DNA from: Iphinoe sp. HA4291-MV1
GTDB taxonomy: Bacteria > Cyanobacteriota > Cyanobacteriia > Cyanobacteriales > Nostocaceae
Assembly (NCBI GenBank): GCA_019359415.1
Contig: JAHHHH010000035.1
Coordinates: 1 to 64,000 of the forward strand
Reading direction: 5' to 3'
Length of the DNA stretch: 64,000 bases
The notes beneath the pieces were generated by a model. It was not told where the DNA came from, searched no databases, and was given only the letters and a program-made list of their open reading frames with translations. Position 1 is the first letter of the stretch, and the number at the start of each line of letters is the position of its first letter. Positions 1-64,000 of this stretch are shown here, one piece after another. The translations under genes and the position numbers were made by a program.

Positions 1-3000
1 GTTGTTCTGAATCAAATGATACTGCCACCGCCGCGGGTGTTTTCTCCACCTGTTGCTCAAACAATTGATGCATGCACACATCTTTGCTGTACTCAGATAA
101 TGTGTTGTTCCACTCTACCAGTATCTGGTGTTTTTCTGCCGCAGTTAGTATTGCTAGCTCTGATAGCTTCTGCTGGGGATTGGCTACGACTGCATTGAGG
201 AGATTTTCATAGTGTTGTGCCATCCGCACTATCGTTGATTCGTCAAATAAATCAGTATTATATTCGATTGACCCGCTCAATCCAGAGCTTGTCTGCTCTA
301 AAGATAATGTCAAATCAAATTTCGCTGTCGAGCCAGATATTGGCAATGGCAAGAGTGTTAAATCACTCAAGCACAACTCTGGCATCGGTGCATTTTGCAG
401 CACAAACATCACTTGAAATAGCGGTGTGTGGCTTAAGGAACGTTCTGGCTGCAATGCTTCTACTAATTGCTCAAATGGTAGGTCTTGATGCGCATACGCT
501 CCTAATGCCACTTCTCGCACTTGTACCAACAAATCCCTAAAACTCGGATTGCCAGACAAATTGTTGCGCAGGACTAAGGTGTTGACAAATAGCCCGATTA
601 ACCCTTCTATCTCACTGTGATTGCGGTTGGCTATCGGTGTACCCACGCAAATATCTGTTTGTCCACTGTATCGGTACAGTAATGTTTGATATGCTGCTAA
701 TAGTGTCATGAACAAGGTGACTCCTTGTTCATGACTTAAGCTCACCAATGCAGAGGTGAGTGACGACGAGAGTGTAAAGGCTTTAGTTGCTCCTCTGTAG
801 GTTTGAATTGCTGGTCGTGGGTGGTCTGTTGGTAGTTCTAGGAGGACGGGAGCACCTAATAGCTGTTGCTGCCAGTATGAGTGTTGCTGTGCTAGTATCT
901 CACCTGCTAGGTACTCCTGCTGCCAGACTGCAAAGTCGGCGTACTGTATTGGCAACTGTGCTAGTGCTATTGCCTCGTCGTTGCAGATGGCTGTGTACAC
1001 CACTGCTAACTCTTGCACTAGTACTCCCATTGACCAACCATCTGAGACTATATGGTGTATCACCACACTCAACACCTGCTCTTCTGGTTGAAGCTGTAGC
1101 AATGTTGCCCGTGTTAATAGGTCATTTGCCAACTCAAATGGCTGCACTGCTTCGCTTGCCAGAAGTTGCTCCAAGCTGATTTGTTGTTGTGTTTCATCCA
1201 AATGTTGCAAGTCCACCACTTGCAATTTTAAGCAACGCTGTTGGTGAATCACTTGGGTTGGTTGCCCAGCAATGCTCACGAAGTTGGTGCGTAAGCCTTC
1301 ATGCCGACTGATGATGTAGTTGAGGCTTTGCTCTAAAGCACTTTGGTTGAGATGACCTGATAAACGCACTGCTATGGAGATATTGTAGAAGCCATTGTCC
1401 GGCTCGAACTGCGCCAAAAACCATAATCTGGTTTGAGCAAATGACAGTGGCATTTGCTCAACTCGTGCCACTGGGACGATTGCTGGTGTTTGTAGTGTTT
1501 CTCCTTGGTTTTGTGCTGTCCTGATTGATTCGCCTAATGTGGCGACTGTTGGGAATTCAAACAGGTTGCGTAATGGTAATTCGACACTGAATGTGCTGAC
1601 TAAGCGCGACATCAGTTGTGTTGCCAGTAAGGAGTGTCCTCCTAATTCAAAGAAGTTATCATGTATCCCGACTCGCTCAACACCCAACACGCTTGCCCAA
1701 ATGTTCGCCAGCAATTCTTGAGTTGGTGTTGTTGGTGCAACGAAGTTCTCCGATTCACTGCTGGATGATGCTTCTGGCAATGCTTTACGGTCTACTTTGC
1801 CATTGGGTGTCAGTGGTAGAGCATCAAGTGTCACAAAATAAGATGGCAGCATGTACTCTGGTAGCTGCTGCTTACAGAAGGAGCGCAACTCACTGATGGC
1901 TGGTGCATTCTGGTGAGTGTCAGGTACTATGTAGGCGACTAAGTGTTTGTTTCCAGCATCATCTGCTTTGGCGACAACTACTGTTTGTTGTACATCAAGA
2001 TGTTGAGCCAGTACTGCCTCAATTTCTCCCAACTCCATGCGGAAGCCACGAATCTTCACCTGATGGTCGATGCGTCCGAAGTACTCGAGATGACCATTGG
2101 GCTGATAGCGCACTAAATCGCCAGTTTTGTACAACCGACTACCCGGCTCACCAAACGGGTTGGGAATGAATTTTTCCGCTGTCAGTTCTGGACGGCTGAG
2201 GTAGCCGCGAGCTAAGCCATCCCCACCGATGTGTAATTCTCCTGGTACACCGACTGGTACTGGTTGCAGATAGGCGTCAAGGATATAAAATTGCGTGTTG
2301 GCTATGGCAGTTCCAATCGACACCAACCCAGAAGTTGCTTGCACTTGCGATACGGCTGACCAAATGGTGGTTTCTGTCGGACCATACATGTTCCACAAGC
2401 TGCCCGCACGCTCCAACAGTTGATTCGCCAACTCTCGCGATAGGGCTTCTCCACCACAAAGGATTTTCAGTTCTTGAGCACAAGAAAATCCCGCTTGCAT
2501 CAGTAGTCGCCAAGTTGCTGGTGTACCTTGCATCACACTTGCCGTTGATGCTAATGCTGCTGTGCTTTGTCCACCATCTACCATCACTTCCGGGCTGATA
2601 ACCACACGCCCACCAACTGTTAATGGTAGGAATAGTTCTAAGGCGGCAATGTCAAAAGTTATTGTTGTCAATGCCACCAGCACATCCTCTGAGACCAAAC
2701 CTGGTTCTCGCGACATTGAACTTAGGAAATTGACCACGGCTGAGTGGCGAATTTGTACCCCTTTGGGTTTGCCGGTGGAACCAGAGGTGTAGATGGCGTA
2801 GGCGATGTTCTCTCCCAGGACGTCGCTAGTCGGGTTGGATGAGTTGTAGTGCGACCAATCTGCCTCTAGTTCAACAACATCTGCATCAGCTATTGCAAGT
2901 TGGGACACCAGATGCTGTTGTGTCAGTACTACAGACACCTGTGAGTCCGCCAGTATGTACTCCAGTCGTTCAGTGGGGTAGTTCGGGTCAACTGGTACAT

Positions 3001-4831
3001 ATGCTCCTCCCGCTTTGAGAACTGCCAGTAATCCTACCAGCATCTGTGTGGAGCGTTGTGTGCAAATTCCTACCAACACCTCTGGTCTCACTCCCAGTGA
3101 GCGCAGATGGTGTGCTAGTTGGTTGGCTTTGGCGTTTAATTCCCTGTAGGTGAGTTGTTCTGAATCAAATGATACTGCCACCGCCGCGGGTGTTTTCTCC
3201 ACCTGTTGCTCAAACAATTGATGCATGCACACATCTTTGCTGTACTCAGATAATGTGTTGTTCCACTCTACCAGTATCTGATGTTGTTCGTTAGTACTCA
3301 GTATCGCTAGGTCTGATAGCTTCTGCTGTGGATTGGCTACGACTGCATTGAGGAGATTTTCATAGTGTTGTGCCATCCGCACTATCGTTGATTCGTCAAA
3401 TAAATCAGTATTATATTCGATTGATCCACTTAATCCTGTGCTTGTGTCCTCTAAAGTTAGAGTCAAATCAAACTTGGCTGTCGAGTTAGACAATGGCCAT
3501 GGACTCAACGTCAGTTCATCCAAACACAACTCTGGCATTGGCGCATTTTGCAGCACAAACATCACTTGAAACAGTGGTGTGTAGCTCAAGGAACGTTCTG
3601 GCTGCAATGCTTCTACTAATTGCTCAAACGGTAGGTCTTGATGCGCATAAGCTCCCAATGCTACTTCCCGCACGTGTAAGAGCAAATCGGCAAAACTGGG
3701 ATTGCCAGACAAATTGTTGCGCAGGACTAAGGTATTGGCAAATAACCCAATTAACCCTTCTATCTCACTGTGATTGCGGTTGGCTATCGGTGTGCCCACA
3801 CAAATGTCTGTTTGTCCACTATAACGGTACAGCAATGTTTGATATGCTGCTAATAGTGTCATGAACAAGGTGACTCCTTGTCGCTGACTTAAGCTCACCA
3901 GTGCAGAAGTCAATTCCTGGCTGAGTATGAATGTCTGTGTTGCTCCTTTGTAGGTTTGAATTGCTGGTCGTGGGTGGTCTGTTGGTAGTTCCAACAGAGC
4001 AGGAGCAGTCGCTAGTTGTTGCTGCCAGTATGCTTGTTGCGATGCTAGTGCCTCTCCTGCTAAGTACTGCTGTTGCCAGACTGCAAAGTCGGCGTACTGT
4101 ATTGGCAACTCGCTTAAGTTTATTGGCTCGTTATTGCAGACGGCGTTATACACTGCTGCTAACTCTTTGACAACTATGCCCGTTGACCAACCATCTGATA
4201 CGATATGGTGTATCACTAGCAGCAACACGTGTTCTTTTGGTGTTAGGTTGAGCAATGTTGCCCGTACTAACAAATCTTCTGCTAGGTCAAATGGACGCAC
4301 TGCTTCTGTTGCAATGAGTTTCTGACAACTTAACTGTTGTTCTGTTTCACCTAAGTGTTGCAAATCTATAATTTGCAACTTTAAGCAACGTTCTGGGTGA
4401 ATCACCTGAGTTGCTTGCCCAGCTTTTGTTATGAAGTTGGTGCGTAGGGCTTCATGGCGGCGGATCATGTAGTTGAGACTTTGCTCTAAAGCACTTTGGT
4501 TGAGCCTACCTGAAAAATGCACTGCTACGCTGATGTTGTAAAAGCCACTCTCCGGCTCAAACTGCTGTAGGAACCACAAGCGTCGTTGGGCAAACGATAG
4601 AGGTAGCTTTCCTTCTCGTGAAACCGGCACAATCGACTCGATAATAGAACTTGAACCAAGGTTCGCCTTTTGCAAAAACGCCAGAATTTCTCCTTTGCGC
4701 TGTTGCAACTCAACACGCAGTGACGATGTCAACGTTCCCTCGGGGGCACTACAGCGCAAGCGCTCACCATCAACCCAGAGCTTTATATCTAAACTGCCCA
4801 ACTCAGACAAAAATTCTTCGATAGCTTTCAT
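1..4831 (-). CDS. NRPS, C-A-PCP-C-A(partial), 3' end outside window
   Basis: Non-ribosomal peptide synthetase open from an ATG at 4831 to the window edge; the frame is the same at the A3 motif (about 2791) and at 223, so there is no frameshift. It begins with a TubC-type docking domain (about 60 residues), followed by a C domain with HHIVSDG, an A domain with YTSGSTGKPKG, a carrier protein (NFFELGGHS), a second C domain with HHIVSDG, and the first residues of a second A domain. Read against the PheA positions, the A-domain pocket is D-I-L-Q-L-G-M-I-W plus the invariant Lys, the pattern usually assigned to glycine. The ATG overlaps the stop of the upstream hybrid gene by 4 nt (ATGA), with GAGGAG upstream, so translation is probably coupled. 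It should extend the chain delivered by the upstream gene with Gly and at least one more residue. The release domain lies outside the window. Confidence 0.95.
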   Translation of the reverse strand, partial: MKAIEEFLSELGSLDIKLWVDGERLRCSAPEGTLTSSLRVELQQRKGEILAFLQKANLGSSSIIESIVPVSREGKLPLSFAQRRLWFLQQFEPESGFYNISVAVHFSGRLNQSALEQSLNYMIRRHEALRTNFITKAGQATQVIHPERCLKLQIIDLQHLGETEQQLSCQKLIATEAVRPFDLAEDLLVRATLLNLTPKEHVLLLVIHHIVSDGWSTGIVVKELAAVYNAVCNNEPINLSELPIQYADFAVWQQQYLAGEALASQQAYWQQQLATAPALLELPTDHPRPAIQTYKGATQTFILSQELTSALVSLSQRQGVTLFMTLLAAYQTLLYRYSGQTDICVGTPIANRNHSEIEGLIGLFANTLVLRNNLSGNPSFADLLLHVREVALGAYAHQDLPFEQLVEALQPERSLSYTPLFQVMFVLQNAPMPELCLDELTLSPWPLSNSTAKFDLTLTLEDTSTGLSGSIEYNTDLFDESTIVRMAQHYENLLNAVVANPQQKLSDLAILSTNEQHQILVEWNNTLSEYSKDVCMHQLFEQQVEKTPAAVAVSFDSEQLTYRELNAKANQLAHHLRSLGVRPEVLVGICTQRSTQMLVGLLAVLKAGGAYVPVDPNYPTERLEYILADSQVSVVLTQQHLVSQLAIADADVVELEADWSHYNSSNPTSDVLGENIAYAIYTSGSTGKPKGVQIRHSAVVNFLSSMSREPGLVSEDVLVALTTITFDIAALELFLPLTVGGRVVISPEVMVDGGQSTAALASTASVMQGTPATWRLLMQAGFSCAQELKILCGGEALSRELANQLLERAGSLWNMYGPTETTIWSAVSQVQATSGLVSIGTAIANTQFYILDAYLQPVPVGVPGELHIGGDGLARGYLSRPELTAEKFIPNPFGEPGSRLYKTGDLVRYQPNGHLEYFGRIDHQVKIRGFRMELGEIEAVLAQHLDVQQTVVVAKADDAGNKHLVAYIVPDTHQNAPAISELRSFCKQQLPEYMLPSYFVTLDALPLTPNGKVDRKALPEASSSSESENFVAPTTPTQELLANIWASVLGVERVGIHDNFFELGGHSLLATQLMSRLVSTFSVELPLRNLFEFPTVATLGESIRTAQNQGETLQTPAIVPVARVEQMPLSFAQTRLWFLAQFEPDNGFYNISIAVRLSGHLNQSALEQSLNYIISRHEGLRTNFVSIAGQPTQVIHQQRCLKLQVVDLQHLDETQQQISLEQLLASEAVQPFELANDLLTRATLLQLQPEEQVLSVVIHHIVSDGWSMGVLVQELAVVYTAICNDEAIALAQLPIQYADFAVWQQEYLAGEILAQQHSYWQQQLLGAPVLLELPTDHPRPAIQTYRGATKAFTLSSSLTSALVSLSHEQGVTLFMTLLAAYQTLLYRYSGQTDICVGTPIANRNHSEIEGLIGLFVNTLVLRNNLSGNPSFRDLLVQVREVALGAYAHQDLPFEQLVEALQPERSLSHTPLFQVMFVLQNAPMPELCLSDLTLLPLPISGSTAKFDLTLSLEQTSSGLSGSIEYNTDLFDESTIVRMAQHYENLLNAVVANPQQKLSELAILTAAEKHQILVEWNNTLSEYSKDVCMHQLFEQQVEKTPAAVAVSFDSEQ

Positions 4832-7800
4832 AGCTCTATCTCCTCTCGATTGTTCTCCATATCAGCGGGAAGCACACCTATCTGTTGTACTATCGAACGA
4901 ATCCTTTCTATGTGCTCGGCCAGTGCTGCTACGCTAGATTCCTCAAACAGGCTGTGCTGGGGCAACTCAACTTGGAAGGTTTTGCGCATCCGAGAAATAA
5001 CTTGAGTCGCTAGTAAGGAATGTCCCCCTAATTCAAAAAAGTTGTCGTGAATGCCCACTTGTTCAATTCCAAGCAACTGTTGCCAGATATCAGCAATCTT
5101 TTGCTCCAGTTCATTGCGAGGAGCAATATAAGTGTTACTTAGTTCAGGTCTTGGATGTGTTGGTTTTGATTCAATAGTTTTCTCTAACGGTTCCGAGAAA
5201 AATAGCGTTTTGTAAGCATTCTCCCACTCTATCCGAATCTGTAAATCTCTAGTTGAAACCACAACTTGGGGCAATTTACTTGCCAAAATGCGGCTAAAGG
5301 CATCTACACCTTCATTGACTAATATCCCTTGTTGAATAATTTCACCGTACAATTTTTGGAGTTCGGGTGGCAGCGTTACATCGTTGAGTATCATCCCCAT
5401 CCCTATTCCTTGCCAAGTATCCCAATTAGTACATACAGTGAAAGTTCTATATTTGGAATTTTTGTACTGAGCAAAGGCATCAAGAAAGGCATTTGCCGAG
5501 CAATAGTCTACCTGCCCGAATCCTCCTAAGATTGAAGTTATTGAGGATGTCAGAGCAAAGAAATCTAGTTCAATATCTTTAAAAATAGAATTGAGAACTA
5601 GCGTGCCCTTCATTTTGGGTGCTAGGATTCTTTCTATATCATCTAATGTTTTGTTTTGAATCACGCTACCTCCAGGAACTCCCGCAGCATGGAGCACTCC
5701 ATTAATTTGACCAAACTGGTCTTTTGCCCAAGCAACAGCTTCTTGCATCTGCTGTAGGCTGGTAACATCTGCGCTGACTACCAGAACTTCTGCACCTAGC
5801 TCTTCAAGTTCCTGAATTTTCTTTATTTTTTGGCTAACGCTATCCTCTGTTTCATGACTAGCAAGCCATTGCTCCCACTCCTGTTTACTGGGCAAAGCTG
5901 AACGTCCTATCAAAACCAGTTTGGCTTGTACAGTCTTAGCCAAATGTTCCGCCAATACAAGTCCAATGGCTCCAAGTCCACCTGTAATTAAATAGACTCC
6001 CCCTTTCCTTAACTGTGGCGTAGCTTCGCTAGACTTATCCAACCGAACTGGCTCAAAAGTTTGCACCCAACGATGAAGACCACGATAAGCAATCACTTGG
6101 TCAGAGAATTGGGTTGTTAGTTCTGTTAGCAATTGTTCTGTGAGTTTTTCCTCCTGCCAACTTCCTTCTGAAGGAATCACAACATCAATACTGCAACAGT
6201 TGATGTTTGGGTATTCTTGCTCTATCACCTTAACAGGTCCAAGTAGAGTTGCTTTCTCTGGGCACAACACCTCAACGCCTGTCACTTCCTGCATATTGTT
6301 GGAAACAACAGTGATTTGCAATTTATCATTCACAGTTTGTTTCCCAAAAGCTTGCGCTAAAAACAGCAGACTGTACAATCCCAAATCTTGAGCTTCATTA
6401 ACCGATTCCATTCTTAATTCTGGATCACTGTTCGGGGTAACACTCCATAAATGAACTATTGTTTTAGGAGTTTTACCCAGTGTGCGCAGCTCGTGGAATA
6501 GGGCATCATAGTCATTACTTTGTCTGGGATTCAAGGTATATACATGATCGCTCAACTGCGCAAACTCAGATCCGACCTTCACTGTAACAACATCAGTTCC
6601 CTCAAGTTCGAGTTTTTTCACCAGTTGGAAACCCAAACCACACTCATCAATAAACACGAGTGTATTTGATTGAACTGGTATTTCATTTAATTTACGTTCT
6701 CTCAGTGGCGATCGTTTCCAGGAGGGAATGTAGAACCAGTCGGCAATGTTTGGCTTTTTGCGTGGTGGAGATGTTGAAGATAACGTTTCTAAATTGGTTT
6801 TGGCAACGCTTGCCTGTTTTTGCAGTTCAATCCAGTAACGCTGGCGCTCAAAAGGATAAGTCGGCAACGGGAGGCGATGACGTTGCTCATGCTGATAGAA
6901 TCCCGACCAATCCACCTGCACATCCGCAAGCCAAAGCTTGCCTAATGTCGTGAGCAAAAAGGCTACGTCCGATTGCCGATCTCGCGGATGGCGTAACGAA
7001 GAAAGTACAACTTGCTCAACTGCCTGATCTGGATGCTGTTTCACTAATGTGTTCAATGTCTGTCCCGGACCAACCTCCAGCAGGATTTGCTCCGGTTCTT
7101 TCAACAACTGTTGCACACCTTCAGCAAAGCGTACTGTGGAACGCAAATGGTTTGCCCAATACTCTGGATTTGTTGCCTCTGCTGCAGTTATCCAAGTACC
7201 TGTGACGTTTGATATGTAAGAAATTTGTGGTGACTTTAAGCTGATTTTTTTCACCTGCTCGGTGAATTCCCTAAGTATGGGATCCATCATTTTTGAATGG
7301 AAGGCATGGGAGGTATGTAGACGACGGCACTCCACACCTTGTTCGGCTAGCTGGTTCTCTAATGCTTCTACGGCTTCAGTCATACCCGACACTACACAAA
7401 ACTTCGGACTATTAACCGCAGCCAAGGAGAGTTCCTTGCTTAAGAACGCTTGCACTTTATCTTCTGGAAGGGGAACTGAAAGCATTGTCCCTGATGGCAG
7501 TTGTTGCATCATCTGTCCCCGTGCGCTCACTAAGATTAGGGCATCTTCTAGGGAGAAAACATTGGCCAAACACGCTGCAACGTATTCACCTATGCTATGG
7601 CCGATCATCGCTTGAGGACGTATTCCCCATTCTATCCATAACTTGGCTAAGGCGTACTCAATCACAAACAGCGCTGGCTGTGCAATAGCTGTCTGTCTAA
7701 TTTGCTGTGTTGCTTCTTCAATGCGTTCTTCGGTTGGGTAGAGCACATGGCGCAGGTCAAGTCCTAAGTGGGGTTTGAGGAGTTCTGAGCAAATATCCAC

Positions 7801-10800
7801 CTGTTCATGAAATGTCGGTTCAGTTTGGTAAAGTTCCAGAGCCATATTGACGTACTGCGCTCCCTGTCCTGAAAACATAAACACGACAGATCGGGTTTTA
7901 GGTTCTATAAAGTTGGTCAAAACTTGCTTTGCATCCAGGGAATTCAGTGTGATCGACACCTCGTTTATATCTCGGCAGACCACCATCCGTCGATGGTTAA
8001 AAGCTCGGCGACCAACGCTTTGCGTATAAGCAACATCAGCGAGGTTAATCTCAGGATATTCTTTTAAGTGTTTCACCAGATTGACAGTTGCACTCTCAAG
8101 TGCAGAGTTGGTTTTGGCTGAGAGCAGCAACAACTGCCAAGGTCTAGATTTTCCAGAAGGTTCAATAGTGGGGGCTTCTTCTACGATGACATGGGCATTA
8201 GTGCCCCCGATGCCAAAAGAACTGACTCCAGCTCGACGAGGAGTTCCGTTGGCTTCCCATTCACGCAAAGTCGTGTTGACATAGAAGGGACTGTTGCTAA
8301 TATCTATCTTGGGATTGGGCTTTTCAAAATTTAGCGTTGGTGGCAGCAGCTTGTGTTTCAAGGCTAGGATTGTTTTTATCAGACCCGCTACACCAGCAGC
8401 TGCATCTAAATGTCCAACATTTGTTTTCAATGCACCGATCGCACAAAAGTTCTTTTTTTGTGTTTTGGCACCAAAAGCTTCTGTCAGTGCGGCGATTTCA
8501 ATCGGATCCCCCAGAACTGTTCCTGTTCCGTGAGCTTCTATATAGGTGATTGTTTCGGCATCAATGCCAGCTATGGCTTGAGCCTCTGAAATGACTGCTG
8601 CTTGACCCTCCACACTCGGCGCTGTATAACCAACTTTTAACGAACCGTCGTTATTGATTGCTGAGCCTCTAATGATTGCATGGATGCAGTCTCCATCCGC
8701 AAGGGCATCTGATAGGCGCTTGAGAAGGACAATTCCTACACCATTCCCAGCTACTGTTCCTTGGGCTTGGGCATCAAAGGCTCGGCAGTGTCCATCGGGA
8801 GAAAAAATCATACCCTCTTGATACAAATAACCAGCCTTTTGTGTAAGGGAAATTGAAACACCACCAGCTAGCACCATATCACACTGGTAATTCAGCAAAC
8901 TTTGGCATCCCATTTGCACAGCCACCAATGATGTAGAGCAGGCAGTGTTAACATTAATGCTCGGTCCCTTCAGGTTCAGCTTGTAGGAGACTCGCGTTGG
9001 CACAAAGTCTTTATCATTGCTAATAAGAATCTGATAACTGCCCACAGATTCTAGTTGGTCACGGTTTGGGATGAGGTTATGAATCAAGTAATTATTCAGA
9101 CCTGCACCAGCATACACGTCAATTTGACCATCGTATGTTTCGGAGTCGTAACCTGCATTTTCCAGAACCTCCCAAGCACATTCCAAAAACAGTCGGTGTT
9201 GAGGATCCATAATTTCAGCTTCCCTAGCACTAAAGCCAAAGAATGACGCGTCAAACATCTCTACGTCTTCTAATAAACCATTTGCTTTGACATAGTTGCG
9301 GTCACTCAGTATAGCTGGATCTATACCTGAAGCTTCTAGTTCTTCATCTGTGAAGAATGAAATAGACTCCACACCGTCGCGCAGATTCTGCCAAAACTGC
9401 TCGACATTATTGGCTCCCGGAAAACGACCAGCCATGCCAATTATAGCTATAGGTTCTTCGAAGTCTTTTACTTGCTTACTGGCACGACCATTGATTTTGT
9501 GCAAAGTCAGTTTTTCTGCATCTTTATGTTGACTGATATATTCTGCCAGAGCACTTATGGTTGGATATTTAAATAAGTCAACTACTGATATCTTTCTGTT
9601 AAATTTTTCTAATAACTTGTGATTCAACTTGCTATGAATTTGGATGATGAGGAGCGAATGACCGCCAATTTCAAAGAAGTTATCATGAATTCCAACCTTT
9701 TCCAGATTTAACACTTGTTGCCAAATTGCACAAATGAGTCGTTCCACCTCGTTTCGCGGCGCTACATATGCCTGCACTTCCAGTGTCGTTTGGTCAGGTG
9801 TAGGCAGTGCTTTGCGGTCAACTTTGCCATTGGAATTTAAAGGCAGGGTATCCAACATCACAAATACTGTTGGTACCATGTAATCTGGCAGTTTCTGTTT
9901 GAGGAAGGAGCGCAGTTCACTCTTTGTCACTGCTGTGTGTGTATGAGGTACAACATATGCGACTAAGCGCTTGTCCTCTGGAGTATCTTCACGGACGATG
10001 GCACAGCAGCTGTTGACATTAGGGTGTTGAGTTAGTACTGCCTCAATTTCTCCTAGTTCCATGCGGAAACCACGGATCTTCACCTGATGGTCGATGCGTC
10101 CAAGGTACTCGAGATCACCATTGGGCTGATAGCGCATTAAATCCTCTGTTTTGTACAACCGACTACCCGGCTCACCAAACGGGTTGGGAATGAATTTTTC
10201 GGCTGTCAGTTCTGGACGGTTGAGGTAGCCACGAGCTAAGCCCTCGCCACCAATGTGCAATTCCCCTGGCACACCTACTGGTACTGGTTGTAGATAAGTG
10301 TCAAGAATATAGAATTGTGTGTTGGCGATCGCACTTCCAATCGATACCAACCCAGAAGTTGCTTGCACTTGTGACACGGCTGACCAAATGGTTGTCTCTG
10401 TCGGACCATACATGTTCCACAAGCTAGCAGTGCGTTCCAACAATTGATTCGCCAGCTCTCGCGAAAGAGCTTCTCCACCACAAAGGATTTTCAGATCCTG
10501 GTTAGAAGAAAATCCGGTTTGCATCAGCAGTCGCCAAGTGGCTGGTGTACCTTGCATCACACTTGCCGTTTCTGCCAATGCTGCTGTGCTTTGTCCACCG
10601 TCTGTCATCACTTCTGGGCTGAGCACTACCCTAGCACCCACACTCAGAGGTAGGAATAGTTCTAAGACGGCGATGTCAAAGGTGATTGTCGTCACTGCTA
10701 CGAGCACATCTGATGACACTACACCTGGTTCTCGCAACATCGAGCTTAAGAAATTGACGACGGCGCTGTGGCGAATTTGCACCCCTTTGGGTTGTCCTGT

Positions 10801-12849
10801 CGAACCAGAGGTGTAGATGGCGTAGGCGATGTTCTCGCTCAAGACGTGGCTATTGGGGTTGGATGAGTTGTCCGAATACGAGCAATCTTGATCTAAAAGC
10901 ACAACATGCCCATGCTGCCATTCCAGTTGCTCTAGCAGATGTTGTTGTGTCAGCACTACGAACACCTGTGAATCAGCTAGTATGTACTCCAGTCGTTCTT
11001 TTGGATAGTTAGGGTCAACTGGTACGTATGCTCCTCCGGCTTTGAGAACTGCCAGTAATCCTACCAGCATCTGAGTGGAGCGTTGTGTGCAAATTCCTAC
11101 CAACACCTCTGGTCCTACTCCCAGTGAACGTAGATGGTGTGCTAGTTGATTCGCTTTCGCATTTAACTCGCGGTAGGTGAGTTGTTCTGAGTCAAACTCT
11201 ACTGCTACGGCATCTGGACTTTTTTGCACCTGTTGCTCAAACAACTGATGCATGCACAAATCTTTGGCGTACTCAGATGATGTGTTGTTCCACTCTACCA
11301 ACATCTGATGCTGTTCACTACTCGTCAGTATTGCCAGGTTTGAAACTGGTGTCTGTGGATTGGCTACTACTGCCCCAAGGAGATTTTCATAGTGTTGTAC
11401 CATCCGGACTATTGTTGAGTCGTCAAACAAGTCGGTATTATATTCGATAGATCCGCTCAGTCCAGAGCTAGTCTGCTCCATAAATAAAGTCAAATCAAAG
11501 TTGGTTGTGGAGCTATTGATTGGCAATAAACTAAGCGTTAAGTCGGGAAGTTGTAAAGGAGGCATCGGCGTTCGCAGCACAAACATCACTTGGAACAATG
11601 GTGCGTGGCTTAAGGAACGCTCTGGCTGCAATGCTTCTACTAATTGCTCAAATGGTAGGTCTTGATGCGCATACGCTGAGAGTGCAACTTCTCGCACTTG
11701 TGACAGTAGGTCGGCAAAACTGGGGTTACCAGACAAATTGCTGCGCAGGACTAAAGTGTTGAGGAATAACCCAATTAACCCTTCTATTTCACGGTGATTG
11801 CGGTTGGCGATCGGTGTACCCACACAAATATCTGTTTGTCCACTATAACGGTACAGCAATGTTTGATATGCTGCCAATAGTGTCATGAACAAGGTGACTC
11901 CTTGTCGCTGACTTAAGCTAGTCAGTGCAGCAGTCAGTTCCTGGCTGAGTGTGAATGTCTGTATTGCTCCTTTGTAGGTTTGAATTGCTGGTCGTGGACG
12001 GTCTGTGGGTAGTTCTAACAGTGCAGGAGCAGTCGCTAGTTGTTGCTGCCAGTATGCTTGTTGCGATGCTAGTACCTCTCCTGCTAAGTGCTGCTGCTGC
12101 CATACGGCATAGTCGGCGTACTGTATTGGCAACTCGCTTAAGTTTATTGGCTCGTCGTTGCAGACGGCATTATACACTGCTGCCAACTCTTTGACAACTA
12201 CGCCCATTGACCAACCATCTGATACGATATGGTGCATCACTAGCAGCAACACGTGTTCTTTTGGTGTTAGGTTGAGCAATGTTGAGCGCACTAACAAATC
12301 TTCTGCTAGGTCAAATGGCCGCACTGCTTCTGTTGCTGCCAGTTCCTGACAACTCAACTGTTGTTCTGTTTCACCTAAATGTTGCAAGTCTATAATTTGC
12401 AACTTTAAGCAACGTTCTGGGTAAATCACTTGAGTCGCTTGCCCATCCGTGGTCACGACGAAGTTGGTGCGTAGGGCTTCATGGCGGCGGATCATGTAGT
12501 TGAGACTTTGCTCTAAGGCGCTTTGGTTGAGCGTACCTGAAAAATGCACTGCTGCGCTGATGTTGTAAAAGCCATTGTCTGGCTCAAACTGCTGTAAGAA
12601 CCACAAGCGTTGTTGGGCAAATGACAGTGGTATATGTCCATTGCGTGCAACGGGATAAAGGGAATTAGTTGTAGCGGTTTCAGTGCGCTTTTGCAGCAGT
12701 AGTATAATTTTTTCTTTATATTGCTTAATCTCAATTAATAATGCTGGAGTCAATACATCTTCGGGACCGCGATAACGCAGTTTGCCGTTATCAACCCACA
12801 GTTCTACATTTTTTGCTGAAAGCTCTTGGAGAAACTCAACTAAATTCAT
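4828..12849 (-). CDS. Hybrid NRPS-PKS, C-A(Gly)-PCP-KS-AT-KR-ACP
   Basis: Protein of 2673 aa. It opens with a TubC-type docking domain (1-60). Then come C (about 70-500, HHIVSDG near 205), A (about 515-1010, A3 motif near 679) and PCP (NFFEIGGHSL near 1056). KS follows (from about 1128, TACSTS near 1300, EAHGTGT, NVGHL), then AT (GHSIGEY near 1750, HAFHS, so malonyl-CoA predicted), KR (TGGLGAIG near 2288, Tyr and Asn in DYCSANAF near 2451) and ACP (NFFELGGHS near 2603). The A pocket reads DILQLGMIW-K, glycine-like. The KR lacks the LDD motif (HAAGVPGG), unlike the KRs at 12846-17768 and 17777-24415. Predicted step: condense Gly onto the polyketide, add one malonyl unit and reduce it, giving a 4-amino-3-hydroxybutyrate-like unit. 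It overlaps both neighbouring genes by 4 nt. Its C terminus ends acidic (EEIEL), suited to the TubC domain of the next protein. Confidence 0.96.
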   Translation of the reverse strand: MNLVEFLQELSAKNVELWVDNGKLRYRGPEDVLTPALLIEIKQYKEKIILLLQKRTETATTNSLYPVARNGHIPLSFAQQRLWFLQQFEPDNGFYNISAAVHFSGTLNQSALEQSLNYMIRRHEALRTNFVVTTDGQATQVIYPERCLKLQIIDLQHLGETEQQLSCQELAATEAVRPFDLAEDLLVRSTLLNLTPKEHVLLLVMHHIVSDGWSMGVVVKELAAVYNAVCNDEPINLSELPIQYADYAVWQQQHLAGEVLASQQAYWQQQLATAPALLELPTDRPRPAIQTYKGAIQTFTLSQELTAALTSLSQRQGVTLFMTLLAAYQTLLYRYSGQTDICVGTPIANRNHREIEGLIGLFLNTLVLRSNLSGNPSFADLLSQVREVALSAYAHQDLPFEQLVEALQPERSLSHAPLFQVMFVLRTPMPPLQLPDLTLSLLPINSSTTNFDLTLFMEQTSSGLSGSIEYNTDLFDDSTIVRMVQHYENLLGAVVANPQTPVSNLAILTSSEQHQMLVEWNNTSSEYAKDLCMHQLFEQQVQKSPDAVAVEFDSEQLTYRELNAKANQLAHHLRSLGVGPEVLVGICTQRSTQMLVGLLAVLKAGGAYVPVDPNYPKERLEYILADSQVFVVLTQQHLLEQLEWQHGHVVLLDQDCSYSDNSSNPNSHVLSENIAYAIYTSGSTGQPKGVQIRHSAVVNFLSSMLREPGVVSSDVLVAVTTITFDIAVLELFLPLSVGARVVLSPEVMTDGGQSTAALAETASVMQGTPATWRLLMQTGFSSNQDLKILCGGEALSRELANQLLERTASLWNMYGPTETTIWSAVSQVQATSGLVSIGSAIANTQFYILDTYLQPVPVGVPGELHIGGEGLARGYLNRPELTAEKFIPNPFGEPGSRLYKTEDLMRYQPNGDLEYLGRIDHQVKIRGFRMELGEIEAVLTQHPNVNSCCAIVREDTPEDKRLVAYVVPHTHTAVTKSELRSFLKQKLPDYMVPTVFVMLDTLPLNSNGKVDRKALPTPDQTTLEVQAYVAPRNEVERLICAIWQQVLNLEKVGIHDNFFEIGGHSLLIIQIHSKLNHKLLEKFNRKISVVDLFKYPTISALAEYISQHKDAEKLTLHKINGRASKQVKDFEEPIAIIGMAGRFPGANNVEQFWQNLRDGVESISFFTDEELEASGIDPAILSDRNYVKANGLLEDVEMFDASFFGFSAREAEIMDPQHRLFLECAWEVLENAGYDSETYDGQIDVYAGAGLNNYLIHNLIPNRDQLESVGSYQILISNDKDFVPTRVSYKLNLKGPSINVNTACSTSLVAVQMGCQSLLNYQCDMVLAGGVSISLTQKAGYLYQEGMIFSPDGHCRAFDAQAQGTVAGNGVGIVLLKRLSDALADGDCIHAIIRGSAINNDGSLKVGYTAPSVEGQAAVISEAQAIAGIDAETITYIEAHGTGTVLGDPIEIAALTEAFGAKTQKKNFCAIGALKTNVGHLDAAAGVAGLIKTILALKHKLLPPTLNFEKPNPKIDISNSPFYVNTTLREWEANGTPRRAGVSSFGIGGTNAHVIVEEAPTIEPSGKSRPWQLLLLSAKTNSALESATVNLVKHLKEYPEINLADVAYTQSVGRRAFNHRRMVVCRDINEVSITLNSLDAKQVLTNFIEPKTRSVVFMFSGQGAQYVNMALELYQTEPTFHEQVDICSELLKPHLGLDLRHVLYPTEERIEEATQQIRQTAIAQPALFVIEYALAKLWIEWGIRPQAMIGHSIGEYVAACLANVFSLEDALILVSARGQMMQQLPSGTMLSVPLPEDKVQAFLSKELSLAAVNSPKFCVVSGMTEAVEALENQLAEQGVECRRLHTSHAFHSKMMDPILREFTEQVKKISLKSPQISYISNVTGTWITAAEATNPEYWANHLRSTVRFAEGVQQLLKEPEQILLEVGPGQTLNTLVKQHPDQAVEQVVLSSLRHPRDRQSDVAFLLTTLGKLWLADVQVDWSGFYQHEQRHRLPLPTYPFERQRYWIELQKQASVAKTNLETLSSTSPPRKKPNIADWFYIPSWKRSPLRERKLNEIPVQSNTLVFIDECGLGFQLVKKLELEGTDVVTVKVGSEFAQLSDHVYTLNPRQSNDYDALFHELRTLGKTPKTIVHLWSVTPNSDPELRMESVNEAQDLGLYSLLFLAQAFGKQTVNDKLQITVVSNNMQEVTGVEVLCPEKATLLGPVKVIEQEYPNINCCSIDVVIPSEGSWQEEKLTEQLLTELTTQFSDQVIAYRGLHRWVQTFEPVRLDKSSEATPQLRKGGVYLITGGLGAIGLVLAEHLAKTVQAKLVLIGRSALPSKQEWEQWLASHETEDSVSQKIKKIQELEELGAEVLVVSADVTSLQQMQEAVAWAKDQFGQINGVLHAAGVPGGSVIQNKTLDDIERILAPKMKGTLVLNSIFKDIELDFFALTSSITSILGGFGQVDYCSANAFLDAFAQYKNSKYRTFTVCTNWDTWQGIGMGMILNDVTLPPELQKLYGEIIQQGILVNEGVDAFSRILASKLPQVVVSTRDLQIRIEWENAYKTLFFSEPLEKTIESKPTHPRPELSNTYIAPRNELEQKIADIWQQLLGIEQVGIHDNFFELGGHSLLATQVISRMRKTFQVELPQHSLFEESSVAALAEHIERIRSIVQQIGVLPADMENNREEIEL

Positions 12850-15800
12850 AATTCACCCTCTATCCAATTTTCCTGGCTTGATGTAGCTACTAATGCAAGA
12901 GATGATTTGGAAGTAGAATGAGCTTCTGTTGATAGTTTGATTACATCCAAATCATCTCTTTGAAGAGAAGATGACGGTATAGATGACATTGTGTCTTCTA
13001 ATGTTAATTCCTTAAGTAATAGCTCTGCCAGTGGTACGATGCTGGAGCCATCGACGAACTTTGCTACAGGCACATTCACCTCAAGGTCAGCTGTAATCGC
13101 GTTTTTGAGTTGAACAGCCATTAAAGAATCAAGACCTAATTCCAGCAGGGACTGCCGTGGATCTAAAGTCAGGGACGAGCCAAACCCTAGCATTTTAGTA
13201 ATTTGCTCTTGTAGATAGACTACCAGGAGATTCAAGCGATCACCACTTTGAGCCTCCAACAATCGTGGTAGAATATTTGACCGTTGCACTGATGCCGCCA
13301 GTTCGGTTTCCTCCTGAATTTCCGGCTTAGCAAATAATTCAAAAAGTAACGGCGGCAGTTGACCACTGATGTGTGATTGCTGCCTTAAGATCGACCAATC
13401 GATTGGTAGCACCCCAATCTGTGAAGTTGCTTGTCCCAGCATCTGTTCTAGAACCTGCAATCCCTGCTTTGAACCAATACTATCCAGTCCTTGAGTAGCG
13501 TTAGCAGCCTGGAAACGGCTAGCCAAACTGGCTGCCATTCCAACCTCAGCCCACGGTCCCCAGTTGATGCTTAATCCTGGTAGTCCTAGTGAGCGGCGAT
13601 GATGAGCCAGGATGTCCATGAAGCTATTTGCTGCTGCATAATTTCCTTGACCAGGTGAGCCAAGCAACGAAGCTACTGAGGAATATAGAACAAAGAAGTC
13701 TAATGGCAGATCGTGGGTCAAGGTGTGTAGATTCCAAGCTCCTTTTATTTTTGGAGCCATCACTCGGCTAAAGCGCTCCCAATTTTGCTGTAGCAAGATC
13801 CCGTCGTCTAAGACTCCGGCGGCATGAACAATCCCTCGCAGGGGTGGCATTGATGCCTGAATGACTTCAAGCAGCTTGACCATATCCTCCTGACTGGATA
13901 CATCTGCTTTGGCAACTAGAACTTTTGCTCCCACTTGCTCCAGTTGACTTAAAGTTTCCTGTGCTTTTTGAGAAGCATCATTACGCCCAGTGATTACCAA
14001 GTGTCGCACTCCTTGCTCTATCATCCATTGGGCTACCAAAAGTCCCAAGGCACCCAGACCACCAGTAATTAGGTAAGTGCTATCTGACCGGAGCGCGACT
14101 TTTTTGAATTCTAACAGTTGCTTGGGTAGCAAGCGAGCGACATACCAATTTCCATCCCGAAAGGCTAGATGATCTTCTCCTTGAGTATCCTCAATTTCTG
14201 TTAATAGGTTTGTTGCTTCATCAAAAGTAGATTCAAGCGCTAAATCGAGTATTCCTCCCCACAATTCTGGATGTTCTAGAGCAATGACCTTACCGAGTCC
14301 CCACAAGGGAGCTTGAGCAACTGCCAAGGGAACATCATCTTTAACTGGTGTCGCCCCTCGGGTCACTAACCACAATCGGGGTGAGGTTGACCCATTGTAC
14401 TTGACTAACGTCTGCACCAGATGCAATATGCTGCCACAACCAAGCTTCTGAGCATGCTCAAGAGTTGGGATAGTTAGCGCATCTGGCAAAGCTGCCTCTA
14501 AACTCCATAGGTGAACTATTCCTTTTAGAGGCGGTACTCCAGTCTCTAAAACTTCTTGAAATAGACGCTCGAAGTGTTCAGGGGTGGTTGGGTTGATGCT
14601 CCAAGTTCCAGTTTCTAAGGTTTGATATGCTTCCCCAGCATAGACCAGAATACAGTTTTGACCACGCCGTTGTAAAAGTTCTACGAAAGCTTGTCCTATA
14701 CCACCAGCATCAGCAAAAACCACCCAACTCCCTGCTTCATCCGCTTGGATTTTCTGTAGGGCAGTCTGCGATCGCTGCGGCTTGGGCTGCCACTCTATGT
14801 GATAGAACCAATCCTTGATAGCAGCAGCTTGTATTTCTTGTTGATGTTGTTGAACGAGTACTTCTAACAGCTTAGGTAATATTTTTACATCATCTTCTGA
14901 GAAATTACTTACTCCTTCTAGCTGCTGCACTAACTGTTTTATATTCCCTTCGTGTAAGAAGTTAACAATTGATGTCTGGTTTTTTTGTTGTGATAATAAC
15001 TCTGTTTGTTGATTCCCATTTTTATCCTTTTCTGCCCAATAGCGCTGTCGTTGAAAGGGATAGGTGGGCAACACCACCCGATGACGCGGATAGTCTTGGT
15101 CAAAACCAGACCAGTCTACGTCTGTTCCACGTACGTATAGTTCGCCCAAACTCTGGAGCATTTGCTGCCAATCTGACTGCCCTGGACGCAAGCTGGGTAG
15201 CCAGACTCCGACTTCTTCGCTTAGACAGTTACGCCCCATCCCTAATAAAGTTGGTTTGGCTCCGATCTCTACAAACACCTCATAACCCTTTGCATGCAGT
15301 GTCTTGAGACTTGACGCAAATTGTACAGGGCAGCGTAAATGTTGACACCAGTAATCAGCTGAGATTTCTTGCCATGTCAGTTGTTCTCCTGTGAGGTTAG
15401 AGATGATCTCAATTTGAGGAGTGGCGTAATTGACTGTAGCTGCTACCTCACGAAATTGAGCCAGTATTGGCTCCATCAGTGGTGAGTGGAAAGCGTGTGA
15501 TGTTTGTAGCTTTTTCGTTTTTATTCTTACTGCCTGTAAGGAGGCACAGATACTTCGGACTGCCTGCGCTTCACCAGATATCACCGTGTTTTCTGGTCCA
15601 TTGAAGGCGGCAATTGCTACTTTTTTACTACTTAAATCAGTAATAGCACGTAGAGACTCCTCGGAAGCAAACACTGCTACCATCTCACCACCAACAGGCA
15701 AACTTTGCATCAGTTGGCTTCTTGCTGCAATCAGCTTTAGCCCATCCTCCAAACTCAATACTCCCGCCACACAAGCAGCGACGTATTCCCCGACACTATG

Positions 15801-17768
15801 ACCCATCACTGCATCCGGAGCAATTCCCCAGGATTTCCACAACTGTACCAGAGCATACTCTATAGCAAATACAGCCGGTTGAGTATATGCTGTTTCATCT
15901 AATGGTGAACTTTCTCCTGCTTGAGGATACAGCACTGATAGCAGTGGCTTTTCCAGATAAGCAGATAAAATTTCATTGCAGTGGTCTAGGGTTCGCCGGA
16001 ACACAGGTGCTTGCTCGTAGAGTTGCTGTCCCATCCCCATGTACTGTGATCCTTGACCTGTGAACAGGAATGCTACTTTGGCTGCGGTGCTTTGGATGTG
16101 ACCTTGTACAATACCTGTAGAAACTTCCCCACTCGCGAAGGCTGTCAGTTTTTCTTGTGCTTCGGTTGAGGAAGTCACTACAACGCTGAAGCGATGGGCG
16201 AAGTGAGACCGTGCTACTTGGGTAGTGTAGCAAAGATCTGCAAGCAATAAGTCAGGATGAGCAGCAATGTGTTGCTGATAGCGTTGAGCGAGTTCTGTCA
16301 GTGCTGCTGGTGTCTTAGCCGATAGAGTCAGCAGTTGCACCTGCCGTTCCACCACTGGAGCTACAGCAGGTTGAGGTGTTGGTGCTTCTTCTAGCACGAC
16401 ATGGGCATTAGTGCCACTAAATCCAAAGGAACTGACACCTGCTAGTCTTCGCTCATTCTCGACGCTCCAAGGAGTGCGTTCAGTAGGCACCTTCACAGGT
16501 AATTCCCAATTGATGTAGGGATTAGGATTTTGGAAATGCAGATGTGGTGGAATTTCTTTGTGTTGCAGGGCTAGTACCACTTTTATCACACTTGCGATAC
16601 CTGCTGCGCTTTCCAAATGACCGATATTGGTTTTCACCGAACCAACGATGAGAGGTTGGTCTAGTGATGAACGTGCTTTGCCGAAAACTGCACCAAGTGC
16701 GCCAATTTCGATTGGATCGCCTAGTGATGTTCCAGTTCCATGAGCTTCGATATAGCTAATTTGTTCCGGATCAACTTGAGCAGTAGCTAAGGCTTGACGA
16801 ATGACTTTTTCCTGAGAGGGGCCACTGGGTACAGTCAAACCTCCACTGGGACCATCTTGGTTAACCGCTGAACCGCGAATCAATGCCAAAATGCGATCGC
16901 CGTCTGCTAAAGCATCAGATAAGCGTTTGAGGACAATGACACCACAGCCTTCTCCTCGCACATAACCGTCTGCTTCAGCATCGAAGGTTTTACAGCGACC
17001 GTCAGATGCCATCATCCGTGCCTTAGAGAAAACTATATTGGTTTCTGGTGTCAAAATTAAGTTTACGCCTGCAGCTAGAGCCATACTACATTCACCGTTT
17101 CGCAGGCTCTGACACGCCAGATGTAACGACACCAATGATGAAGAACAAGCTGTATCAACTACTAGACTAGGACCTGTCAGTCCGAGAACATAAGATAAGC
17201 GTCCTGCTGCAACGCTCAAAGCATTACCAGTACCAAAGTAGGCGTCAATGTTTTTGGGAGTGTTGGGCCATAACACCCTCATGTAATCATTAGTACAAAT
17301 ACCGACAAACACACCTGTCTGGGTATCATACAATTGTTTGGGTACTTGATTGGCGTGCTCTAGAGCTTCCCAACTCACCTCAAGTAAAAGGCGTTGCTGT
17401 GGGTCAAGACTTGTTGCTTCCCGAGGAGAAATGCCAAAGAATTGCGGATCAAATTGTTCTGTTTGTTCTATAAACCCGCCGTACCGAGTAGACATTTTTC
17501 CAGGAGTATCTGGATCGGGGTCGTAGTAAGATTCAATATCCCAACGCTCCAAAGGAACTTCTGTGATGGCATCTACTCCTGTTTGTAAGATCTGCCAAAA
17601 TGCCTCTGGGCTATTTGCACCACCAGGAAATCGGCAACCTATGCCAATAACAGCGATCGCCTCAGTTTTGGTACGCTCCAAAGCATCAAGCTTGGATTGC
17701 ATTTCCTTGAGTGCCAGCAGCGCCCGTTTAGTCGAGGATAAGTTAGTTTGCTCTACAGGGTTGCTCAT
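12846..17768 (-). CDS. Type I PKS, KS-AT-KR-ACP
   Basis: Protein of 1640 aa. A short helical N-terminal docking segment (about 1-38) precedes the KS ([21 protein letters not shown] near 206; EAHGTGT; NIGHLE). The AT follows (GQGSQY near 572, GHSVGEY near 658, [11 protein letters not shown], malonyl type). After a linker with no DH comes a KR (TGGLGALG near 1238, HAAGVLDDG near 1315, Tyr and Asn in NYAAANSF) and an ACP ([10 protein letters not shown] near 1550). The module should add a malonyl unit and leave a beta-hydroxyl. The LDD motif marks a B-type KR, predicting a D-configured hydroxyl. The C terminus ends in IEGEL, an acidic tail fitting the TubC docking domain of the next gene, with which it overlaps by 4 nt. 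The gene starts 8 nt after the stop of the upstream PKS. Confidence 0.96.
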
Positions 17769-17776
17769 ACAGGTTC

Positions 17777-20700
17777 CTAGTGGTTAATCTTTTCTAGTTG
17801 TTGCAGCAACAATGCTTCTGCCTCTTCTTCAGAAAGTTGTTCTACTTCTGCTAAAACATTCGAGTCAGCCGCATCGCTCTCGTTCATATTTGCCGATGTC
17901 TCAATTGACAGTATTTCCGTCGCTAGATAATTAACCAAAGCCTCTACTGTTGGATAATCAAATATCAGGGTCGAGCGGAGTGAGCATCTCAGGCTAGCTT
18001 CCAGCCAATTCTTCAGTTCCACCGCCATCAGCGAGTCAATTCCCAGATCAAACAGTCTCTGACGGGGTTCAATTTGTTCGGGTGAACTTAAAGCAAGAAC
18101 CTTGGCAATTTGAGAGCGAATATGAGTTGCCAGAAGAGTATGACGTACTTCTAACGGAGCTGCTTCTAACTGCTGGAGAAACTGCGATTTTTCTTTTGAG
18201 GTTGGTTCGATTCCGGTGGCGAATCCTTCTAGGAAGGTTGATACTGTGTCTTGAGCAAATTGCCCAATAAACTTTGACCAGTTAATCGATATCACCCCGA
18301 CTTGGGCAAGGCTGTGCTCCAGTAATCCCAAAAGCTGCAATCCTTCACCAGAAGAGATGGTTCCTAGACCTAGCGCTGACAAGCGATCGCGATCGCGGTC
18401 TTTGAGAGCAGCTGACATTCCAGCTTCTGACCATGGTCCCCAGTTGATACTCAAACCCGGTAATCCCATGGTACGGCGATGCTGCATCAGCACATCCATA
18501 AAAGTATTGGCAGCTGCATAGTTGCCTTGACCGAGTGAACCAAATAAAGCTGCAACTGAAGAGAAGCAGACAAAGAAGTCAAGTGGTAATTCTTTAGTTA
18601 ACTCATGCAGATGCCAAGTTCCTTGAACTTTCGGTGCCATTACCTTCACAAAGCGCTCCCAGTTCTGCTGCAGCAAAACTCCGTCATCCAAAATTCCCGC
18701 AGCGTGAATAATTCCTCGCAAGGGTGGCATAGTTGCTTGAACTTTATGAAGTAACTGAGCAACATCTTCTTGTTTCGCAATGTCTACAGAGGCAACCAAA
18801 ACTCTAGTTCCCATCTGTTCTAATTGCTGGATGGCTGCAACAGTTCTGTCGTCAGCGCCACGACGCCCAGCCAGGATAAGATATCGCGCCCCTTGCTCAA
18901 CTAACCAATGTGCTACCTTAAGTCCTAAGGCTCCTAGACCGCCAGTAATGAGATAGCTACCATCTTCTCGCACCAGTTCCTCTAAATTCTTTGCATTTGC
19001 TGCAATCTTTGGCTGAGAAACCACCACTTTGCCGATATGTTTCGCTTGCGCCATGTACCGGAAGGCATTAACCACTTCCTCAATAGGAAAGACCTTGTGT
19101 GGTAAAGGTTTCAGTTTGCCGTCCTGGAATTCCTGCATCAGATCTTGCAATATAGAGGCGATCGCTTTTGGCTCGTTCATTGAAATGTTGAGCAGTTCGA
19201 AAGGGAAGTAGGACACATCAGGTCTAGTAGCTTGTACCTGCTCATGCTCCCAAATGCCAATCTTACCAATTTCGACGAATCTTCCCCCTCGTCCCAATAC
19301 CTCAAAGCTCTTAGAAATGAATTCACCACTCAAGCTGTTAAGCACAATGTCCACACCCTGTCCCTGAGTAATTGCCATGATTTCTTCCGCAAAATCCAGG
19401 GTTCGGGAGTTCATCACATACTCCACACCCATGGACTTGAGGAAGTTCCACTTACTTGGGCTAGCAGTGGCAAATACTTGTGCTCCTGCTGTTTGAGCAA
19501 TCTGAACAGCTGCCTGACCGACACCACCAGCCGCTGCATGAATCAAAACGCGATCGCCTGGTTTGATTTTAGCCAAACACTGCAATCCGTAGTGTGCTGT
19601 CGTGAAGGCGACCGGAATTGTCGCTGCTGCTTCAAAGCTCAGCCCTTGCGGTTTGTGGGCTACCAAATTAGCATTGACAACGACAAAGCTGTTAAAACTA
19701 CCAATAGCGTTGGCTGCAATCACTTCGTCACCAACCTTAAAGTTGGTCACACCTTCACCTATTGCTACAATCTTGCCCGCACACTCCCCACCAAAGGGTA
19801 GGTCGTCTGTTGACTTAATCCCCAATTGCTCGATATGTTCCTTGAGCATTCCCAAGGCATTAAGCACATCTCGGAAGTTCAACCCAGTCTCACGGACTTG
19901 AATTTCCACTTCTCCTGGTTCCGGTTTGCGCCGCGTCAACGGTACTAAAGTTAGATTATCTAAAATACCGTACTCGGAAATCTTCAATTCAAAGGGCTCA
20001 ACGCCAATCTGAACTTGTCCCTGTTGAACAGTCTCACTCGACTGGTATCGCTCCAACCTAGCGACGTAACGCAAACCCTGGCGATACGCAATTTGGTTTT
20101 CTCGATCACCAGAGGATAGCTCTTCCACCAAAGCTGAGATATCGTCTGTTACCGGATCTAAATCCAAACACATGCAGTGCAAATCGGGGTGTTCCAGAGT
20201 TATGACTTTACCCAGTCCCCACAGTGGAGACTGTTGAACTTGCACAGGTAAGGAAGCACTTCCAACCAACTGTGCTCCTTTGGTTACCAACCAGAAATGT
20301 TGCAACCCAGACAATTGAGCTATATGCAGGGATTGAACCAAGTGAAGAACACTACCACTGCCTAAACTTTGCGCTCGCTGCAAAGCATCTGAAGAAAGCT
20401 CATTTCCCGCTGACTCTAAACTCCACAAATGCACAATTCCACGGAAAGAAGACTCACCATCCTTACCAATATCCTGAAGTAAACATTGGAAGTCTGCAAG
20501 TGCTAGTGGATCAAGTTCGTAATGTTCTGATGTTATCTGCTTATAAGTGGAGCCAACAAAAGCTAGAACACAGCGATCGCCCTGTGTTCTCAATTGTTTA
20601 GCTAGTTTTGTACCAATGCCTGTGCTATCTGCAAATATGAGCCAGTTGCTTTGCTGTTTACGACTTACTGATGACGATTGAGGCTGACGTGGCTGAGGTT

Positions 20701-23700
20701 TCCAGATGACTTGGTACAGCCAATTTCCTAAATTTTCCTTTTGAAGGATGCGCTGCAAAACTTTGGAGTTAGTTCGCCTGACGGTTAGTCCCTCTACCTG
20801 AGCAATAAGCATTCCATTCGGATCTAGTAGACTCAAATCAGTGCGCAACAGTTGCTGCTCTAACCCCTGAGCTTGTACAATTTTGACTTGACTCCATAAC
20901 AAATGAGTATTGGGGCGAGAATAAATTCTCAAGCGCTTTACACTCACAGGTAAATAAGCATCTTGCCGCTCATCTATGGAAAAAATACCCGCTATAACTT
21001 GGAAGCTAGCGTCTAGGAGAACAGGGTGTAATTGATACTGAGCAGCTTCTGAGTGTAATACTTCTGGCAATCTAATTTGCCCGATCGCCTCTTCCTGACG
21101 TTTCCTAATTTGTGCAACCGCCTGAAAGCTTGAACCGAAGTCGACGCCTACAGCCTGAAATTGTTGATAGTAGTCAGCAACAGAAACTTCCTCTGGGTAT
21201 TGAGTTTGTAAAGTAGTTAAGTCTACCGATTCTGGGAAGAGTGCTGCTTCGTCCCTCTTGATTTTTCCAATGGCGTGTAGTGTCCAGATGGGTTTCTCCT
21301 CATCCTGACTTTCTGTGAGGCTAAAGATTTGGAAAGAGTAGCCAGAAGTCTCTTGAGGCGTCAACACCATTTGCAGAGTTTTACCCTCATCTTTTGGCAA
21401 TATCAAAACTTGCTGAATGTCAACATCCTCTAGTACCAAATTTGAGGATTTGAAGACAGCTGCTCCTGCTGCCAAAGCCATCTCCAAGTAAGCTGTAGCT
21501 GGTACAATTGTTAAACCAAAAACGCGATGATCATTTAGATAAGCTGGCGAATCTTGACTGATTTGGCACTGGAAATGAATATTTTCAGAACCTGGTAGAT
21601 GCAAGCGTTGACCGAGTAAGGGGTGATAATTCTCCGCATTTGTACCCTTTGTTGACAAAAACTGCGTTTGATGACGTGTCTCCACCCAATAGCGCTGTCG
21701 TTGGAAGGGATACGTAGGCAACACCACTCGCCGATGTGCATACTCTCGGTCAAACCTTGACCAGTCTACCTCGGCTCCACGTACGTATAATTCTGCTAAA
21801 CTCTGGAGCATTTGCTGCCAGTCTGATTGCTTTGGACGCAAGCTGGGCAGCCAGACACCCACTTCTTCTGCTAAGCAGTTACGCCCCATCCCCAATAAAG
21901 TTGGTTTGGCTCCGATCTCTACAAACACCTCATAACCCTTTGCATGCAGTGTCTTAATACTTGACGCAAATTGGACAGGACTGCGTAAATGTTGACACCA
22001 GTAATCCGCTGAGATCTCTTGCGATGTCAGTTGTTCTCCAGTTAAGTTCGAGATGATGTCAATTTGGGGAGCTGCGTAGTTGACCGTAGCTGCTATCTCA
22101 CGAAATTGAGCCAGTATCGGCTCCATCAGCGGTGAGTGGAAAGCGTGCGATGTTTGTAGCTTTTTCGTCTTTATTCCTGCTGCCTCTAGTTGGGCTACTA
22201 TTGCCCGCACTGCACCCACCTCGCCAGATATCACCGTGTTTTCCGGTCCATTATATGCTGCTATTGCTACTTTTTTATTATTTGTTTCAATAATTTTGCT
22301 TATAGATACTTCAGATGCAAACACTGCCACCATCTCTCCTTCTGACGGCAAACTCTGCATCAGTTGCGCTCGTTGGGCAATCAGCTTGAGTCCATCCTCT
22401 AAGCTCATCACTCCTGCACTGACAGCTGCTACGTATTCTCCGACACTATGACCCATCACTGCATCCGGAACAATTCCCCAGGATTTCCACAACTGCACGA
22501 GCGCATATTCTACGGCAAACACAGCCGGTTGCGTATATGCTGTTTCATCTAATGGTGAGCTTGACTCATCTTGGGGATACAGCACTGATAGCAGCGGCTT
22601 TTCTAAATAGGGACGCAGAATTTCATCGCATCTGTTCAGCGTTTGCCTGAAGATGGATTGTGTTTCGTAGAGTTGCCGTCCCATCCCTATATACTGCGAT
22701 CCCTGACCTGTGAACAAAAACGCTATCTTGGGTACACTGCTGCTTTGCCTCTGAAATACCCCTGCTTTCTGTCCGCTGGAAAAATCTGCTAGCTTTTCAC
22801 GCACTTGTGTTGATGAGGATGCCACTATACTCAGCCGATGCGGAAAATGAGAACGACCTGTATTGGCAGTAAAGCAGATGTCTTCTATAGCTAAAGATGG
22901 ATTGACACCTAAGTAATTCTCATATTGAAGTGCTAACTGCTTCAGTGCCTCTTCGGTCTTCGCGGATAGCGTCAGCAGATGCACTGGGCGTTCTTTTTGA
23001 GCTTGCACTGGCTCTAATACTGGCGCTTCTTCCAACACGATATGAGCATTAGTACCACTCATCCCAAAGGAACTGACTCCTGCCATCCGTCGTTTTTCTC
23101 CGGAAAACCAGAGCATCGGCGACTTGGATACCACCACTGGCATTTCATCCCAGTTGATGTAAGGATTGGGTTGCTCGAAGTGCAGATGAGGAGGTATCTC
23201 GTTGTGTTGCAGAGAAAGTAACACTTTGATGATACCTGCTATTCCTGCTGCTGATTCTAAGTGACCGATATTGGTTTTCACTGAACCAACTATGAGAGGG
23301 TTTTCTGGCGATCGCCCTTCACCGAACACAGCTCCTAAAGCTCTGATCTCAATGGGGTCTCCCAAAGACGTTCCTGTAGCGTGAGCCTCAATATAGTTTA
23401 CCTCAAAAGGCTCTATTTTAGCGCTCTTCAGCGCTTGGCGAATCAGTGCTTGCTGAGCCGAACCATTGGGAACCGTCAAACCACTACTGGGTCCATCATG
23501 GTTGATCGCGGAAGCCCGAATCAGAGCTAAGATGTTATCTCCATTCGCCTGTGCATCTGAAAGGCGCTTGAGGACTATAATGCCGCATCCCTCACCCCGC
23601 GCAAAACCATTGGCTGCCGCATCGAAGCTGTGGCAGCAGCCATCAATGGAGAGGGCATGGGATCTGGATAGAAAAATATGTACTTCTGGTGATAGCATCA

Positions 23701-24415
23701 GCTGTACTCCGCCAGTCAAAGCCAGATCGCACTCTCCCGTACGCAAGCTCTTACAAGCTTGATGAATCGCTACCAACGAAGAAGAGCAAGCAGTATCTAT
23801 TGCTATGCTTGGACCTTGTAGCCCTAGAACATAGGACAATCGACCAGACGCAAAGCAAAAGCCATTACCTGTGCCGTCATAAACGCTGATGCGTGTAGGA
23901 TCACCAGAATTCAGTTGCAATTGTGCATAATCATTTTGACCAATTCCTATAAAAACGCCAGTTCGGCTACCCGCTAAATAGTTGGGTGCAATTCCAGCCC
24001 TCTCCAAGGCTTCCCAGCTCACCTCCAACAGTAACCGCTGCTGCGGGTCCATGCTCATCGCTTCCCGAGGGGAAATCCCAAAAAACAGGGGATCGAACTG
24101 GTCTACCTGCTGCAAAAATCCACCCCTACGAGTGTACATTTTCCCTTGGGCATCGGGGTCTGGATCATAGTAAGCATTGATATCCCAGCGATCACGGGGA
24201 ACTTCTACCATCGCATCCACGCCATTGTGCAAAAGACTCCAGAAGGTATCTGGATCATGAGCACCCCCAGGAAAACGACACCCCATGCCAATGATTGCGA
24301 TCGGCTCTGTGCTTGAGCGCTCAACCGCCTCAAGTTTGGTTCGTGCTTCCTTCAAAGCAAGAAGTAGTCGTTGCGATGAAGACAGATTATCTATTCTGTC
24401 AGAAATGTTGTCCAT
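17777..24415 (-). CDS. Fully reducing type I PKS, KS-AT-DH-ER-KR-ACP
   Basis: Protein of 2212 aa. Domains in order: N-terminal helical docking segment; KS (TACSSS near 210; the usual EAHGTGT reads EAHATGT here); AT (GHSVGEY near 655, [11 protein letters not shown], malonyl type); complete DH (His in HRVFGLTIVP near 963, Asp in HPVLLDASFQ near 1135); ER (NADPH-binding AAAGGVGQAA near 1625); KR (TGGLGALG near 1825, HAAGILDDG); ACP (LGIDSLMAVE near 2128). All reductive domains keep their motifs, so the module should give a saturated two-carbon extension. The C terminus carries an acidic helix (VEQLSEEEAEALL) of the cyanobacterial PKS docking type, matching the N-terminal helix of the next PKS. 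The gene begins 1 nt after the upstream stop, so the two are probably translationally coupled. The Gly-to-Ala change in EAHATGT is conservative and probably tolerated. Confidence 0.96.
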   Translation of the reverse strand: MDNISDRIDNLSSSQRLLLALKEARTKLEAVERSSTEPIAIIGMGCRFPGGAHDPDTFWSLLHNGVDAMVEVPRDRWDINAYYDPDPDAQGKMYTRRGGFLQQVDQFDPLFFGISPREAMSMDPQQRLLLEVSWEALERAGIAPNYLAGSRTGVFIGIGQNDYAQLQLNSGDPTRISVYDGTGNGFCFASGRLSYVLGLQGPSIAIDTACSSSLVAIHQACKSLRTGECDLALTGGVQLMLSPEVHIFLSRSHALSIDGCCHSFDAAANGFARGEGCGIIVLKRLSDAQANGDNILALIRASAINHDGPSSGLTVPNGSAQQALIRQALKSAKIEPFEVNYIEAHATGTSLGDPIEIRALGAVFGEGRSPENPLIVGSVKTNIGHLESAAGIAGIIKVLLSLQHNEIPPHLHFEQPNPYINWDEMPVVVSKSPMLWFSGEKRRMAGVSSFGMSGTNAHIVLEEAPVLEPVQAQKERPVHLLTLSAKTEEALKQLALQYENYLGVNPSLAIEDICFTANTGRSHFPHRLSIVASSSTQVREKLADFSSGQKAGVFQRQSSSVPKIAFLFTGQGSQYIGMGRQLYETQSIFRQTLNRCDEILRPYLEKPLLSVLYPQDESSSPLDETAYTQPAVFAVEYALVQLWKSWGIVPDAVMGHSVGEYVAAVSAGVMSLEDGLKLIAQRAQLMQSLPSEGEMVAVFASEVSISKIIETNNKKVAIAAYNGPENTVISGEVGAVRAIVAQLEAAGIKTKKLQTSHAFHSPLMEPILAQFREIAATVNYAAPQIDIISNLTGEQLTSQEISADYWCQHLRSPVQFASSIKTLHAKGYEVFVEIGAKPTLLGMGRNCLAEEVGVWLPSLRPKQSDWQQMLQSLAELYVRGAEVDWSRFDREYAHRRVVLPTYPFQRQRYWVETRHQTQFLSTKGTNAENYHPLLGQRLHLPGSENIHFQCQISQDSPAYLNDHRVFGLTIVPATAYLEMALAAGAAVFKSSNLVLEDVDIQQVLILPKDEGKTLQMVLTPQETSGYSFQIFSLTESQDEEKPIWTLHAIGKIKRDEAALFPESVDLTTLQTQYPEEVSVADYYQQFQAVGVDFGSSFQAVAQIRKRQEEAIGQIRLPEVLHSEAAQYQLHPVLLDASFQVIAGIFSIDERQDAYLPVSVKRLRIYSRPNTHLLWSQVKIVQAQGLEQQLLRTDLSLLDPNGMLIAQVEGLTVRRTNSKVLQRILQKENLGNWLYQVIWKPQPRQPQSSSVSRKQQSNWLIFADSTGIGTKLAKQLRTQGDRCVLAFVGSTYKQITSEHYELDPLALADFQCLLQDIGKDGESSFRGIVHLWSLESAGNELSSDALQRAQSLGSGSVLHLVQSLHIAQLSGLQHFWLVTKGAQLVGSASLPVQVQQSPLWGLGKVITLEHPDLHCMCLDLDPVTDDISALVEELSSGDRENQIAYRQGLRYVARLERYQSSETVQQGQVQIGVEPFELKISEYGILDNLTLVPLTRRKPEPGEVEIQVRETGLNFRDVLNALGMLKEHIEQLGIKSTDDLPFGGECAGKIVAIGEGVTNFKVGDEVIAANAIGSFNSFVVVNANLVAHKPQGLSFEAAATIPVAFTTAHYGLQCLAKIKPGDRVLIHAAAGGVGQAAVQIAQTAGAQVFATASPSKWNFLKSMGVEYVMNSRTLDFAEEIMAITQGQGVDIVLNSLSGEFISKSFEVLGRGGRFVEIGKIGIWEHEQVQATRPDVSYFPFELLNISMNEPKAIASILQDLMQEFQDGKLKPLPHKVFPIEEVVNAFRYMAQAKHIGKVVVSQPKIAANAKNLEELVREDGSYLITGGLGALGLKVAHWLVEQGARYLILAGRRGADDRTVAAIQQLEQMGTRVLVASVDIAKQEDVAQLLHKVQATMPPLRGIIHAAGILDDGVLLQQNWERFVKVMAPKVQGTWHLHELTKELPLDFFVCFSSVAALFGSLGQGNYAAANTFMDVLMQHRRTMGLPGLSINWGPWSEAGMSAALKDRDRDRLSALGLGTISSGEGLQLLGLLEHSLAQVGVISINWSKFIGQFAQDTVSTFLEGFATGIEPTSKEKSQFLQQLEAAPLEVRHTLLATHIRSQIAKVLALSSPEQIEPRQRLFDLGIDSLMAVELKNWLEASLRCSLRSTLIFDYPTVEALVNYLATEILSIETSANMNESDAADSNVLAEVEQLSEEEAEALLLQQLEKINH

Positions 24416-24416
24416 T

Positions 24417-27400
24417 TCAGTTCCCCCTCACCAAATTTTCTAGTTTTTCGAGTTCCTCCGCAATTGACGCTTCTACTCCAACTTCGGAAAGCTGTTCTAC
24501 CTCTAACAAAGCCTCGGCTTGCTCGTCTTCAGCTTTGGGCAACTCTGTGTCACTCAAAGCAGGTATCTCCCAACCCATGACCTGTCTTGCTATATATCCG
24601 GCAAGATCTTTAATGGTCGGAAATTCAAAGGTTATAGTGACTGGCAGAGAAGCGCCCAAATTGACTTCCAAGCGGTTCTTGAGCTCGACTGCCATCAGAG
24701 AGTCCATACCCATATCAAAAAAACCTTGCTGCGGGTTTGGCAATTTGGATGGACCAAGTTTCAGTACCCTAGCGACTTCACTTTGAATGTAAGTAATTAA
24801 TAAAGAGAGGCGATCACGAAGCGTTTCTGTAGGAGATTCGCTTGCCAAGTGCTGTTTTAACTTTTGTAAAATTTCACTTTCGGACACCTTTGACTGTTGA
24901 GACTGCAGCGTGGCTTCTTCTTGCAAAACCTGGCGGCTCAGCTTAGACAGAAAAGGAGATTTAGCAGCTATTTGATCTATTTGGAGAAGCTGTGACCAGT
25001 TTATTGGAATTGCCCAAACTTGTGTTAAGTTTTGGCATAAAGCACGGCTCATTGCTTGCAATCCTTGCTCAGGCGTAATACTTCCGATTCCAAAGCCTGC
25101 AAGTCGCTCGTCGTTGCGAACTCGTGCAGCCATACCAACCTCTGCCCAAGGTCCCCAGTCAATGCTAAGTGCGCTCAAGCCTTGGACTTTGCGATAATGA
25201 GCAAGAGCGTCCAAAAAGGCATTGGCAGCACTGTAATCACCTACTCCGCGATTTAATAAGCCCAGTTGGTGCGTTGCTGAAGAGAAAAGTATGAAAAAGT
25301 CTAAATTAACTCCTTCAAAAAGACGGTGCAGCAGCCATCCTCCCATCACTTTTGGACGCAACACCTCATTCACTCTGGCAGTATCCAGTTCTTGCAGTAA
25401 TTTTCCTCCTGGTATACCTGCCATGTGCAGCACACCTCGAACTGGTGGACAACCTTGATTTTTCAGTGCCTGTAGCACGGAGGACATCTGTGCCTCATCT
25501 GCTACATCAGATGAGGCAAGATACACAGTTGCTCCTTGGGCTTCCAACTTCGAAACAGCAGCCACTTGGCGCTCTACGTAGCTACCTTCTTCTACCTCAC
25601 TCCAACTGTCGCGCGGAGGCAGTGTAGTACGTCCCAATAAAATGAGATGCCGAGCACCTTGCTCTACCATCCATTGAGCGACTTGAAGTCCTATGCCTCC
25701 TAGTCCTCCAGTCAGCAGATAACTGCAATCCTCTCTCCAGCTGAACGGAAGTACACTTTGCGTAGATTCTTCACGCTTTTGTATAAGACGGGCAACATAA
25801 GGCTGCCCCTGACGGAAAACAAGTTGATCTTCTATATCCTGACCATATATGATATTTAACAATTGAGAAGCCGTTTCATCTCCTGTCGCTTGAGGATCTA
25901 AGTCTACCATTCCTCCCCAAAGTTCCGGGTGTTCAATAGCACATGTCTTACCTAAACCCCAAAGCGATGCTTGAGCGACTGCTGGAGGTGCAGACTCTGT
26001 ACCTACCAGTTGAGCACCTCTGGTGACAACCCATACACGAGGCGGTATGGATTGTTTCGCGTTGCTCACTACTGCTTGAACTAGGCTTAATACGCTGTGA
26101 ATCCCTAATACCTGGGAAGCCTCCAGAGAATCAGGTGTCATCTGAAAAGAAAAAGTTTCATCCAGACTCCACAAATGAATCACACCTCGGCAGAGTGGTT
26201 GATTCGGCTCTAGTACATTCTCAATTAACTGATGCACCTGTTCTGGTGAACTTGGGTTAATCCTGAATTGTCCCTGTTCTGATATCTGGTAAACTTCGCC
26301 AGGAGTAACCATCAAACAGGTTTCTCCACGTGCTGTTATCAGCGCTGCTAATCTTTGTCCAACACCGCTGCTATCTGTGAATATTAACCAACTACCTAGC
26401 TGTTCTGGTTGCAGATTCTTGATTTCTTGTAGTGATGTTGCTTCCCATTGCAATTCATAAAACCAATTATTATTAAGATTTTCTTGGGTCATCCGTGCAG
26501 CAGTTTCAGTTCGCCGTAGCTGTAAGCCAGAAGCCTTGGCTACCAACATTCCTGCCTGGTCGAAAATGTGTACGTCTCCCTCAAACTCGTTTGCGCTACG
26601 GCTGAGTTCTGACCGCAGAACAGCATGGCTCCAAAGGAGTTTGTCAATTGGACCGTTGACTTGTAAACTGCGAAGACCCACGGGTACATAAAGCGCACCC
26701 CCACTATCTAAAAGATTGTAAGTTGGCAGTGTAGCCACCAACACTTGGAAACAAGCATCCAGAAATGCTGGGTGGATTTCGTAATCATCTGCTGATGGTT
26801 CCAATTCTTTGAGAAGCTGTACCAGTGCTAGGGATTCCCCATCGCGTCGCCAGAGGCGTTCTATACCTTGGAAACTCGCTTCCAACTGCACTCTGTATTC
26901 GTCGCGTAACTTCTTATAGAACTGTGAACCAGGAATCTCTTCTGGACATCGAGCCTGAATTTTTTCTTGTGAAAATTCTGAGAAACCCGAACTAGCACCA
27001 TTAGCACTATCAGCATCATGAGTCGAAATGCCTGAAACACTCGACTTCGCAGCCAATATTTCGGCTGCTGTGGAATTGCGATGTTTGTGCGATCGCAATT
27101 CCACAGCATGGTAACGCTCTTTGAGTTGATTTAAGTAGGGTAGGTGTTTGAGAATCAAATCTGCCTTTGGTCCAAAGTCGAGCAGACAGGCGGCTTCATC
27201 CACGCCTATGCTATCTAGTTGCTCTAGCAAATCAAGACATGTTTCGGGTGTCCCAATGAGTCCTCTGGAAGAAGCAAATCTTTCATACAAGAAATTAACA
27301 AAATCATCCAGGTCTTTTGGAGACAGGGAGGCAATATCTGCGCTGCGACCTCTACTACTGGCAAGATTTTTAAGCAGACCGAAGTTAGATTTGAGATATT

Positions 27401-28148
27401 CGCAATAGGGTCTGCGAACAAGTTCGCGGACAACATTCATGTCTTCCCCAACAAAGGTATGCAACATCACCGTCACCACACCTGCTTCCGGAGCGTGTCC
27501 GTGCTTGGCTCGTGCTTGACGATAAAGGGCAATTTTTTCGGCTAATTGCTCAGTGCTCTGGTCTAGTAGATGAGTCAAAAGATTGGCACCAATCTCTCCC
27601 GCTTGAGTAAAGGTTTGGGGATTCCCGGCGGCTGTGATCCAGATGGGCAATTCTTTTTGGATTGGCGTTGGGTAAACCCTAACCTCAATCTGGTTACCAT
27701 TGCCATTTGTCACTGGGATAGATTCGCCTTGCCAAAGTTTTTGTATTGTTTGGATACCAGAAAACATTTCTTTGTGGCGGTTTGGAAATTTCTCTGGATA
27801 AAAGGCAAAATCATCAGGGTTCCAGCCGGAAGCAAAGGAAATTCCTACCCGACCTCCTGACAAATTATCGACAACAGCCCATTCTTCCGCAATCCGAATG
27901 GGATTGTGTATTGGCGCGACTACACTGCCAGCTTGTAAGCGGAGGTGCTTGGTTTCCCTTGCTAATGCTGCGTGCAACACTGCTGGATTTGGGTAAAGAC
28001 ACCCAAATTTTGTAAAATGCCGTTCTGGTACCCACAAACTGGAAAAGTCATGTTGGTCGGCAAATCTAGCACTCTCAATAACCAGACGATATTTATCTCC
28101 GATTAAAGCCTCTTCACTGCTGGCAAAAAACATCAAACCGAACCGCAT
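24417..28148 (-). CDS. LLM monooxygenase - second half of DH - KR - ACP
   Basis: Protein of 1243 aa with no KS or AT. Residues 1 to about 340 form a luciferase-like flavin monooxygenase of the natural-product type (starts MRFGLMFFASSEEAL; FASGWNPDDF; PIWITAAGNP). After a linker of about 60 residues rich in Ser/Ala comes the C-terminal hot-dog of a PKS dehydratase (QFYKKLRDEY..., catalytic Asp464 in HPAFLDACFQ). Then KR (TGGLGGIG near 815, HMAGIPGG without LDD, DYSAANAF) and ACP (MGMDSLMAVE near 1148). The missing DH half, with the catalytic His, is the C terminus of the upstream gene. The start is secure: AGGAG lies about 9 nt before ATG, after the TGA of the upstream gene. The C-terminal helix (LEVEQLSEVGVEA) matches PKS docking. 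Related LLM domains oxidise carrier-bound chains, for example in microginin synthesis; site and product here are unknown. Together with the upstream protein this makes one elongation module. Confidence 0.93.
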   Translation of the reverse strand: MRFGLMFFASSEEALIGDKYRLVIESARFADQHDFSSLWVPERHFTKFGCLYPNPAVLHAALARETKHLRLQAGSVVAPIHNPIRIAEEWAVVDNLSGGRVGISFASGWNPDDFAFYPEKFPNRHKEMFSGIQTIQKLWQGESIPVTNGNGNQIEVRVYPTPIQKELPIWITAAGNPQTFTQAGEIGANLLTHLLDQSTEQLAEKIALYRQARAKHGHAPEAGVVTVMLHTFVGEDMNVVRELVRRPYCEYLKSNFGLLKNLASSRGRSADIASLSPKDLDDFVNFLYERFASSRGLIGTPETCLDLLEQLDSIGVDEAACLLDFGPKADLILKHLPYLNQLKERYHAVELRSHKHRNSTAAEILAAKSSVSGISTHDADSANGASSGFSEFSQEKIQARCPEEIPGSQFYKKLRDEYRVQLEASFQGIERLWRRDGESLALVQLLKELEPSADDYEIHPAFLDACFQVLVATLPTYNLLDSGGALYVPVGLRSLQVNGPIDKLLWSHAVLRSELSRSANEFEGDVHIFDQAGMLVAKASGLQLRRTETAARMTQENLNNNWFYELQWEATSLQEIKNLQPEQLGSWLIFTDSSGVGQRLAALITARGETCLMVTPGEVYQISEQGQFRINPSSPEQVHQLIENVLEPNQPLCRGVIHLWSLDETFSFQMTPDSLEASQVLGIHSVLSLVQAVVSNAKQSIPPRVWVVTRGAQLVGTESAPPAVAQASLWGLGKTCAIEHPELWGGMVDLDPQATGDETASQLLNIIYGQDIEDQLVFRQGQPYVARLIQKREESTQSVLPFSWREDCSYLLTGGLGGIGLQVAQWMVEQGARHLILLGRTTLPPRDSWSEVEEGSYVERQVAAVSKLEAQGATVYLASSDVADEAQMSSVLQALKNQGCPPVRGVLHMAGIPGGKLLQELDTARVNEVLRPKVMGGWLLHRLFEGVNLDFFILFSSATHQLGLLNRGVGDYSAANAFLDALAHYRKVQGLSALSIDWGPWAEVGMAARVRNDERLAGFGIGSITPEQGLQAMSRALCQNLTQVWAIPINWSQLLQIDQIAAKSPFLSKLSRQVLQEEATLQSQQSKVSESEILQKLKQHLASESPTETLRDRLSLLITYIQSEVARVLKLGPSKLPNPQQGFFDMGMDSLMAVELKNRLEVNLGASLPVTITFEFPTIKDLAGYIARQVMGWEIPALSDTELPKAEDEQAEALLEVEQLSEVGVEASIAEELEKLENLVRGN

Positions 28149-28166
28149 GATTTTTTCTCCTGTTTA

Positions 28167-31100
28167 TCACTGTGGGCAGATTTTTGCAGTTGCATGTAAT
28201 GTCCACTTTTTGGGGGATTGCTCTGCATCTGTTGGGCGGCTATAGACTTGAAAAGATGCGCTTGCATCCACATCAGTAGCAAGGATCACCTGAACAGTTT
28301 GAGTGCCATTCTCAGGAACGAAGAGTACATTGTGTAGCTCCAGATCCTTCACCTGGTGAAACTCTTGCCCAAAGGCTTCTTTGCTAGCGGCTAAAGCCAT
28401 TTCTAAATAAATGGTCAAAGGTAATACTGCCGCTCCCCGGAGTCGATGCTGTCCCAAATATGGGAGGCGAAGTTTATCAAGTTCTATTTCCCAGCAGTAA
28501 TTGTTGGGAAGATGAGCCAATTTTTTTAATTGAGCGCCCAAAAGTGGATGTCCTTTAATACCGTTTGAGTTCTCCTGATATTCCAGACGGTACAAGTCTT
28601 TGTTATCTGCTTTTGTCTCAACCCAATACTGCGATCGCTCCCACGGATAAGTCGGTAAACTGATTCGCTGACGCAGATAGTCTCGGTCAAAACCAGACCA
28701 ATCTACGTTTGTTCCACGTACGTATAGTTCACTCAAACTCTGGAGCATTTGCTGCCAATCTGACGGTCCCGGACGCAAGCTGGGCAACCATACTCCTACT
28801 TCTTCGCTCAAGCAGTTACGTCCCATTCCCAACAATGTTGGTTTTGGTCCGATCTCCACAAACACCTCATAACCACTACTGTGAAGCGTCTTGATACTTT
28901 CGGCAAATTGTACAGGCGAGCGTAAATGCTGACACCAATATTCTGGAGTGATTGCTTCTGCTGTTTGCCGCTCTCCAGTTACGTTGGATATCAGATCAAT
29001 GTGGGGGGCGGCGTAGGTCACCTGGTTAGCCATCTCGTGGAATTCTGCCAGTATCAGCTCCATCAGTGGTGAGTGGAAAGCGTGGGATGTTTGTAGTTTT
29101 TTGGTCTTAATTCCTGCTGCTTCTAATTGGGTTGCTATTGACCGCACTGTCTGCGCCTCACCAGAAATAACGGTACTTTGCGGTCCATTATATGCTGCAA
29201 TTGCTACTTTATTTTTATGTAACTCAATAATTTCTCGTAGAGACGCTTCCGATGTCAACACTGCTACCATCTCACCACCAGGAGGTAAACTCTGCATCAG
29301 ACGGCTTCTAATAGCAATTAGCTTTAGCCCATCTTCTAAGCTTAAGACTCCGGCAACAGTTGCAGCGACGTATTCCCCTACACTATGACCCATCACTGCA
29401 GTCGGTTCGATACCCCAAGATTTCCACAATTGCACCAGGGCATATTCTAGGGCAAATAATGCCGGTTGGGTATAAGCAGTTTCATCTAGAGGTGAGGTTT
29501 CCCCTGCTTGAGGATACAGAACTGATAGCAGGGGCTTTTCCAGATAGGCACGTAGAATTTCATCGCAGCGATCAAGTGTTTGCCGAAAGGTGGGTTGGGT
29601 CTCGTAGAGTTGCCGCCCCATGTCTATGTACTGCGACCCCTGACCTGTGAAGAGGAAGGCTATCTTCGGGCGCTTTTTGCTGCTTACCTGACCACTCACA
29701 AGTCCGGCAGTCTCCCTATCGGTGAGCAAATTACTGAGTGCTTCTTGTAACTGCACAGCTGATTCAGCGACAACGGCAAGACGGTGGTTAAAATGCGATC
29801 GCCCCGTATTAGCAGTGAAGCAAACATCTGCCAACGATACTTCAGGATGAGACGCCAAGAAATCTACATAACTTTGTGCCAAATTTTTGAGAGCGTTGTC
29901 ACTTTTCGCTGAAAGCGTAAGAAGGTTAACTTCGCGTTCGTTCTCACTAGCTACCGCAGCCGTTAAGGGCGCTTCTTCTAAGATGACATGGCAATTGGTA
30001 CCACCGAAGCCAAACGCGCTAACTCCAGCTAAACGCCTTTCCTTTCCTGAAGACCAAAGTTGACACTCAGTTGGAATACAAAAGGTCGTCTCTTCCAAAG
30101 AAATATATGGATTGAGCTGCTTCAGGTGCAGATGAGGCGGAATTTTTTGATGTTGCAGCGAAAGTACGACCTTAATGACGCCAGCTATCCCAGAAGCTGC
30201 TTCCAAATGACCAATATTGGTCTTGACCGAGCCAAGCCAACAGGTCCGCTCTGGCTCACGACCCTCCATGAGCACGGCTTTGAGAGATTTGAATTCGATT
30301 GGATCTCCCAGAGAAGTGCCAGTACCGTGAGCTTCAACATAGCTAATCTGTGCTGGTGTGACTCCTGCATTTTTCAAGGCTTGACGGATGACTGCCTGCT
30401 GAGAAGGTCCATTGGGGGCTGTCAGTCCATTACTCAAACCATCTTGGTTAACTGCCGTACCTCTGATGACTCCCAGAACCTTATTCTCATCTCTCAGAGC
30501 ATCCGAGAGGCGCTTGAGGACAACGACACCGCATCCTTCACCCCGGACATAACCATCAGCACTGGCATCAAAGGTTTTACAACGACCATCCGATGACATC
30601 ATGCGAGCTTGGGAGTAGATAATGCTCTGTTCTGGTGACAGCATCAAGTTCACTCCTCCAACAAGGCACAAATCGGATTCTGCATTTTGCAAGCTCCGAC
30701 AGGCAAGATGTATCGCCACTAGGGACGAAGAACAGGCTGTTTCGACTATCAAACTAGGACCCCGTAAGTCGAGCAAATAGGACAGACGATTGGCAGCAAC
30801 ACCAAGCGTACTACCAGTGCCATCGTAGGCATCAATGCGGGCTACACCTCTTTTCGGTATCAGAAGTCCGTAATCATAGTTACCAATCCCAATAAAAACA
30901 CCAGTTAAACTACCCGAAAGACTGGCAGGCACAACTCCCGCGTTCTCCAAAGCCTCCCAAGCAACCTCCAAAACCAACCGCTGCTGAGGATCGATTCGCT
31001 CTGCTTCGCGCGGAGAAATGCCGAAGAAGTCTGCATCGAACCGATCTACCTGTTTGAGGAATCCGCCATGGCGAGTATTCATCTTTCCTGGTGTAGCTGG

Positions 31101-31250
31101 CTCTGGACAGTACAAGGCATCAATATCCCATCGCTCCGGAGGAACTTCAGAGATCGCATCTACCCCGTTGCACAAGATCTGCCAGAAGCCCTCCGGACTG
31201 TCAGATCCGGGAAAACGGCAACCAATACCAATAATTGCGATAGGTTCCAC
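28167..31250 (-). CDS. Type I PKS, KS-AT-first half of DH
   Basis: Protein of 1027 aa. KS starts at residue 1 ([21 protein letters not shown] near 172; EAHGTGT; NIGHLE). AT follows (GQGSQY near 535, [17 protein letters not shown], malonyl type). The C-terminal 125 residues are the N-terminal hot-dog of a DH (HPLLG; catalytic His935 in HRLRGAAVLP), ending at WTLHATAKI, precisely where the inter-half linker would begin. The start is a GTG at 31250 with AGAGG upstream; an in-frame TAG lies 27 nt further up and no ATG intervenes. It therefore lacks the N-terminal docking helix found on the other PKSs. That fits a first module loaded from a free ACP rather than from another megasynthase. There is no carrier domain on this protein: the module's KR and ACP are on the next gene, 18 nt downstream. 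Confidence 0.94.
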   Translation of the reverse strand: MEPIAIIGIGCRFPGSDSPEGFWQILCNGVDAISEVPPERWDIDALYCPEPATPGKMNTRHGGFLKQVDRFDADFFGISPREAERIDPQQRLVLEVAWEALENAGVVPASLSGSLTGVFIGIGNYDYGLLIPKRGVARIDAYDGTGSTLGVAANRLSYLLDLRGPSLIVETACSSSLVAIHLACRSLQNAESDLCLVGGVNLMLSPEQSIIYSQARMMSSDGRCKTFDASADGYVRGEGCGVVVLKRLSDALRDENKVLGVIRGTAVNQDGLSNGLTAPNGPSQQAVIRQALKNAGVTPAQISYVEAHGTGTSLGDPIEFKSLKAVLMEGREPERTCWLGSVKTNIGHLEAASGIAGVIKVVLSLQHQKIPPHLHLKQLNPYISLEETTFCIPTECQLWSSGKERRLAGVSAFGFGGTNCHVILEEAPLTAAVASENEREVNLLTLSAKSDNALKNLAQSYVDFLASHPEVSLADVCFTANTGRSHFNHRLAVVAESAVQLQEALSNLLTDRETAGLVSGQVSSKKRPKIAFLFTGQGSQYIDMGRQLYETQPTFRQTLDRCDEILRAYLEKPLLSVLYPQAGETSPLDETAYTQPALFALEYALVQLWKSWGIEPTAVMGHSVGEYVAATVAGVLSLEDGLKLIAIRSRLMQSLPPGGEMVAVLTSEASLREIIELHKNKVAIAAYNGPQSTVISGEAQTVRSIATQLEAAGIKTKKLQTSHAFHSPLMELILAEFHEMANQVTYAAPHIDLISNVTGERQTAEAITPEYWCQHLRSPVQFAESIKTLHSSGYEVFVEIGPKPTLLGMGRNCLSEEVGVWLPSLRPGPSDWQQMLQSLSELYVRGTNVDWSGFDRDYLRQRISLPTYPWERSQYWVETKADNKDLYRLEYQENSNGIKGHPLLGAQLKKLAHLPNNYCWEIELDKLRLPYLGQHRLRGAAVLPLTIYLEMALAASKEAFGQEFHQVKDLELHNVLFVPENGTQTVQVILATDVDASASFQVYSRPTDAEQSPKKWTLHATAKICPQ

Positions 31251-31313
31251 TGCAAAGCCTCTAACTGCTAAGTGTTGCTACTGATTATGTTGCAAATGCC
31301 TACGACAGGAGTT

Positions 31314-32714
31314 TTAAGCAACTGAACTGGCAAACTGTTTGAAGGCTGCGACGTTGCGTTGAATAGCTCTTTCAATCGACCCACCTGCAGCCATGATACG
31401 CATCTCGCGATTTATCGGCCACAGATAGTCGAGGCGATCAAAAAACCGACGCAAATCGGATAAAAGAATTTGGTGATACTTAAGATTTACGTGAAATCCT
31501 TCATGTTCTTGACACAAGCACTTTTCCATCCAGTGAAGAGCTTCTTGAGAAGACATCCCAAACAGGGGCGAGGTGAGCGAGCGATAGTATGAGGGCATGA
31601 AAGAGGCGTCATCTCGGAACACAGCAGGTAGTCCACCAGGAAGTCCACCCAAAACTCCGCGTTGTGTCACATAAATAATGACATTGGCTAGCAATTTCTC
31701 ATACACCGTTGGCTTCGGGAAATCCTTATACACGTCCTGAGAAATTGTCTGAGACATTGTTGTATGGAAGGATTCATCTAACATATGATAGTAAGAGATT
31801 GCTATTGGAGCGGGAATGAACTCGCCATTCTTCTCTAGATCCTTAAAGTGTTTGTAATAGCGATATTCACGGTTCTTCAGGTACATATTCGCTATCATGC
31901 GGGCTGAGTAATACTGTGCTGCTAAGAAGGGTGAACTTCCCCAGTTCAAGGTCAAGAATTTCAACACAGATGGAGATGCCATGTTCCCAGCTAACCCTCC
32001 CGCTGTTGTCGGGATAGTCTGAGTGCCCTTTTGTTCCAAGTAATGCGAATAATAGTCTGCCTTATCCCGAAACATCATCTTAGTGAGCGAGCGAAGGGTA
32101 GACTCCTGCAATGACTCCCAAGATGAACTCGCTTTCAAAGATGCAATTTGCTTTAGCTGCTTTTGAGGGTTGAATCTATCTAGAAAACTTCTACCACTTG
32201 GCTTATTTAACTTTTTATACAAAGGATTGCCTAATGACTCTTTCCCGAGCAAAGCAAGCTTCGTTTTATACCCAATCTTCTGAAAAGCATTGATGTGGTA
32301 TCGTTCCTGAGAGGTTTCAAAGTCTAGCTCCTTACAAAGGGTTTCATAACCCCCAACATTTGCAAAAACACCAGATGTCACCTGGTTATAAAGTATTGTG
32401 TTTATTTCAGATGCGGCAGTATAGTGATACTGCCCAATCCAGTAAAGATGATTAAGAGCTCGCTTCTGTGAAGGAGACGCCTCTTCGTAAAGTGGAGTGC
32501 CATGTAGTGTTGAAAGTTCAGGATCGCCCCAGTAGTAGTCACTGTTGCTGCTGTAGTTATAGCTTTTGCCCAAAGCCTCTATTTTTTCGGTGTAATCGGA
32601 ATCTACATTATTTCGATAGGTTTTCTCAATGACTTGAAAATGCTTTTTTTCCTTGCCCCTGGATAAAGCTGATGACGCGTCATTAGTTTTCGGTGCTTCA
32701 GCAGTATTTGTCAT
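31314..32714 (-). CDS. CylC-type dimetal-carboxylate halogenase candidate
   Basis: Protein of 466 aa, mostly helical, with three ExxH motifs: ERYH near residue 138, ESFH near 314 and EGFH near 405. A further Glu lies in YTAASEINTILYNQ near residue 107. This is the ferritin-like di-metal ligand pattern of the CylC family, whose members chlorinate unactivated carbons of acyl-ACP in cylindrocyclophane and related cyanobacterial pathways. It lies directly downstream of a FAAL and a free ACP, the same order as cylA-cylB-cylC. I infer that it halogenates the fatty acyl starter bound to the ACP. Family assignment rests on motifs and context; a related oxygenase or desaturase activity cannot be excluded. 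It is 63 nt from the first PKS gene, so probably co-transcribed. Confidence 0.8.
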   Translation of the reverse strand: MTNTAEAPKTNDASSALSRGKEKKHFQVIEKTYRNNVDSDYTEKIEALGKSYNYSSNSDYYWGDPELSTLHGTPLYEEASPSQKRALNHLYWIGQYHYTAASEINTILYNQVTSGVFANVGGYETLCKELDFETSQERYHINAFQKIGYKTKLALLGKESLGNPLYKKLNKPSGRSFLDRFNPQKQLKQIASLKASSSWESLQESTLRSLTKMMFRDKADYYSHYLEQKGTQTIPTTAGGLAGNMASPSVLKFLTLNWGSSPFLAAQYYSARMIANMYLKNREYRYYKHFKDLEKNGEFIPAPIAISYYHMLDESFHTTMSQTISQDVYKDFPKPTVYEKLLANVIIYVTQRGVLGGLPGGLPAVFRDDASFMPSYYRSLTSPLFGMSSQEALHWMEKCLCQEHEGFHVNLKYHQILLSDLRRFFDRLDYLWPINREMRIMAAGGSIERAIQRNVAAFKQFASSVA

Positions 32715-32741
32715 GATATTTTTCTTGAACTAAATGGGAAT

Positions 32742-32930
32742 CAAGCGAGCTTTCAGTCCGCTTTTATGCTTGAAAATTCTGAACTTCAACACCGAGCAAT
32801 AGCCTGAACAATTGGGAATCGTGATATATATATTAGCGAACTTAAAGTTCGCTTTTATACCTTTATAACTATAACTCTGTTCTCAAATACCGGACTAGAG
32901 CCTGAACAGTTGGGTAATCGTACATGAGAG
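32742..32930. repeat. Tandem duplication of ACP gene tail plus hairpin
   Basis: Two imperfect copies of about 90 bp lie head to tail. The unit at about 32834-32930 holds a hairpin (32835-32853) and the last codons of the ACP gene. The unit at about 32742-32825 repeats both: a degraded hairpin (AAGCGAGC...GTCCGCTTTT) and a stretch matching the ACP tail (GCCTGAACAATTGGGAATCG against GCCTGAACAGTTGGGTAATCG), but out of frame. It looks like the leftover 3' end of a second ACP gene. Confidence 0.7.
32835..32853. other. Hairpin behind the ACP gene
   Basis: Perfect inverted repeat AGCGAACTT-A-AAGTTCGCT just after the ACP stop codon. Read on the coding (minus) strand it is followed by AATATATATAT rather than a T run, so it is at best a weak terminator or an mRNA-stabilising element between the ACP and halogenase genes. 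Confidence 0.55.
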
Positions 32931-33210
32931 TTGGATCGATATCACGTTCGAGCCAATCTGCTAGCTCGCCAGTCAGACCAACGGTTGCTGAAGAATCTAG
33001 ACCATATCGGTCGAAAGGAATCGTGACATCGACTTCATCCGGTTCAATCTCCAGTAGATTAGCCACATAAGAGACTATCCAGGCTTGAATTTCTGCTGTC
33101 GTAGGCAGTTCTTTGCTTGCATTACCGCTAGCTTCAGCTATGGTACTATCAGCTATGATGCTTTCCGGAACGACAAGCATATCAGTGCGTTCAAGATTTT
33201 GGACTTCCAT
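32869..33210 (-). CDS. Free acyl carrier protein (CylB-like)
   Basis: Protein of 113 aa. The phosphopantetheine attachment site is Ser73 in RYGLDSSATVG, within a typical ACP fold (AWIVSYVANLLEI before it, YDYPTVQALVRYL after it). About 40 residues of acidic, Ser/Ala-rich extension precede the ACP core. The GLDSS form rather than GxDSL is common in carrier proteins paired with FAALs. It should accept the fatty acyl group from the FAAL at 33904-35790, carry it during halogenation and pass it to the first KS. The start codon follows the sequence AAAACGATGAAGGTTTAAACAA without a strong ribosome-binding site. The gene is separated from the FAAL gene by 693 nt. Confidence 0.9.
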   Translation of the reverse strand: MEVQNLERTDMLVVPESIIADSTIAEASGNASKELPTTAEIQAWIVSYVANLLEIEPDEVDVTIPFDRYGLDSSATVGLTGELADWLERDIDPTLMYDYPTVQALVRYLRTEL

Positions 33211-33903
33211 TTGTTTAAACCTTCATCGTTTTTTGCCTCTATTCTGAATAAGCAAATTGAAATTTTGCTTAAACTTTTGCTTAACATTTTGTTGTTTGTT
33301 GTTGACTTTTGATTATGACCAAAAGCTTTTTTATTTTATAAAATATTTTTATACTTATACTTATAAAAAAGTTTTGTCATATTTTAATCAACATGACTAT
33401 TATTATAACAGATTACTCAAATGTAATATGTAGTGTCAATGAAGAAAATATGTGGTGTGAATGAAGAATATTTTGAGGAAGCAAACATATTATCTCAGTA
33501 TTTTTATTTGTTATTTATTATGGTTTTTACTGAACGAATTGCTTTTTTTTATAAAATGAGCGAAATCTACTAGATAACACATAAATGCATCGCATGTTAA
33601 TAGCTCTCAATTGTATGTAGCTATTTACTCATGCGATTACGATCATAAGCCTTAAAAAGGCAAGATTCTAGTTGATTTTGTTTTTCTTATGCTAATCTTT
33701 AAGAAATGTTACCAAGAAAGAAGTATCGTCTTCTTTTAGCGAATTTGTCATTTTTTTCGATATCTCCTATTTACGTTTTTGTTTACCAAAAATTTAGAAA
33801 AAACATAGAGAAGTGAGAAAACTATGTTTGTTTTGAGTCAAGGCAGTCTTGAACAAATAAGTTTTACTCTACCTGCTCACACTCTACAGTATCCGTCTGA
33901 AGT
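33211..33903. other. AT-rich spacer between FAAL and ACP genes
   Basis: 693 nt without a credible gene, strongly AT-rich, inside an otherwise tightly packed cluster. It contains a 22-bp direct repeat (separate entry) and long A/T runs. It may hold a second promoter for the ACP-to-NRPS genes, but I see no clear -35/-10 pair that I would defend. Confidence 0.6.
33426..33469. repeat. Two tandem 22-bp direct repeats
   Basis: ATATGTAGTGTCAATGAAG and ATATGTGGTGTGAATGAAG start 22 bp apart and differ at only three of 22 positions. The 22-bp spacing is two helical turns, as seen for iterated regulator sites. They lie about 220-260 nt upstream of the ACP start. Confidence 0.6.
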
Positions 33904-35790
33904 TCATAGCTGTTTGCCAGTTGATATTTTCTGTAGAATAGATTCAACCTCAGATTGCAAATGCAAAAACTTAACTTTGTTCTGAGGATTTTCACTCCAA
34001 TCCTCCACGACATTCAAACTTCCGGTGAGAAACCCAGAGCGACAAGCATGGCGCTGAATTTTACCACTCGAAGTCTTAGGGATACTCCCAGTCTTAACTA
34101 GTACTGTGGCATAAACCTGTAGACCGTGTTCTGCTGCAACAGCCTGACGGATATTCCCTACTACCCCATTTACATCCAGTTTTCGTAGGTAACTACGCTC
34201 CACTTCTTGAACAACGACCAGTCGCTCTTCACCCTTTCCTTCCACTGTAAACGCTGCTCCACAACCAGATCGCAGTGCTGGATGACTCTTCTCTACAGTC
34301 AGTTCAATGTCTTGGGGATAATGGTTTTGCCCACGGATGATAATCACATCTTTGACACGCCCCGTGACAAACAGTTCGCCATCCTGTAAGAATCCCAAGT
34401 CCCCCGTTCGTAAAAAGGATTCTGACGCTCCTCCTCCTGTCGTCGCTAACGCTGACGTAACGCTAACACCAGTATCTTGTAGTCGCGCTCGAAAAGTTTG
34501 CTCGGTCTGGTCTATTCGGTTCCAATAACCCTGAGCTACGCTAGGACCAGATACCCAAATTTCACCTACCTCGTTGGGCTTACATTGGGTCATTGTTTTT
34601 GGATGAACAATAACAACCTGGAGATCCTCTAAAGGTTGACCGCAACCAACCACTGTTTGAGTGAGAGTATCCTTTGTACTCTTGGCTGGAACTACCCGAT
34701 TTTGCTCTAGCGCTGCTTTTTGGATGGTTTGCAGGACTGGCAGACCACTTGCTTGACTACCAGAAACAATTAAAGTTGTTTCTGCCATACCGTAGCACGG
34801 GTAAAACGCCTCGCGGCGAAAGCCACAAGATGCAAAAGCTGCTGCAAACCGTTCCATAGTCTCAGCACGGACTGGTTCAGCTCCGTTGAAAGCCACCTGC
34901 CAACTACTGAGGTCGAGAGTCGCCTGCTGTTCGGGAGTAATCTTGTTCACGCATAGCTCGTATGCAAAATTGGGTCCGCCACTTGTAGTAGCTTTATATT
35001 GGGAAATTGCTTGCAGCCAACGCAAGGGACGTTGCAAAAACGTCTCTGGAGACATAAGAATACAAGGAATACCTAAGTACATCGGCTGAAGCATATTCCC
35101 TATTAGACCCATGTCATGGAAAAGAGGAAGCCAACCCACGAAGATAGTTTTCTCGGTGTGCTGCATCGCTTGCTGGATAATTTTTTGATTGTGCATCAAA
35201 TTTCCATGACTCATCATCACACCTTTTGGAGTTCCCGTAGAACCCGAAGTGTACTGGAGGAAAGCAAGGGTACTGTTTTCCAAAGTTGTTTTCTGCCATG
35301 ACTCTGCTTGGGCTTCGTCAATGTTATCGGTAGCCAAACAGCGCAATCTAGCTACTGGATCCTCAGCAAACTGACTCTTTATGTTAGTCAATAGAGCTTC
35401 AGTGGTCAGTAGCACTTGAGGTTGAGCATCTGCGACAATTGCCTCTAGTCGAGACATCTTTTGATTACGTTTGGGTGGATAAGCGGGAACAGCCACAACA
35501 GAGGCATACAGACACCCAAAAAAGGCTGCAATAAATTCCAGACCCGACGACGGATATAGTAGTAAAGCTCGTTGTCCAGTAGCCCCTATGCTTTGGAGTT
35601 GAACTGCGATCGCTCGTGCGAGTCGATCCAATTCTCCATAAGTTAAACTACTTAGTTTTGTGTTTAAACTACTTAGTTTTGTGTCTTGATCCTCATCTAT
35701 CTTAGTTATAAAGGTATAAGCTTGACAGTCTTGCTGCTGCTGCGCTCTTTCCCTCAACACATCTACCAAAGTAGAAAATTTCTGTAACAT
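33904..35790 (-). CDS. Fatty-acyl-AMP ligase (FAAL), pathway starter
   Basis: Protein of 628 aa of the ANL adenylating superfamily. Motifs: YTSGSTGTPKG near residue 178, GWLPLFHDMGLIG, YGMAETTL, LRTGDLGF and a C-terminal Lys in PKTSSGKIQR. The HDMGLIGN segment, the length and the context fit FAALs, which make acyl-AMP and hand it to an ACP rather than to CoA. It should activate a free fatty acid and load it on the ACP at 32869-33210. It is the first gene of the run of minus-strand biosynthetic genes and probably defines the 5' end of the cluster. Near residues 38-53 the sequence contains a small internal duplication (TKLSSLN TKLSSLT) encoded by a 21-bp tandem repeat around 35645-35690, in a variable loop before the first conserved helix. 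Confidence 0.92.
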   Translation of the reverse strand: MLQKFSTLVDVLRERAQQQQDCQAYTFITKIDEDQDTKLSSLNTKLSSLTYGELDRLARAIAVQLQSIGATGQRALLLYPSSGLEFIAAFFGCLYASVVAVPAYPPKRNQKMSRLEAIVADAQPQVLLTTEALLTNIKSQFAEDPVARLRCLATDNIDEAQAESWQKTTLENSTLAFLQYTSGSTGTPKGVMMSHGNLMHNQKIIQQAMQHTEKTIFVGWLPLFHDMGLIGNMLQPMYLGIPCILMSPETFLQRPLRWLQAISQYKATTSGGPNFAYELCVNKITPEQQATLDLSSWQVAFNGAEPVRAETMERFAAAFASCGFRREAFYPCYGMAETTLIVSGSQASGLPVLQTIQKAALEQNRVVPAKSTKDTLTQTVVGCGQPLEDLQVVIVHPKTMTQCKPNEVGEIWVSGPSVAQGYWNRIDQTEQTFRARLQDTGVSVTSALATTGGGASESFLRTGDLGFLQDGELFVTGRVKDVIIIRGQNHYPQDIELTVEKSHPALRSGCGAAFTVEGKGEERLVVVQEVERSYLRKLDVNGVVGNIRQAVAAEHGLQVYATVLVKTGSIPKTSSGKIQRHACRSGFLTGSLNVVEDWSENPQNKVKFLHLQSEVESILQKISTGKQL

Positions 35791-35872
35791 TTTTTATGGT
35801 ACTCCAAATTATTCACAAGCTGGTTCCGATAACAAAGTTGTCTATTTTATACCTTTATGACTATCTCACTCA

Positions 35873-35896
35873 GAGTATATCTTGAGATGTATACTC
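35873..35896. promoter_or_regulatory. Inverted repeat upstream of FAAL gene
   Basis: GAGTATA and TATACTC separated by 10 nt, 83-106 nt upstream of the FAAL start codon. Size and position suit a dimeric regulator site; no matching family is recognised. Confidence 0.35.
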
Positions 35897-36830
35897 GTAG
35901 AAGTATGTTCATAAGAAATTCACAATATTAAGCCGTCTCTTTTTATAATCATCGTTTGCAAGATTTAAATCAACAAAAGCTCGCTAAGCTTGTTCGTATT
36001 TTGACCTTCTCAAAATCTTGAATTCGAGCGTTCGAATGAATACATCTACATTCAACTAAACAACGACTAAACTGTATCTTGCGAATGTACAAGTGCATTG
36101 TGCGCAGGCTTACTAAAGCGATATGGTTATTGGTCAAATCAAATCCCACCGCTTGCTTCTATATGTAAATGTCAGATAGTAATAAAGAATACAGCCTTTA
36201 TTAAGTAGGTTAATCCTAAAATAACGTACGTAGAGATACGACTATTATACTTAAGTATATGGCTAACAAGGTAGATGCCGTCAAAGTATAAAATCTAGTA
36301 TACTATTAATCAGGTAGATTCGGAAATAGGCTTTATTTGTTTTGAGCCTTTTTACACTTCATAATGCAAACATATATTATGAAGATATTATTAGCTGTCT
36401 CAGCTTTGCTGCGTGGCTACTATAGCCACCAAAAGCAAGCACCTGGAGAGCCACTCAGAAATGCTTGTGATTGCAGCAGCTACTTTTATGACTTTGGTTA
36501 CAGTTTGCGAACACACTGTTTTACGAACACACCTGACTATCTTTCAATCTCATTCCACCATTGGAATCTGAGAATGCCGAATCTTTTCTCTCTCATATTT
36601 CAGTGCAAACTCACATTCTTCACATTCAAAAATCTGTTGATTGCAGGCTTACAGCCATTAAATCTGTATTATCCAGTTTCTCTCATACACATTATTCCTC
36701 CACTTCTTCATGAGCAGCTTTGACTACTACTTGTTTTTTTTGCTTGCTTGGTAATGTGTTTTTTGACATTACTGTACTATATTCTTTGTTATCTCCTTTA
36801 CTCTTCTACCTTTTTCTCATTTCTCAAAGT

Positions 36831-36848
36831 ATCTATCTTTAGATAGAT
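36831..36848. repeat. Hairpin, 7-bp perfect stem
   Basis: ATCTATC-TTTA-GATAGAT. It lies 12 bp from a longer palindrome in the non-coding region between the cluster and the GST gene. Confidence 0.45.
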
Positions 36849-36859
36849 CTACGGAGTAG

Positions 36860-36884
36860 CTATATTGATTAGTAATCAATATAG
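36860..36884. repeat. 25-nt perfect palindrome
   Basis: Two 12-nt arms (CTATATTGATTA and TAATCAATATAG) flank a single G at 36872. All arm positions pair. It could be an operator, a mobile-element end or an mRNA structure; no adjacent start codon identifies a target. Confidence 0.55.
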
Positions 36885-36895
36885 ATTTGTATATA

Positions 36896-37020
36896 TTAGG
36901 ACCTACGCATTGACAGAAGATACCAAATATGAAGTATGGGTTTCAGGCATTTAAACGTGATTTATCGATGATTTTTGAGCGATTGCGCTCCGCGCACAGC
37001 CCCTTGGGCAATCGCTATTT
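36896..37020. repeat. Dispersed repeat, copy 1 of 2
   Basis: About 125 bp resembling 47794-47917 in the same orientation. Both begin TTAG(G/A)AC(C/T)TACG, share ATTGACAGAA and GGCATTT, and end in a block with GCGATTGCG ... CCCCTTGGGCAATCGCTATTT, which contains an 8-bp inverted repeat (GCGATTGC/GCAATCGC). No coding potential is evident. Confidence 0.65.
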
Positions 37021-37231
37021 ATCTGAACTTCATCCTCAAAAGCTTGAAACAGCGCAATTTCGTTTAGACACATGACGGTAAATTTGTACAGTGTGTAAGT
37101 GCTATATATAATTTTGGAATTTTTATAATTTACGTCTAATTGTGAATTCACTAAACAGACATGAGATCAATACGGTTCGGTTAACGGTGAGCCGTCACCC
37201 TAAAGGATGGCGATCGCCGATTTTTAAATGA

Positions 37232-37876
37232 CTAGTTAGCAATGATTTCCTGCTCATCTGAAGCTGCCTTTAGCCATTCTTGCATTGCTGGTAGTGCAAA
37301 GACAGCTTCAGCATACGCATTGCAAACTGTATCTAATTGAACACCATATGTTACAAACCGTGAAACGACAGGTGCATACATGGCATCTGCGATCGTAAAT
37401 TTGCCAAACAACATATCGCCACCAATTCCGAAGTTTTGACGGCATTCTCTCCAGATTGTCGTAATTCGATCAATATCTTTTTGCACTTCGGGAGTCATTC
37501 CCTTACCTGGAAATCTAGCACGGCAGTTCATGGGCATATTTTGCCGCAGACTCGCAAAGCTTGAATGCATTTCAGCACTAATAGAACGGGCTACAGTTCG
37601 CGCAGCTTTCTCTTCAGGTAACCAGTGCAAATTGGGAAATTCTTCAGCTAGATACTCGCAAATAGCAAGAGAATCCCATACGGTTAGATGACCATGCAAA
37701 AGTACAGGTACTTTCCCGGATGGCGAGTATTGCCTAATTTGTGAAGAGGATTCTGATGTGTAAAGAGCAATGCGAATTTCTTTGAAGTTTAACCCGAGTT
37801 GCTTCATTGCCAACCAAGGACGTAGTGACCATGAAGAGTAGTTTTTGTTACCAATAACTAAAGTAAGCTGTGTCAT
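37232..37876 (-). CDS. Glutathione S-transferase family protein
   Basis: Protein of 214 aa. The N-terminal thioredoxin-like half carries NKNYSSWSLRPWLAMK, a cis-Pro segment (GKVPVLL) and the glutathione gamma-glutamyl contact (WDSLAICEYLAEEFP), followed by an all-helical C-terminal half. Ser residues in SSW could be the catalytic position. It is a cytosolic enzyme probably acting in detoxification; the substrate is unknown. It is divergent from the GNAT gene at 37925, the starts being 48 nt apart, so the two may share a control region. I see no reason to tie it to the PKS cluster, though it is the nearest gene upstream of it. Confidence 0.9.
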   Translation of the reverse strand: MTQLTLVIGNKNYSSWSLRPWLAMKQLGLNFKEIRIALYTSESSSQIRQYSPSGKVPVLLHGHLTVWDSLAICEYLAEEFPNLHWLPEEKAARTVARSISAEMHSSFASLRQNMPMNCRARFPGKGMTPEVQKDIDRITTIWRECRQNFGIGGDMLFGKFTIADAMYAPVVSRFVTYGVQLDTVCNAYAEAVFALPAMQEWLKAASDEQEIIAN

Positions 37877-37924
37877 ATTAGTCTACCTAAAGTACGCTAA
37901 AGTAACTACAACAATATACAATCC

Positions 37925-38710
37925 ATGAAATCAGTTTGTCTCCACAAAAAGGATGAAATAGAGGCGTTTCTACGCCATCATCCTTTTCTGCATTTGTATG
38001 AGATGGGAGATTTAGATGACTTTTTTTGGTCATACACTATCTGGTACGCTCTTCAAGATAGTAACAGTATTCGCCAAATCGTACTGTTATATATTGGTGC
38101 AGAACTTCCTGTGTTACTAGGTTTAACAGAAGGTTCTGGAGAAGAAATGAGTGAACTGCTGCAATCCATCCTGCATCTTCTGCCAAAGCGGTTTTACGCC
38201 CATTTAAGTAATTCTATAGTAGAAACTTTTGCCAAAGACTACCAAATTCAATCTCATGGAATTTATAACAAAATGGGTTTAACCAATCTTTCATCTTTAA
38301 ATAAAGTGGATACATCATTTGTAGAACAGATGTCTCAGTCAGATTTGCAGGAGTTAGAGACACTGTACCAAATAAGCTATCCAGGGAACTGGTTTAACTC
38401 AGGAATGATGGAAACAGGACATTATTATGGTGTTCGTCAAGGTTCTGCATTGGTGAGTGTGGCTGGTGTCCATATATACTCACCTCAATACAGAGTTGCT
38501 GCACTTGGTAATGTCACAACACACCCAAATTTTCGCAAACAAGGTTTGGCGACAAAGGTTTGTGCCAAGTTATGCCAGTCATTATTAAACAGCGTGGATT
38601 ACATTGGTTTGAATGTCAAAGCTGATAATACAGGAGCAATATCCTGTTATGAAAAATTGGGATTTGAAAAAATTGCTGTTTACGGAGAGTATACGCTTGA
38701 GTTGAAATAG
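37925..38710 (+). CDS. GNAT family N-acetyltransferase
   Basis: Protein of 261 aa. The C-terminal half is a GNAT domain: beta strand VSVAGVHIYSP, then LGNVTTHPNFRKQGLATKVCAKL, the acetyl-CoA-binding loop with RKQGLA, then LNVKADNTGAISCYEKLGF and a final strand. The N-terminal 120 residues form a divergent, partly GNAT-like region seen in two-lobed acetyltransferases. The acceptor is unknown. The gene is divergent from the GST gene. Confidence 0.85.
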   Translation: MKSVCLHKKDEIEAFLRHHPFLHLYEMGDLDDFFWSYTIWYALQDSNSIRQIVLLYIGAELPVLLGLTEGSGEEMSELLQSILHLLPKRFYAHLSNSIVETFAKDYQIQSHGIYNKMGLTNLSSLNKVDTSFVEQMSQSDLQELETLYQISYPGNWFNSGMMETGHYYGVRQGSALVSVAGVHIYSPQYRVAALGNVTTHPNFRKQGLATKVCAKLCQSLLNSVDYIGLNVKADNTGAISCYEKLGFEKIAVYGEYTLELK

Positions 38711-39205
38711 CTTATACAGTGAATAGAAGAAGGGCAAAAAAACATACGAAACAACTAGCTGAGGATAGTTGTTATCATTTACAAAATAAGTCAAATGATA
38801 GATATGGCTTTTTCTAACTTTTGACAGATAAGCGTTATTGAGTATGGCTTCGCCTCTAGAAATTCCACTCCCGCAGTATGAGTACACAACGATCCGAGTC
38901 GTTGTCTACTTTTACAGCAGCAGATTGTGCTTATGGATTCCAATCATGTTTTTAAGCCTGGTAGAGGCTATCTCACTTCACCATAAAGGACTCCTGCATG
39001 GAGTGGAATTTTTTATTTTTCCTGCTGATCTGAACTCTTGGGTGTTCTCATCAGATACCATTAATGAAGCGAAAAGCTCCCGATGAACTCACAACAGCTA
39101 GCTTGAGAGAGTGCAATATTTAGTGATCGCACCTCATTTAAGTTTGTATTCCAATTTTTTCCTCTCAATCTACCTAGTGTTTTCGTTAACTCTTTCTAGG
39201 GAGAG
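38711..39205. other. Gene-free spacer
   Basis: 495 nt between the GNAT stop and the 3' end of the minus-strand glycosylase gene. Short frames here show no domain, no ribosome-binding site and no repeats that I can support. Confidence 0.5.
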
Positions 39206-39874
39206 TTACATCGGCAATGAGGAACTGTTTTCAAAACCTTTACGCTTAAGATTGTTCAGATAGTAGTGCCATAAAATTCTTGCAGCGATCGCACGCCAAG
39301 GACGCCAACTTTCTGCAATTGCTTCGAGCTCTTCAGGTGTTGGACGTACTGCCAATCCCTTAAGTTTTTGTAGAGCGATCGCCAGTGCTAAATCACCTTT
39401 AGGAAAAACATCGGGACGTTGCAGCGCCATCAACAAGTAAATATCTACTGTCCAATCTCCAATACCTTTGATGCGCTTTAGTTCAGTCCGAATAATTGTT
39501 TCGTCCATTGTCTCTAGCTTAACAAGGTCAAGCTGACCACTTGTGATGGCATCCGCCAATGCACGACTGTACATAATCTTTTGCCGACTAAACCCAATTG
39601 CCTTTAATTGAACATCATCAAGTGTGATAAAATTTGCTGGCGTCAGCGGTACCACAACAGCACACAAGCGGTCACAAACAGCCTTTGCAGAAGCTAAGGA
39701 AACTTGTTGTCCTAAAATAATACCCAGAAGCGTTGGGAAACCTGCTTTTCTTTCCCACATTGGTGGAGATCCAAAAGTTTCTAAAACGCGAGCAAAATCG
39801 CTGTCACGACTGGTAAGCTCCATCAGAGCATGAGCAAAACTTTCTTGTGTGAGTGATTGTAAGTTGGTCAACAT
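39206..39874 (-). CDS. DNA-3-methyladenine glycosylase, AlkA type
   Basis: Protein of 222 aa of the HhH-GPD superfamily. It carries LGQQVSLASAKAV, the helix-hairpin-helix (LKRIKGIGDWTVD) and the catalytic Asp in FPKGDLAL, followed by the SWRPWRAIAARILWHYY segment typical of AlkA. It removes alkylated bases from DNA as the first step of base excision repair. It is shorter than E. coli AlkA because it lacks the extra N-terminal domain. An Ada-type gene lies 2.7 kb away, so alkylation repair is represented twice in this neighbourhood. Confidence 0.9.
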   Translation of the reverse strand: MLTNLQSLTQESFAHALMELTSRDSDFARVLETFGSPPMWERKAGFPTLLGIILGQQVSLASAKAVCDRLCAVVVPLTPANFITLDDVQLKAIGFSRQKIMYSRALADAITSGQLDLVKLETMDETIIRTELKRIKGIGDWTVDIYLLMALQRPDVFPKGDLALAIALQKLKGLAVRPTPEELEAIAESWRPWRAIAARILWHYYLNNLKRKGFENSSSLPM

Positions 39875-39891
39875 AAATATCTGAAATCAAC

Positions 39892-40284
39892 ATGACTAAG
39901 CTAATTGAATACGAAGAAGCCAGCGACGAAGTACGCAAGGTATATGATGACATCCGCGCCACGCGCAAGACTGACTACATCAACAACTTCTGGAAAGCTA
40001 TAGCCAACCATCCCCCTACCTTACAGCGAACGTGGCAAGCAGTAAAAGAAGTCATGACTGCTCCTGGCGAACTTGATCCGCTGATGCGCGAGTTGATTTA
40101 CATAGCTGTCAGCGTGACAAATGGTTGTGAGTATTGCATAGCCTCGCATACAGCAGCAGCGCGTGCCAAGGGAATGAGCGATGATATGTTTGGCGAAGTG
40201 ATGGCAATTATTGCCACAGCAAATACAACCAATCGCCTCGCCAACGGTTACCGGGTTCCAGTAGATGAGCAATATAAGAATTAG
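39892..40284 (+). CDS. Carboxymuconolactone decarboxylase/AhpD-like protein
   Basis: Protein of 130 aa. The alkylhydroperoxidase core has CEYCIASHTAAARAKG, giving the CxxC and downstream His used by AhpD-type enzymes for thiol-based peroxide reduction. It is divergent from the AlkA-like gene, the starts being 17 nt apart, and upstream of a MarR regulator on the same strand. Redox or stress function is likely; the substrate is unknown. Confidence 0.88.
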   Translation: MTKLIEYEEASDEVRKVYDDIRATRKTDYINNFWKAIANHPPTLQRTWQAVKEVMTAPGELDPLMRELIYIAVSVTNGCEYCIASHTAAARAKGMSDDMFGEVMAIIATANTTNRLANGYRVPVDEQYKN

Positions 40285-40351
40285 AAGAGGCAATGACCGA
40301 CTCACTTTGCTTTTAGCTACTTTATAATTAGCTGGCTAATGAAACTTCTTT

Positions 40352-40867
40352 TTGACTGTGACTATACTGCGTCCCCTAGTTAACAAACAAACTATCCTAG
40401 AACTTGCCAAGCATTATCCTGAGTTAGACGTTGCTTCAGTGGAAACTTGTTTGGCTTTTCTGTATGCTACAGCCGATGTTTATCAAGCTATAGATGTTCA
40501 TTTTGCTCGCTATGGTCTTTCAAAAGGAAAATTTACTCTGTTGATGCAATTGTATCAAGCTCACGAGAAAGGGTTAACACCTTCTGAATGTGCTGAACGA
40601 GCAGGTGTTACTAAAGCAACAATCACAGGACTCCTTGACGGACTTGAACGAGATGGATTGGTAAGACGCTTCCCTGACTCACAAGACAGGCGGATGCTTC
40701 GTTTGCAACTCACAGATCAGGGACGGGACTTGCTTTCTCAAATGCTTCCAGATCATTTTTGCCGCACCACCGGCTTGATGGCTAATCTCACTGACAGCGA
40801 AAAAAAGACACTCATCAAACTTTTAAATAAAGTACGCGCTGGAACCTCAGCAATGCTTGACCCCTAA
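40352..40867 (+). CDS. MarR family transcriptional regulator
   Basis: Protein of 171 aa as called from a TTG at 40352; a GTG two codons later is equally possible and no in-frame ATG fits. The winged helix-turn-helix reads LTPSECAERAGVTKATITGLLDGLERDGLVRR, with wing DSQDRRMLRLQLT. MarR proteins bind DNA as dimers and are usually released by small aromatic ligands or oxidants. The downstream membrane protein and O-methyltransferase genes, on the same strand with 60-90 nt gaps, are the likely targets. Confidence 0.92.
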   Translation: MTVTILRPLVNKQTILELAKHYPELDVASVETCLAFLYATADVYQAIDVHFARYGLSKGKFTLLMQLYQAHEKGLTPSECAERAGVTKATITGLLDGLERDGLVRRFPDSQDRRMLRLQLTDQGRDLLSQMLPDHFCRTTGLMANLTDSEKKTLIKLLNKVRAGTSAMLDP

Positions 40868-40958
40868 AAGAAATGCTTGTCGTTCATTGTTACTTAGTGT
40901 AAGGTATTGATTAGGGGGCTAACTATAAGTTACCTAATCAAATTTAGAAAAAACTCAT

Positions 40959-41492
40959 ATGAACAAGCTAAGCGTCAAGCAAAAAAACTGGTTGCTAACG
41001 TTTCATGTCGCCTTTGGAGGAATTTGGTTTGGTACAGCTTTATGCATGATCGCTGTTGCTTTGAGCAACCGAAACACTCTCAATGGTGATGAATTGTATG
41101 CGATCAACGCAGTTATGAAGTTGCTGGATGATTTTGTGATTATTCCTTCTGCCATCTTATCGTTGATGACAGGTGGATTACTTTGCTGGCTTACCATTTG
41201 GGGATTTTTCAAACACTACTGGGTGATCGTCAAATGGATAGCAACTGTAACACTCATTGTCACTGGTACAATTTGGCTTGGTCCTTGGATAAATGCGATG
41301 ACTGCTATTTCTGATGCAGAAAGGTTACAAGCACTGCAAAATCCGTTGTATGTATTTGACCAAAAGGCAGTGCTTGTGGGTGCTATTATTCAGACCTCAT
41401 GCGTTTTAGCAATTATTGGCATTTCTGTTCTCAAGCCTTGGGGAAGGCGAAAACTCAAGGTGCAGAGTCAAGCGCCTGTTACTAACAGTTGA
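40959..41492 (+). CDS. Four-helix membrane protein, DUF2269-like
   Basis: Protein of 177 aa with four predicted membrane segments: about 12-34 (LLTFHVAFGGIWFGTALCMI), 58-80, 88-108 and 135-158, and a basic C-terminal tail. The His in TFHVAFGGIWFG matches the first helix of DUF2269-type proteins. The function is unknown. It lies between the MarR gene and the methyltransferase gene, suggesting a common operon. Confidence 0.75.
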   Translation: MNKLSVKQKNWLLTFHVAFGGIWFGTALCMIAVALSNRNTLNGDELYAINAVMKLLDDFVIIPSAILSLMTGGLLCWLTIWGFFKHYWVIVKWIATVTLIVTGTIWLGPWINAMTAISDAERLQALQNPLYVFDQKAVLVGAIIQTSCVLAIIGISVLKPWGRRKLKVQSQAPVTNS

Positions 41493-41552
41493 ACTTGCTT
41501 GTTGTTCGGTCCAATATAACTTTATCAAATTCATTGTTGGAGAAACAGAAAA

Positions 41553-42608
41553 ATGTCGATAATGACTCCTCATTCTCAAGCAAATCCAGCGTCGCCACCC
41601 GAATCCTTAGCTCAGTTACTACAAATGATGAATGGGATGTGGCTGACACAAAGTATTGGCGTAGCAGCAAAACTTGGGGTAGCAGATCACCTTATTGAGG
41701 GTGCCAAAAGCGTTGAAACTTTAGCCCAATCCTTGAATGTTAATTCACAAGCATTGTATCGACTGCTACGGGCACTAGCGAGTGTTGGCATCTTTGCAGA
41801 AGGAGAGCATCAACATTTCCAATTGACACCATTGGCTGAATATCTTCGTAGTGATGTCCCACATTCCATTCGTGCTTTAGCTATCTGGACAGGAATTGAA
41901 CCTTCACACTGGCAGACGTGGGGCAACTTGCTCTACAGTGTAAAAACTGGCAAGCCTGCATTTGAGCAAGTGAATCGAATGCCCATTTTCGATTACTTTG
42001 ATCAGAATCCAGAAGCGGCAGCTGTGTTCAATCAGGCAATGACAAGTGCCAGTGCGATGTATAATCCTGCTATCATTTCTGCTTATGACTTTTCATCCAT
42101 CACCATGTTGGTTGATATTGGAGGTGGGCAAGGTGCTTTTTTAGCTGCGATTTTGCAAGCTAATCCGCATTTAAATGGCATCGTTTATGACTTACCTGTA
42201 GTTGTTGCAGGAGCAAAACCATATTTAGAGCAACTGGGTTTGCAGCAGAGATGTCAAGCAGTTGGGGGAAGCTTTCTGGAGTCTGTTCCGGATGGAGGCG
42301 ATGCCTACATTATGAAAAATGTTATGACGAATTGGGATGATGAACACGCCATCCAAATCCTGAAAAATTGCTACCGCGTCATGCCAAAGGGCGGAAAACT
42401 ACTTTTGGTGCAAAATGTAATTGTGCCAGGAAATGAACCCGCTTTAGGGAAGTTTACCGATTTGGAAATGTTGCTCGTGACTTCCGGGGGGCGTGAGCGA
42501 ACTGCTGTAGAATTTGAGAAAATTCTCATCGCTGCGGGCTTCCAACTGACTCAAATCCTCCCGACAGGATGTCCATCCAGCATAGTTGAAGCAGTCAAAC
42601 CTGAGTAA
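41553..42608 (+). CDS. SAM-dependent O-methyltransferase
   Basis: Protein of 351 aa resembling plant-type and hydroxyneurosporene/acetylserotonin O-methyltransferases. An N-terminal dimerisation winged helix (LAQSLNVNSQALYRLLRALASVGIF) is followed by the SAM-binding fold (LVDIGGGQGAFLAAI near 188-202) and KNVMTNWDDEHAI, in which the usual catalytic His of LHDW is replaced by Asn/Thr (VMTNW). GGAGAAACAG before the ATG is a good ribosome-binding site. It could modify a phenolic or other hydroxyl. A link with the PKS cluster 5.8 kb away is possible but not shown. It converges on the Ada gene with a 4-nt gap. Confidence 0.9.
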   Translation: MSIMTPHSQANPASPPESLAQLLQMMNGMWLTQSIGVAAKLGVADHLIEGAKSVETLAQSLNVNSQALYRLLRALASVGIFAEGEHQHFQLTPLAEYLRSDVPHSIRALAIWTGIEPSHWQTWGNLLYSVKTGKPAFEQVNRMPIFDYFDQNPEAAAVFNQAMTSASAMYNPAIISAYDFSSITMLVDIGGGQGAFLAAILQANPHLNGIVYDLPVVVAGAKPYLEQLGLQQRCQAVGGSFLESVPDGGDAYIMKNVMTNWDDEHAIQILKNCYRVMPKGGKLLLVQNVIVPGNEPALGKFTDLEMLLVTSGGRERTAVEFEKILIAAGFQLTQILPTGCPSSIVEAVKPE

Positions 42609-42612
42609 GCAA

Positions 42613-43689
42613 TTAGACATCATGGCTTTTATTCGCTTCTTGTGCTAAGAGTTTTTGTTTGCGCTCAATCCCCCAGTGATAGCCGCCAAGGTTGCCATCA
42701 GTTCGCAGGACACGGTGACATGGTACGATTAAAGCTGTTGGATTAGCACCACAAGCACTACCTACAGCACGAACTGCGTGGGGTTTACCAATTTCACGGG
42801 CGATATCAGCATAGGTGCGCGTTTCGCCATACGGAATTTTCTGCAATGCTTGCCAGACTTGTTTTTGAAATGCTGTCCCGAGTACATCAAGCGGCAAATC
42901 GAGATGTTGCTCATCTCCTATGATGAAGTTGAGGATTGTCTGTACCCATTCTCGGTGTATATCGTCATCACGTGCAATTTGCGCTTGATGGAATTCACTG
43001 ACAAGAAGACGTTCTAGATCATCTGCTTCATCACCTAATTTCACAGCGCAGATTCCTTTTTCAGTTGTTGCCACAAGCAGATATCCTAGAGAACATGGAA
43101 CAACAGTATAAGCAATGTGCATTCCCTTGCCACTACACTGATAAGTCTTTGGTGTCATTCCAAGTTGCTTGGATGCTTTTTCATACAATCGGCTGCTCGA
43201 TCCATATCCCGTGTCGTAAAGTGCATGAGCAATTTCCTCTCCTTGTTGAAGACGTTGCTTAAAGCGATCGCTCCGAATTGCATCTGCATATTCAAAAGGG
43301 GATACGCCCATTATTTGTTTGAAGATTCGTTGCAAATAGCTAGGACTTATCTCAAAGTGAGAACTGAGTTCTGATAGAGTAGGGATGCGATCAACTTGTT
43401 CTTCAATGTATCGACACACTGCCAAAATTTTAGCTTTGGTCAAATTCGGAACTATTTCATATTGCGGCTGACACCGCTTACAAGGTCGAAAACCTGCGAT
43501 TTCAGCTTCTTGTGGTGACTGAAAAAAACAAACTTGCTTTCTATTTGGTCTTCTACTAGGACATGTCGGTCGGCAGTAGATGCGTGTAGAGCGGACACAG
43601 TAGAATAGCTTTCCATCGAAACTGGTGTCTCTATTCAGAATTGCTTGCCAAAAAGTTTCTTCTGTGATATGAGTCTGTTGTAATTCCAT
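42613..43689 (-). CDS. ada: Bifunctional Ada: methyltransferase and AraC-type regulator
   Basis: Protein of 358 aa. The N-terminal zinc domain has ligands Cys39, Cys43, Cys70 and Cys73 (YCRPTCPSR...RPCKRC), the site that takes methyl groups from phosphotriesters. Then come an AraC-type DNA-binding domain (LSELSSHFEISPSYLQRIFKQ) and the O6-methylguanine methyltransferase domain with the acceptor Cys in VPCHRV and a preceding Arg/Asn helix. All functional cysteines are present, so it should repair DNA methylation and activate its own regulon after N-terminal methylation. Confidence 0.95.
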   Translation of the reverse strand: MELQQTHITEETFWQAILNRDTSFDGKLFYCVRSTRIYCRPTCPSRRPNRKQVCFFQSPQEAEIAGFRPCKRCQPQYEIVPNLTKAKILAVCRYIEEQVDRIPTLSELSSHFEISPSYLQRIFKQIMGVSPFEYADAIRSDRFKQRLQQGEEIAHALYDTGYGSSSRLYEKASKQLGMTPKTYQCSGKGMHIAYTVVPCSLGYLLVATTEKGICAVKLGDEADDLERLLVSEFHQAQIARDDDIHREWVQTILNFIIGDEQHLDLPLDVLGTAFQKQVWQALQKIPYGETRTYADIAREIGKPHAVRAVGSACGANPTALIVPCHRVLRTDGNLGGYHWGIERKQKLLAQEANKSHDV

Positions 43690-43823
43690 TGATATCTCGT
43701 TCAGATATATCGTTCATTGTCAAGAGCTTTAATCAATACTAGATTAGGTGTATGCACAAGCTACGTTCTACCCGATTGTTGCGATCAATATTTAAGCTTT
43801 TATTTTGTCAACGCTTAAACTCT

Positions 43824-44267
43824 TTAAACTCTATGATTCTTAATTAGAAGATTTGCGATTTCTGTTACTAACTCATTAGGGTCAATAGGTTTAATCAAGT
43901 AAGATTGAAATCCAGATGTGAGAGCAAGGTCGCGACCTTCTTCTGAATCCATCGCTGTTATTGCAATAGCCGGAATCTCATTTTGTGGAGGATTGAGTGT
44001 TCTGACTCTACGAATTAACGAATATCCATCTACTTCTGGCATGGCAATGTCGATAATTAAAATATCCGGTGTAAATTGTTTGATGACTTCAAGAGCTTCT
44101 AACGCAGATGTTGCCGTCATTATTTGAACACCGTAGCTTTCAAGAATAAAGGTAGTTAAAACAAGGCTGTCAGTATCATCATCTACTACAACTATTCGTA
44201 AACCATCTAAGGTCTGAGATTTTTTTACATCATCGTCAGGATGACGATTTTCGGAAGGATCTGCCAC
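43824..44267 (-). CDS. Single-domain response regulator
   Basis: Protein of 147 aa, one CheY-like receiver. Acidic pocket VVVDDDTDS, phosphoacceptor Asp in ILIIDIAMPEVDG, the Thr position in AITAMD and Lys in LIKPID are all present. It has no output domain. A charged 25-residue N-terminal extension (PSENRHPDDDVKKSQ) precedes the receiver. It probably relays a signal from a hybrid histidine kinase, as such receivers do in cyanobacteria; no kinase is adjacent. Confidence 0.92.
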   Translation of the reverse strand: MADPSENRHPDDDVKKSQTLDGLRIVVVDDDTDSLVLTTFILESYGVQIMTATSALEALEVIKQFTPDILIIDIAMPEVDGYSLIRRVRTLNPPQNEIPAIAITAMDSEEGRDLALTSGFQSYLIKPIDPNELVTEIANLLIKNHRV

Positions 44268-44599
44268 GCTATTATTAGCCTCCTTAGTTGTTTTCTCTAT
44301 TAGGAGGAAGTCCTGCTGGGAGCTAGCTGGAAACTAGCAGCCTAGCGGGCATATTTGAATTTTACTTGTTAATGAGAGCAAGATTCTCAAAGCTTAGTCT
44401 TTTTTCCTCTGAAGTTATCAACTTCGCAATCCACTAACATCTTTCTGCTCGAAAATTTACTAACCAAAAACCTAACAAAACAGAAAATCCCTCAAAAAGA
44501 GAAATAGAACAACTCTCTACTGAAGGAAAATCTGCTTAATCAGGCTTAACAAAGATATCTTGCGTTACTCACAAATGAAATTCATTTGTAGTTTATTCT
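44268..44599. other. Gene-free spacer
   Basis: 332 nt. It contains a small hairpin (GCTAG-CTGGAAA-CTAGC near 44320) upstream of the response-regulator gene and otherwise nothing I can identify. Confidence 0.45.
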
Positions 44600-45772
44600 C
44601 TAATAAGTTGGCACCGACGGGTCAATCTCTTTACTCCAAGCAAGAATTCCACCTTTCACATTCGTACCATCAACTCCCGCTTCATTGAGAATGCCGAGGG
44701 CTTTTGCAGAACGCATACCCGATTTACAATGAGCAATCAGGCGATGACCGTTGAGCAACTCCTTCACCTTAGTAACACCTTCGCCACTTTCAATTTCCGA
44801 CAAAGGTATCAAAACAGAACCAGGAATTTTGGCAATTTCGTACTCGTGCGGGTTGCGGACATCTAGCAGCACAAAATCATTTGTACCATTATCTAGTAAT
44901 TCCTTCAACTCCTGTACAGTCATTTCTGACATTTCCATCTGCTGTTTCTCCTCTTGTGCTTTGGCTTGTGGAATACCGCAGAATTGTTCGTAGTCTATCA
45001 ACTTTTCAATCACTGGACGAACTGGGTTAGGACGCAGCTTTAACTCTCGGAACTTCATATTTAAGGCATCGTAAAGTAGCAAGCGTCCACTTAAAGTTGT
45101 TCCCTTGCCAATGATAATTTTGACAGTTTCCGTCGCTTGGATAACACCAATAATTCCTGGTAAAATTCCTAGAACACCACCTTCTGCACAAGAAGGAACC
45201 ATTCCTGGTGGTGGTGGTTCAGGATAAAGGTCACGATAATTGGGTCCACCCTCGTAATTAAATACTGTCGCTTGCCCTTCAAAACGGAAAATTGAACCGT
45301 AGACGTTGGGCTTGTTCAGTAACACACAAGCATCGTTGACGAGATAACGAGTGGGGAAGTTATCGGTACCATCCACTATGACATCGTAAGGTCTAATGAT
45401 ATCGAGGGCGTTTTCTGAAGTCAAGCGAGTTTCGTATAAGTCAACTTGACAATACGGATTAATCTCTAGAATACGATTCTTTGCAGATTCAATTTTGGGT
45501 TTACCTACCCAAGATGTCCCATGAATGACTTGGCGTTGCAAGTTGGAAGTATCGACAACATCGAAATCAACAATACCAATACGTCCGATACCCGCCGCCG
45601 CCAAATACAAAAGCAGAGGGGAACCCAATCCACCCGTACCGATACACAGCACACTAGCAACTTTCAAGCGTTTTTGTCCCTCCAACCCCACTTCTGGCAA
45701 AATTAAGTGGCGGGAGTAACGTTCGTAATCATCTTTTGTAAGTTGGATTTCATCCAGATTAGGATTGAGCAT
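44600..45772 (-). CDS. moeB: MoeB/ThiF-like adenylyltransferase with C-terminal rhodanese
   Basis: Protein of 390 aa. The E1-like domain has the nucleotide loop GTGGLGSPLLLYLAAAG, the Arg finger region NLQRQV and the Asp of VDGTDNFPTR. The C-terminal rhodanese domain (from about 285) has the persulfide Cys in HCKSGMRS. The fusion corresponds to MoeZ/MoeBR types, which adenylate the C terminus of small sulfur carriers (MoaD, ThiS) and transfer sulfur to them. I see no CxxC zinc pairs of the E. coli MoeB kind. A JAMM-domain gene follows upstream on the same strand. Confidence 0.93.
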   Translation of the reverse strand: MLNPNLDEIQLTKDDYERYSRHLILPEVGLEGQKRLKVASVLCIGTGGLGSPLLLYLAAAGIGRIGIVDFDVVDTSNLQRQVIHGTSWVGKPKIESAKNRILEINPYCQVDLYETRLTSENALDIIRPYDVIVDGTDNFPTRYLVNDACVLLNKPNVYGSIFRFEGQATVFNYEGGPNYRDLYPEPPPPGMVPSCAEGGVLGILPGIIGVIQATETVKIIIGKGTTLSGRLLLYDALNMKFRELKLRPNPVRPVIEKLIDYEQFCGIPQAKAQEEKQQMEMSEMTVQELKELLDNGTNDFVLLDVRNPHEYEIAKIPGSVLIPLSEIESGEGVTKVKELLNGHRLIAHCKSGMRSAKALGILNEAGVDGTNVKGGILAWSKEIDPSVPTY

Positions 45773-45970
45773 AGCACTTTGATGAGCAAGAGCGAACTGA
45801 ACAATTCAAAATTCAAAGTATGCCCTTTGGGCACGCTACGCGAACAAAAATCGTTTCGTGCTAATTGTGGCACGCATTTGGCTGTTTAATGTATGTCTTT
45901 CTATATGCAAGACAGTTTATTGATCCTATCCAAAAACGAGGTATCTTTAATAGGTGTGTTCAATAAATTG

Positions 45971-46432
45971 TTAAATTTTGTTTTCAATTGCTTCCTGCTG
46001 AAACTGGTGACTGTCATCCAAAGTCCAACTTTTTATGTCACTCGCTTTGCCACTTTGTACGGAAACAATAATGTAAGAGTATTCTTGCCAAGCACACTGA
46101 CGGTCAAATTCTGAAGGGGTTGCTGGATGGTCAGTATGGGAGTGATAGATACCTACGATATTTAGGTTTCGCTCACGCGCTTCCCTTTGTGCTTGCAACA
46201 TAACTTGAGGTGCGATCGCATACCTTCGCCTTTTGCTAAAAGATGTGTCTTCTCCTGGGAAATCTGCCGCTGTTTCTGCATTCCAGGCATTTTTTGTTGG
46301 CATGACTTCTACTACAGTTTTGCCCTCACTTGTTAGATAGCCTAGTACTATACCACAACATTCTTCAGGGTAGGTCGTTTCAGCGTGAGTGCTGATGGTT
46401 TGTAAGTGTTCTGGAAAGAGTTTGAGAACCAC
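45971..46432 (-). CDS. JAMM/MPN-domain metalloprotease
   Basis: Protein of 153 aa. Zinc-site residues of the JAMM motif are complete: Glu in PEECCG (23/24), His97 and His99 in YHSHTDHPATPSEFD, Ser107 and Asp110. Such stand-alone bacterial JAMM proteins cleave next to the diglycine of ubiquitin-like or sulfur-carrier proteins, for example Mec+ trimming CysO. It lies just upstream of the MoeB/rhodanese gene on the same strand, 198 nt apart, which supports a shared role with sulfur carriers. Confidence 0.9.
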   Translation of the reverse strand: MVLKLFPEHLQTISTHAETTYPEECCGIVLGYLTSEGKTVVEVMPTKNAWNAETAADFPGEDTSFSKRRRYAIAPQVMLQAQREARERNLNIVGIYHSHTDHPATPSEFDRQCAWQEYSYIIVSVQSGKASDIKSWTLDDSHQFQQEAIENKI

Positions 46433-46856
46433 AAAGAATTTTTAACCGCAGATGAATTGTAAACGCCTGTGAGCGGTTGCAAAAATATGCTGATAGGGAC
46501 AAGCACTACTAATACGATCGCTTACTACATTTCATGGGACAACGCAAACCGTCTAATGGCACTTAGACAAAAAACACTCAGAAAAAAGCCTCAAATCTAT
46601 CATACAGAGAAATTTTGACATCGTTTTGCTTGATTTTTTGATATGTCTAGGTTTGGATCATTTTTGAGCATTTGATGTATTTCCCTTACCCTGCATGGGT
46701 TTGAGGCTTGTTTCTCCCTCAAAAATGTTTAAGTCCCATTAATCCAGTTGTCTTAACAGACGATGTGCATTTTAACTGGGCAAAATAGATCTCAAGGCTG
46801 ATTTTAACAGACCAGAATCCACTAGAGTTGGCAGTGAATTTGTTTGTACCTCCTTC
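46433..46856. other. Gene-free spacer
   Basis: 424 nt. A 10-bp inverted repeat (AAGCCTCAAA near 46591 and TTTGAGGCTT near 46692) spans about 100 nt; no gene is visible. Confidence 0.45.
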
Positions 46857-47345
46857 TTACTTCACTCTCTTAGCAATAAAATTTACACTTGAACCAGCGT
46901 CTGTTCGTGTGGTGTATATTTCCTTGCCCCCATCAACAACTACGCCAAACTGATTGTTTTGTTCTGCTAAATCGCCAGTGACATTGCCTGCAAGTGTGAC
47001 AGTACAATCACTATTAACTTCATAGGTACCAGAAAAACCGAACGGAAAGATATTTCCACCGGCAGATACATAGCCACTTCCATCGAAATTACCTTGACCA
47101 TCAAAAACGGCTATTCTCGTTGCAGAAATAGGAGTGAAGGGTGCTTGAGTACCGAAAAAGCCTGTAGCCTGCACTCCATAGTTGCCCTTCAAGGTTGCAT
47201 TAGAGCAAGTATAATTTTTCTTACCATATGCTTCCTGCGTTTTAGCAGAGGTTCCCAAGCTCACAACTCCTAAAGTAAGGGCAGCAGACACAACCGCTGT
47301 GACTGATGCACTCACAAAAGAATTTCTTCGTTGCTGTGATGACAT
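46857..47345 (-). CDS. Exported protein of unknown function
   Basis: 162 aa from the ATG at 47345, which has AAGGAG 6 nt upstream; a longer frame starting at 47393 is less likely. The N terminus is a signal peptide (RRNSFVSASVTAVVSAALTLGVVSLG). The mature part is rich in Gly, Thr and Val with regular beta-strand spacing (NATLKGNYGVQATGF, AVFDGQGNFDGSG, SGTYEVNSDCTVTL) and two cysteines that may pair. The pattern resembles small secreted beta-sandwich proteins common in cyanobacteria. No function is assigned. Confidence 0.8.
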   Translation of the reverse strand: MSSQQRRNSFVSASVTAVVSAALTLGVVSLGTSAKTQEAYGKKNYTCSNATLKGNYGVQATGFFGTQAPFTPISATRIAVFDGQGNFDGSGYVSAGGNIFPFGFSGTYEVNSDCTVTLAGNVTGDLAEQNNQFGVVVDGGKEIYTTRTDAGSSVNFIAKRVK

Positions 47346-47793
47346 TTTTATCTCCTTTTTGCAGAAAATTGTACTGATTTTTTGAGATGGCACTAGAAAT
47401 AGACAGCTAGTACTCCCTGGAACTAAGACAACATTGTTCGCAACTAGCCTGGTATAACTATCTATAAGGAAAATAATTTGTAGGCTAACTTTGAGACTAT
47501 CAATCTATAAAAGCTGCTCTCTTTATTTTTTGGCAGTCTTGATTGTTTCGAGATTCTAAGTAAATCTATTTAGATAAAAGCATCATAACACGATTAACTT
47601 TTATTCATTTAAATGTCAAGTGATAATTTTATAATAAAAGTAGGTAATTTTTCCAGAAAATATTCTCACTTGATAACTAGAAAATGTAGGAAAGGTGGGA
47701 AATTGCAAGTTAATGAGGTACACCTTTTCAATTCAAGAGCCAGATATAGAGCTAATTTTACTTCTGACTCCTGAATTCCGCTGTATAATACTT

Positions 47794-47917
47794 TTAGAAC
47801 TTACGAATTGACAGAAAGTACAAAATATGTACTGCTAACTTCTGGCATTTCAGCTTAATTTTTCAACATTTTTAGGCGATTGCGCAGAGCGCACTACCCC
47901 TTGGGCAATCGCTATTT
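47794..47917. repeat. Dispersed repeat, copy 2 of 2
   Basis: Counterpart of 36896-37020, same orientation, with small substitutions. The GCGATTGC/GCAATCGC inverted pair is conserved although the sequence between them differs, which suggests selection or constraint on the stem. Confidence 0.65.
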
Positions 47918-48158
47918 GTCGAGTGGTAATTGAGAAAAGCCTGAAACGACCGAGTCTGCTGGGGGAAGCTTCCCCCGGCTAGCTCCACGATAAGTACCCA
48001 TGCATAAATATTTAGACATTTCCCAAAACGGCTGGAACATCTGTGGAATACAGCTGTTCCCTGTTTCCCGTTCCCTGTTCCCTCTTCCAACTAGATAATT
48101 TATTTTGCACGACTACTTATTGTCATCGTAAATTAAAGGGTTTGAGACCACGAGCGTC

Positions 48159-48287
48159 TATACTCAGATCTTGCACCTGAGTTAAAAACCGGGTTTCTTG
48201 AGAATGCTTGCTCGTAGAAACCTTAATTTCTGGTTCAGAAACCCGGTTTTTTGGGTCTTGTTGAGAATGGTGCAAGATATCAGTATA
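48159..48287. mobile_element. MITE-like element, 129 bp, 19-bp terminal inverted repeats
   Basis: Ends 48159-48177 and 48269-48287 are inverted copies with two mismatches (TATACTCAGATCTTGCACC against the complement of GGTGCAAGATATCAGTATA). Inside lies a second inverted pair, AAAAACCGGGTTTCT and AGAAACCCGGTTTTT, the same core as in the 127-bp elements at 56.6 and 62.9 kb. No transposase frame. Confidence 0.7.
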
Positions 48288-48391
48288 CGAAGTCCCAGTT
48301 TCAGTCGGGGTTGAAATCCCCTTATGTAACTGTCTTCACTTCTCCTGTCGGAGACGCTACTTTGAACGTGACACTGCGCGAACAATTTTGA

Positions 48392-48430
48392 ATGAGCGAA
48401 TTTTGAATTAACAATTCAAAATTCGCTCAT
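48392..48430. other. 18-bp perfect hairpin downstream of carbonic anhydrase gene
   Basis: Arms of 18 nt (48392-48409 and 48413-48430) around a 3-nt loop (AAC), 12 nt past the carbonic anhydrase stop. It is AT-rich with no T run after it on the coding strand, so it may be a transcript-end stabiliser or small repeat rather than a classic terminator. Confidence 0.6.
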
Positions 48431-48441
48431 CTCTGGCAATA

Positions 48442-49200
48442 TCAAGCAACAATAGATACTTTACCAGTATCGATATCGTAAAAAGCACCAATGATTTTGA
48501 GTTTACCTTGGCGGATAAGTTTAGCCAAAATTGTAGAACTTTCCTGTAATTTTTCTGCCTGATATTGAATATTGGCAACAACTGCATTCTCTTGGATGTC
48601 GCCCGTTCTTAACTTGACTTTTTCTATAGCTGGCTTGATACCCTCAACAATCAAGCTAATTCTACCAGGAGTAGGCTGTTCCTCAAGCGCCTCCAGAACT
48701 GCACCACATCTTTTATGACCCAAAACGACAATCAGTTGGCAACCCAATATTGCTGTAGAATATTCTAAGCTGCCTATAGCCATGTCACTAACGACATTAC
48801 CAGCAACCCGCACGACAAACAAATCCCCCAATCCTTGGTCGAAGACAATTTCTGTAGGGACTCTGGAATCTGCACAGCCAAGTATAGACGCAAAAGGATA
48901 TTGACCTTTGGCAACCAATCGCAGGTGTTCTAACGATTGATCGGGATATTGTCGCTTCTGGTTTACAAATCGTTTATTCCCATCCAGTAATCGTTTTAAA
49001 GCTTTATCTGGATTGACTGGATTGGGATTTGCTGAACTTGCATCAGCAACAGCTTGCTGTGTCTCCCAGAGTATACCACTGCCAATTGCAAAGCCTCCCA
49101 CACCTGCAAACTTTATGGCAGTTGCAACAACAAGGCTTCCCCCCGGAACGCACCATCTCAAAAAATCACGACGTCCTACAAATCCGTTTATTCGACTCAT
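48442..49200 (-). CDS. Beta-class carbonic anhydrase, Tat-exported
   Basis: Protein of 252 aa. The N terminus is a twin-arginine signal (GRRDFLRWCVPGGSLVVATAIKFAG), so the enzyme should be folded before export to the periplasm. Zinc ligands are Cys109, His162 and Cys165 with the Asp111-Arg113 dyad (CADSR...GHKRCG). It catalyses CO2/bicarbonate interconversion; an external enzyme could assist inorganic carbon uptake. It resembles the exported beta carbonic anhydrases of cyanobacteria (EcaA/EcaB type), but I do not assign a symbol. Confidence 0.93.
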   Translation of the reverse strand: MSRINGFVGRRDFLRWCVPGGSLVVATAIKFAGVGGFAIGSGILWETQQAVADASSANPNPVNPDKALKRLLDGNKRFVNQKRQYPDQSLEHLRLVAKGQYPFASILGCADSRVPTEIVFDQGLGDLFVVRVAGNVVSDMAIGSLEYSTAILGCQLIVVLGHKRCGAVLEALEEQPTPGRISLIVEGIKPAIEKVKLRTGDIQENAVVANIQYQAEKLQESSTILAKLIRQGKLKIIGAFYDIDTGKVSIVA

Positions 49201-49313
49201 CAGTCTATCTCAGTATCTGAATCCAGCTGACAACCTTTTAGTTGATGGCTGGAACATACCAAACTCTGCAAAGACTCAAGAGTTAGCAAACAACGGTTTA
49301 AGAGTCATTTAAT

Positions 49314-49413
49314 TTTAGTCATTAGTCATTAGTCATTAGTCATTAGTCATTAGTCATTAGTCATTAGTCATTAGTCATTAGTCATTAGTCATTAGTCATT
49401 AGTCATTAGTCAT
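49314..49413. repeat. Heptanucleotide tandem repeat (STRR)
   Basis: About 13 perfect copies of ATTAGTC. Perfect copies imply recent slippage. It lies between the carbonic anhydrase start and the 3' end of the LivF-type gene. Confidence 0.95.
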
Positions 49414-49482
49414 TGGGCAATGGGCAAGCTCGCTGCGGGGCAATGGGCAAAAATTATTCTGCTCAAGAGCTCCCTCATCTTC

Positions 49483-50214
49483 TCAATGCGCCTTCCCTGC
49501 TCCCAGATATAGTTCGCCCACCTTGGGATCATTCAACAATTCCAAACCAGGACCAGAAATTGCATCGCGTCCGGACTCCAGTACGTAACCCCGATGAGCC
49601 ATTTCCAAAGCTTTACGGGCGTTTTGCTCTACTAGTACGATCGCCGTACCACTCTGGTTAATTTGTTTGATCTGCTCAAAAACCTGCGTCACCAAGAGGG
49701 GAGACAAAGCTGCTGAAGGTTCATCTAAAAGCAGTAAGTTGGGTTCTAACATCAAACCTTTGCCCATTGCTAGCATTTGACGTTCGCCACCGGAAAGAGT
49801 ACCAGCGCGTTGTTGACGGCGATCGCTAAGCCTAGGGAACATATGAAATATTTTATCTTTGAGCGGTTTGAGAGGAACATTGCGGACAAAAGCGCCCATT
49901 TCTAAATTTTCTTCTACGCTCAGGGAGGGGAAGACATTGGCAATTTGCGGTACATAGCACATTCCCCTCTGAACGATTTGATTGGACTTGAGTCCAGCGA
50001 TATTCTCACCATTGAAGGTAATTGAGCCTGTGTGAGGAGTCAAAAGTCCAAAAATGGTTTTTGCTAAGGTAGATTTCCCTGCACCATTGGGACCAATCAC
50101 TGTTACCAATTCTCCCTGTTCCACTCGAAAATTTACACCTTGTAGGATGTCCACATCTTTGATGTATCCAGCGTGGACATTTTTCACTTCTAGTAGGGAA
50201 GACGAATGAGTCAT
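49483..50214 (-). CDS. Branched-chain amino acid-type ABC transporter ATPase (LivF/NatE-like)
   Basis: Protein of 243 aa. Walker A GPNGAGKST, Q-loop VPQIANVFPSLSVEEN, signature LSGGERQM, Walker B LLLLDEPSAAL and the switch His region are present. NVFPSLSVEENLEMGAF and the length place it in the LivF family that powers uptake of neutral or branched-chain amino acids. No permease or binding protein is adjacent, as is usual for the scattered Nat genes of cyanobacteria. Confidence 0.9.
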   Translation of the reverse strand: MTHSSSLLEVKNVHAGYIKDVDILQGVNFRVEQGELVTVIGPNGAGKSTLAKTIFGLLTPHTGSITFNGENIAGLKSNQIVQRGMCYVPQIANVFPSLSVEENLEMGAFVRNVPLKPLKDKIFHMFPRLSDRRQQRAGTLSGGERQMLAMGKGLMLEPNLLLLDEPSAALSPLLVTQVFEQIKQINQSGTAIVLVEQNARKALEMAHRGYVLESGRDAISGPGLELLNDPKVGELYLGAGKAH

Positions 50215-50538
50215 ACGTGTTAATTTAAGCTGAAAACCTTGTAAAAATTATCGTTCATAAGCTATAAAGCGTGTCTCTTGCTTTGCACGATGCTCCTGTT
50301 CGCGTAGCGTTCCGCAGGAAAGGAGCCGCCCAAAGGGCGAACGCCCGCTGGGGAGTGAGCCCAGAGTCTGTAAACGTCGCCCCAAGTCATACATGCATGA
50401 TGAAACAACCCAGAAATCGTTTAATCTACATAATGATATCCTCTTGACGCTGACCCTGTCGGGTAGAACGCGGGGCTTATAGCTCCGTGAACCCCTCAGC
50501 AGCTAAACATATTTCACGTTTGAATTGTTAAAAAACAT
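50215..50538. other. Divergent spacer with small dispersed repeat
   Basis: 324 nt between divergent genes (LivF-type and phosphofructokinase). Around 50290-50360 lies a GC-rich palindromic patch (CGCGTAGCGTTCCGCAGGAA, CGCCCAAAGGGCGAACG) of the kind scattered in Nostocales genomes. Promoters for both genes must be here; I cannot place them with confidence. Confidence 0.5.
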
Positions 50539-51618
50539 ATGGGAAAATGCAAGCGTATTGGCATTCTTACGAGTGGAGGAGATTGCTCTGGTTTGAATGC
50601 GGTGATCAGAGCTGTTGTCCATTGTGCTTGTGGAAAAGGTTGGGAAGTGCTGGGAATTCGTCAAGCAACTGTAGGATTAATGGCGCGTCCACCGCAATTC
50701 ACAAAACTGGAAATCGACCAAGTTGATCCGCTGTTAACTTCTGGTGGGACAATGTTAGGAACCACCAACAAAGGTGATCCTTTTGCTTTTCCTATGCCTG
50801 ATGGCAGTGTATGCGATCGCTCCCAAGAAATTATTGCAGGCTACCATCAACTAGGTTTAGATGCTTTGATTGGGATTGGTGGCGATGGTAGCTTGGCTAT
50901 TCTCCGTCGCTTGGCACAACAAGGCGGTATTAATTTAGTGGGTATTCCCAAAACGATTGATAATGATATTGGAATTACCGAACATGCAATCGGTTTTGAT
51001 ACGGCAGTTAATATTGCCACGGAAGCACTCGACAGGTTACATTTTACTGCTGCTTCTCACAGTCGAGTCATGATTTTAGAAGTCATGGGTCGTGATGCAG
51101 GACACATTGCCATTGCTGCGGGAATTGCTGGGGGAGCAGATGTCATTTTAATTCCAGAAATTCTCTACACGATTGACCACATTTGCTACAAAATTAAACA
51201 ACGCCAAGACAAAGGCAAAAACTATTGTCTAATTATTGTTTCCGAGGCAGTTCGTACTCAAGAGGGTGAAACTCTCACAATGACAAATCGTTTGGGGCAA
51301 TCTCGATATGGTGGCATTGGTGAATACTTAGCTGATCAAATTAGCGATCGCATTGGTGCAGAAACGCGAGTCACAGTCTTAGGACACATCCAACGCGGTG
51401 GAACCGCTTCACCACTAGATCGACTCGTAGCAGCTGCCTTTGGTGTCGCAGCAGTAAATCTCATTGACAAAGGTAAATATGACTACATGGTAACGTGGCA
51501 AAATCGTCAAGTGAGCAGTGTGCCAATTGCTGAAGCGATCGCTCAGTATAGAGCTGTTAACCCAGAGGATACTTTAGTGAAAACTGCTCGTGGTTTGGGT
51601 ATTTATTTGGGAGATTAA
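50539..51618 (+). CDS. pfkA: ATP-dependent 6-phosphofructokinase
   Basis: Protein of 359 aa. Motifs in order: [14 protein letters not shown] (nucleotide/phosphate site), [16 protein letters not shown] with the catalytic Asp, MGRDAGHIA and GHIQRGG. The GGDGS form and overall length fit ATP-using group A enzymes. It converts fructose 6-phosphate to fructose 1,6-bisphosphate in glycolysis, relevant to dark or heterocyst metabolism. An ATG start is used; the frame runs into a heptamer repeat just past the stop. Confidence 0.94.
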
Positions 51619-51642
51619 CACAGTAATCAGTGATTCAGTTAT

Positions 51643-51785
51643 CAATGGGCAATGGGCAATGGGCAATGGGCAATGGGCAATGGGCAATGGGCAATGGGCA
51701 ATTCCCAATTCCCAATTCCCAATTCCCAATTCCCAGTTCCCAATTCCCTGTTCACTGTTCACTGTTCACTGTTCACTGATAACTG
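51643..51785. repeat. Three adjacent heptamer repeat families (STRR)
   Basis: Eight copies of CAATGGG (51643-51698), then five to six of CAATTCC/TTCCCAA with one variant, then four of TTCACTG. It sits between the phosphofructokinase and ferredoxin genes (converging 3' ends). Confidence 0.95.
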
Positions 51786-51796
51786 TTGATGTTTAC

Positions 51797-52021
51797 CTAT
51801 GGTGTTTTTTGTAAATCAGGTCGTTCTTCTGGGACAATCGCCCCTTCTACTGGACAAACTTGGATACATATGCCACAGTCAATGCAGGTGGCAAAGTCAA
51901 TCCAGTACCAATCGATTCCCTTGACGTTTTTGCCAGGACCAGGATGAATGCAAGCTACTGGACAAGCGTCTACGCAATCAGCGACGCCTTCACAGACATC
52001 AGTAACAATTGTATGCGGCAT
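51797..52021 (-). CDS. 4Fe-4S ferredoxin with two cluster motifs
   Basis: 74 aa from the ATG at 52021, preceded by AGAGGGGG; an upstream in-frame start at 52042 is less likely. Cysteine motifs are CEGVADCVDACPVAC (a spaced, 7Fe-type first motif) and CIDCGICIQVCP. The arrangement CVDACPVACIHPGP is typical of the small cyanobacterial FdxA-like ferredoxins. It carries electrons in the cytosol; the partner is unknown. HisZ and the J-domain gene lie upstream on the same strand. Confidence 0.93.
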   Translation of the reverse strand: MPHTIVTDVCEGVADCVDACPVACIHPGPGKNVKGIDWYWIDFATCIDCGICIQVCPVEGAIVPEERPDLQKTP

Positions 52022-52111
52022 AGTTCCCCCTCTTTGGATCAAAATTGCTGTATATAGCCTAGCAATAACACTGAATCGCTAGTCCAACAGTCATTTGTCC
52101 TTGCTCTATGA

Positions 52112-53359
52112 CTAATGCCTAATAGACTCAATTGTCGTTACACCATCAGCTTTAATCCAAGCAATTTGAGCGATACTGCGATCGCGTGCATATTGGCGAA
52201 TCTCATCTGCATCTCGTCCCCCCAAATCCATTTCTGTGCGTACTAAGTGAGTAGAGTCCCGCAGTTTTGTGGCGTAGGCAAAGGCGGCTGTGTATGCATC
52301 TGGTGTTTCTGGTACAATCAACCAATTGCTAGCAGGCGTCGTTTGTGGTAATCGCTGAGCGGACAAGAGAATTTGTTGTAAATCTTCCAAGAATAGTGCA
52401 AAACCTATTCCTGGTATACTTTCTCCTTTAGGATGATAAAGCCCTAAAAGCTGGTCATAGCGACCACCGCGCCCGACAACCCGCGTCTGTCCATTAGTCT
52501 GACTGACGACCTCAAAGACAATACCTGTATAGTAGTCAAAAGTTTGCAATAAGCTCAGGTCGAGGATGATTTCCATCCCTGTTGCTTCTCTTGGTGTTGT
52601 GCTCGAATTTACAGAGCGCTCAAGTAACTCTACCAGAGATTTGAGGTTATCTACGACCGCTTGTAAGGGCTGATCTAAACCGAGACTGGTAACTTTTTGC
52701 AAAACATTACCTGGGTTTCCACGCAAATCAAGCATGATTCTGGCGCGTTCCCGTAGTTCATCGCTTAACGGTAAAGTGTCTATGGTCACACAGTCAAGAT
52801 GAGCGATCGCATTCCGGACTTTTGCTTGTAAATCAGAGGGAAAAGCTTTGAGAAGCGATCGCGTTATTTCCGCTTCACCTAAAATTAAATACCAATGGCT
52901 CAAACCTAATGCTTGCAAACAATCTGCTACTAAAAGCAGAATTTCTGCATCTGCCAAACTACCGCCACTGCCCAACAACTCCACCCCAGCTTGATAAAAT
53001 TCTTGCTGACGGTTATGCCTTAACTCACTTGTCCGTTGAAAAATATTAGCATTGTAGTAGAGGCGTTGTGGATAAGTCACACCCGCCATGCGCGTTACAG
53101 CCGTGCGAGCAATAGAAGCTGTCAGTTCTGGACGTAGTCCCAAATCTTCATCATCACCATTTTGCAATTGAATAACCGTAGAGCGCTGAATTGCTCCCCC
53201 CGCCATCAGCGTATCCATACGCTCTAGCGTTGAGGTGATAATTCTGTGATATCCCCAACGGTGAAACACTTGCTGTAGCCTATCTTCTATCCAGCGTTTT
53301 TGAGCCACATCTAAGGGTAATAAATCCCTAGCTCCCACTGGAGATTGATACACCATCAC
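52112..53359 (-). CDS. hisZ: ATP phosphoribosyltransferase regulatory subunit
   Basis: Protein of 415 aa, a paralogue of histidyl-tRNA synthetase without the tRNA-binding role. It has PVGARDLLPLDVAQKRWIEDRL, the class II motif 2 region LGLRPELTASIARTAVTRM, RLYYNANIFQRT and GRGGRYDQLLGLY. HisZ pairs with short-form HisG for the first step of histidine synthesis. The start codon overlaps the stop of the upstream J-domain gene by 4 nt (ATGA). Confidence 0.92.
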   Translation of the reverse strand: MMVYQSPVGARDLLPLDVAQKRWIEDRLQQVFHRWGYHRIITSTLERMDTLMAGGAIQRSTVIQLQNGDDEDLGLRPELTASIARTAVTRMAGVTYPQRLYYNANIFQRTSELRHNRQQEFYQAGVELLGSGGSLADAEILLLVADCLQALGLSHWYLILGEAEITRSLLKAFPSDLQAKVRNAIAHLDCVTIDTLPLSDELRERARIMLDLRGNPGNVLQKVTSLGLDQPLQAVVDNLKSLVELLERSVNSSTTPREATGMEIILDLSLLQTFDYYTGIVFEVVSQTNGQTRVVGRGGRYDQLLGLYHPKGESIPGIGFALFLEDLQQILLSAQRLPQTTPASNWLIVPETPDAYTAAFAYATKLRDSTHLVRTEMDLGGRDADEIRQYARDRSIAQIAWIKADGVTTIESIRH

Positions 53360-54288
53360 TTTTTCTTCCCACCAAACAAACCACCAAACAAACCGCCACC
53401 TCCAGTGTGAGACGTTGCTGTGTGCTTCGCAGCACTCTTGTTTTGCCCCGTCATCTGTTCAATTTTATGTCTCCCCGCCAACGCTATGTGGTCTTTAGGG
53501 TCTAATTGCAAGGCGCGGTTAAAGTGAACTTTTGCAGTCGTGGTTAGATTTTGCTTCAAATAGACCACCCCGATCAAGCTATGACAACGACTATTATTTG
53601 GCTCTAACTTCAGAGCATCTTGTAATTCTACCCTTGCTTGTGCTAATTGATTTTTTGCTATCAACTCTTGAGCGCGACGGATGTATTGAAGGACAACTGA
53701 GTCTTTCCTTTGTGTGAGCGGCGGTGGAGCTACAGTAGCTGCGTTGACGACTGGTGCATTCGTTGGAATTTCTGGTAGAAGTTCTGGCGATGACGCTGCT
53801 GCAAATATTTTACCAGCACTCCGCATTATATATACCAAATTCAACTCACTGACTAAGGCTGTGGTGTGTTGTACTTCTTGTAAAGAGTCATATTGAGTTT
53901 CAGCGATTTTAGCGATCGCATTCTTATAGACATGCTCGTAATTAGGCGCATCGGCTAGCTGTTTCGCTACATCGGTAGGAAGTTCCACTGAAACCGATTC
54001 TTGCACCAAGCGCTTACCCATTTGCGACAAAACGAAAATATGTTCGGTTCTATTTTTCTCATGAGAAAGTGTTTCATAAGCCGGATTGACTAGCTTAGAC
54101 AACAATTCATTCGCTAGTTGTTTCTCAGCATCGCCTTGCGCCGCACTGCTATCAGGATGAAGGCGGCGGGCAATTTTGAGATAACTTTTGCGAATCTCTT
54201 TAACATCTGCATCAACTGGCACACACAGAACTGCGTGATGGTCTATAAAGTCACATTTAAACAAACCGCGATTGAACTTAAAAGACAT
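53356..54288 (-). CDS. J-domain protein with C-terminal TPR repeats
   Basis: Protein of 310 aa. The N-terminal J-domain (about 15-80) has the HPD motif in RRLHPDSSAA, so it can stimulate a DnaK ATPase. The middle is variable; residues about 205-285 hold two TPR units (AQARVELQDALKLEPNNSRCHSLIGVVYLKQ, AKVHFNRALQLDPKDHIAL). The tail is glycine-rich (GGGGLFGGLFGGKKK). It is probably a co-chaperone with a TPR client-binding part. It is translationally linked to hisZ; the reason for that pairing is not evident. Confidence 0.88.
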   Translation of the reverse strand: MSFKFNRGLFKCDFIDHHAVLCVPVDADVKEIRKSYLKIARRLHPDSSAAQGDAEKQLANELLSKLVNPAYETLSHEKNRTEHIFVLSQMGKRLVQESVSVELPTDVAKQLADAPNYEHVYKNAIAKIAETQYDSLQEVQHTTALVSELNLVYIMRSAGKIFAAASSPELLPEIPTNAPVVNAATVAPPPLTQRKDSVVLQYIRRAQELIAKNQLAQARVELQDALKLEPNNSRCHSLIGVVYLKQNLTTTAKVHFNRALQLDPKDHIALAGRHKIEQMTGQNKSAAKHTATSHTGGGGLFGGLFGGKKK

Positions 54289-54371
54289 ATAACGGAGTTA
54301 TACTATGGAATCCCTCGATTTTTCTAGTTTACTGTGCTTATGATACATAGTGCTAAATTTAACATGATTTT

Positions 54372-55181
54372 TTACCACGCAGACAGCGGTGGAACTTCTT
54401 GTAGTTCCTGGCTCAAACTATCGTGAATCTTACCATTGGTGGCAAGTATTCTACCAGAGTTGATGTCTAAAGGACTACCATCATATGCAGTAACTTTTCC
54501 CCCTGCTTCTCGTAATATAATGACACCAGCGGTAATATCCCAAGGAGAAAGACCTCTTTCCCAGTAACCATCAAGACGACCACAAGCGACATGAGCTAAA
54601 TCTAGGGATGCTGAACCACTGCGCCGAACTCCTTGAGTCAGATGGGTGAGGTGACAAAATTCTGGATAATTGGTGTCATATGTTTCACGACGGTCATAAG
54701 CAAATCCCGTAATCAACAAACTTTTACTCAATTCAGAAGTGTCTGAAACTTTGATAGGGCGACGATTCCGCGTAGAACCTAAACCTTGTGCTGCACGAAA
54801 TAGCTCATCATGGGAAGGGTCATAAATAACACCGACTTGCGGGACACCCTGAATCAAAAGCCCAATAGAAACAGCAAAAAAAGGATATTGATGAGCGAAG
54901 TTCGTTGTTCCATCCAAAGGATCAATCGCCCAGAGATACTCATGGTCTTGATTTCCTTGTTTTCCTGATTCTTCAGCCAGGATAGAATGGTCAGGAAAGT
55001 GACGACGCAAAACATCTAAAATCACTGCTTCCGAAGCTTTATCAGCAGCAGTTACCAAATCACCAGGGCGTCCTTTTTCAATAACTGCATCTTCTACCTT
55101 ACCCAAATAACCTTGCAACACCGCGCCAGCAGCAAGGGCTGCTTCTGTCGCAATATCCAAAAAGATTTGCAGATTAGTCAT
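54372..55181 (-). CDS. suhB: Inositol monophosphatase family protein
   Basis: Protein of 269 aa. Metal-site motifs are ILAEESG, DPLDGTTNFAHQYP and SPWDITAGVIILREAGG, all intact. The family hydrolyses inositol phosphates or related sugar phosphates in a Mg-dependent reaction. The length is normal. Cyanobacterial members may also act on histidinol phosphate, which would be of interest next to hisZ, but the sequence alone does not settle the substrate. Confidence 0.9.
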   Translation of the reverse strand: MTNLQIFLDIATEAALAAGAVLQGYLGKVEDAVIEKGRPGDLVTAADKASEAVILDVLRRHFPDHSILAEESGKQGNQDHEYLWAIDPLDGTTNFAHQYPFFAVSIGLLIQGVPQVGVIYDPSHDELFRAAQGLGSTRNRRPIKVSDTSELSKSLLITGFAYDRRETYDTNYPEFCHLTHLTQGVRRSGSASLDLAHVACGRLDGYWERGLSPWDITAGVIILREAGGKVTAYDGSPLDINSGRILATNGKIHDSLSQELQEVPPLSAW

Positions 55182-55289
55182 GACTCGTTAATAATTCGTA
55201 ATATTAGCCTATTACGAATTACGAATTAAGGGTAGGGTAGGTAGTGCCGGCGTTGCTGAATATAGGTGTGAATTTAGCTGCTACATAAT

Positions 55290-55375
55290 AGTTAAGATAA
55301 AAGCTAGTAGTCGCCAAGAGTTAGAAGCTGCAGTGCAGAAAATACAGAAACTAGCCAAACCAGATGGAAACTGAC
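55290..55375 (+). pseudogene. Short coding remnant before TIR-GUN4 gene
   Basis: In the frame ending at the TGA at about 55373-55375 the DNA reads VKIKASSRQELEAAVQKIQK and so on, a composition and helix pattern like real protein, but no start or ribosome-binding site fits. It overlaps the first codons of the TIR-GUN4 gene. It may be the tail of a lost gene. Confidence 0.35.
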
Positions 55376-56365
55376 GCTCAATCTCAGTTCGATGTTTTTC
55401 TTTGCCACAATAGTGAAGATAAGGAAGCAGTTATAGAAATTGCCTATCAATTAAAGGATGAATATAAGATAGAACCGTGGCTAGATGATTGGGAGCTACG
55501 ACCTGGTTTACCTTGGCAACCAGAACTAGAAAAGCAGATTGCTCAAATAAAATCAGCAGCAGTTTTTGTTGGTAAAAGTGGTATTGGTCCTTGGCAAGAA
55601 GATGAAATAAATGCTTTTTTGCGTCAATTTAAGCAACGAAAGTGTCCTGTTATTCCTGTGCTACTTCCTGATGCTCCACAGATACCTAATCTTCCGCTTT
55701 TTCTTCAAGGTATAACATGGGTTGATTTTCGGGAACAGACACGTGTTTATACTCCTCCAATGGATAAGCTGATCTGGGGAATTACTGGGAAAAAGCCAGA
55801 GACGATAGTGAAGGTGATCCCACAAAGTCAAATTCCAAACACTCCGCCAAATCAAAGAGATTATTTAAGTGATGACCTCAGTTCTGAAAAAGGCGTAAAC
55901 TACACGAAACTGCGAGACTTGCTAGCAGCAGGAAAATGGAAAGAAGCTGACTATGAAACTTATCTAGTGATGTTTCAGGTTGTCGGGCGCAAGGAAGATT
56001 ACTGGATTAGAGAAGAAGAACTCTTAAACATTCCCTGCACTGACCTCCGCACAATAGACCAACTTTGGGTAAAATACAGCAATGGGCGCTTTGGCTTCTC
56101 TGTGCAAAAGCGCATTTATCAAAGTCTGGGTGGAAGGCGAGAGTACGACAATAAAATTTGGGAAGCTTTCGGCGACGCAGTCGGTTGGAGGAAAGGAGGA
56201 GAGTGGTTGTACTACTACAAAGAAATTACTTTTGATCTAAGAGCACCCCAAGGACACCTCCCGGGGGGGGAGGGGCGACGAGAGGGTACGAGGCGCATAA
56301 TTTTGTGGGGGGGTTTGGAGTCGAGATGGATTCTCTTCTCTCGCGTCGAGACTTGTAAACTGTAG
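55364..56365 (+). CDS. TIR-GUN4 fusion protein
   Basis: Protein of 333 aa. Residues about 7-140 form a TIR domain (FDVFLCHNSEDKEAV, PWLDDWELRPG, AAVFVGKSG). The Glu expected for NAD cleavage is at position 81, four residues after Trp77 (PWQEDEI), the spacing seen in catalytic TIRs. Residues about 178-300 form a GUN4 domain (YTKLRDLLAAGKWKEAD, IPCTDLRTIDQLWVKYS, FGFSVQKRIY). GUN4 proteins bind porphyrins and help Mg chelatase; GUN4 fused to signalling domains occurs in cyanobacteria. The tail ends SRVETCKL, as in other GUN4 fusions, despite an 8-G run just before it. It may be a tetrapyrrole-sensing signalling or defence protein. It is a single gene with no clear partner. Confidence 0.85.
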   Translation: METDAQSQFDVFLCHNSEDKEAVIEIAYQLKDEYKIEPWLDDWELRPGLPWQPELEKQIAQIKSAAVFVGKSGIGPWQEDEINAFLRQFKQRKCPVIPVLLPDAPQIPNLPLFLQGITWVDFREQTRVYTPPMDKLIWGITGKKPETIVKVIPQSQIPNTPPNQRDYLSDDLSSEKGVNYTKLRDLLAAGKWKEADYETYLVMFQVVGRKEDYWIREEELLNIPCTDLRTIDQLWVKYSNGRFGFSVQKRIYQSLGGRREYDNKIWEAFGDAVGWRKGGEWLYYYKEITFDLRAPQGHLPGGEGRREGTRRIILWGGLESRWILFSRVETCKL

Positions 56366-56595
56366 CATTTAGGCGTTTCAGAATTTTGTGAATATTTATT
56401 GCAGCTTCCTTTCGCACGCTAGAATCAACATTTCAGGATTTCAATACCTGGCACTGCCGGGAAATATCCGTTTGCGTGGATAAATTTCTCTGCTACTTCA
56501 TGCACCTGGTGTACATTCGGTAACTCTTTGCTTATCCCAAGGTAAACTCATTTGTCCTGGCGACTTTTTCTGATTGCCTTTCATCGTCATTCCTG

Positions 56596-56722
56596 CTAGA
56601 ACACCGATTCAGTATTCATAACTGTGACTAAAAAACCCGGTTTCTTCTAGTTGAGCCAACGAAAAATCAGTCCTCCCGGCAACAGAAACCGGGTTTTTGC
56701 CATTAATGAATCGGTGTTTTAG
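56596..56722. mobile_element. MITE-like element, 127 bp, copy 1
   Basis: Terminal inverted repeats 56596-56611 and 56707-56722 (CTAGAACACCGATTCA against TGAATCGGTGTTTTAG, one mismatch). An internal pair AAAAACCCGGTTTCT/AGAAACCGGGTTTTT folds into a strong hairpin. It is nearly identical to 62884-63010. No coding frame. Confidence 0.85.
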
Positions 56723-56953
56723 GAATAATTGTTATTTGTCATTGCGTTCGCGTAGCGTGTCCGAAGGACATACGGAACGAAGTGAAGCGTAAGCGCAAAG
56801 CGGGGGCTGCCGCCAACGCGAAGCGTGTCCGTTGGCTCACCTGTTCCGATAGGAGAAGGACTCAGCAATCTCAAAACTCAGCGATTGCTTCTCTACGAGA
56901 CGCTGCGCGAACACTGTGCGATCGCTATATTCGCAATGACAGATACGAGTTTT

Positions 56954-57219
56954 TGATACTTGCGGACGAGTCTTAAATACTCGTGAACCAGGTTCTAATA
57001 CTCACGGATGAGTGTTTGATACTCGTGAACGAAGTTCTGATACTCGCGGGTGAGTGTTTGATACTCGTGAACGAGGTTCTGATATTCGCGGATGAGTGTT
57101 TAATACTCGTGGACAAAGTTCTGATACTCGTGAACGAGGTTCTGATACTCGCGGACAAGTGTTTAATACTCGCAGATGAGTGTTTGATACTCGTGAACGA
57201 GTTTCTGATACTCGCGCAT
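56954..57219. repeat. 21-bp minisatellite, 12.5 units
   Basis: Units of 21 bp alternate between two types, roughly TGATACTCGTGAACGAGGTTC and TGATACTCGCGGATGAGTGTT without indels, so 42 bp is a higher-order period. Because 21 is a multiple of 3, several frames on both strands stay open; one plus-strand frame would encode a seven-residue repeat (NEVLILA DECLILV). I see no ribosome-binding site, so I do not call a gene. Confidence 0.9.
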
Positions 57220-57280
57220 ACAGCAAATTCCGTGTAGAGATGACACGGGGAGTTCGGTAATGTGATGTTTCAGTTGACCC

Positions 57281-57688
57281 TCAAAAGTCAACGTATATTC
57301 TATCGTTTCTGTCATATTCGTCAGATCTTCTGTCGTATATTCTATCGTCTCTGTCATATTCGTCAGATCTTCTGTCGTATCTTCTGTCATATCTGTCGTC
57401 TGTGCGATCGCTAACTGCGAACTCTGCTCGACAGCCATCCCTTACCCAAATACGGTTTCTGTTATAGCCCCAATTTCCTCTACAACTAGCATCAGACAAT
57501 TGCCTGACAAATCTTACTCTGCCTCTTCCATCTATGGAACAAGTATTCCTTTCATTCCCACGGCTTTCACAAGTTATTATCTCTCGAGCAGAAGCTGGCT
57601 GTGCAAAGTTGAAGAGCGTACCTAGACTAACGGTGGTAGCCATCAAGGTAGCGGCGATTGTTGGAAAACGAACGATCATATTAAACAT
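57281..57688 (-). CDS. Secreted DUF3011 protein with charged repeat tail
   Basis: Protein of 135 aa. Signal peptide residues 1-34 (ATLMATTVSLGTLFNFAQPASA, cleavage after ASA). The mature part matches DUF3011 (ITCESRGNERNTCSIDG, VRFVRQLSDASCRGNWGYN, WVRDGCRAEFAV) with four cysteines that probably pair. The last 40 residues are an Asp/Arg/Tyr repeat (DRRSDEYDRDDRIY twice) from a 39-bp direct duplication. Function unknown; likely in the envelope or outside the cell. Confidence 0.85.
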   Translation of the reverse strand: MFNMIVRFPTIAATLMATTVSLGTLFNFAQPASAREIITCESRGNERNTCSIDGRGRVRFVRQLSDASCRGNWGYNRNRIWVRDGCRAEFAVSDRTDDRYDRRYDRRSDEYDRDDRIYDRRSDEYDRNDRIYVDF

Positions 57689-57808
57689 ACTAAATGTTGG
57701 ATCTCTTCAAAAAAAAGACTAACTATACTCATTCATTGTTCCAAATTTCTACAAATACTTGCCTGTACCTGAAGTCATAGAACTTAGTATCTTAAGCAGT
57801 CTCAACAA

Positions 57809-57955
57809 ATCAGTGAACAGTGAACAGTGAAGGAGTCAGGAGTCAGGAGTCAGAAAATTAAATTCTTTATTTCTTCCTTGGTGAATACTGAATACTGTAT
57901 TCTGACTTCTTCTTCCAATTGATAACTGATAACTGATAGCTGATAACTGATTATT
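57809..57955. repeat. Heptamer repeats (STRR) in spacer
   Basis: Runs of AGTGAAC/AGTCAGG-type and TGATAAC-type heptamers with interruptions, between the DUF3011 gene and the xisI remnant. Confidence 0.85.
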
Positions 57956-57958
57956 GAC

Positions 57959-58328
57959 TCAACCGACAGCAAATTCTGTATATTGACGCATCTTTGGTGG
58001 GTCAATACCCAACACGATATCGTGTTTTGGCACTCCTACTTCAACTAGCTTATTGGCAATACCAACTTCAGTTCCATCCTGCTGTACCCAGATTTTTCCA
58101 TCAATAATAATAATGTCGAGATGAAGCACAACTCCATAGACACGCTGTGAATCACGCCAGCCGATATACACTAATTGGTAGCGAGTCTCCTTCTCCTATC
58201 GGAACAGGTGAGCCAACGCGCTGTTGATCAAAAATGAGTTCTGCTCGAATGCGGCTATCCCAAACTAACTGAGCGTGTTCACTCAGCAATCTTTGAATGT
58301 GCTGACGATATTCTTCTATGGATACCAT
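57959..58328 (-). pseudogene. xisI: xisI-like gene broken by a small repeat insertion
   Basis: Two frames together make a complete XisI protein (about 112 aa): MVSIEEYRQHIQRLLSEH and so on from the ATG at 58328, and RYQLVYIGWRDSQRVYG through PPKMRQYTEFAVG to the stop at 57959. Between them about 31 extra nt shift the frame by +1. The extra DNA is a small dispersed repeat: 58188-58218 is the exact complement of 56830-56860. XisI controls excision of the fdxN element in heterocysts together with XisH, but many genomes carry orphan copies near other loci. Here it cannot make full-length protein unless the frame is recovered in some way. Confidence 0.85.
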
Positions 58329-58378
58329 CGCTTAATCACCTCCTGATCAATATCGTAGATCAGTAAATACAGTTGAGT
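58316..58378 (-). pseudogene. xisH: xisH 3' remnant
   Basis: The minus strand reads QLYLLIYDIDQEVIKRWYP then TAG at 58316-58318, the usual C terminus of XisH, overlapping the xisI start as in intact xisHI pairs. Just upstream an in-frame TGA occurs and the rest of the gene is absent; unrelated DNA and the alpha/beta hydrolase gene follow. Confidence 0.7.
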
Positions 58379-58486
58379 TCAAACAATCTTTTGATATGAG
58401 AAAATGATTTGCATAAATGATAGAATTTTCTCACATTCTTGTACGCATCTCACTAAATCCCTGTAAGGCTTACGGAGGTATTAACT

Positions 58487-59314
58487 ATGCCTAAAGTTCT
58501 GATTAACGGAATTGATTTATTCTACGACATCCAAGGTAATAGTGAAAAAGAACCATTACTTTTAATCGCTGGATTTGATAGTGATATCTCGACTTGGTTT
58601 GCAATAATGCCGTTACTTGTTGAGCAATATCAAGTTATCAGATTTGACAACCGAGGTATTGGGCAAAGTTTTGCACCGGATAGTCCCTACAGCATTAAGC
58701 AAATGGCAGCAGATGCAGCAGCACTACTCGATGAATTGAGTATCAACTTTGTTCATGTAGCAGGTCATTCGATGGGTGGACAAATTGCTCAAGAATTGAC
58801 TTTAGCGCATCCTGAAAAAGTCCAAAGCTTGATATTGCTGTCATCTTGGACAAAAGGAGACAGGAAGTTTCACGCCCTCATTGAGATGTTTGGCGACTTG
58901 GCATCAAAATTAGACTCCATCATTTATCACCAAAAGATTTTATTACCTTGGATGTTTACCGATGCGTTTTACTCAACAGAAGGGGTTATTGAGCAAGTTA
59001 ATTATCTCATCGAAAACAATCCTTTTCCACCATTACCCCACGGACTTTATCACCAAAGCCAAGCCATTTTAAAGAGCAATACTAGCGACCGTCTAACAAA
59101 CATTTGTAAGCCTACATTAGTTGTGGTTGGGAAAGATGACCTTCTTACTCCGGTTAAATTTTCTGAACAACTTGCAACTGGTATCCCAAATGCTGAACTA
59201 GTTGTCCTCAATGGTGGTCATGCTTTTGTAGTTGAGTCAGCAGGTGCTGTAGCTGAAACGGTACTCGACTTTCTAGCAAAACACAGGCAACACGCCTTAC
59301 AGTCGGATAAATAA
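58487..59314 (+). CDS. Alpha/beta hydrolase
   Basis: Protein of 275 aa. The oxyanion region is LLLIAGFDSD, the nucleophile Ser lies in GHSMGGQ (about 93), the acid Asp in GKDDLLTP and the His in NGGHAFVVE. FDNRGIGQS is typical of hydrolases and lactonases that act on small esters. GGAGGTATTAACT before the ATG gives a good ribosome-binding site. The substrate is unknown. It replaces the lost 5' part of xisH as neighbour of the xisI remnant. Confidence 0.9.
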   Translation: MPKVLINGIDLFYDIQGNSEKEPLLLIAGFDSDISTWFAIMPLLVEQYQVIRFDNRGIGQSFAPDSPYSIKQMAADAAALLDELSINFVHVAGHSMGGQIAQELTLAHPEKVQSLILLSSWTKGDRKFHALIEMFGDLASKLDSIIYHQKILLPWMFTDAFYSTEGVIEQVNYLIENNPFPPLPHGLYHQSQAILKSNTSDRLTNICKPTLVVVGKDDLLTPVKFSEQLATGIPNAELVVLNGGHAFVVESAGAVAETVLDFLAKHRQHALQSDK

Positions 59315-59372
59315 ACTACTCCCGCCGTTTCCTAGCAAAGTGATGCGCTGATAACTGATAACTGGATAACTG

Positions 59373-59894
59373 TTAACGATACTGACGACGAAATTCAGCA
59401 GGTGTCAAACGCATGGGTTTTTCTGGGTTCCAAATACCTTGCCCCATAAGTCTAGCCCATTGCTGGGCACGTTCTAAACGTAGGTCATATTTGTAGTTAG
59501 GCGATCGCGCCACAAACAAAGCATACCCTTGTTTCACCAAAAGTTCATTCAATAAAACCCCATCCTTCCATGCATAAGCCAGAATCCGCCCAAATTTATC
59601 CTTAGTTTGCACATCAAACTCCAGCATCACAGGTTGTTCCCTAACCACCAATCCTTCTAGATATTCCTTTGCAGCATCTCCCCAAGGACGCTGCTGCAAA
59701 TCCGGTGCATCAATACTCAGCAACCTGACTTGAGAAATCAAACTTGGTTGATCACCCAAACCCACCACCTCTAAAGTTTGTCCACTCACCACCTGTGCAA
59801 CTTTAACTTGCACCCGCGTTTCTTCCGGCGGCTTCCTTTGAGGTTGACAAGCTACAACTAGTAACAGACAAAGTAAAATTACCAATTTAGTCAT
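59373..59894 (-). CDS. Thermonuclease (SNase)-like lipoprotein
   Basis: 173 aa from the ATG at 59894; a TTG at 59909, directly after the ferredoxin stop, is a weaker choice. The lipobox is LLLVVACQP, with Cys about 16 as the lipidated residue. The nuclease core has RLLSIDAPDLQQRPWGDAAKEYL and KFGRILAYAW, which hold the Arg/Asp/Glu active-site positions. Probably a membrane-anchored extracytoplasmic nuclease. It follows the ferredoxin gene at 59910 so closely that they may be co-transcribed. Confidence 0.85.
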   Translation of the reverse strand: MTKLVILLCLLLVVACQPQRKPPEETRVQVKVAQVVSGQTLEVVGLGDQPSLISQVRLLSIDAPDLQQRPWGDAAKEYLEGLVVREQPVMLEFDVQTKDKFGRILAYAWKDGVLLNELLVKQGYALFVARSPNYKYDLRLERAQQWARLMGQGIWNPEKPMRLTPAEFRRQYR

Positions 59895-59909
59895 TGCCCA
59901 TTGTCCCAA

Positions 59910-60278
59910 CTAATCCTCATCTAAAGGAAGACCCTTGCGAACTTTCCCCCTACCAAAAAAGCGCCCAAACTGGAGTTCATAAACCTCATCCTCGTCTTGC
60001 GTCTCCACCTCCAAATCAGAACGAGCATAACTGACGCACAACAGAGCATAACCTTTTTTCTGTAACTCTGGCGACAGTCCAACAGCTTCCGGTTGGTAAA
60101 TTTCTCCTGATAACACCCGCACAGCACAAGTCGTGCAAGCTCCATTCCGACATGAAAACGGCAATTCTACCCCTTGTTTCTCACCCATATGCAAGATGTA
60201 GCGGTCATCAGGGACTTGCAAAGTGTGTATGACACCTTTAGCGCGATCGCGAACTTTAACAGTATATGTCTCGGACAT
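59910..60278 (-). CDS. 2Fe-2S plant-type ferredoxin
   Basis: 122 aa from the ATG at 60278 (MSETYTVKV); a TTG start 6 codons earlier is possible. Cluster cysteines lie in SCRNGACTTCAVRV (C-x4-C-x2-C) and LLCVSY. The chain continues with a 30-residue acidic/basic tail (DEDEVYELQFGRFFGRGKV) beyond the usual ferredoxin length, as in the longer ferredoxins of unassigned partners in cyanobacteria. It transfers single electrons; the partner is unknown. Confidence 0.92.
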   Translation of the reverse strand: MSETYTVKVRDRAKGVIHTLQVPDDRYILHMGEKQGVELPFSCRNGACTTCAVRVLSGEIYQPEAVGLSPELQKKGYALLCVSYARSDLEVETQDEDEVYELQFGRFFGRGKVRKGLPLDED

Positions 60279-60320
60279 CTGAATTTTTGATTTCAATTTG
60301 GAACTTTAGACGGAATTTAG

Positions 60321-60349
60321 TTGCAGTTTAATTTACTTTATTGTAAAAT
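60321..60349 (+). promoter_or_regulatory. Sigma70-type promoter of tRNA-Ser
   Basis: TTGCAG (60321-60326), a spacer of 17 nt, then TAAAAT (60344-60349). Transcription would begin around 60356, about 10 nt before the mature tRNA. Confidence 0.7.
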
Positions 60350-60366
60350 GGGAATTCGTGACGCCT

Positions 60367-60453
60367 GGAGAGATGGCCGAGTGGTTGAAGGCGCAGCACT
60401 GGAAATGCTGTTTGGGGGCAACCTCAACGAGGGTTCGAATCCCTCTCTCTCCG
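60367..60453 (+). tRNA. tRNA-Ser (anticodon GGA)
   Basis: 87 nt. The acceptor stem GGAGAGA pairs with TCTCTCC, with discriminator G. The anticodon arm GCA-CTGGAAA-TGC exposes GGA; a long variable arm (TTTGGGGGCAACCTCAACG) and TTCGAAT T-loop are present, as required for a class II serine tRNA. No CCA is encoded. Confidence 0.96.
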
Positions 60454-60478
60454 TTCAATAATATCTCCAAAATGCAAA

Positions 60479-60841
60479 TTAAATTGGCAAAATCCTTACC
60501 TTAGCCTTTGCTTGCTCGACTGTGACTAAAGCGCCTACTTCTAGTTCCTGTTGAAATTGACGCAAGACACCGATAACCAAATTACCTAAATTGGTTGGTA
60601 GGATATTTTGCGATCGCACCTGAATGACACTAGGTGCATCAGCCTGAGTTATTGCTAGCAGTGTACCAAAATCTAAGTCATGGGTGAAAACAATGCACTC
60701 ATGTGTAACCGCCCATGCCATGATCGTCTTGTCTGTAGCGCCAGGATCACCAACTTTTGACCAGTGGACAGCCTCAAAACCTGCGCTCTTAAAGACTGGA
60801 ACCCAATCAGGAGAAAGATTCATATCAATTAAAATCTTCAT
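60479..60841 (-). CDS. DUF5615 PIN-like toxin candidate
   Basis: Protein of 120 aa. It has the PIN-like acidic residues expected of DUF5615: ILIDMNLSP at the N terminus, DPGATD and VFTHDLDFG. It overlaps the DUF433 gene by 4 nt, the standard arrangement of this toxin-antitoxin-like pair. The putative target is RNA, by analogy with PIN domains; no activity can be read from sequence. Confidence 0.88.
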   Translation of the reverse strand: MKILIDMNLSPDWVPVFKSAGFEAVHWSKVGDPGATDKTIMAWAVTHECIVFTHDLDFGTLLAITQADAPSVIQVRSQNILPTNLGNLVIGVLRQFQQELEVGALVTVEQAKAKVRILPI

Positions 60842-61068
60842 GCAGAAGCAAGCGGTACTTCAATTTCTTCTACTCGCCATGCAGCATAGGCAAGAGCTTC
60901 ATAAATATCTTCATTTTCTAGGTATGGGTAGGCTTTGAGAATATCTTCTGGGGTATGTCCTGCTGCCATGAGACCTACAATTGTACCTACAGTAACACGC
61001 ATACCCCGTATACAAGGTTTGCCACCCATAACTTCTGGGTTGAATGTAATTCGCTTTAGTGGTTTCAT
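60838..61068 (-). CDS. DUF433 antitoxin candidate
   Basis: 76 aa from the ATG at 61068 (MKPLKRITFNPEVMGGKPCIRG); a longer frame from 61128 adds residues not usual for the family. DUF433 proteins carry a helix-turn-helix (VGTIVGLMAAGHTPEDILKAYPYL) and are found upstream of DUF5615 genes as presumed antitoxins. The first gene of the pair probably autoregulates. Confidence 0.88.
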   Translation of the reverse strand: MKPLKRITFNPEVMGGKPCIRGMRVTVGTIVGLMAAGHTPEDILKAYPYLENEDIYEALAYAAWRVEEIEVPLASA

Positions 61069-61120
61069 GCAGCAATTTTTCTGGTTTCTATCTTGAGATT
61101 CTACATCTATAATTCTCAAC

Positions 61121-61161
61121 ATTAACAAGTTCTTAATACCTAATTAATACTCAGTTGATAT
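61121..61161 (+). promoter_or_regulatory. Pho-box-like direct repeats upstream of phoD
   Basis: Four 8-bp units at an 11-bp period: ATTAACAA (61121), CTTAATAC (61132), ATTAATAC (61143) and GTTGATAT (61154). Three core units with 3-bp spacers match the layout of cyanobacterial PhoB/SphR boxes (YTTAAYYW-like). They lie about 160 nt upstream of the phosphatase start. Confidence 0.5.
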
Positions 61162-61321
61162 GTTATTCTTGCCACATTAAATTAGATTTCATACCAAATC
61201 TGCATCCATAACCTAAAAAACGGGAGTTTAGAAACAAGATTTGGTACCCAATTATGTGAGCTATGAATCTACCATTATTTGGCTTTTAGTTTCCTCTCTA
61301 TTTTAAGAATTTCCAAAAAGG

Positions 61322-62887
61322 ATGCGTATGGATCGCTTACTCTCTACTAAACACAAGCGGCGTCAGTTTCTCATTGGAGCAGGAACTGTAACTGCAGGTG
61401 TCATTGCCAGTCAATTGACTCACAGAGTTCTTGCACAGCCTAGTTTTTCTGCTTATCCCTTCAGTATCGGTGTTGCTTCTGGTGATCCTTTACCAAATAG
61501 TGTAGTACTATGGACGCGGTTGGCTCCAGAACCATTAAATGGTGGTGGGATGTCAGATGTCAACGTACAAGTGCAATGGCAAGTTGCTTCGGATGAAAAC
61601 ATGAGAAACGTTGTGCGACGGGGGACAGCGATCGCAACTCCCGAATTTGCACACTCTGTCCATGTGGAAGTGGGTGGGTTGCAGCCTGAGCATTGGTATT
61701 GGTATCAGTTTAAGGCAGGTAATGAAGTAAGCGCTCTAGGACGCACCCGTACAGCTCCAGCGCGTGATGCTCGTGTTGATAAATTTCGCTTTGCCTTCGT
61801 CAACTGTCAGGATTGGCAAAACGGTTACTATACAGCTTACCAGAACTTGGCTCAAGAGGAGCTAGATTTAGTTGTTCACTTGGGTGACTACATTTATGAG
61901 TACGGACCGCAACCTGGAGGTCCACGTCAACATAATAGTCCTGAAATCGTCACTCTTGCTGACTACCGCAACCGCCACGCTCTTTACAAAACTGACTCCA
62001 ACTTGCAAGCGGCTCATGCTAATTTTCCCTGGATAGTCACTTGGGATGACCATGAAGTCGAAAATAACTACGCCACCTTCATTCCGGAAGAAAATCAAAG
62101 TCAAGAGGAGTTTGTCACTCGTAGAGCTAACGCTTACCAGGCTTACTACGAGCATATGCCCTTACGTCGGTTATCGCTACCTCGTGGTCCCTATCTACAT
62201 CTCTATCGGCGTTTCACCTTCGGGGACATTGCTGAGTTTAATGTGCTAGATACTCGTCAGTACCGCACCGATCAACCTTGCGATGACGGCTTAAAACCCC
62301 GTTGTTCTGAAGCTTTTGATCCAAATGCGACTATGACTGGTACAAAGCAAGAACAATGGTTATTCCAAGGTTTAAGTAAGTCCCAAACTCGTTGGAATGT
62401 CATTGCTCAGCAAACTATGATGGCACAATACGACTTTGATGCCACTCCTGACCAAGAAGTTTTTAATTTGGATCAGTGGGACGGTTATGTAACTGCACGC
62501 GATCGCCTATTGAAATTTCTACAACAACAGCAACCCAGCAATCCAGTTGTTATAAGTGGTGATATTCATTCGAGCTGGGTACACGATCTGAAAACTGACT
62601 TCAACAACCCAAACTCGCCCACCGTCGCTACAGAGTTCGTAGGTACCTCAATTTCCTCCGACTTCCCTGAAACTTTTATTCCCCCGACTGTCGCAGCCCT
62701 AAGTGCCAATCCTCATACTAAATTCTTCGATGGCAAAAACCGGGGCTACGTGCATTGTCATCTCACACACAATACTTGGCAAAGTGACTACCGCACTGTT
62801 TCCACCATCCGCGAACCGAATGCAAGTATCAGCACTTTAGCTTCGTTTGTCGTTCGAAACGGGCAACCAGGTGCTGAACGTGCCTAG
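61322..62887 (+). CDS. phoD: Alkaline phosphatase PhoD, Tat-exported
   Basis: Protein of 521 aa. A Tat signal (KRRQFLIGAGTVTAGVIASQ) ends near VLAQP. The PhoD metallophosphatase follows: SIGVASGDPLPNSVVLWTRL, FAFVNCQDW, HLGDYIYEYG, TWDDHEVENNY and SGDIHSSW provide the Ca/Fe ligands, including Cys in NCQDW. It releases phosphate from phosphomonoesters or diesters outside the cytoplasm under phosphate limitation. AAAAGG precedes the first of two close ATGs. The TAG stop lies inside the CTAG at the left end of a MITE-like element. Confidence 0.94.
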   Translation: MRMDRLLSTKHKRRQFLIGAGTVTAGVIASQLTHRVLAQPSFSAYPFSIGVASGDPLPNSVVLWTRLAPEPLNGGGMSDVNVQVQWQVASDENMRNVVRRGTAIATPEFAHSVHVEVGGLQPEHWYWYQFKAGNEVSALGRTRTAPARDARVDKFRFAFVNCQDWQNGYYTAYQNLAQEELDLVVHLGDYIYEYGPQPGGPRQHNSPEIVTLADYRNRHALYKTDSNLQAAHANFPWIVTWDDHEVENNYATFIPEENQSQEEFVTRRANAYQAYYEHMPLRRLSLPRGPYLHLYRRFTFGDIAEFNVLDTRQYRTDQPCDDGLKPRCSEAFDPNATMTGTKQEQWLFQGLSKSQTRWNVIAQQTMMAQYDFDATPDQEVFNLDQWDGYVTARDRLLKFLQQQQPSNPVVISGDIHSSWVHDLKTDFNNPNSPTVATEFVGTSISSDFPETFIPPTVAALSANPHTKFFDGKNRGYVHCHLTHNTWQSDYRTVSTIREPNASISTLASFVVRNGQPGAERA

Positions 62888-63010
62888 AACACCGATTCAG
62901 TATTCATAACTGTGACTAAAAAACCCGGTTTCTTCTAGTTGAGCCAACGAAAAATCAGTCTTCCCGGCAACAGAAACCGGGTTTTTGCCATTAATGAATC
63001 GGTGTTCTAG
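62884..63010. mobile_element. MITE-like element, 127 bp, copy 2
   Basis: Terminal inverted repeats 62884-62899 and 62995-63010 are perfect over 16 bp (CTAGAACACCGATTCA). If CTAG is the duplicated target, the mobile part is AACACC...GGTGTT, consistent with an IS5-like YTAR target preference. It differs from copy 1 at about two positions. It forms a long hairpin directly after phoD and could act as its terminator. Confidence 0.88.
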
Positions 63011-63127
63011 CGTTGGATGTCTTATTTTCTAAGTCATTCAATCACGAGAAAATCTCACAAACCTTGCTATGAAAATATCTCCTCCCCATTGCCCATTGCC
63101 CATTTTCAAGTCAATAGAACTCAGTGA

Positions 63128-64000
63128 TTACCATTCGCTTGGTGCTGCTCCTGTTTTGAAGACACTAGCCAGTTCTTGCAATTGCAGCACCACTTCTCGT
63201 GTTTGTTGTAAAGAGTGAGACACTATGCGAGATTCTTCAGCAGTGCGTTCAGAAGCTTTAGCAACCTCTTTCATTGACGACATAACCGCTTGAGATGTTT
63301 GCGTCTGAGAGACTGTTGTTGTAAAAATCAACTGTACTAAAGAGTCGATCTGGCGAGCCACCTCTAAAATCTGCTTGAGGTTAAGCTTGGCATCTTCGAC
63401 AACATTTGCTCCTTCTACCATCTGAGTTGTTGCGTGTTCTATGGCTTTGACCACTTCGCTTGTTTCCAATTTGATGTTCTCGAAGATTTGTTCAATCTCT
63501 TTGGTCATTTCAGCAGATTTCGCAACCAATTGAGCAATTTCTTCCGCTACTATAACAAAGCTTCGACCTGCATGACCCATCCACGCAGCCTCAACACTAG
63601 CATTGACAGCTAACAAGTTGGCTTGTATATCGACTTGCTTCATCAAGGATGCAAGAGAGGAAATTTTTCGAGAAGTTTCGCCTACACACTTCACTCTGTT
63701 GGCTGTTTCCGTAACAATTTGTTGTAAATTCCAAATGGTATTGATAGTACAATCCATTGCTCTTCCAGCCACCTCTGCTTTGTCAGAGGTTGTGTGAACT
63801 ACGTCTGCTGCTTGGTAAGCACTCTCTGCCACTGTGTGGATCGAGAGAGTCATATTATCCATTTCCTCAAGGGTATGAGTTATCTCACTAACCTGTGTGA
63901 GTGCTTCATTTGCCAATTGTTGCATAACACCAGAGTTTTCTTCAACAGAAATACTCGCCTGGTCAGCAGCTGTTTTGACTTGAGTGACAACCTGCCGGAA
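63128..64000 (-). CDS. Methyl-accepting chemotaxis-type signalling protein, 5' end outside window
   Basis: At least 290 residues, with the frame open through the window end at 64000. Long coiled coil with the hairpin tip around VDIQANLLAVNASVEAAWMGHAGRSFVIVAEEIAQL, homologous to the MCP signalling domain. The C terminus is FKTGAAPSEW. Cyanobacterial versions of this type act in phototaxis and pilus motility (PilJ/HmpD-like) or hormogonium control. The canonical Arg after VEAA is Trp here. Sensor and membrane parts lie outside the window. Confidence 0.9.
   Translation of the reverse strand, partial: FRQVVTQVKTAADQASISVEENSGVMQQLANEALTQVSEITHTLEEMDNMTLSIHTVAESAYQAADVVHTTSDKAEVAGRAMDCTINTIWNLQQIVTETANRVKCVGETSRKISSLASLMKQVDIQANLLAVNASVEAAWMGHAGRSFVIVAEEIAQLVAKSAEMTKEIEQIFENIKLETSEVVKAIEHATTQMVEGANVVEDAKLNLKQILEVARQIDSLVQLIFTTTVSQTQTSQAVMSSMKEVAKASERTAEESRIVSHSLQQTREVVLQLQELASVFKTGAAPSEW

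What the first reader, a model, noticed from the sequence alone, without database searches (positions are those of the whole stretch)
26700..28500. A PKS dehydratase split across two proteins with a luciferase-like monooxygenase at the joint
Seen: the protein at 28167-31250 ends with the N-terminal DH hot-dog (His935 in HRLRGAAVLP) at WTLHATAKI. The next protein starts with an LLM domain of about 340 residues and then continues with exactly the missing C-terminal hot-dog (Asp464 in HPAFLDACFQ), KR and ACP. The intact DH at 17777-24415 shows that the break falls in the inter-hot-dog linker. A TGA, a second TAA and an AGGAG site make a real gene boundary. Inference: the two DH halves reassociate, acting as a non-covalent docking device that brings the LLM into the module. 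This junction has none of the docking helices used elsewhere in the cluster. LLM domains in NRPS/PKS lines are known; this placement inside a divided DH I do not recognise.
Basis: partly seen in the sequence, partly recalled or inferred. Interest (0 to 1): 0.88.

Follow-up and report, generated by a model that had tools for sequence, protein, structure and literature searches.

The report
Flavin oxygenase inside a split dehydratase
A bacterial assembly line has one enzyme domain cut in two across neighbouring proteins with an oxygen-adding enzyme at the cut, and relatives with known products suggest that the cut domain now mainly holds the oxygen-adding enzyme in place rather than removing water.

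Summary
KS-AT-DHn stops 3 residues after the first hot-dog; the next protein starts at residue 1 with a TIGR04020 luciferase-like monooxygenase (LLM), then the second hot-dog, KR and ACP. It is conserved: 16 loci counting the window (four named phyla and one unnamed) carry it as two genes; a seventeenth (L105) has DHn-LLM-DHc in one frame. So the break is real and the three parts are one unit.

The dehydratase reading is weakened. Two loci belong to clusters with solved products: cyanochelin B (CcsC) and, by gene order and size, occidiofungin (OcfI). Both products carry an alpha-OH and keep the beta oxygen at the carbons this module should build (for occidiofungin C7 partly inferred). Four of 17 members lack the catalytic His or Asp, one of them beside an intact DH, yet both halves are under purifying selection. 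Best reading: the DH fold is a scaffold and joint for an alpha-hydroxylating LLM.

A split DH without LLM is known (cremimycin), as are LLM alpha-hydroxylases and dead DH folds, so this is a new variant. Binding of the halves is untested; the structure service was busy at all 13 attempts.

The parts
28167..31250 (-). KS-AT-DHn protein (P0002, 1027 aa, GTG start)
30123..31250 (-). ketosynthase domain (Cys173 in TACSSS)
28710..29657 (-). acyltransferase domain (Ser623 in GHSVG)
28179..28550 (-). DHn, first hot-dog of the dehydratase fold, His935
   Evidence: ends 3 aa before the stop
28157..28169 (-). gene boundary: TGA, TAA, AGGAG ribosome-binding site
24417..28148 (-). LLM-DHc-KR-ACP protein (P0001, 1243 aa)
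27120..28148 (-). luciferase-like monooxygenase domain, MupA/Atu3671 family (TIGR04020); best match among solved structures is 6ket PuwE
26976..27119 (-). linker between LLM and DHc
26493..26975 (-). DHc, second hot-dog, Asp464; the aromatic-Gly motif of canonical DHs is lost (QLEASF)
25857..26387 (-). structural (pseudo) KR half
   Evidence: PF21394 match; reading as pseudo-KR is recalled
25140..25724 (-). ketoreductase domain
24591..24791 (-). acyl carrier domain (Ser1150 in GMDSL)
20753..21625 (-). intact DH of the next module, used as in-cluster control
33904..35790 (-). fatty acyl-AMP ligase-like protein, likely loads the starter
   Evidence: AMP-binding and AMP-dom_DIP2-like
32869..33210 (-). 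probable free-standing acyl carrier protein
   Evidence: one search matches only the carrier part of two large PKS models

Best explanation
The two proteins form one polyketide module, KS-AT-[DHn | LLM-DHc]-KR-ACP. A TIGR04020 LLM sits in the linker between the two hot-dogs of a dehydratase fold, and the gene break falls at the start codon of the LLM. DHn and DHc reassociate (inferred) and so join the proteins and hold the LLM over the module's ACP, in place of docking helices. The LLM puts a hydroxyl on the alpha-carbon, most likely of the beta-ketoacyl-ACP (inferred), and the KR then reduces the beta-ketone. The product is an alpha,beta-dihydroxyacyl-ACP, and the reunited DH fold mostly or wholly does not dehydrate. 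Shown: architecture, conservation, loss of catalytic residues in some members, purifying selection on both halves, and from papers an alpha-OH plus beta oxygen in two related products. Inferred: physical association, the alpha-hydroxylation step itself, order of steps, and that this window's module follows its relatives.
For: Conservation: a DHn end (1-33 aa from the ORF end) lies just upstream of LLM-DHc in 16 of 16 two-gene loci including the window, though in L099 with an 817-nt gap. A seventeenth locus, L105, has AT-DHn-LLM-DHc-KR in one open frame. The LLM starts with ATG at its first aligned residue in the window and 14 of 15 relatives; in L099 the ATG is one codon earlier. Chemotype: cyanochelin B (L042; BAU16015 = CcsC, BAU16016 upstream) has a 2-methyl-2,3-dihydroxyacyl unit; its authors draw Ox, cMT and KR, and the word dehydratase does not occur in the main text held. 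Occidiofungin NAA2 has C5-OH, C6-OH and a C7 stereocentre at 3.75 ppm; L043 matches the ocf order from ocfM to ocfG, three genes with identical published lengths, ocfI (3324 bp) = LLM-DHc-KR-ACP among them. Catalytic decay: His missing in L047, L091, L099; Asp to Glu in L029, L047, L099; 8 of 8 canonical controls keep both. L099 has a dead DHn after an intact DH. dN/dS of the halves 0.11-0.44. Best solved match of the LLM is PuwE, whose oxygenase domain its authors assign to a 3-amino-2-hydroxyacyl unit. By eye, no docking helix at this junction but helices at the next two and TubC_N at the third.
Against: His and Asp are both kept in 13 of 17 members, the window included, so activity is not excluded; the four Streptomyces-genus members also keep the YGP motif. 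The DH halves are less constrained than the LLM in 9 of 9 computable comparisons over five pairs that share members, which also fits slow decay. Opitutae modules (L035-L039, L038 being a copy of L037) have an LLM of the same clade with no DH, so the LLM does not need the fold. Association of the halves is untested. L043 was assigned to ocf by gene order and sizes, not by sequence; oxygen on C7 of NAA2 is inferred from the shift and the stereocentre, and xylose at that site is recalled. The A1 profile places only the LLM part in L043; its DHc rests on Pfam. Pfam finds no AT in L043's upstream protein.
Confidence: 0.6

Rival explanations
1. The halves reassociate into an active dehydratase. KR and DH make an enoyl-ACP and the LLM then oxidises it, for example by epoxidation followed by opening to a diol, or the module simply makes an enoyl chain.
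For: His935 and Asp464 are present here and both residues in 13 of 17 members; a split DH reconnected by hand dehydrated in cremimycin (review passage).
Against: Members with His or Asp lost keep the same architecture (L029, L047, L091, L099). The two assigned products keep the beta oxygen (C7 of occidiofungin partly inferred), though a diol by epoxide opening would look alike. The PuwE LLM is assigned to 2-hydroxylation in a module said only to elongate.
Confidence: 0.18
2. The DH halves are decaying remnants that do not associate; the two proteins are held by the LLM homodimer, by KS and KR contacts, or only by proximity.
For: Halves are less constrained than the LLM in 9 of 9 computable comparisons; DH is absent in the related Opitutae modules.
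Against: dN/dS well below 1, also in L029/L047 where catalytic residues are lost (DHn 0.16, DHc 0.36); both halves kept in 16 of 16 two-gene loci, with DHn ending 1-33 aa before the ORF end.
Confidence: 0.19
3. Sequencing error, frameshift or recent pseudogene.
For: The two window ORFs happen to be in the same frame.
Against: Same break in 15 other places with differing frames and spacings; both window ORFs are open throughout.
Confidence: 0.01

Closest known systems
Cremimycin split dehydratase CmiP3/CmiP2 (that PDB 6k97 'Fusion DH' derives from it is recalled)
   Same: A DH domain divided between two PKS proteins; both window halves match 6k97 in order.
   Different: No LLM at the joint is mentioned in the passage seen; dehydration was reported once reconnected; the DHc match to 6k97 is weak (E 0.0044).
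CcsC and its upstream neighbour in cyanochelin B biosynthesis, Leptolyngbya NIES-3755
   Same: Same architecture, LLM 66% identical; product solved (PMC12628792, section 5 read, other parts as passages).
   Different: A stretch between DHc and KR where the authors place a C-methyltransferase; they annotate Ox, cMT and KR and no DH.
OcfJ/OcfI of occidiofungin
   Same: Same architecture by gene order and sizes.
   Different: No AT found by Pfam; labels in the table seen are 'NRP synthetase' and 'Flavin-dependent monooxygenase'.
PuwE and other TIGR04020 LLM domains of PKS/NRPS lines (palmerolide by passage; mupirocin recalled)
   Same: Same LLM family and proposed alpha-hydroxylation.
   Different: LLM described there as an ordinary domain of a module, not inside a DH.
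Pseudo-dehydratase of Pks13 (seen only as a term in a search listing; paper not read)
   Same: A dehydratase fold without dehydratase function.
   Different: Nothing seen about an inserted LLM or a split; not compared here.
Interrupted adenylation domains of NRPSs (recalled, not tested)
   Same: A tailoring enzyme inserted in a loop of another domain.
   Different: Host here is a dehydratase fold, and it is also split between two genes.

Membership tests
TIGR04020 MupA/Atu3671 LLM | score above curated cut-off | tested here: met
   499.8 bits against 244.45
TIGR04020 MupA/Atu3671 LLM | FMN-dependent oxygenation | not testable with these tools
   needs enzyme
PKS dehydratase (double hot-dog) | both hot-dog halves present | tested here: met
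   PF21089 and PF14765, on two proteins
PKS dehydratase (double hot-dog) | catalytic His and Asp | tested here: met
   present in the window, both in 13 of 17 members
PKS dehydratase (double hot-dog) | aromatic-Gly motif of the second half | tested here: not met
   QLEASF in the window; aromatic-Gly in 8 of 8 canonical controls and 4 of 17 members
PKS dehydratase (double hot-dog) | dehydrated product | tested here: inconclusive
   the two assigned related products keep the beta oxygen; this cluster's product is unknown
Split dehydratase of the cremimycin type | DH halves on consecutive proteins that bind each other | tested here: inconclusive
   halves on consecutive proteins; binding untested
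Split dehydratase of the cremimycin type | nothing inserted between the halves (as I understand that system; not stated in the passage) | tested here: not met
   343-residue LLM

The most novel reading that the evidence does not exclude
A dehydratase fold has been converted, in one old lineage now spread over at least four phyla, into a non-catalytic joint that both connects two polyketide synthase proteins and carries a flavin alpha-hydroxylase in its inter-hot-dog loop; insertion of an LLM gene with its own start codon could have made the insertion and the split in one step.
Probability: 0.45. Interest if true: 0.75.

Novelty: new variant of a known kind. Interest (0 to 1): 0.6.

Why it matters
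It gives a sequence signature (DHn at a protein's end, LLM-DHc at the next one's start) for modules that probably make alpha,beta-dihydroxyacyl units. It would correct product prediction, since a dehydratase may be called or the halves missed, and it explains the diols of cyanochelin B and, if the assignment holds, occidiofungin by one module type. If the halves do bind, it is a natural split-protein dock that could be used to join PKS proteins.

Tried and rejected
Sequencing error or readthrough: rejected from relatives with other frames and overlaps. Chance neighbours: rejected, 16 of 16 two-gene loci. One origin of the LLM-in-DH rows: neither shown nor rejected. On the LLM tree they share a clade (100/99) with four DH-less Opitutae modules and two free LLMs; holding the 17 together costs 19.5 log units and is not rejected (p-AU 0.07). 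On the DH tree LLM-associated and canonical DHs separate only weakly (75/52), with long branches. Viral contigs: no relative. Plasmids: 3 of 1116 matching records cover at least 80% of the query in one place; L042 and L043 were used; L044, the third, has a free LLM gene followed by an NRPS gene and blastp found no DHc there. Lusichelin and fatuamide papers gave nothing on this module (passages). Literature searches for a divided, interrupted or pseudo DH: (one search listed 20 of 33 papers); for LLM domains, PuwE or ocf genes. Among what was listed, cremimycin was the only split PKS dehydratase that I recognised. The 2021 cyanochelin paper is not held.
Full report
What is there. On the minus strand, 28167-31250 codes for KS-AT-DHn and 24417-28148 for LLM-DHc-KR-ACP. 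DHn ends 3 residues before the stop and the LLM begins at residue 1 of the next protein. The stretch between is TGA, TAA, AGGAG, ATG. KS, AT and ACP active-site motifs were found by string search. In the window's genome six of seven DHn/DHc pairs, the intact DH of the next module (17777-24415) among them, lie 84-216 bp apart in open frames of equal length. The next two junctions of the cluster carry helix-like tails and coiled starts, read by eye, and the third starts with a TubC_N docking domain; this junction has none.

Relatives. A search of 60 related genomes gave four with LLM and DHc in one place, the window's own included. With the profile A1 both parts were found in 4 of 386 cyanobacterial genomes, 3 of 295 of the genus of L034, 1 of 395 of the phylum of L030 (a second genome had the LLM only), 1 of 21 of the phylum of L031 and 2 of 297 of the phylum of L032 (three places; in the third, L105, the profile covers the LLM only and DHc was confirmed). 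Only the best few candidates per genome were scored, so these are lower bounds, and the groups overlap. A scan of GTDB contigs gave 13 loci, six with DHc matched; plasmids gave three records at 80% coverage, two of them true cases. Duplicate places removed, these are 16 two-gene loci with the window (window, L029-L034, L042, L043, L047, L048, L090, L091, L099, L100, L101) and one one-gene locus (L105). L034 and L100, and L042 and L090, are close pairs, so the number of independent cases is smaller. In L033 and L105 the record starts at the AT, so the KS was not seen. In L043 Pfam finds no AT and blastp only a remnant. In L099 the second DHn follows an intact DH and is separated from the LLM gene by 817 nt with an antisense ORF that looks thioredoxin-like by eye.

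Gene boundary. Spacing runs from -4 (five loci) to 122 nt, and 817 in L099; the frame offset differs from 0 in 12 of 15 relatives; 14 of 15 LLMs start with ATG at their first aligned residue. This excludes an error in the window and shows that the LLM keeps its own start. In L105 the LLM is inside one long frame and lacks the initial Met. One economical history (inference) is that an LLM gene with its start codon entered a DH coding region, which inserts and splits at once.

Is the DH alive? The table covers 17 members and 8 canonical DHs. His: 14 of 17 against 8 of 8. Asp: 14 of 17 (Glu in the other three) against 8 of 8. Both: 13 of 17. The aromatic-Gly motif before the second half is kept in 4 of 17 (L033, L034, L100, L101); the window has QLEASF. 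L047 and L099 lost both His and Asp. Yet dN/dS of the halves is 0.11-0.44 in the nine comparisons that could be computed (DHn of window/L029 is saturated), higher each time than for the LLM of the same pair (0.06-0.31); the five pairs share members. This fits a fold kept for structure with relaxed catalysis; it does not prove it.

What does the module make? Two relatives lie in clusters with known products. Cyanochelin B: section 5 of PMC12628792 (read) reports a chain carbon with oxygen next to a quaternary carbon with oxygen and methyl; it names CcsC as BAU16015, which is L042 20001-24605. The paper lists Ox, cMT and KR, and dehydratase does not occur in the main text held. Occidiofungin: L043 shows epimerase, transaminase, TauD, FAAL-ACP-KS-DHn, LLM-DHc-KR-ACP, KS-AT-KR-ACP-KS-AT and CmlA-like genes in the order ocfM to ocfG (tables seen as passages of PMC10100970, and PMC9494966). 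Against the published sizes the frames give 951/951 (ocfM), 1332/1371 (ocfL), 990/987 (ocfK), 4410/4428 (ocfJ), 3324/3324 (ocfI), 13398/13410 (ocfH) and 1617/1617 (ocfG), taking the start codon that fits best. NAA2 has C5-OH and C6-OH, and C7 is a stereocentre with a methine at 3.75 ppm (passages of PMC10897925); that C7 bears oxygen is inferred, and xylose at that site is recalled. Counting from the FAAL-loaded chain, C7 is the beta and C6 the alpha carbon of this module (inference). So in both cases alpha is hydroxylated and beta keeps its oxygen. The best solved match of the LLM is PuwE; its authors assign the oxygenase to a 3-amino-2-hydroxyacyl unit (PMC4219810 passages). Palmerolide's LLM was given an alpha-hydroxylase role too (PMC8739492 passages).

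History. On a tree of 66 LLMs the 17 LLM-in-DH rows lie in one clade of 23 (100/99, midpoint root), which also holds four Opitutae KS-AT-LLM-KR modules without DH and two free LLMs, one of Aquimarina and one of a genome in the phylum of L030. A single clade of the 17 is not rejected (p-AU 0.07). For this tree I dropped own-window copies, repeats, LLM matches shorter than about 280 positions and those at or under 35% identity.

Relation to the known. A PKS dehydratase divided between two proteins is known from cremimycin, where a reconnected version dehydrated (review PMC11284099, passage). The window's halves match the deposited 'Fusion DH' 6k97. LLM alpha-hydroxylases are known, and a pseudo-dehydratase is named for Pks13 (listing only). 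I found no paper in the held library on an LLM within a DH; subscription papers are largely absent. I therefore call it a new variant of a known kind.

Limits. No structure model could be made. Whether DHn and DHc bind, whether this window's module behaves as its relatives, and the order of hydroxylation and reduction remain inference.

Noticed in passing
window 31314-32714 (-): 466-aa protein between the starter ligase genes and the PKS: a weak AurF match (Pfam below cut-off), no PDB match and no NCBIfam match at 1e-5. From memory such diiron proteins next to FAAL genes in cyanobacteria can be CylC-type halogenases, which would mean a chlorinated starter chain.
   Followed up: partly
L043 15559-20001: OcfJ-like protein, labelled NRP synthetase in the table seen, is by domains FAAL-ACP-KS-(AT remnant)-DHn.
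   Followed up: partly
L099 4637-8902: KS-AT with an intact DH followed by a second DHn without catalytic His at the protein's end.
   Followed up: yes
L105 1-4338: One-gene version AT-DHn-LLM-DHc-KR on a contig of 4339 bases that cuts it at both ends.
   Followed up: partly
L035-L037 and L039, around the match: Opitutae modules KS-AT-LLM-KR-ACP with an LLM of the same clade and no DH.
   Followed up: partly
L030 1498-4818: A second, distant LLM (49% identical) in the protein just upstream of KS-AT-DHn in the Lewinella locus.
   Followed up: no
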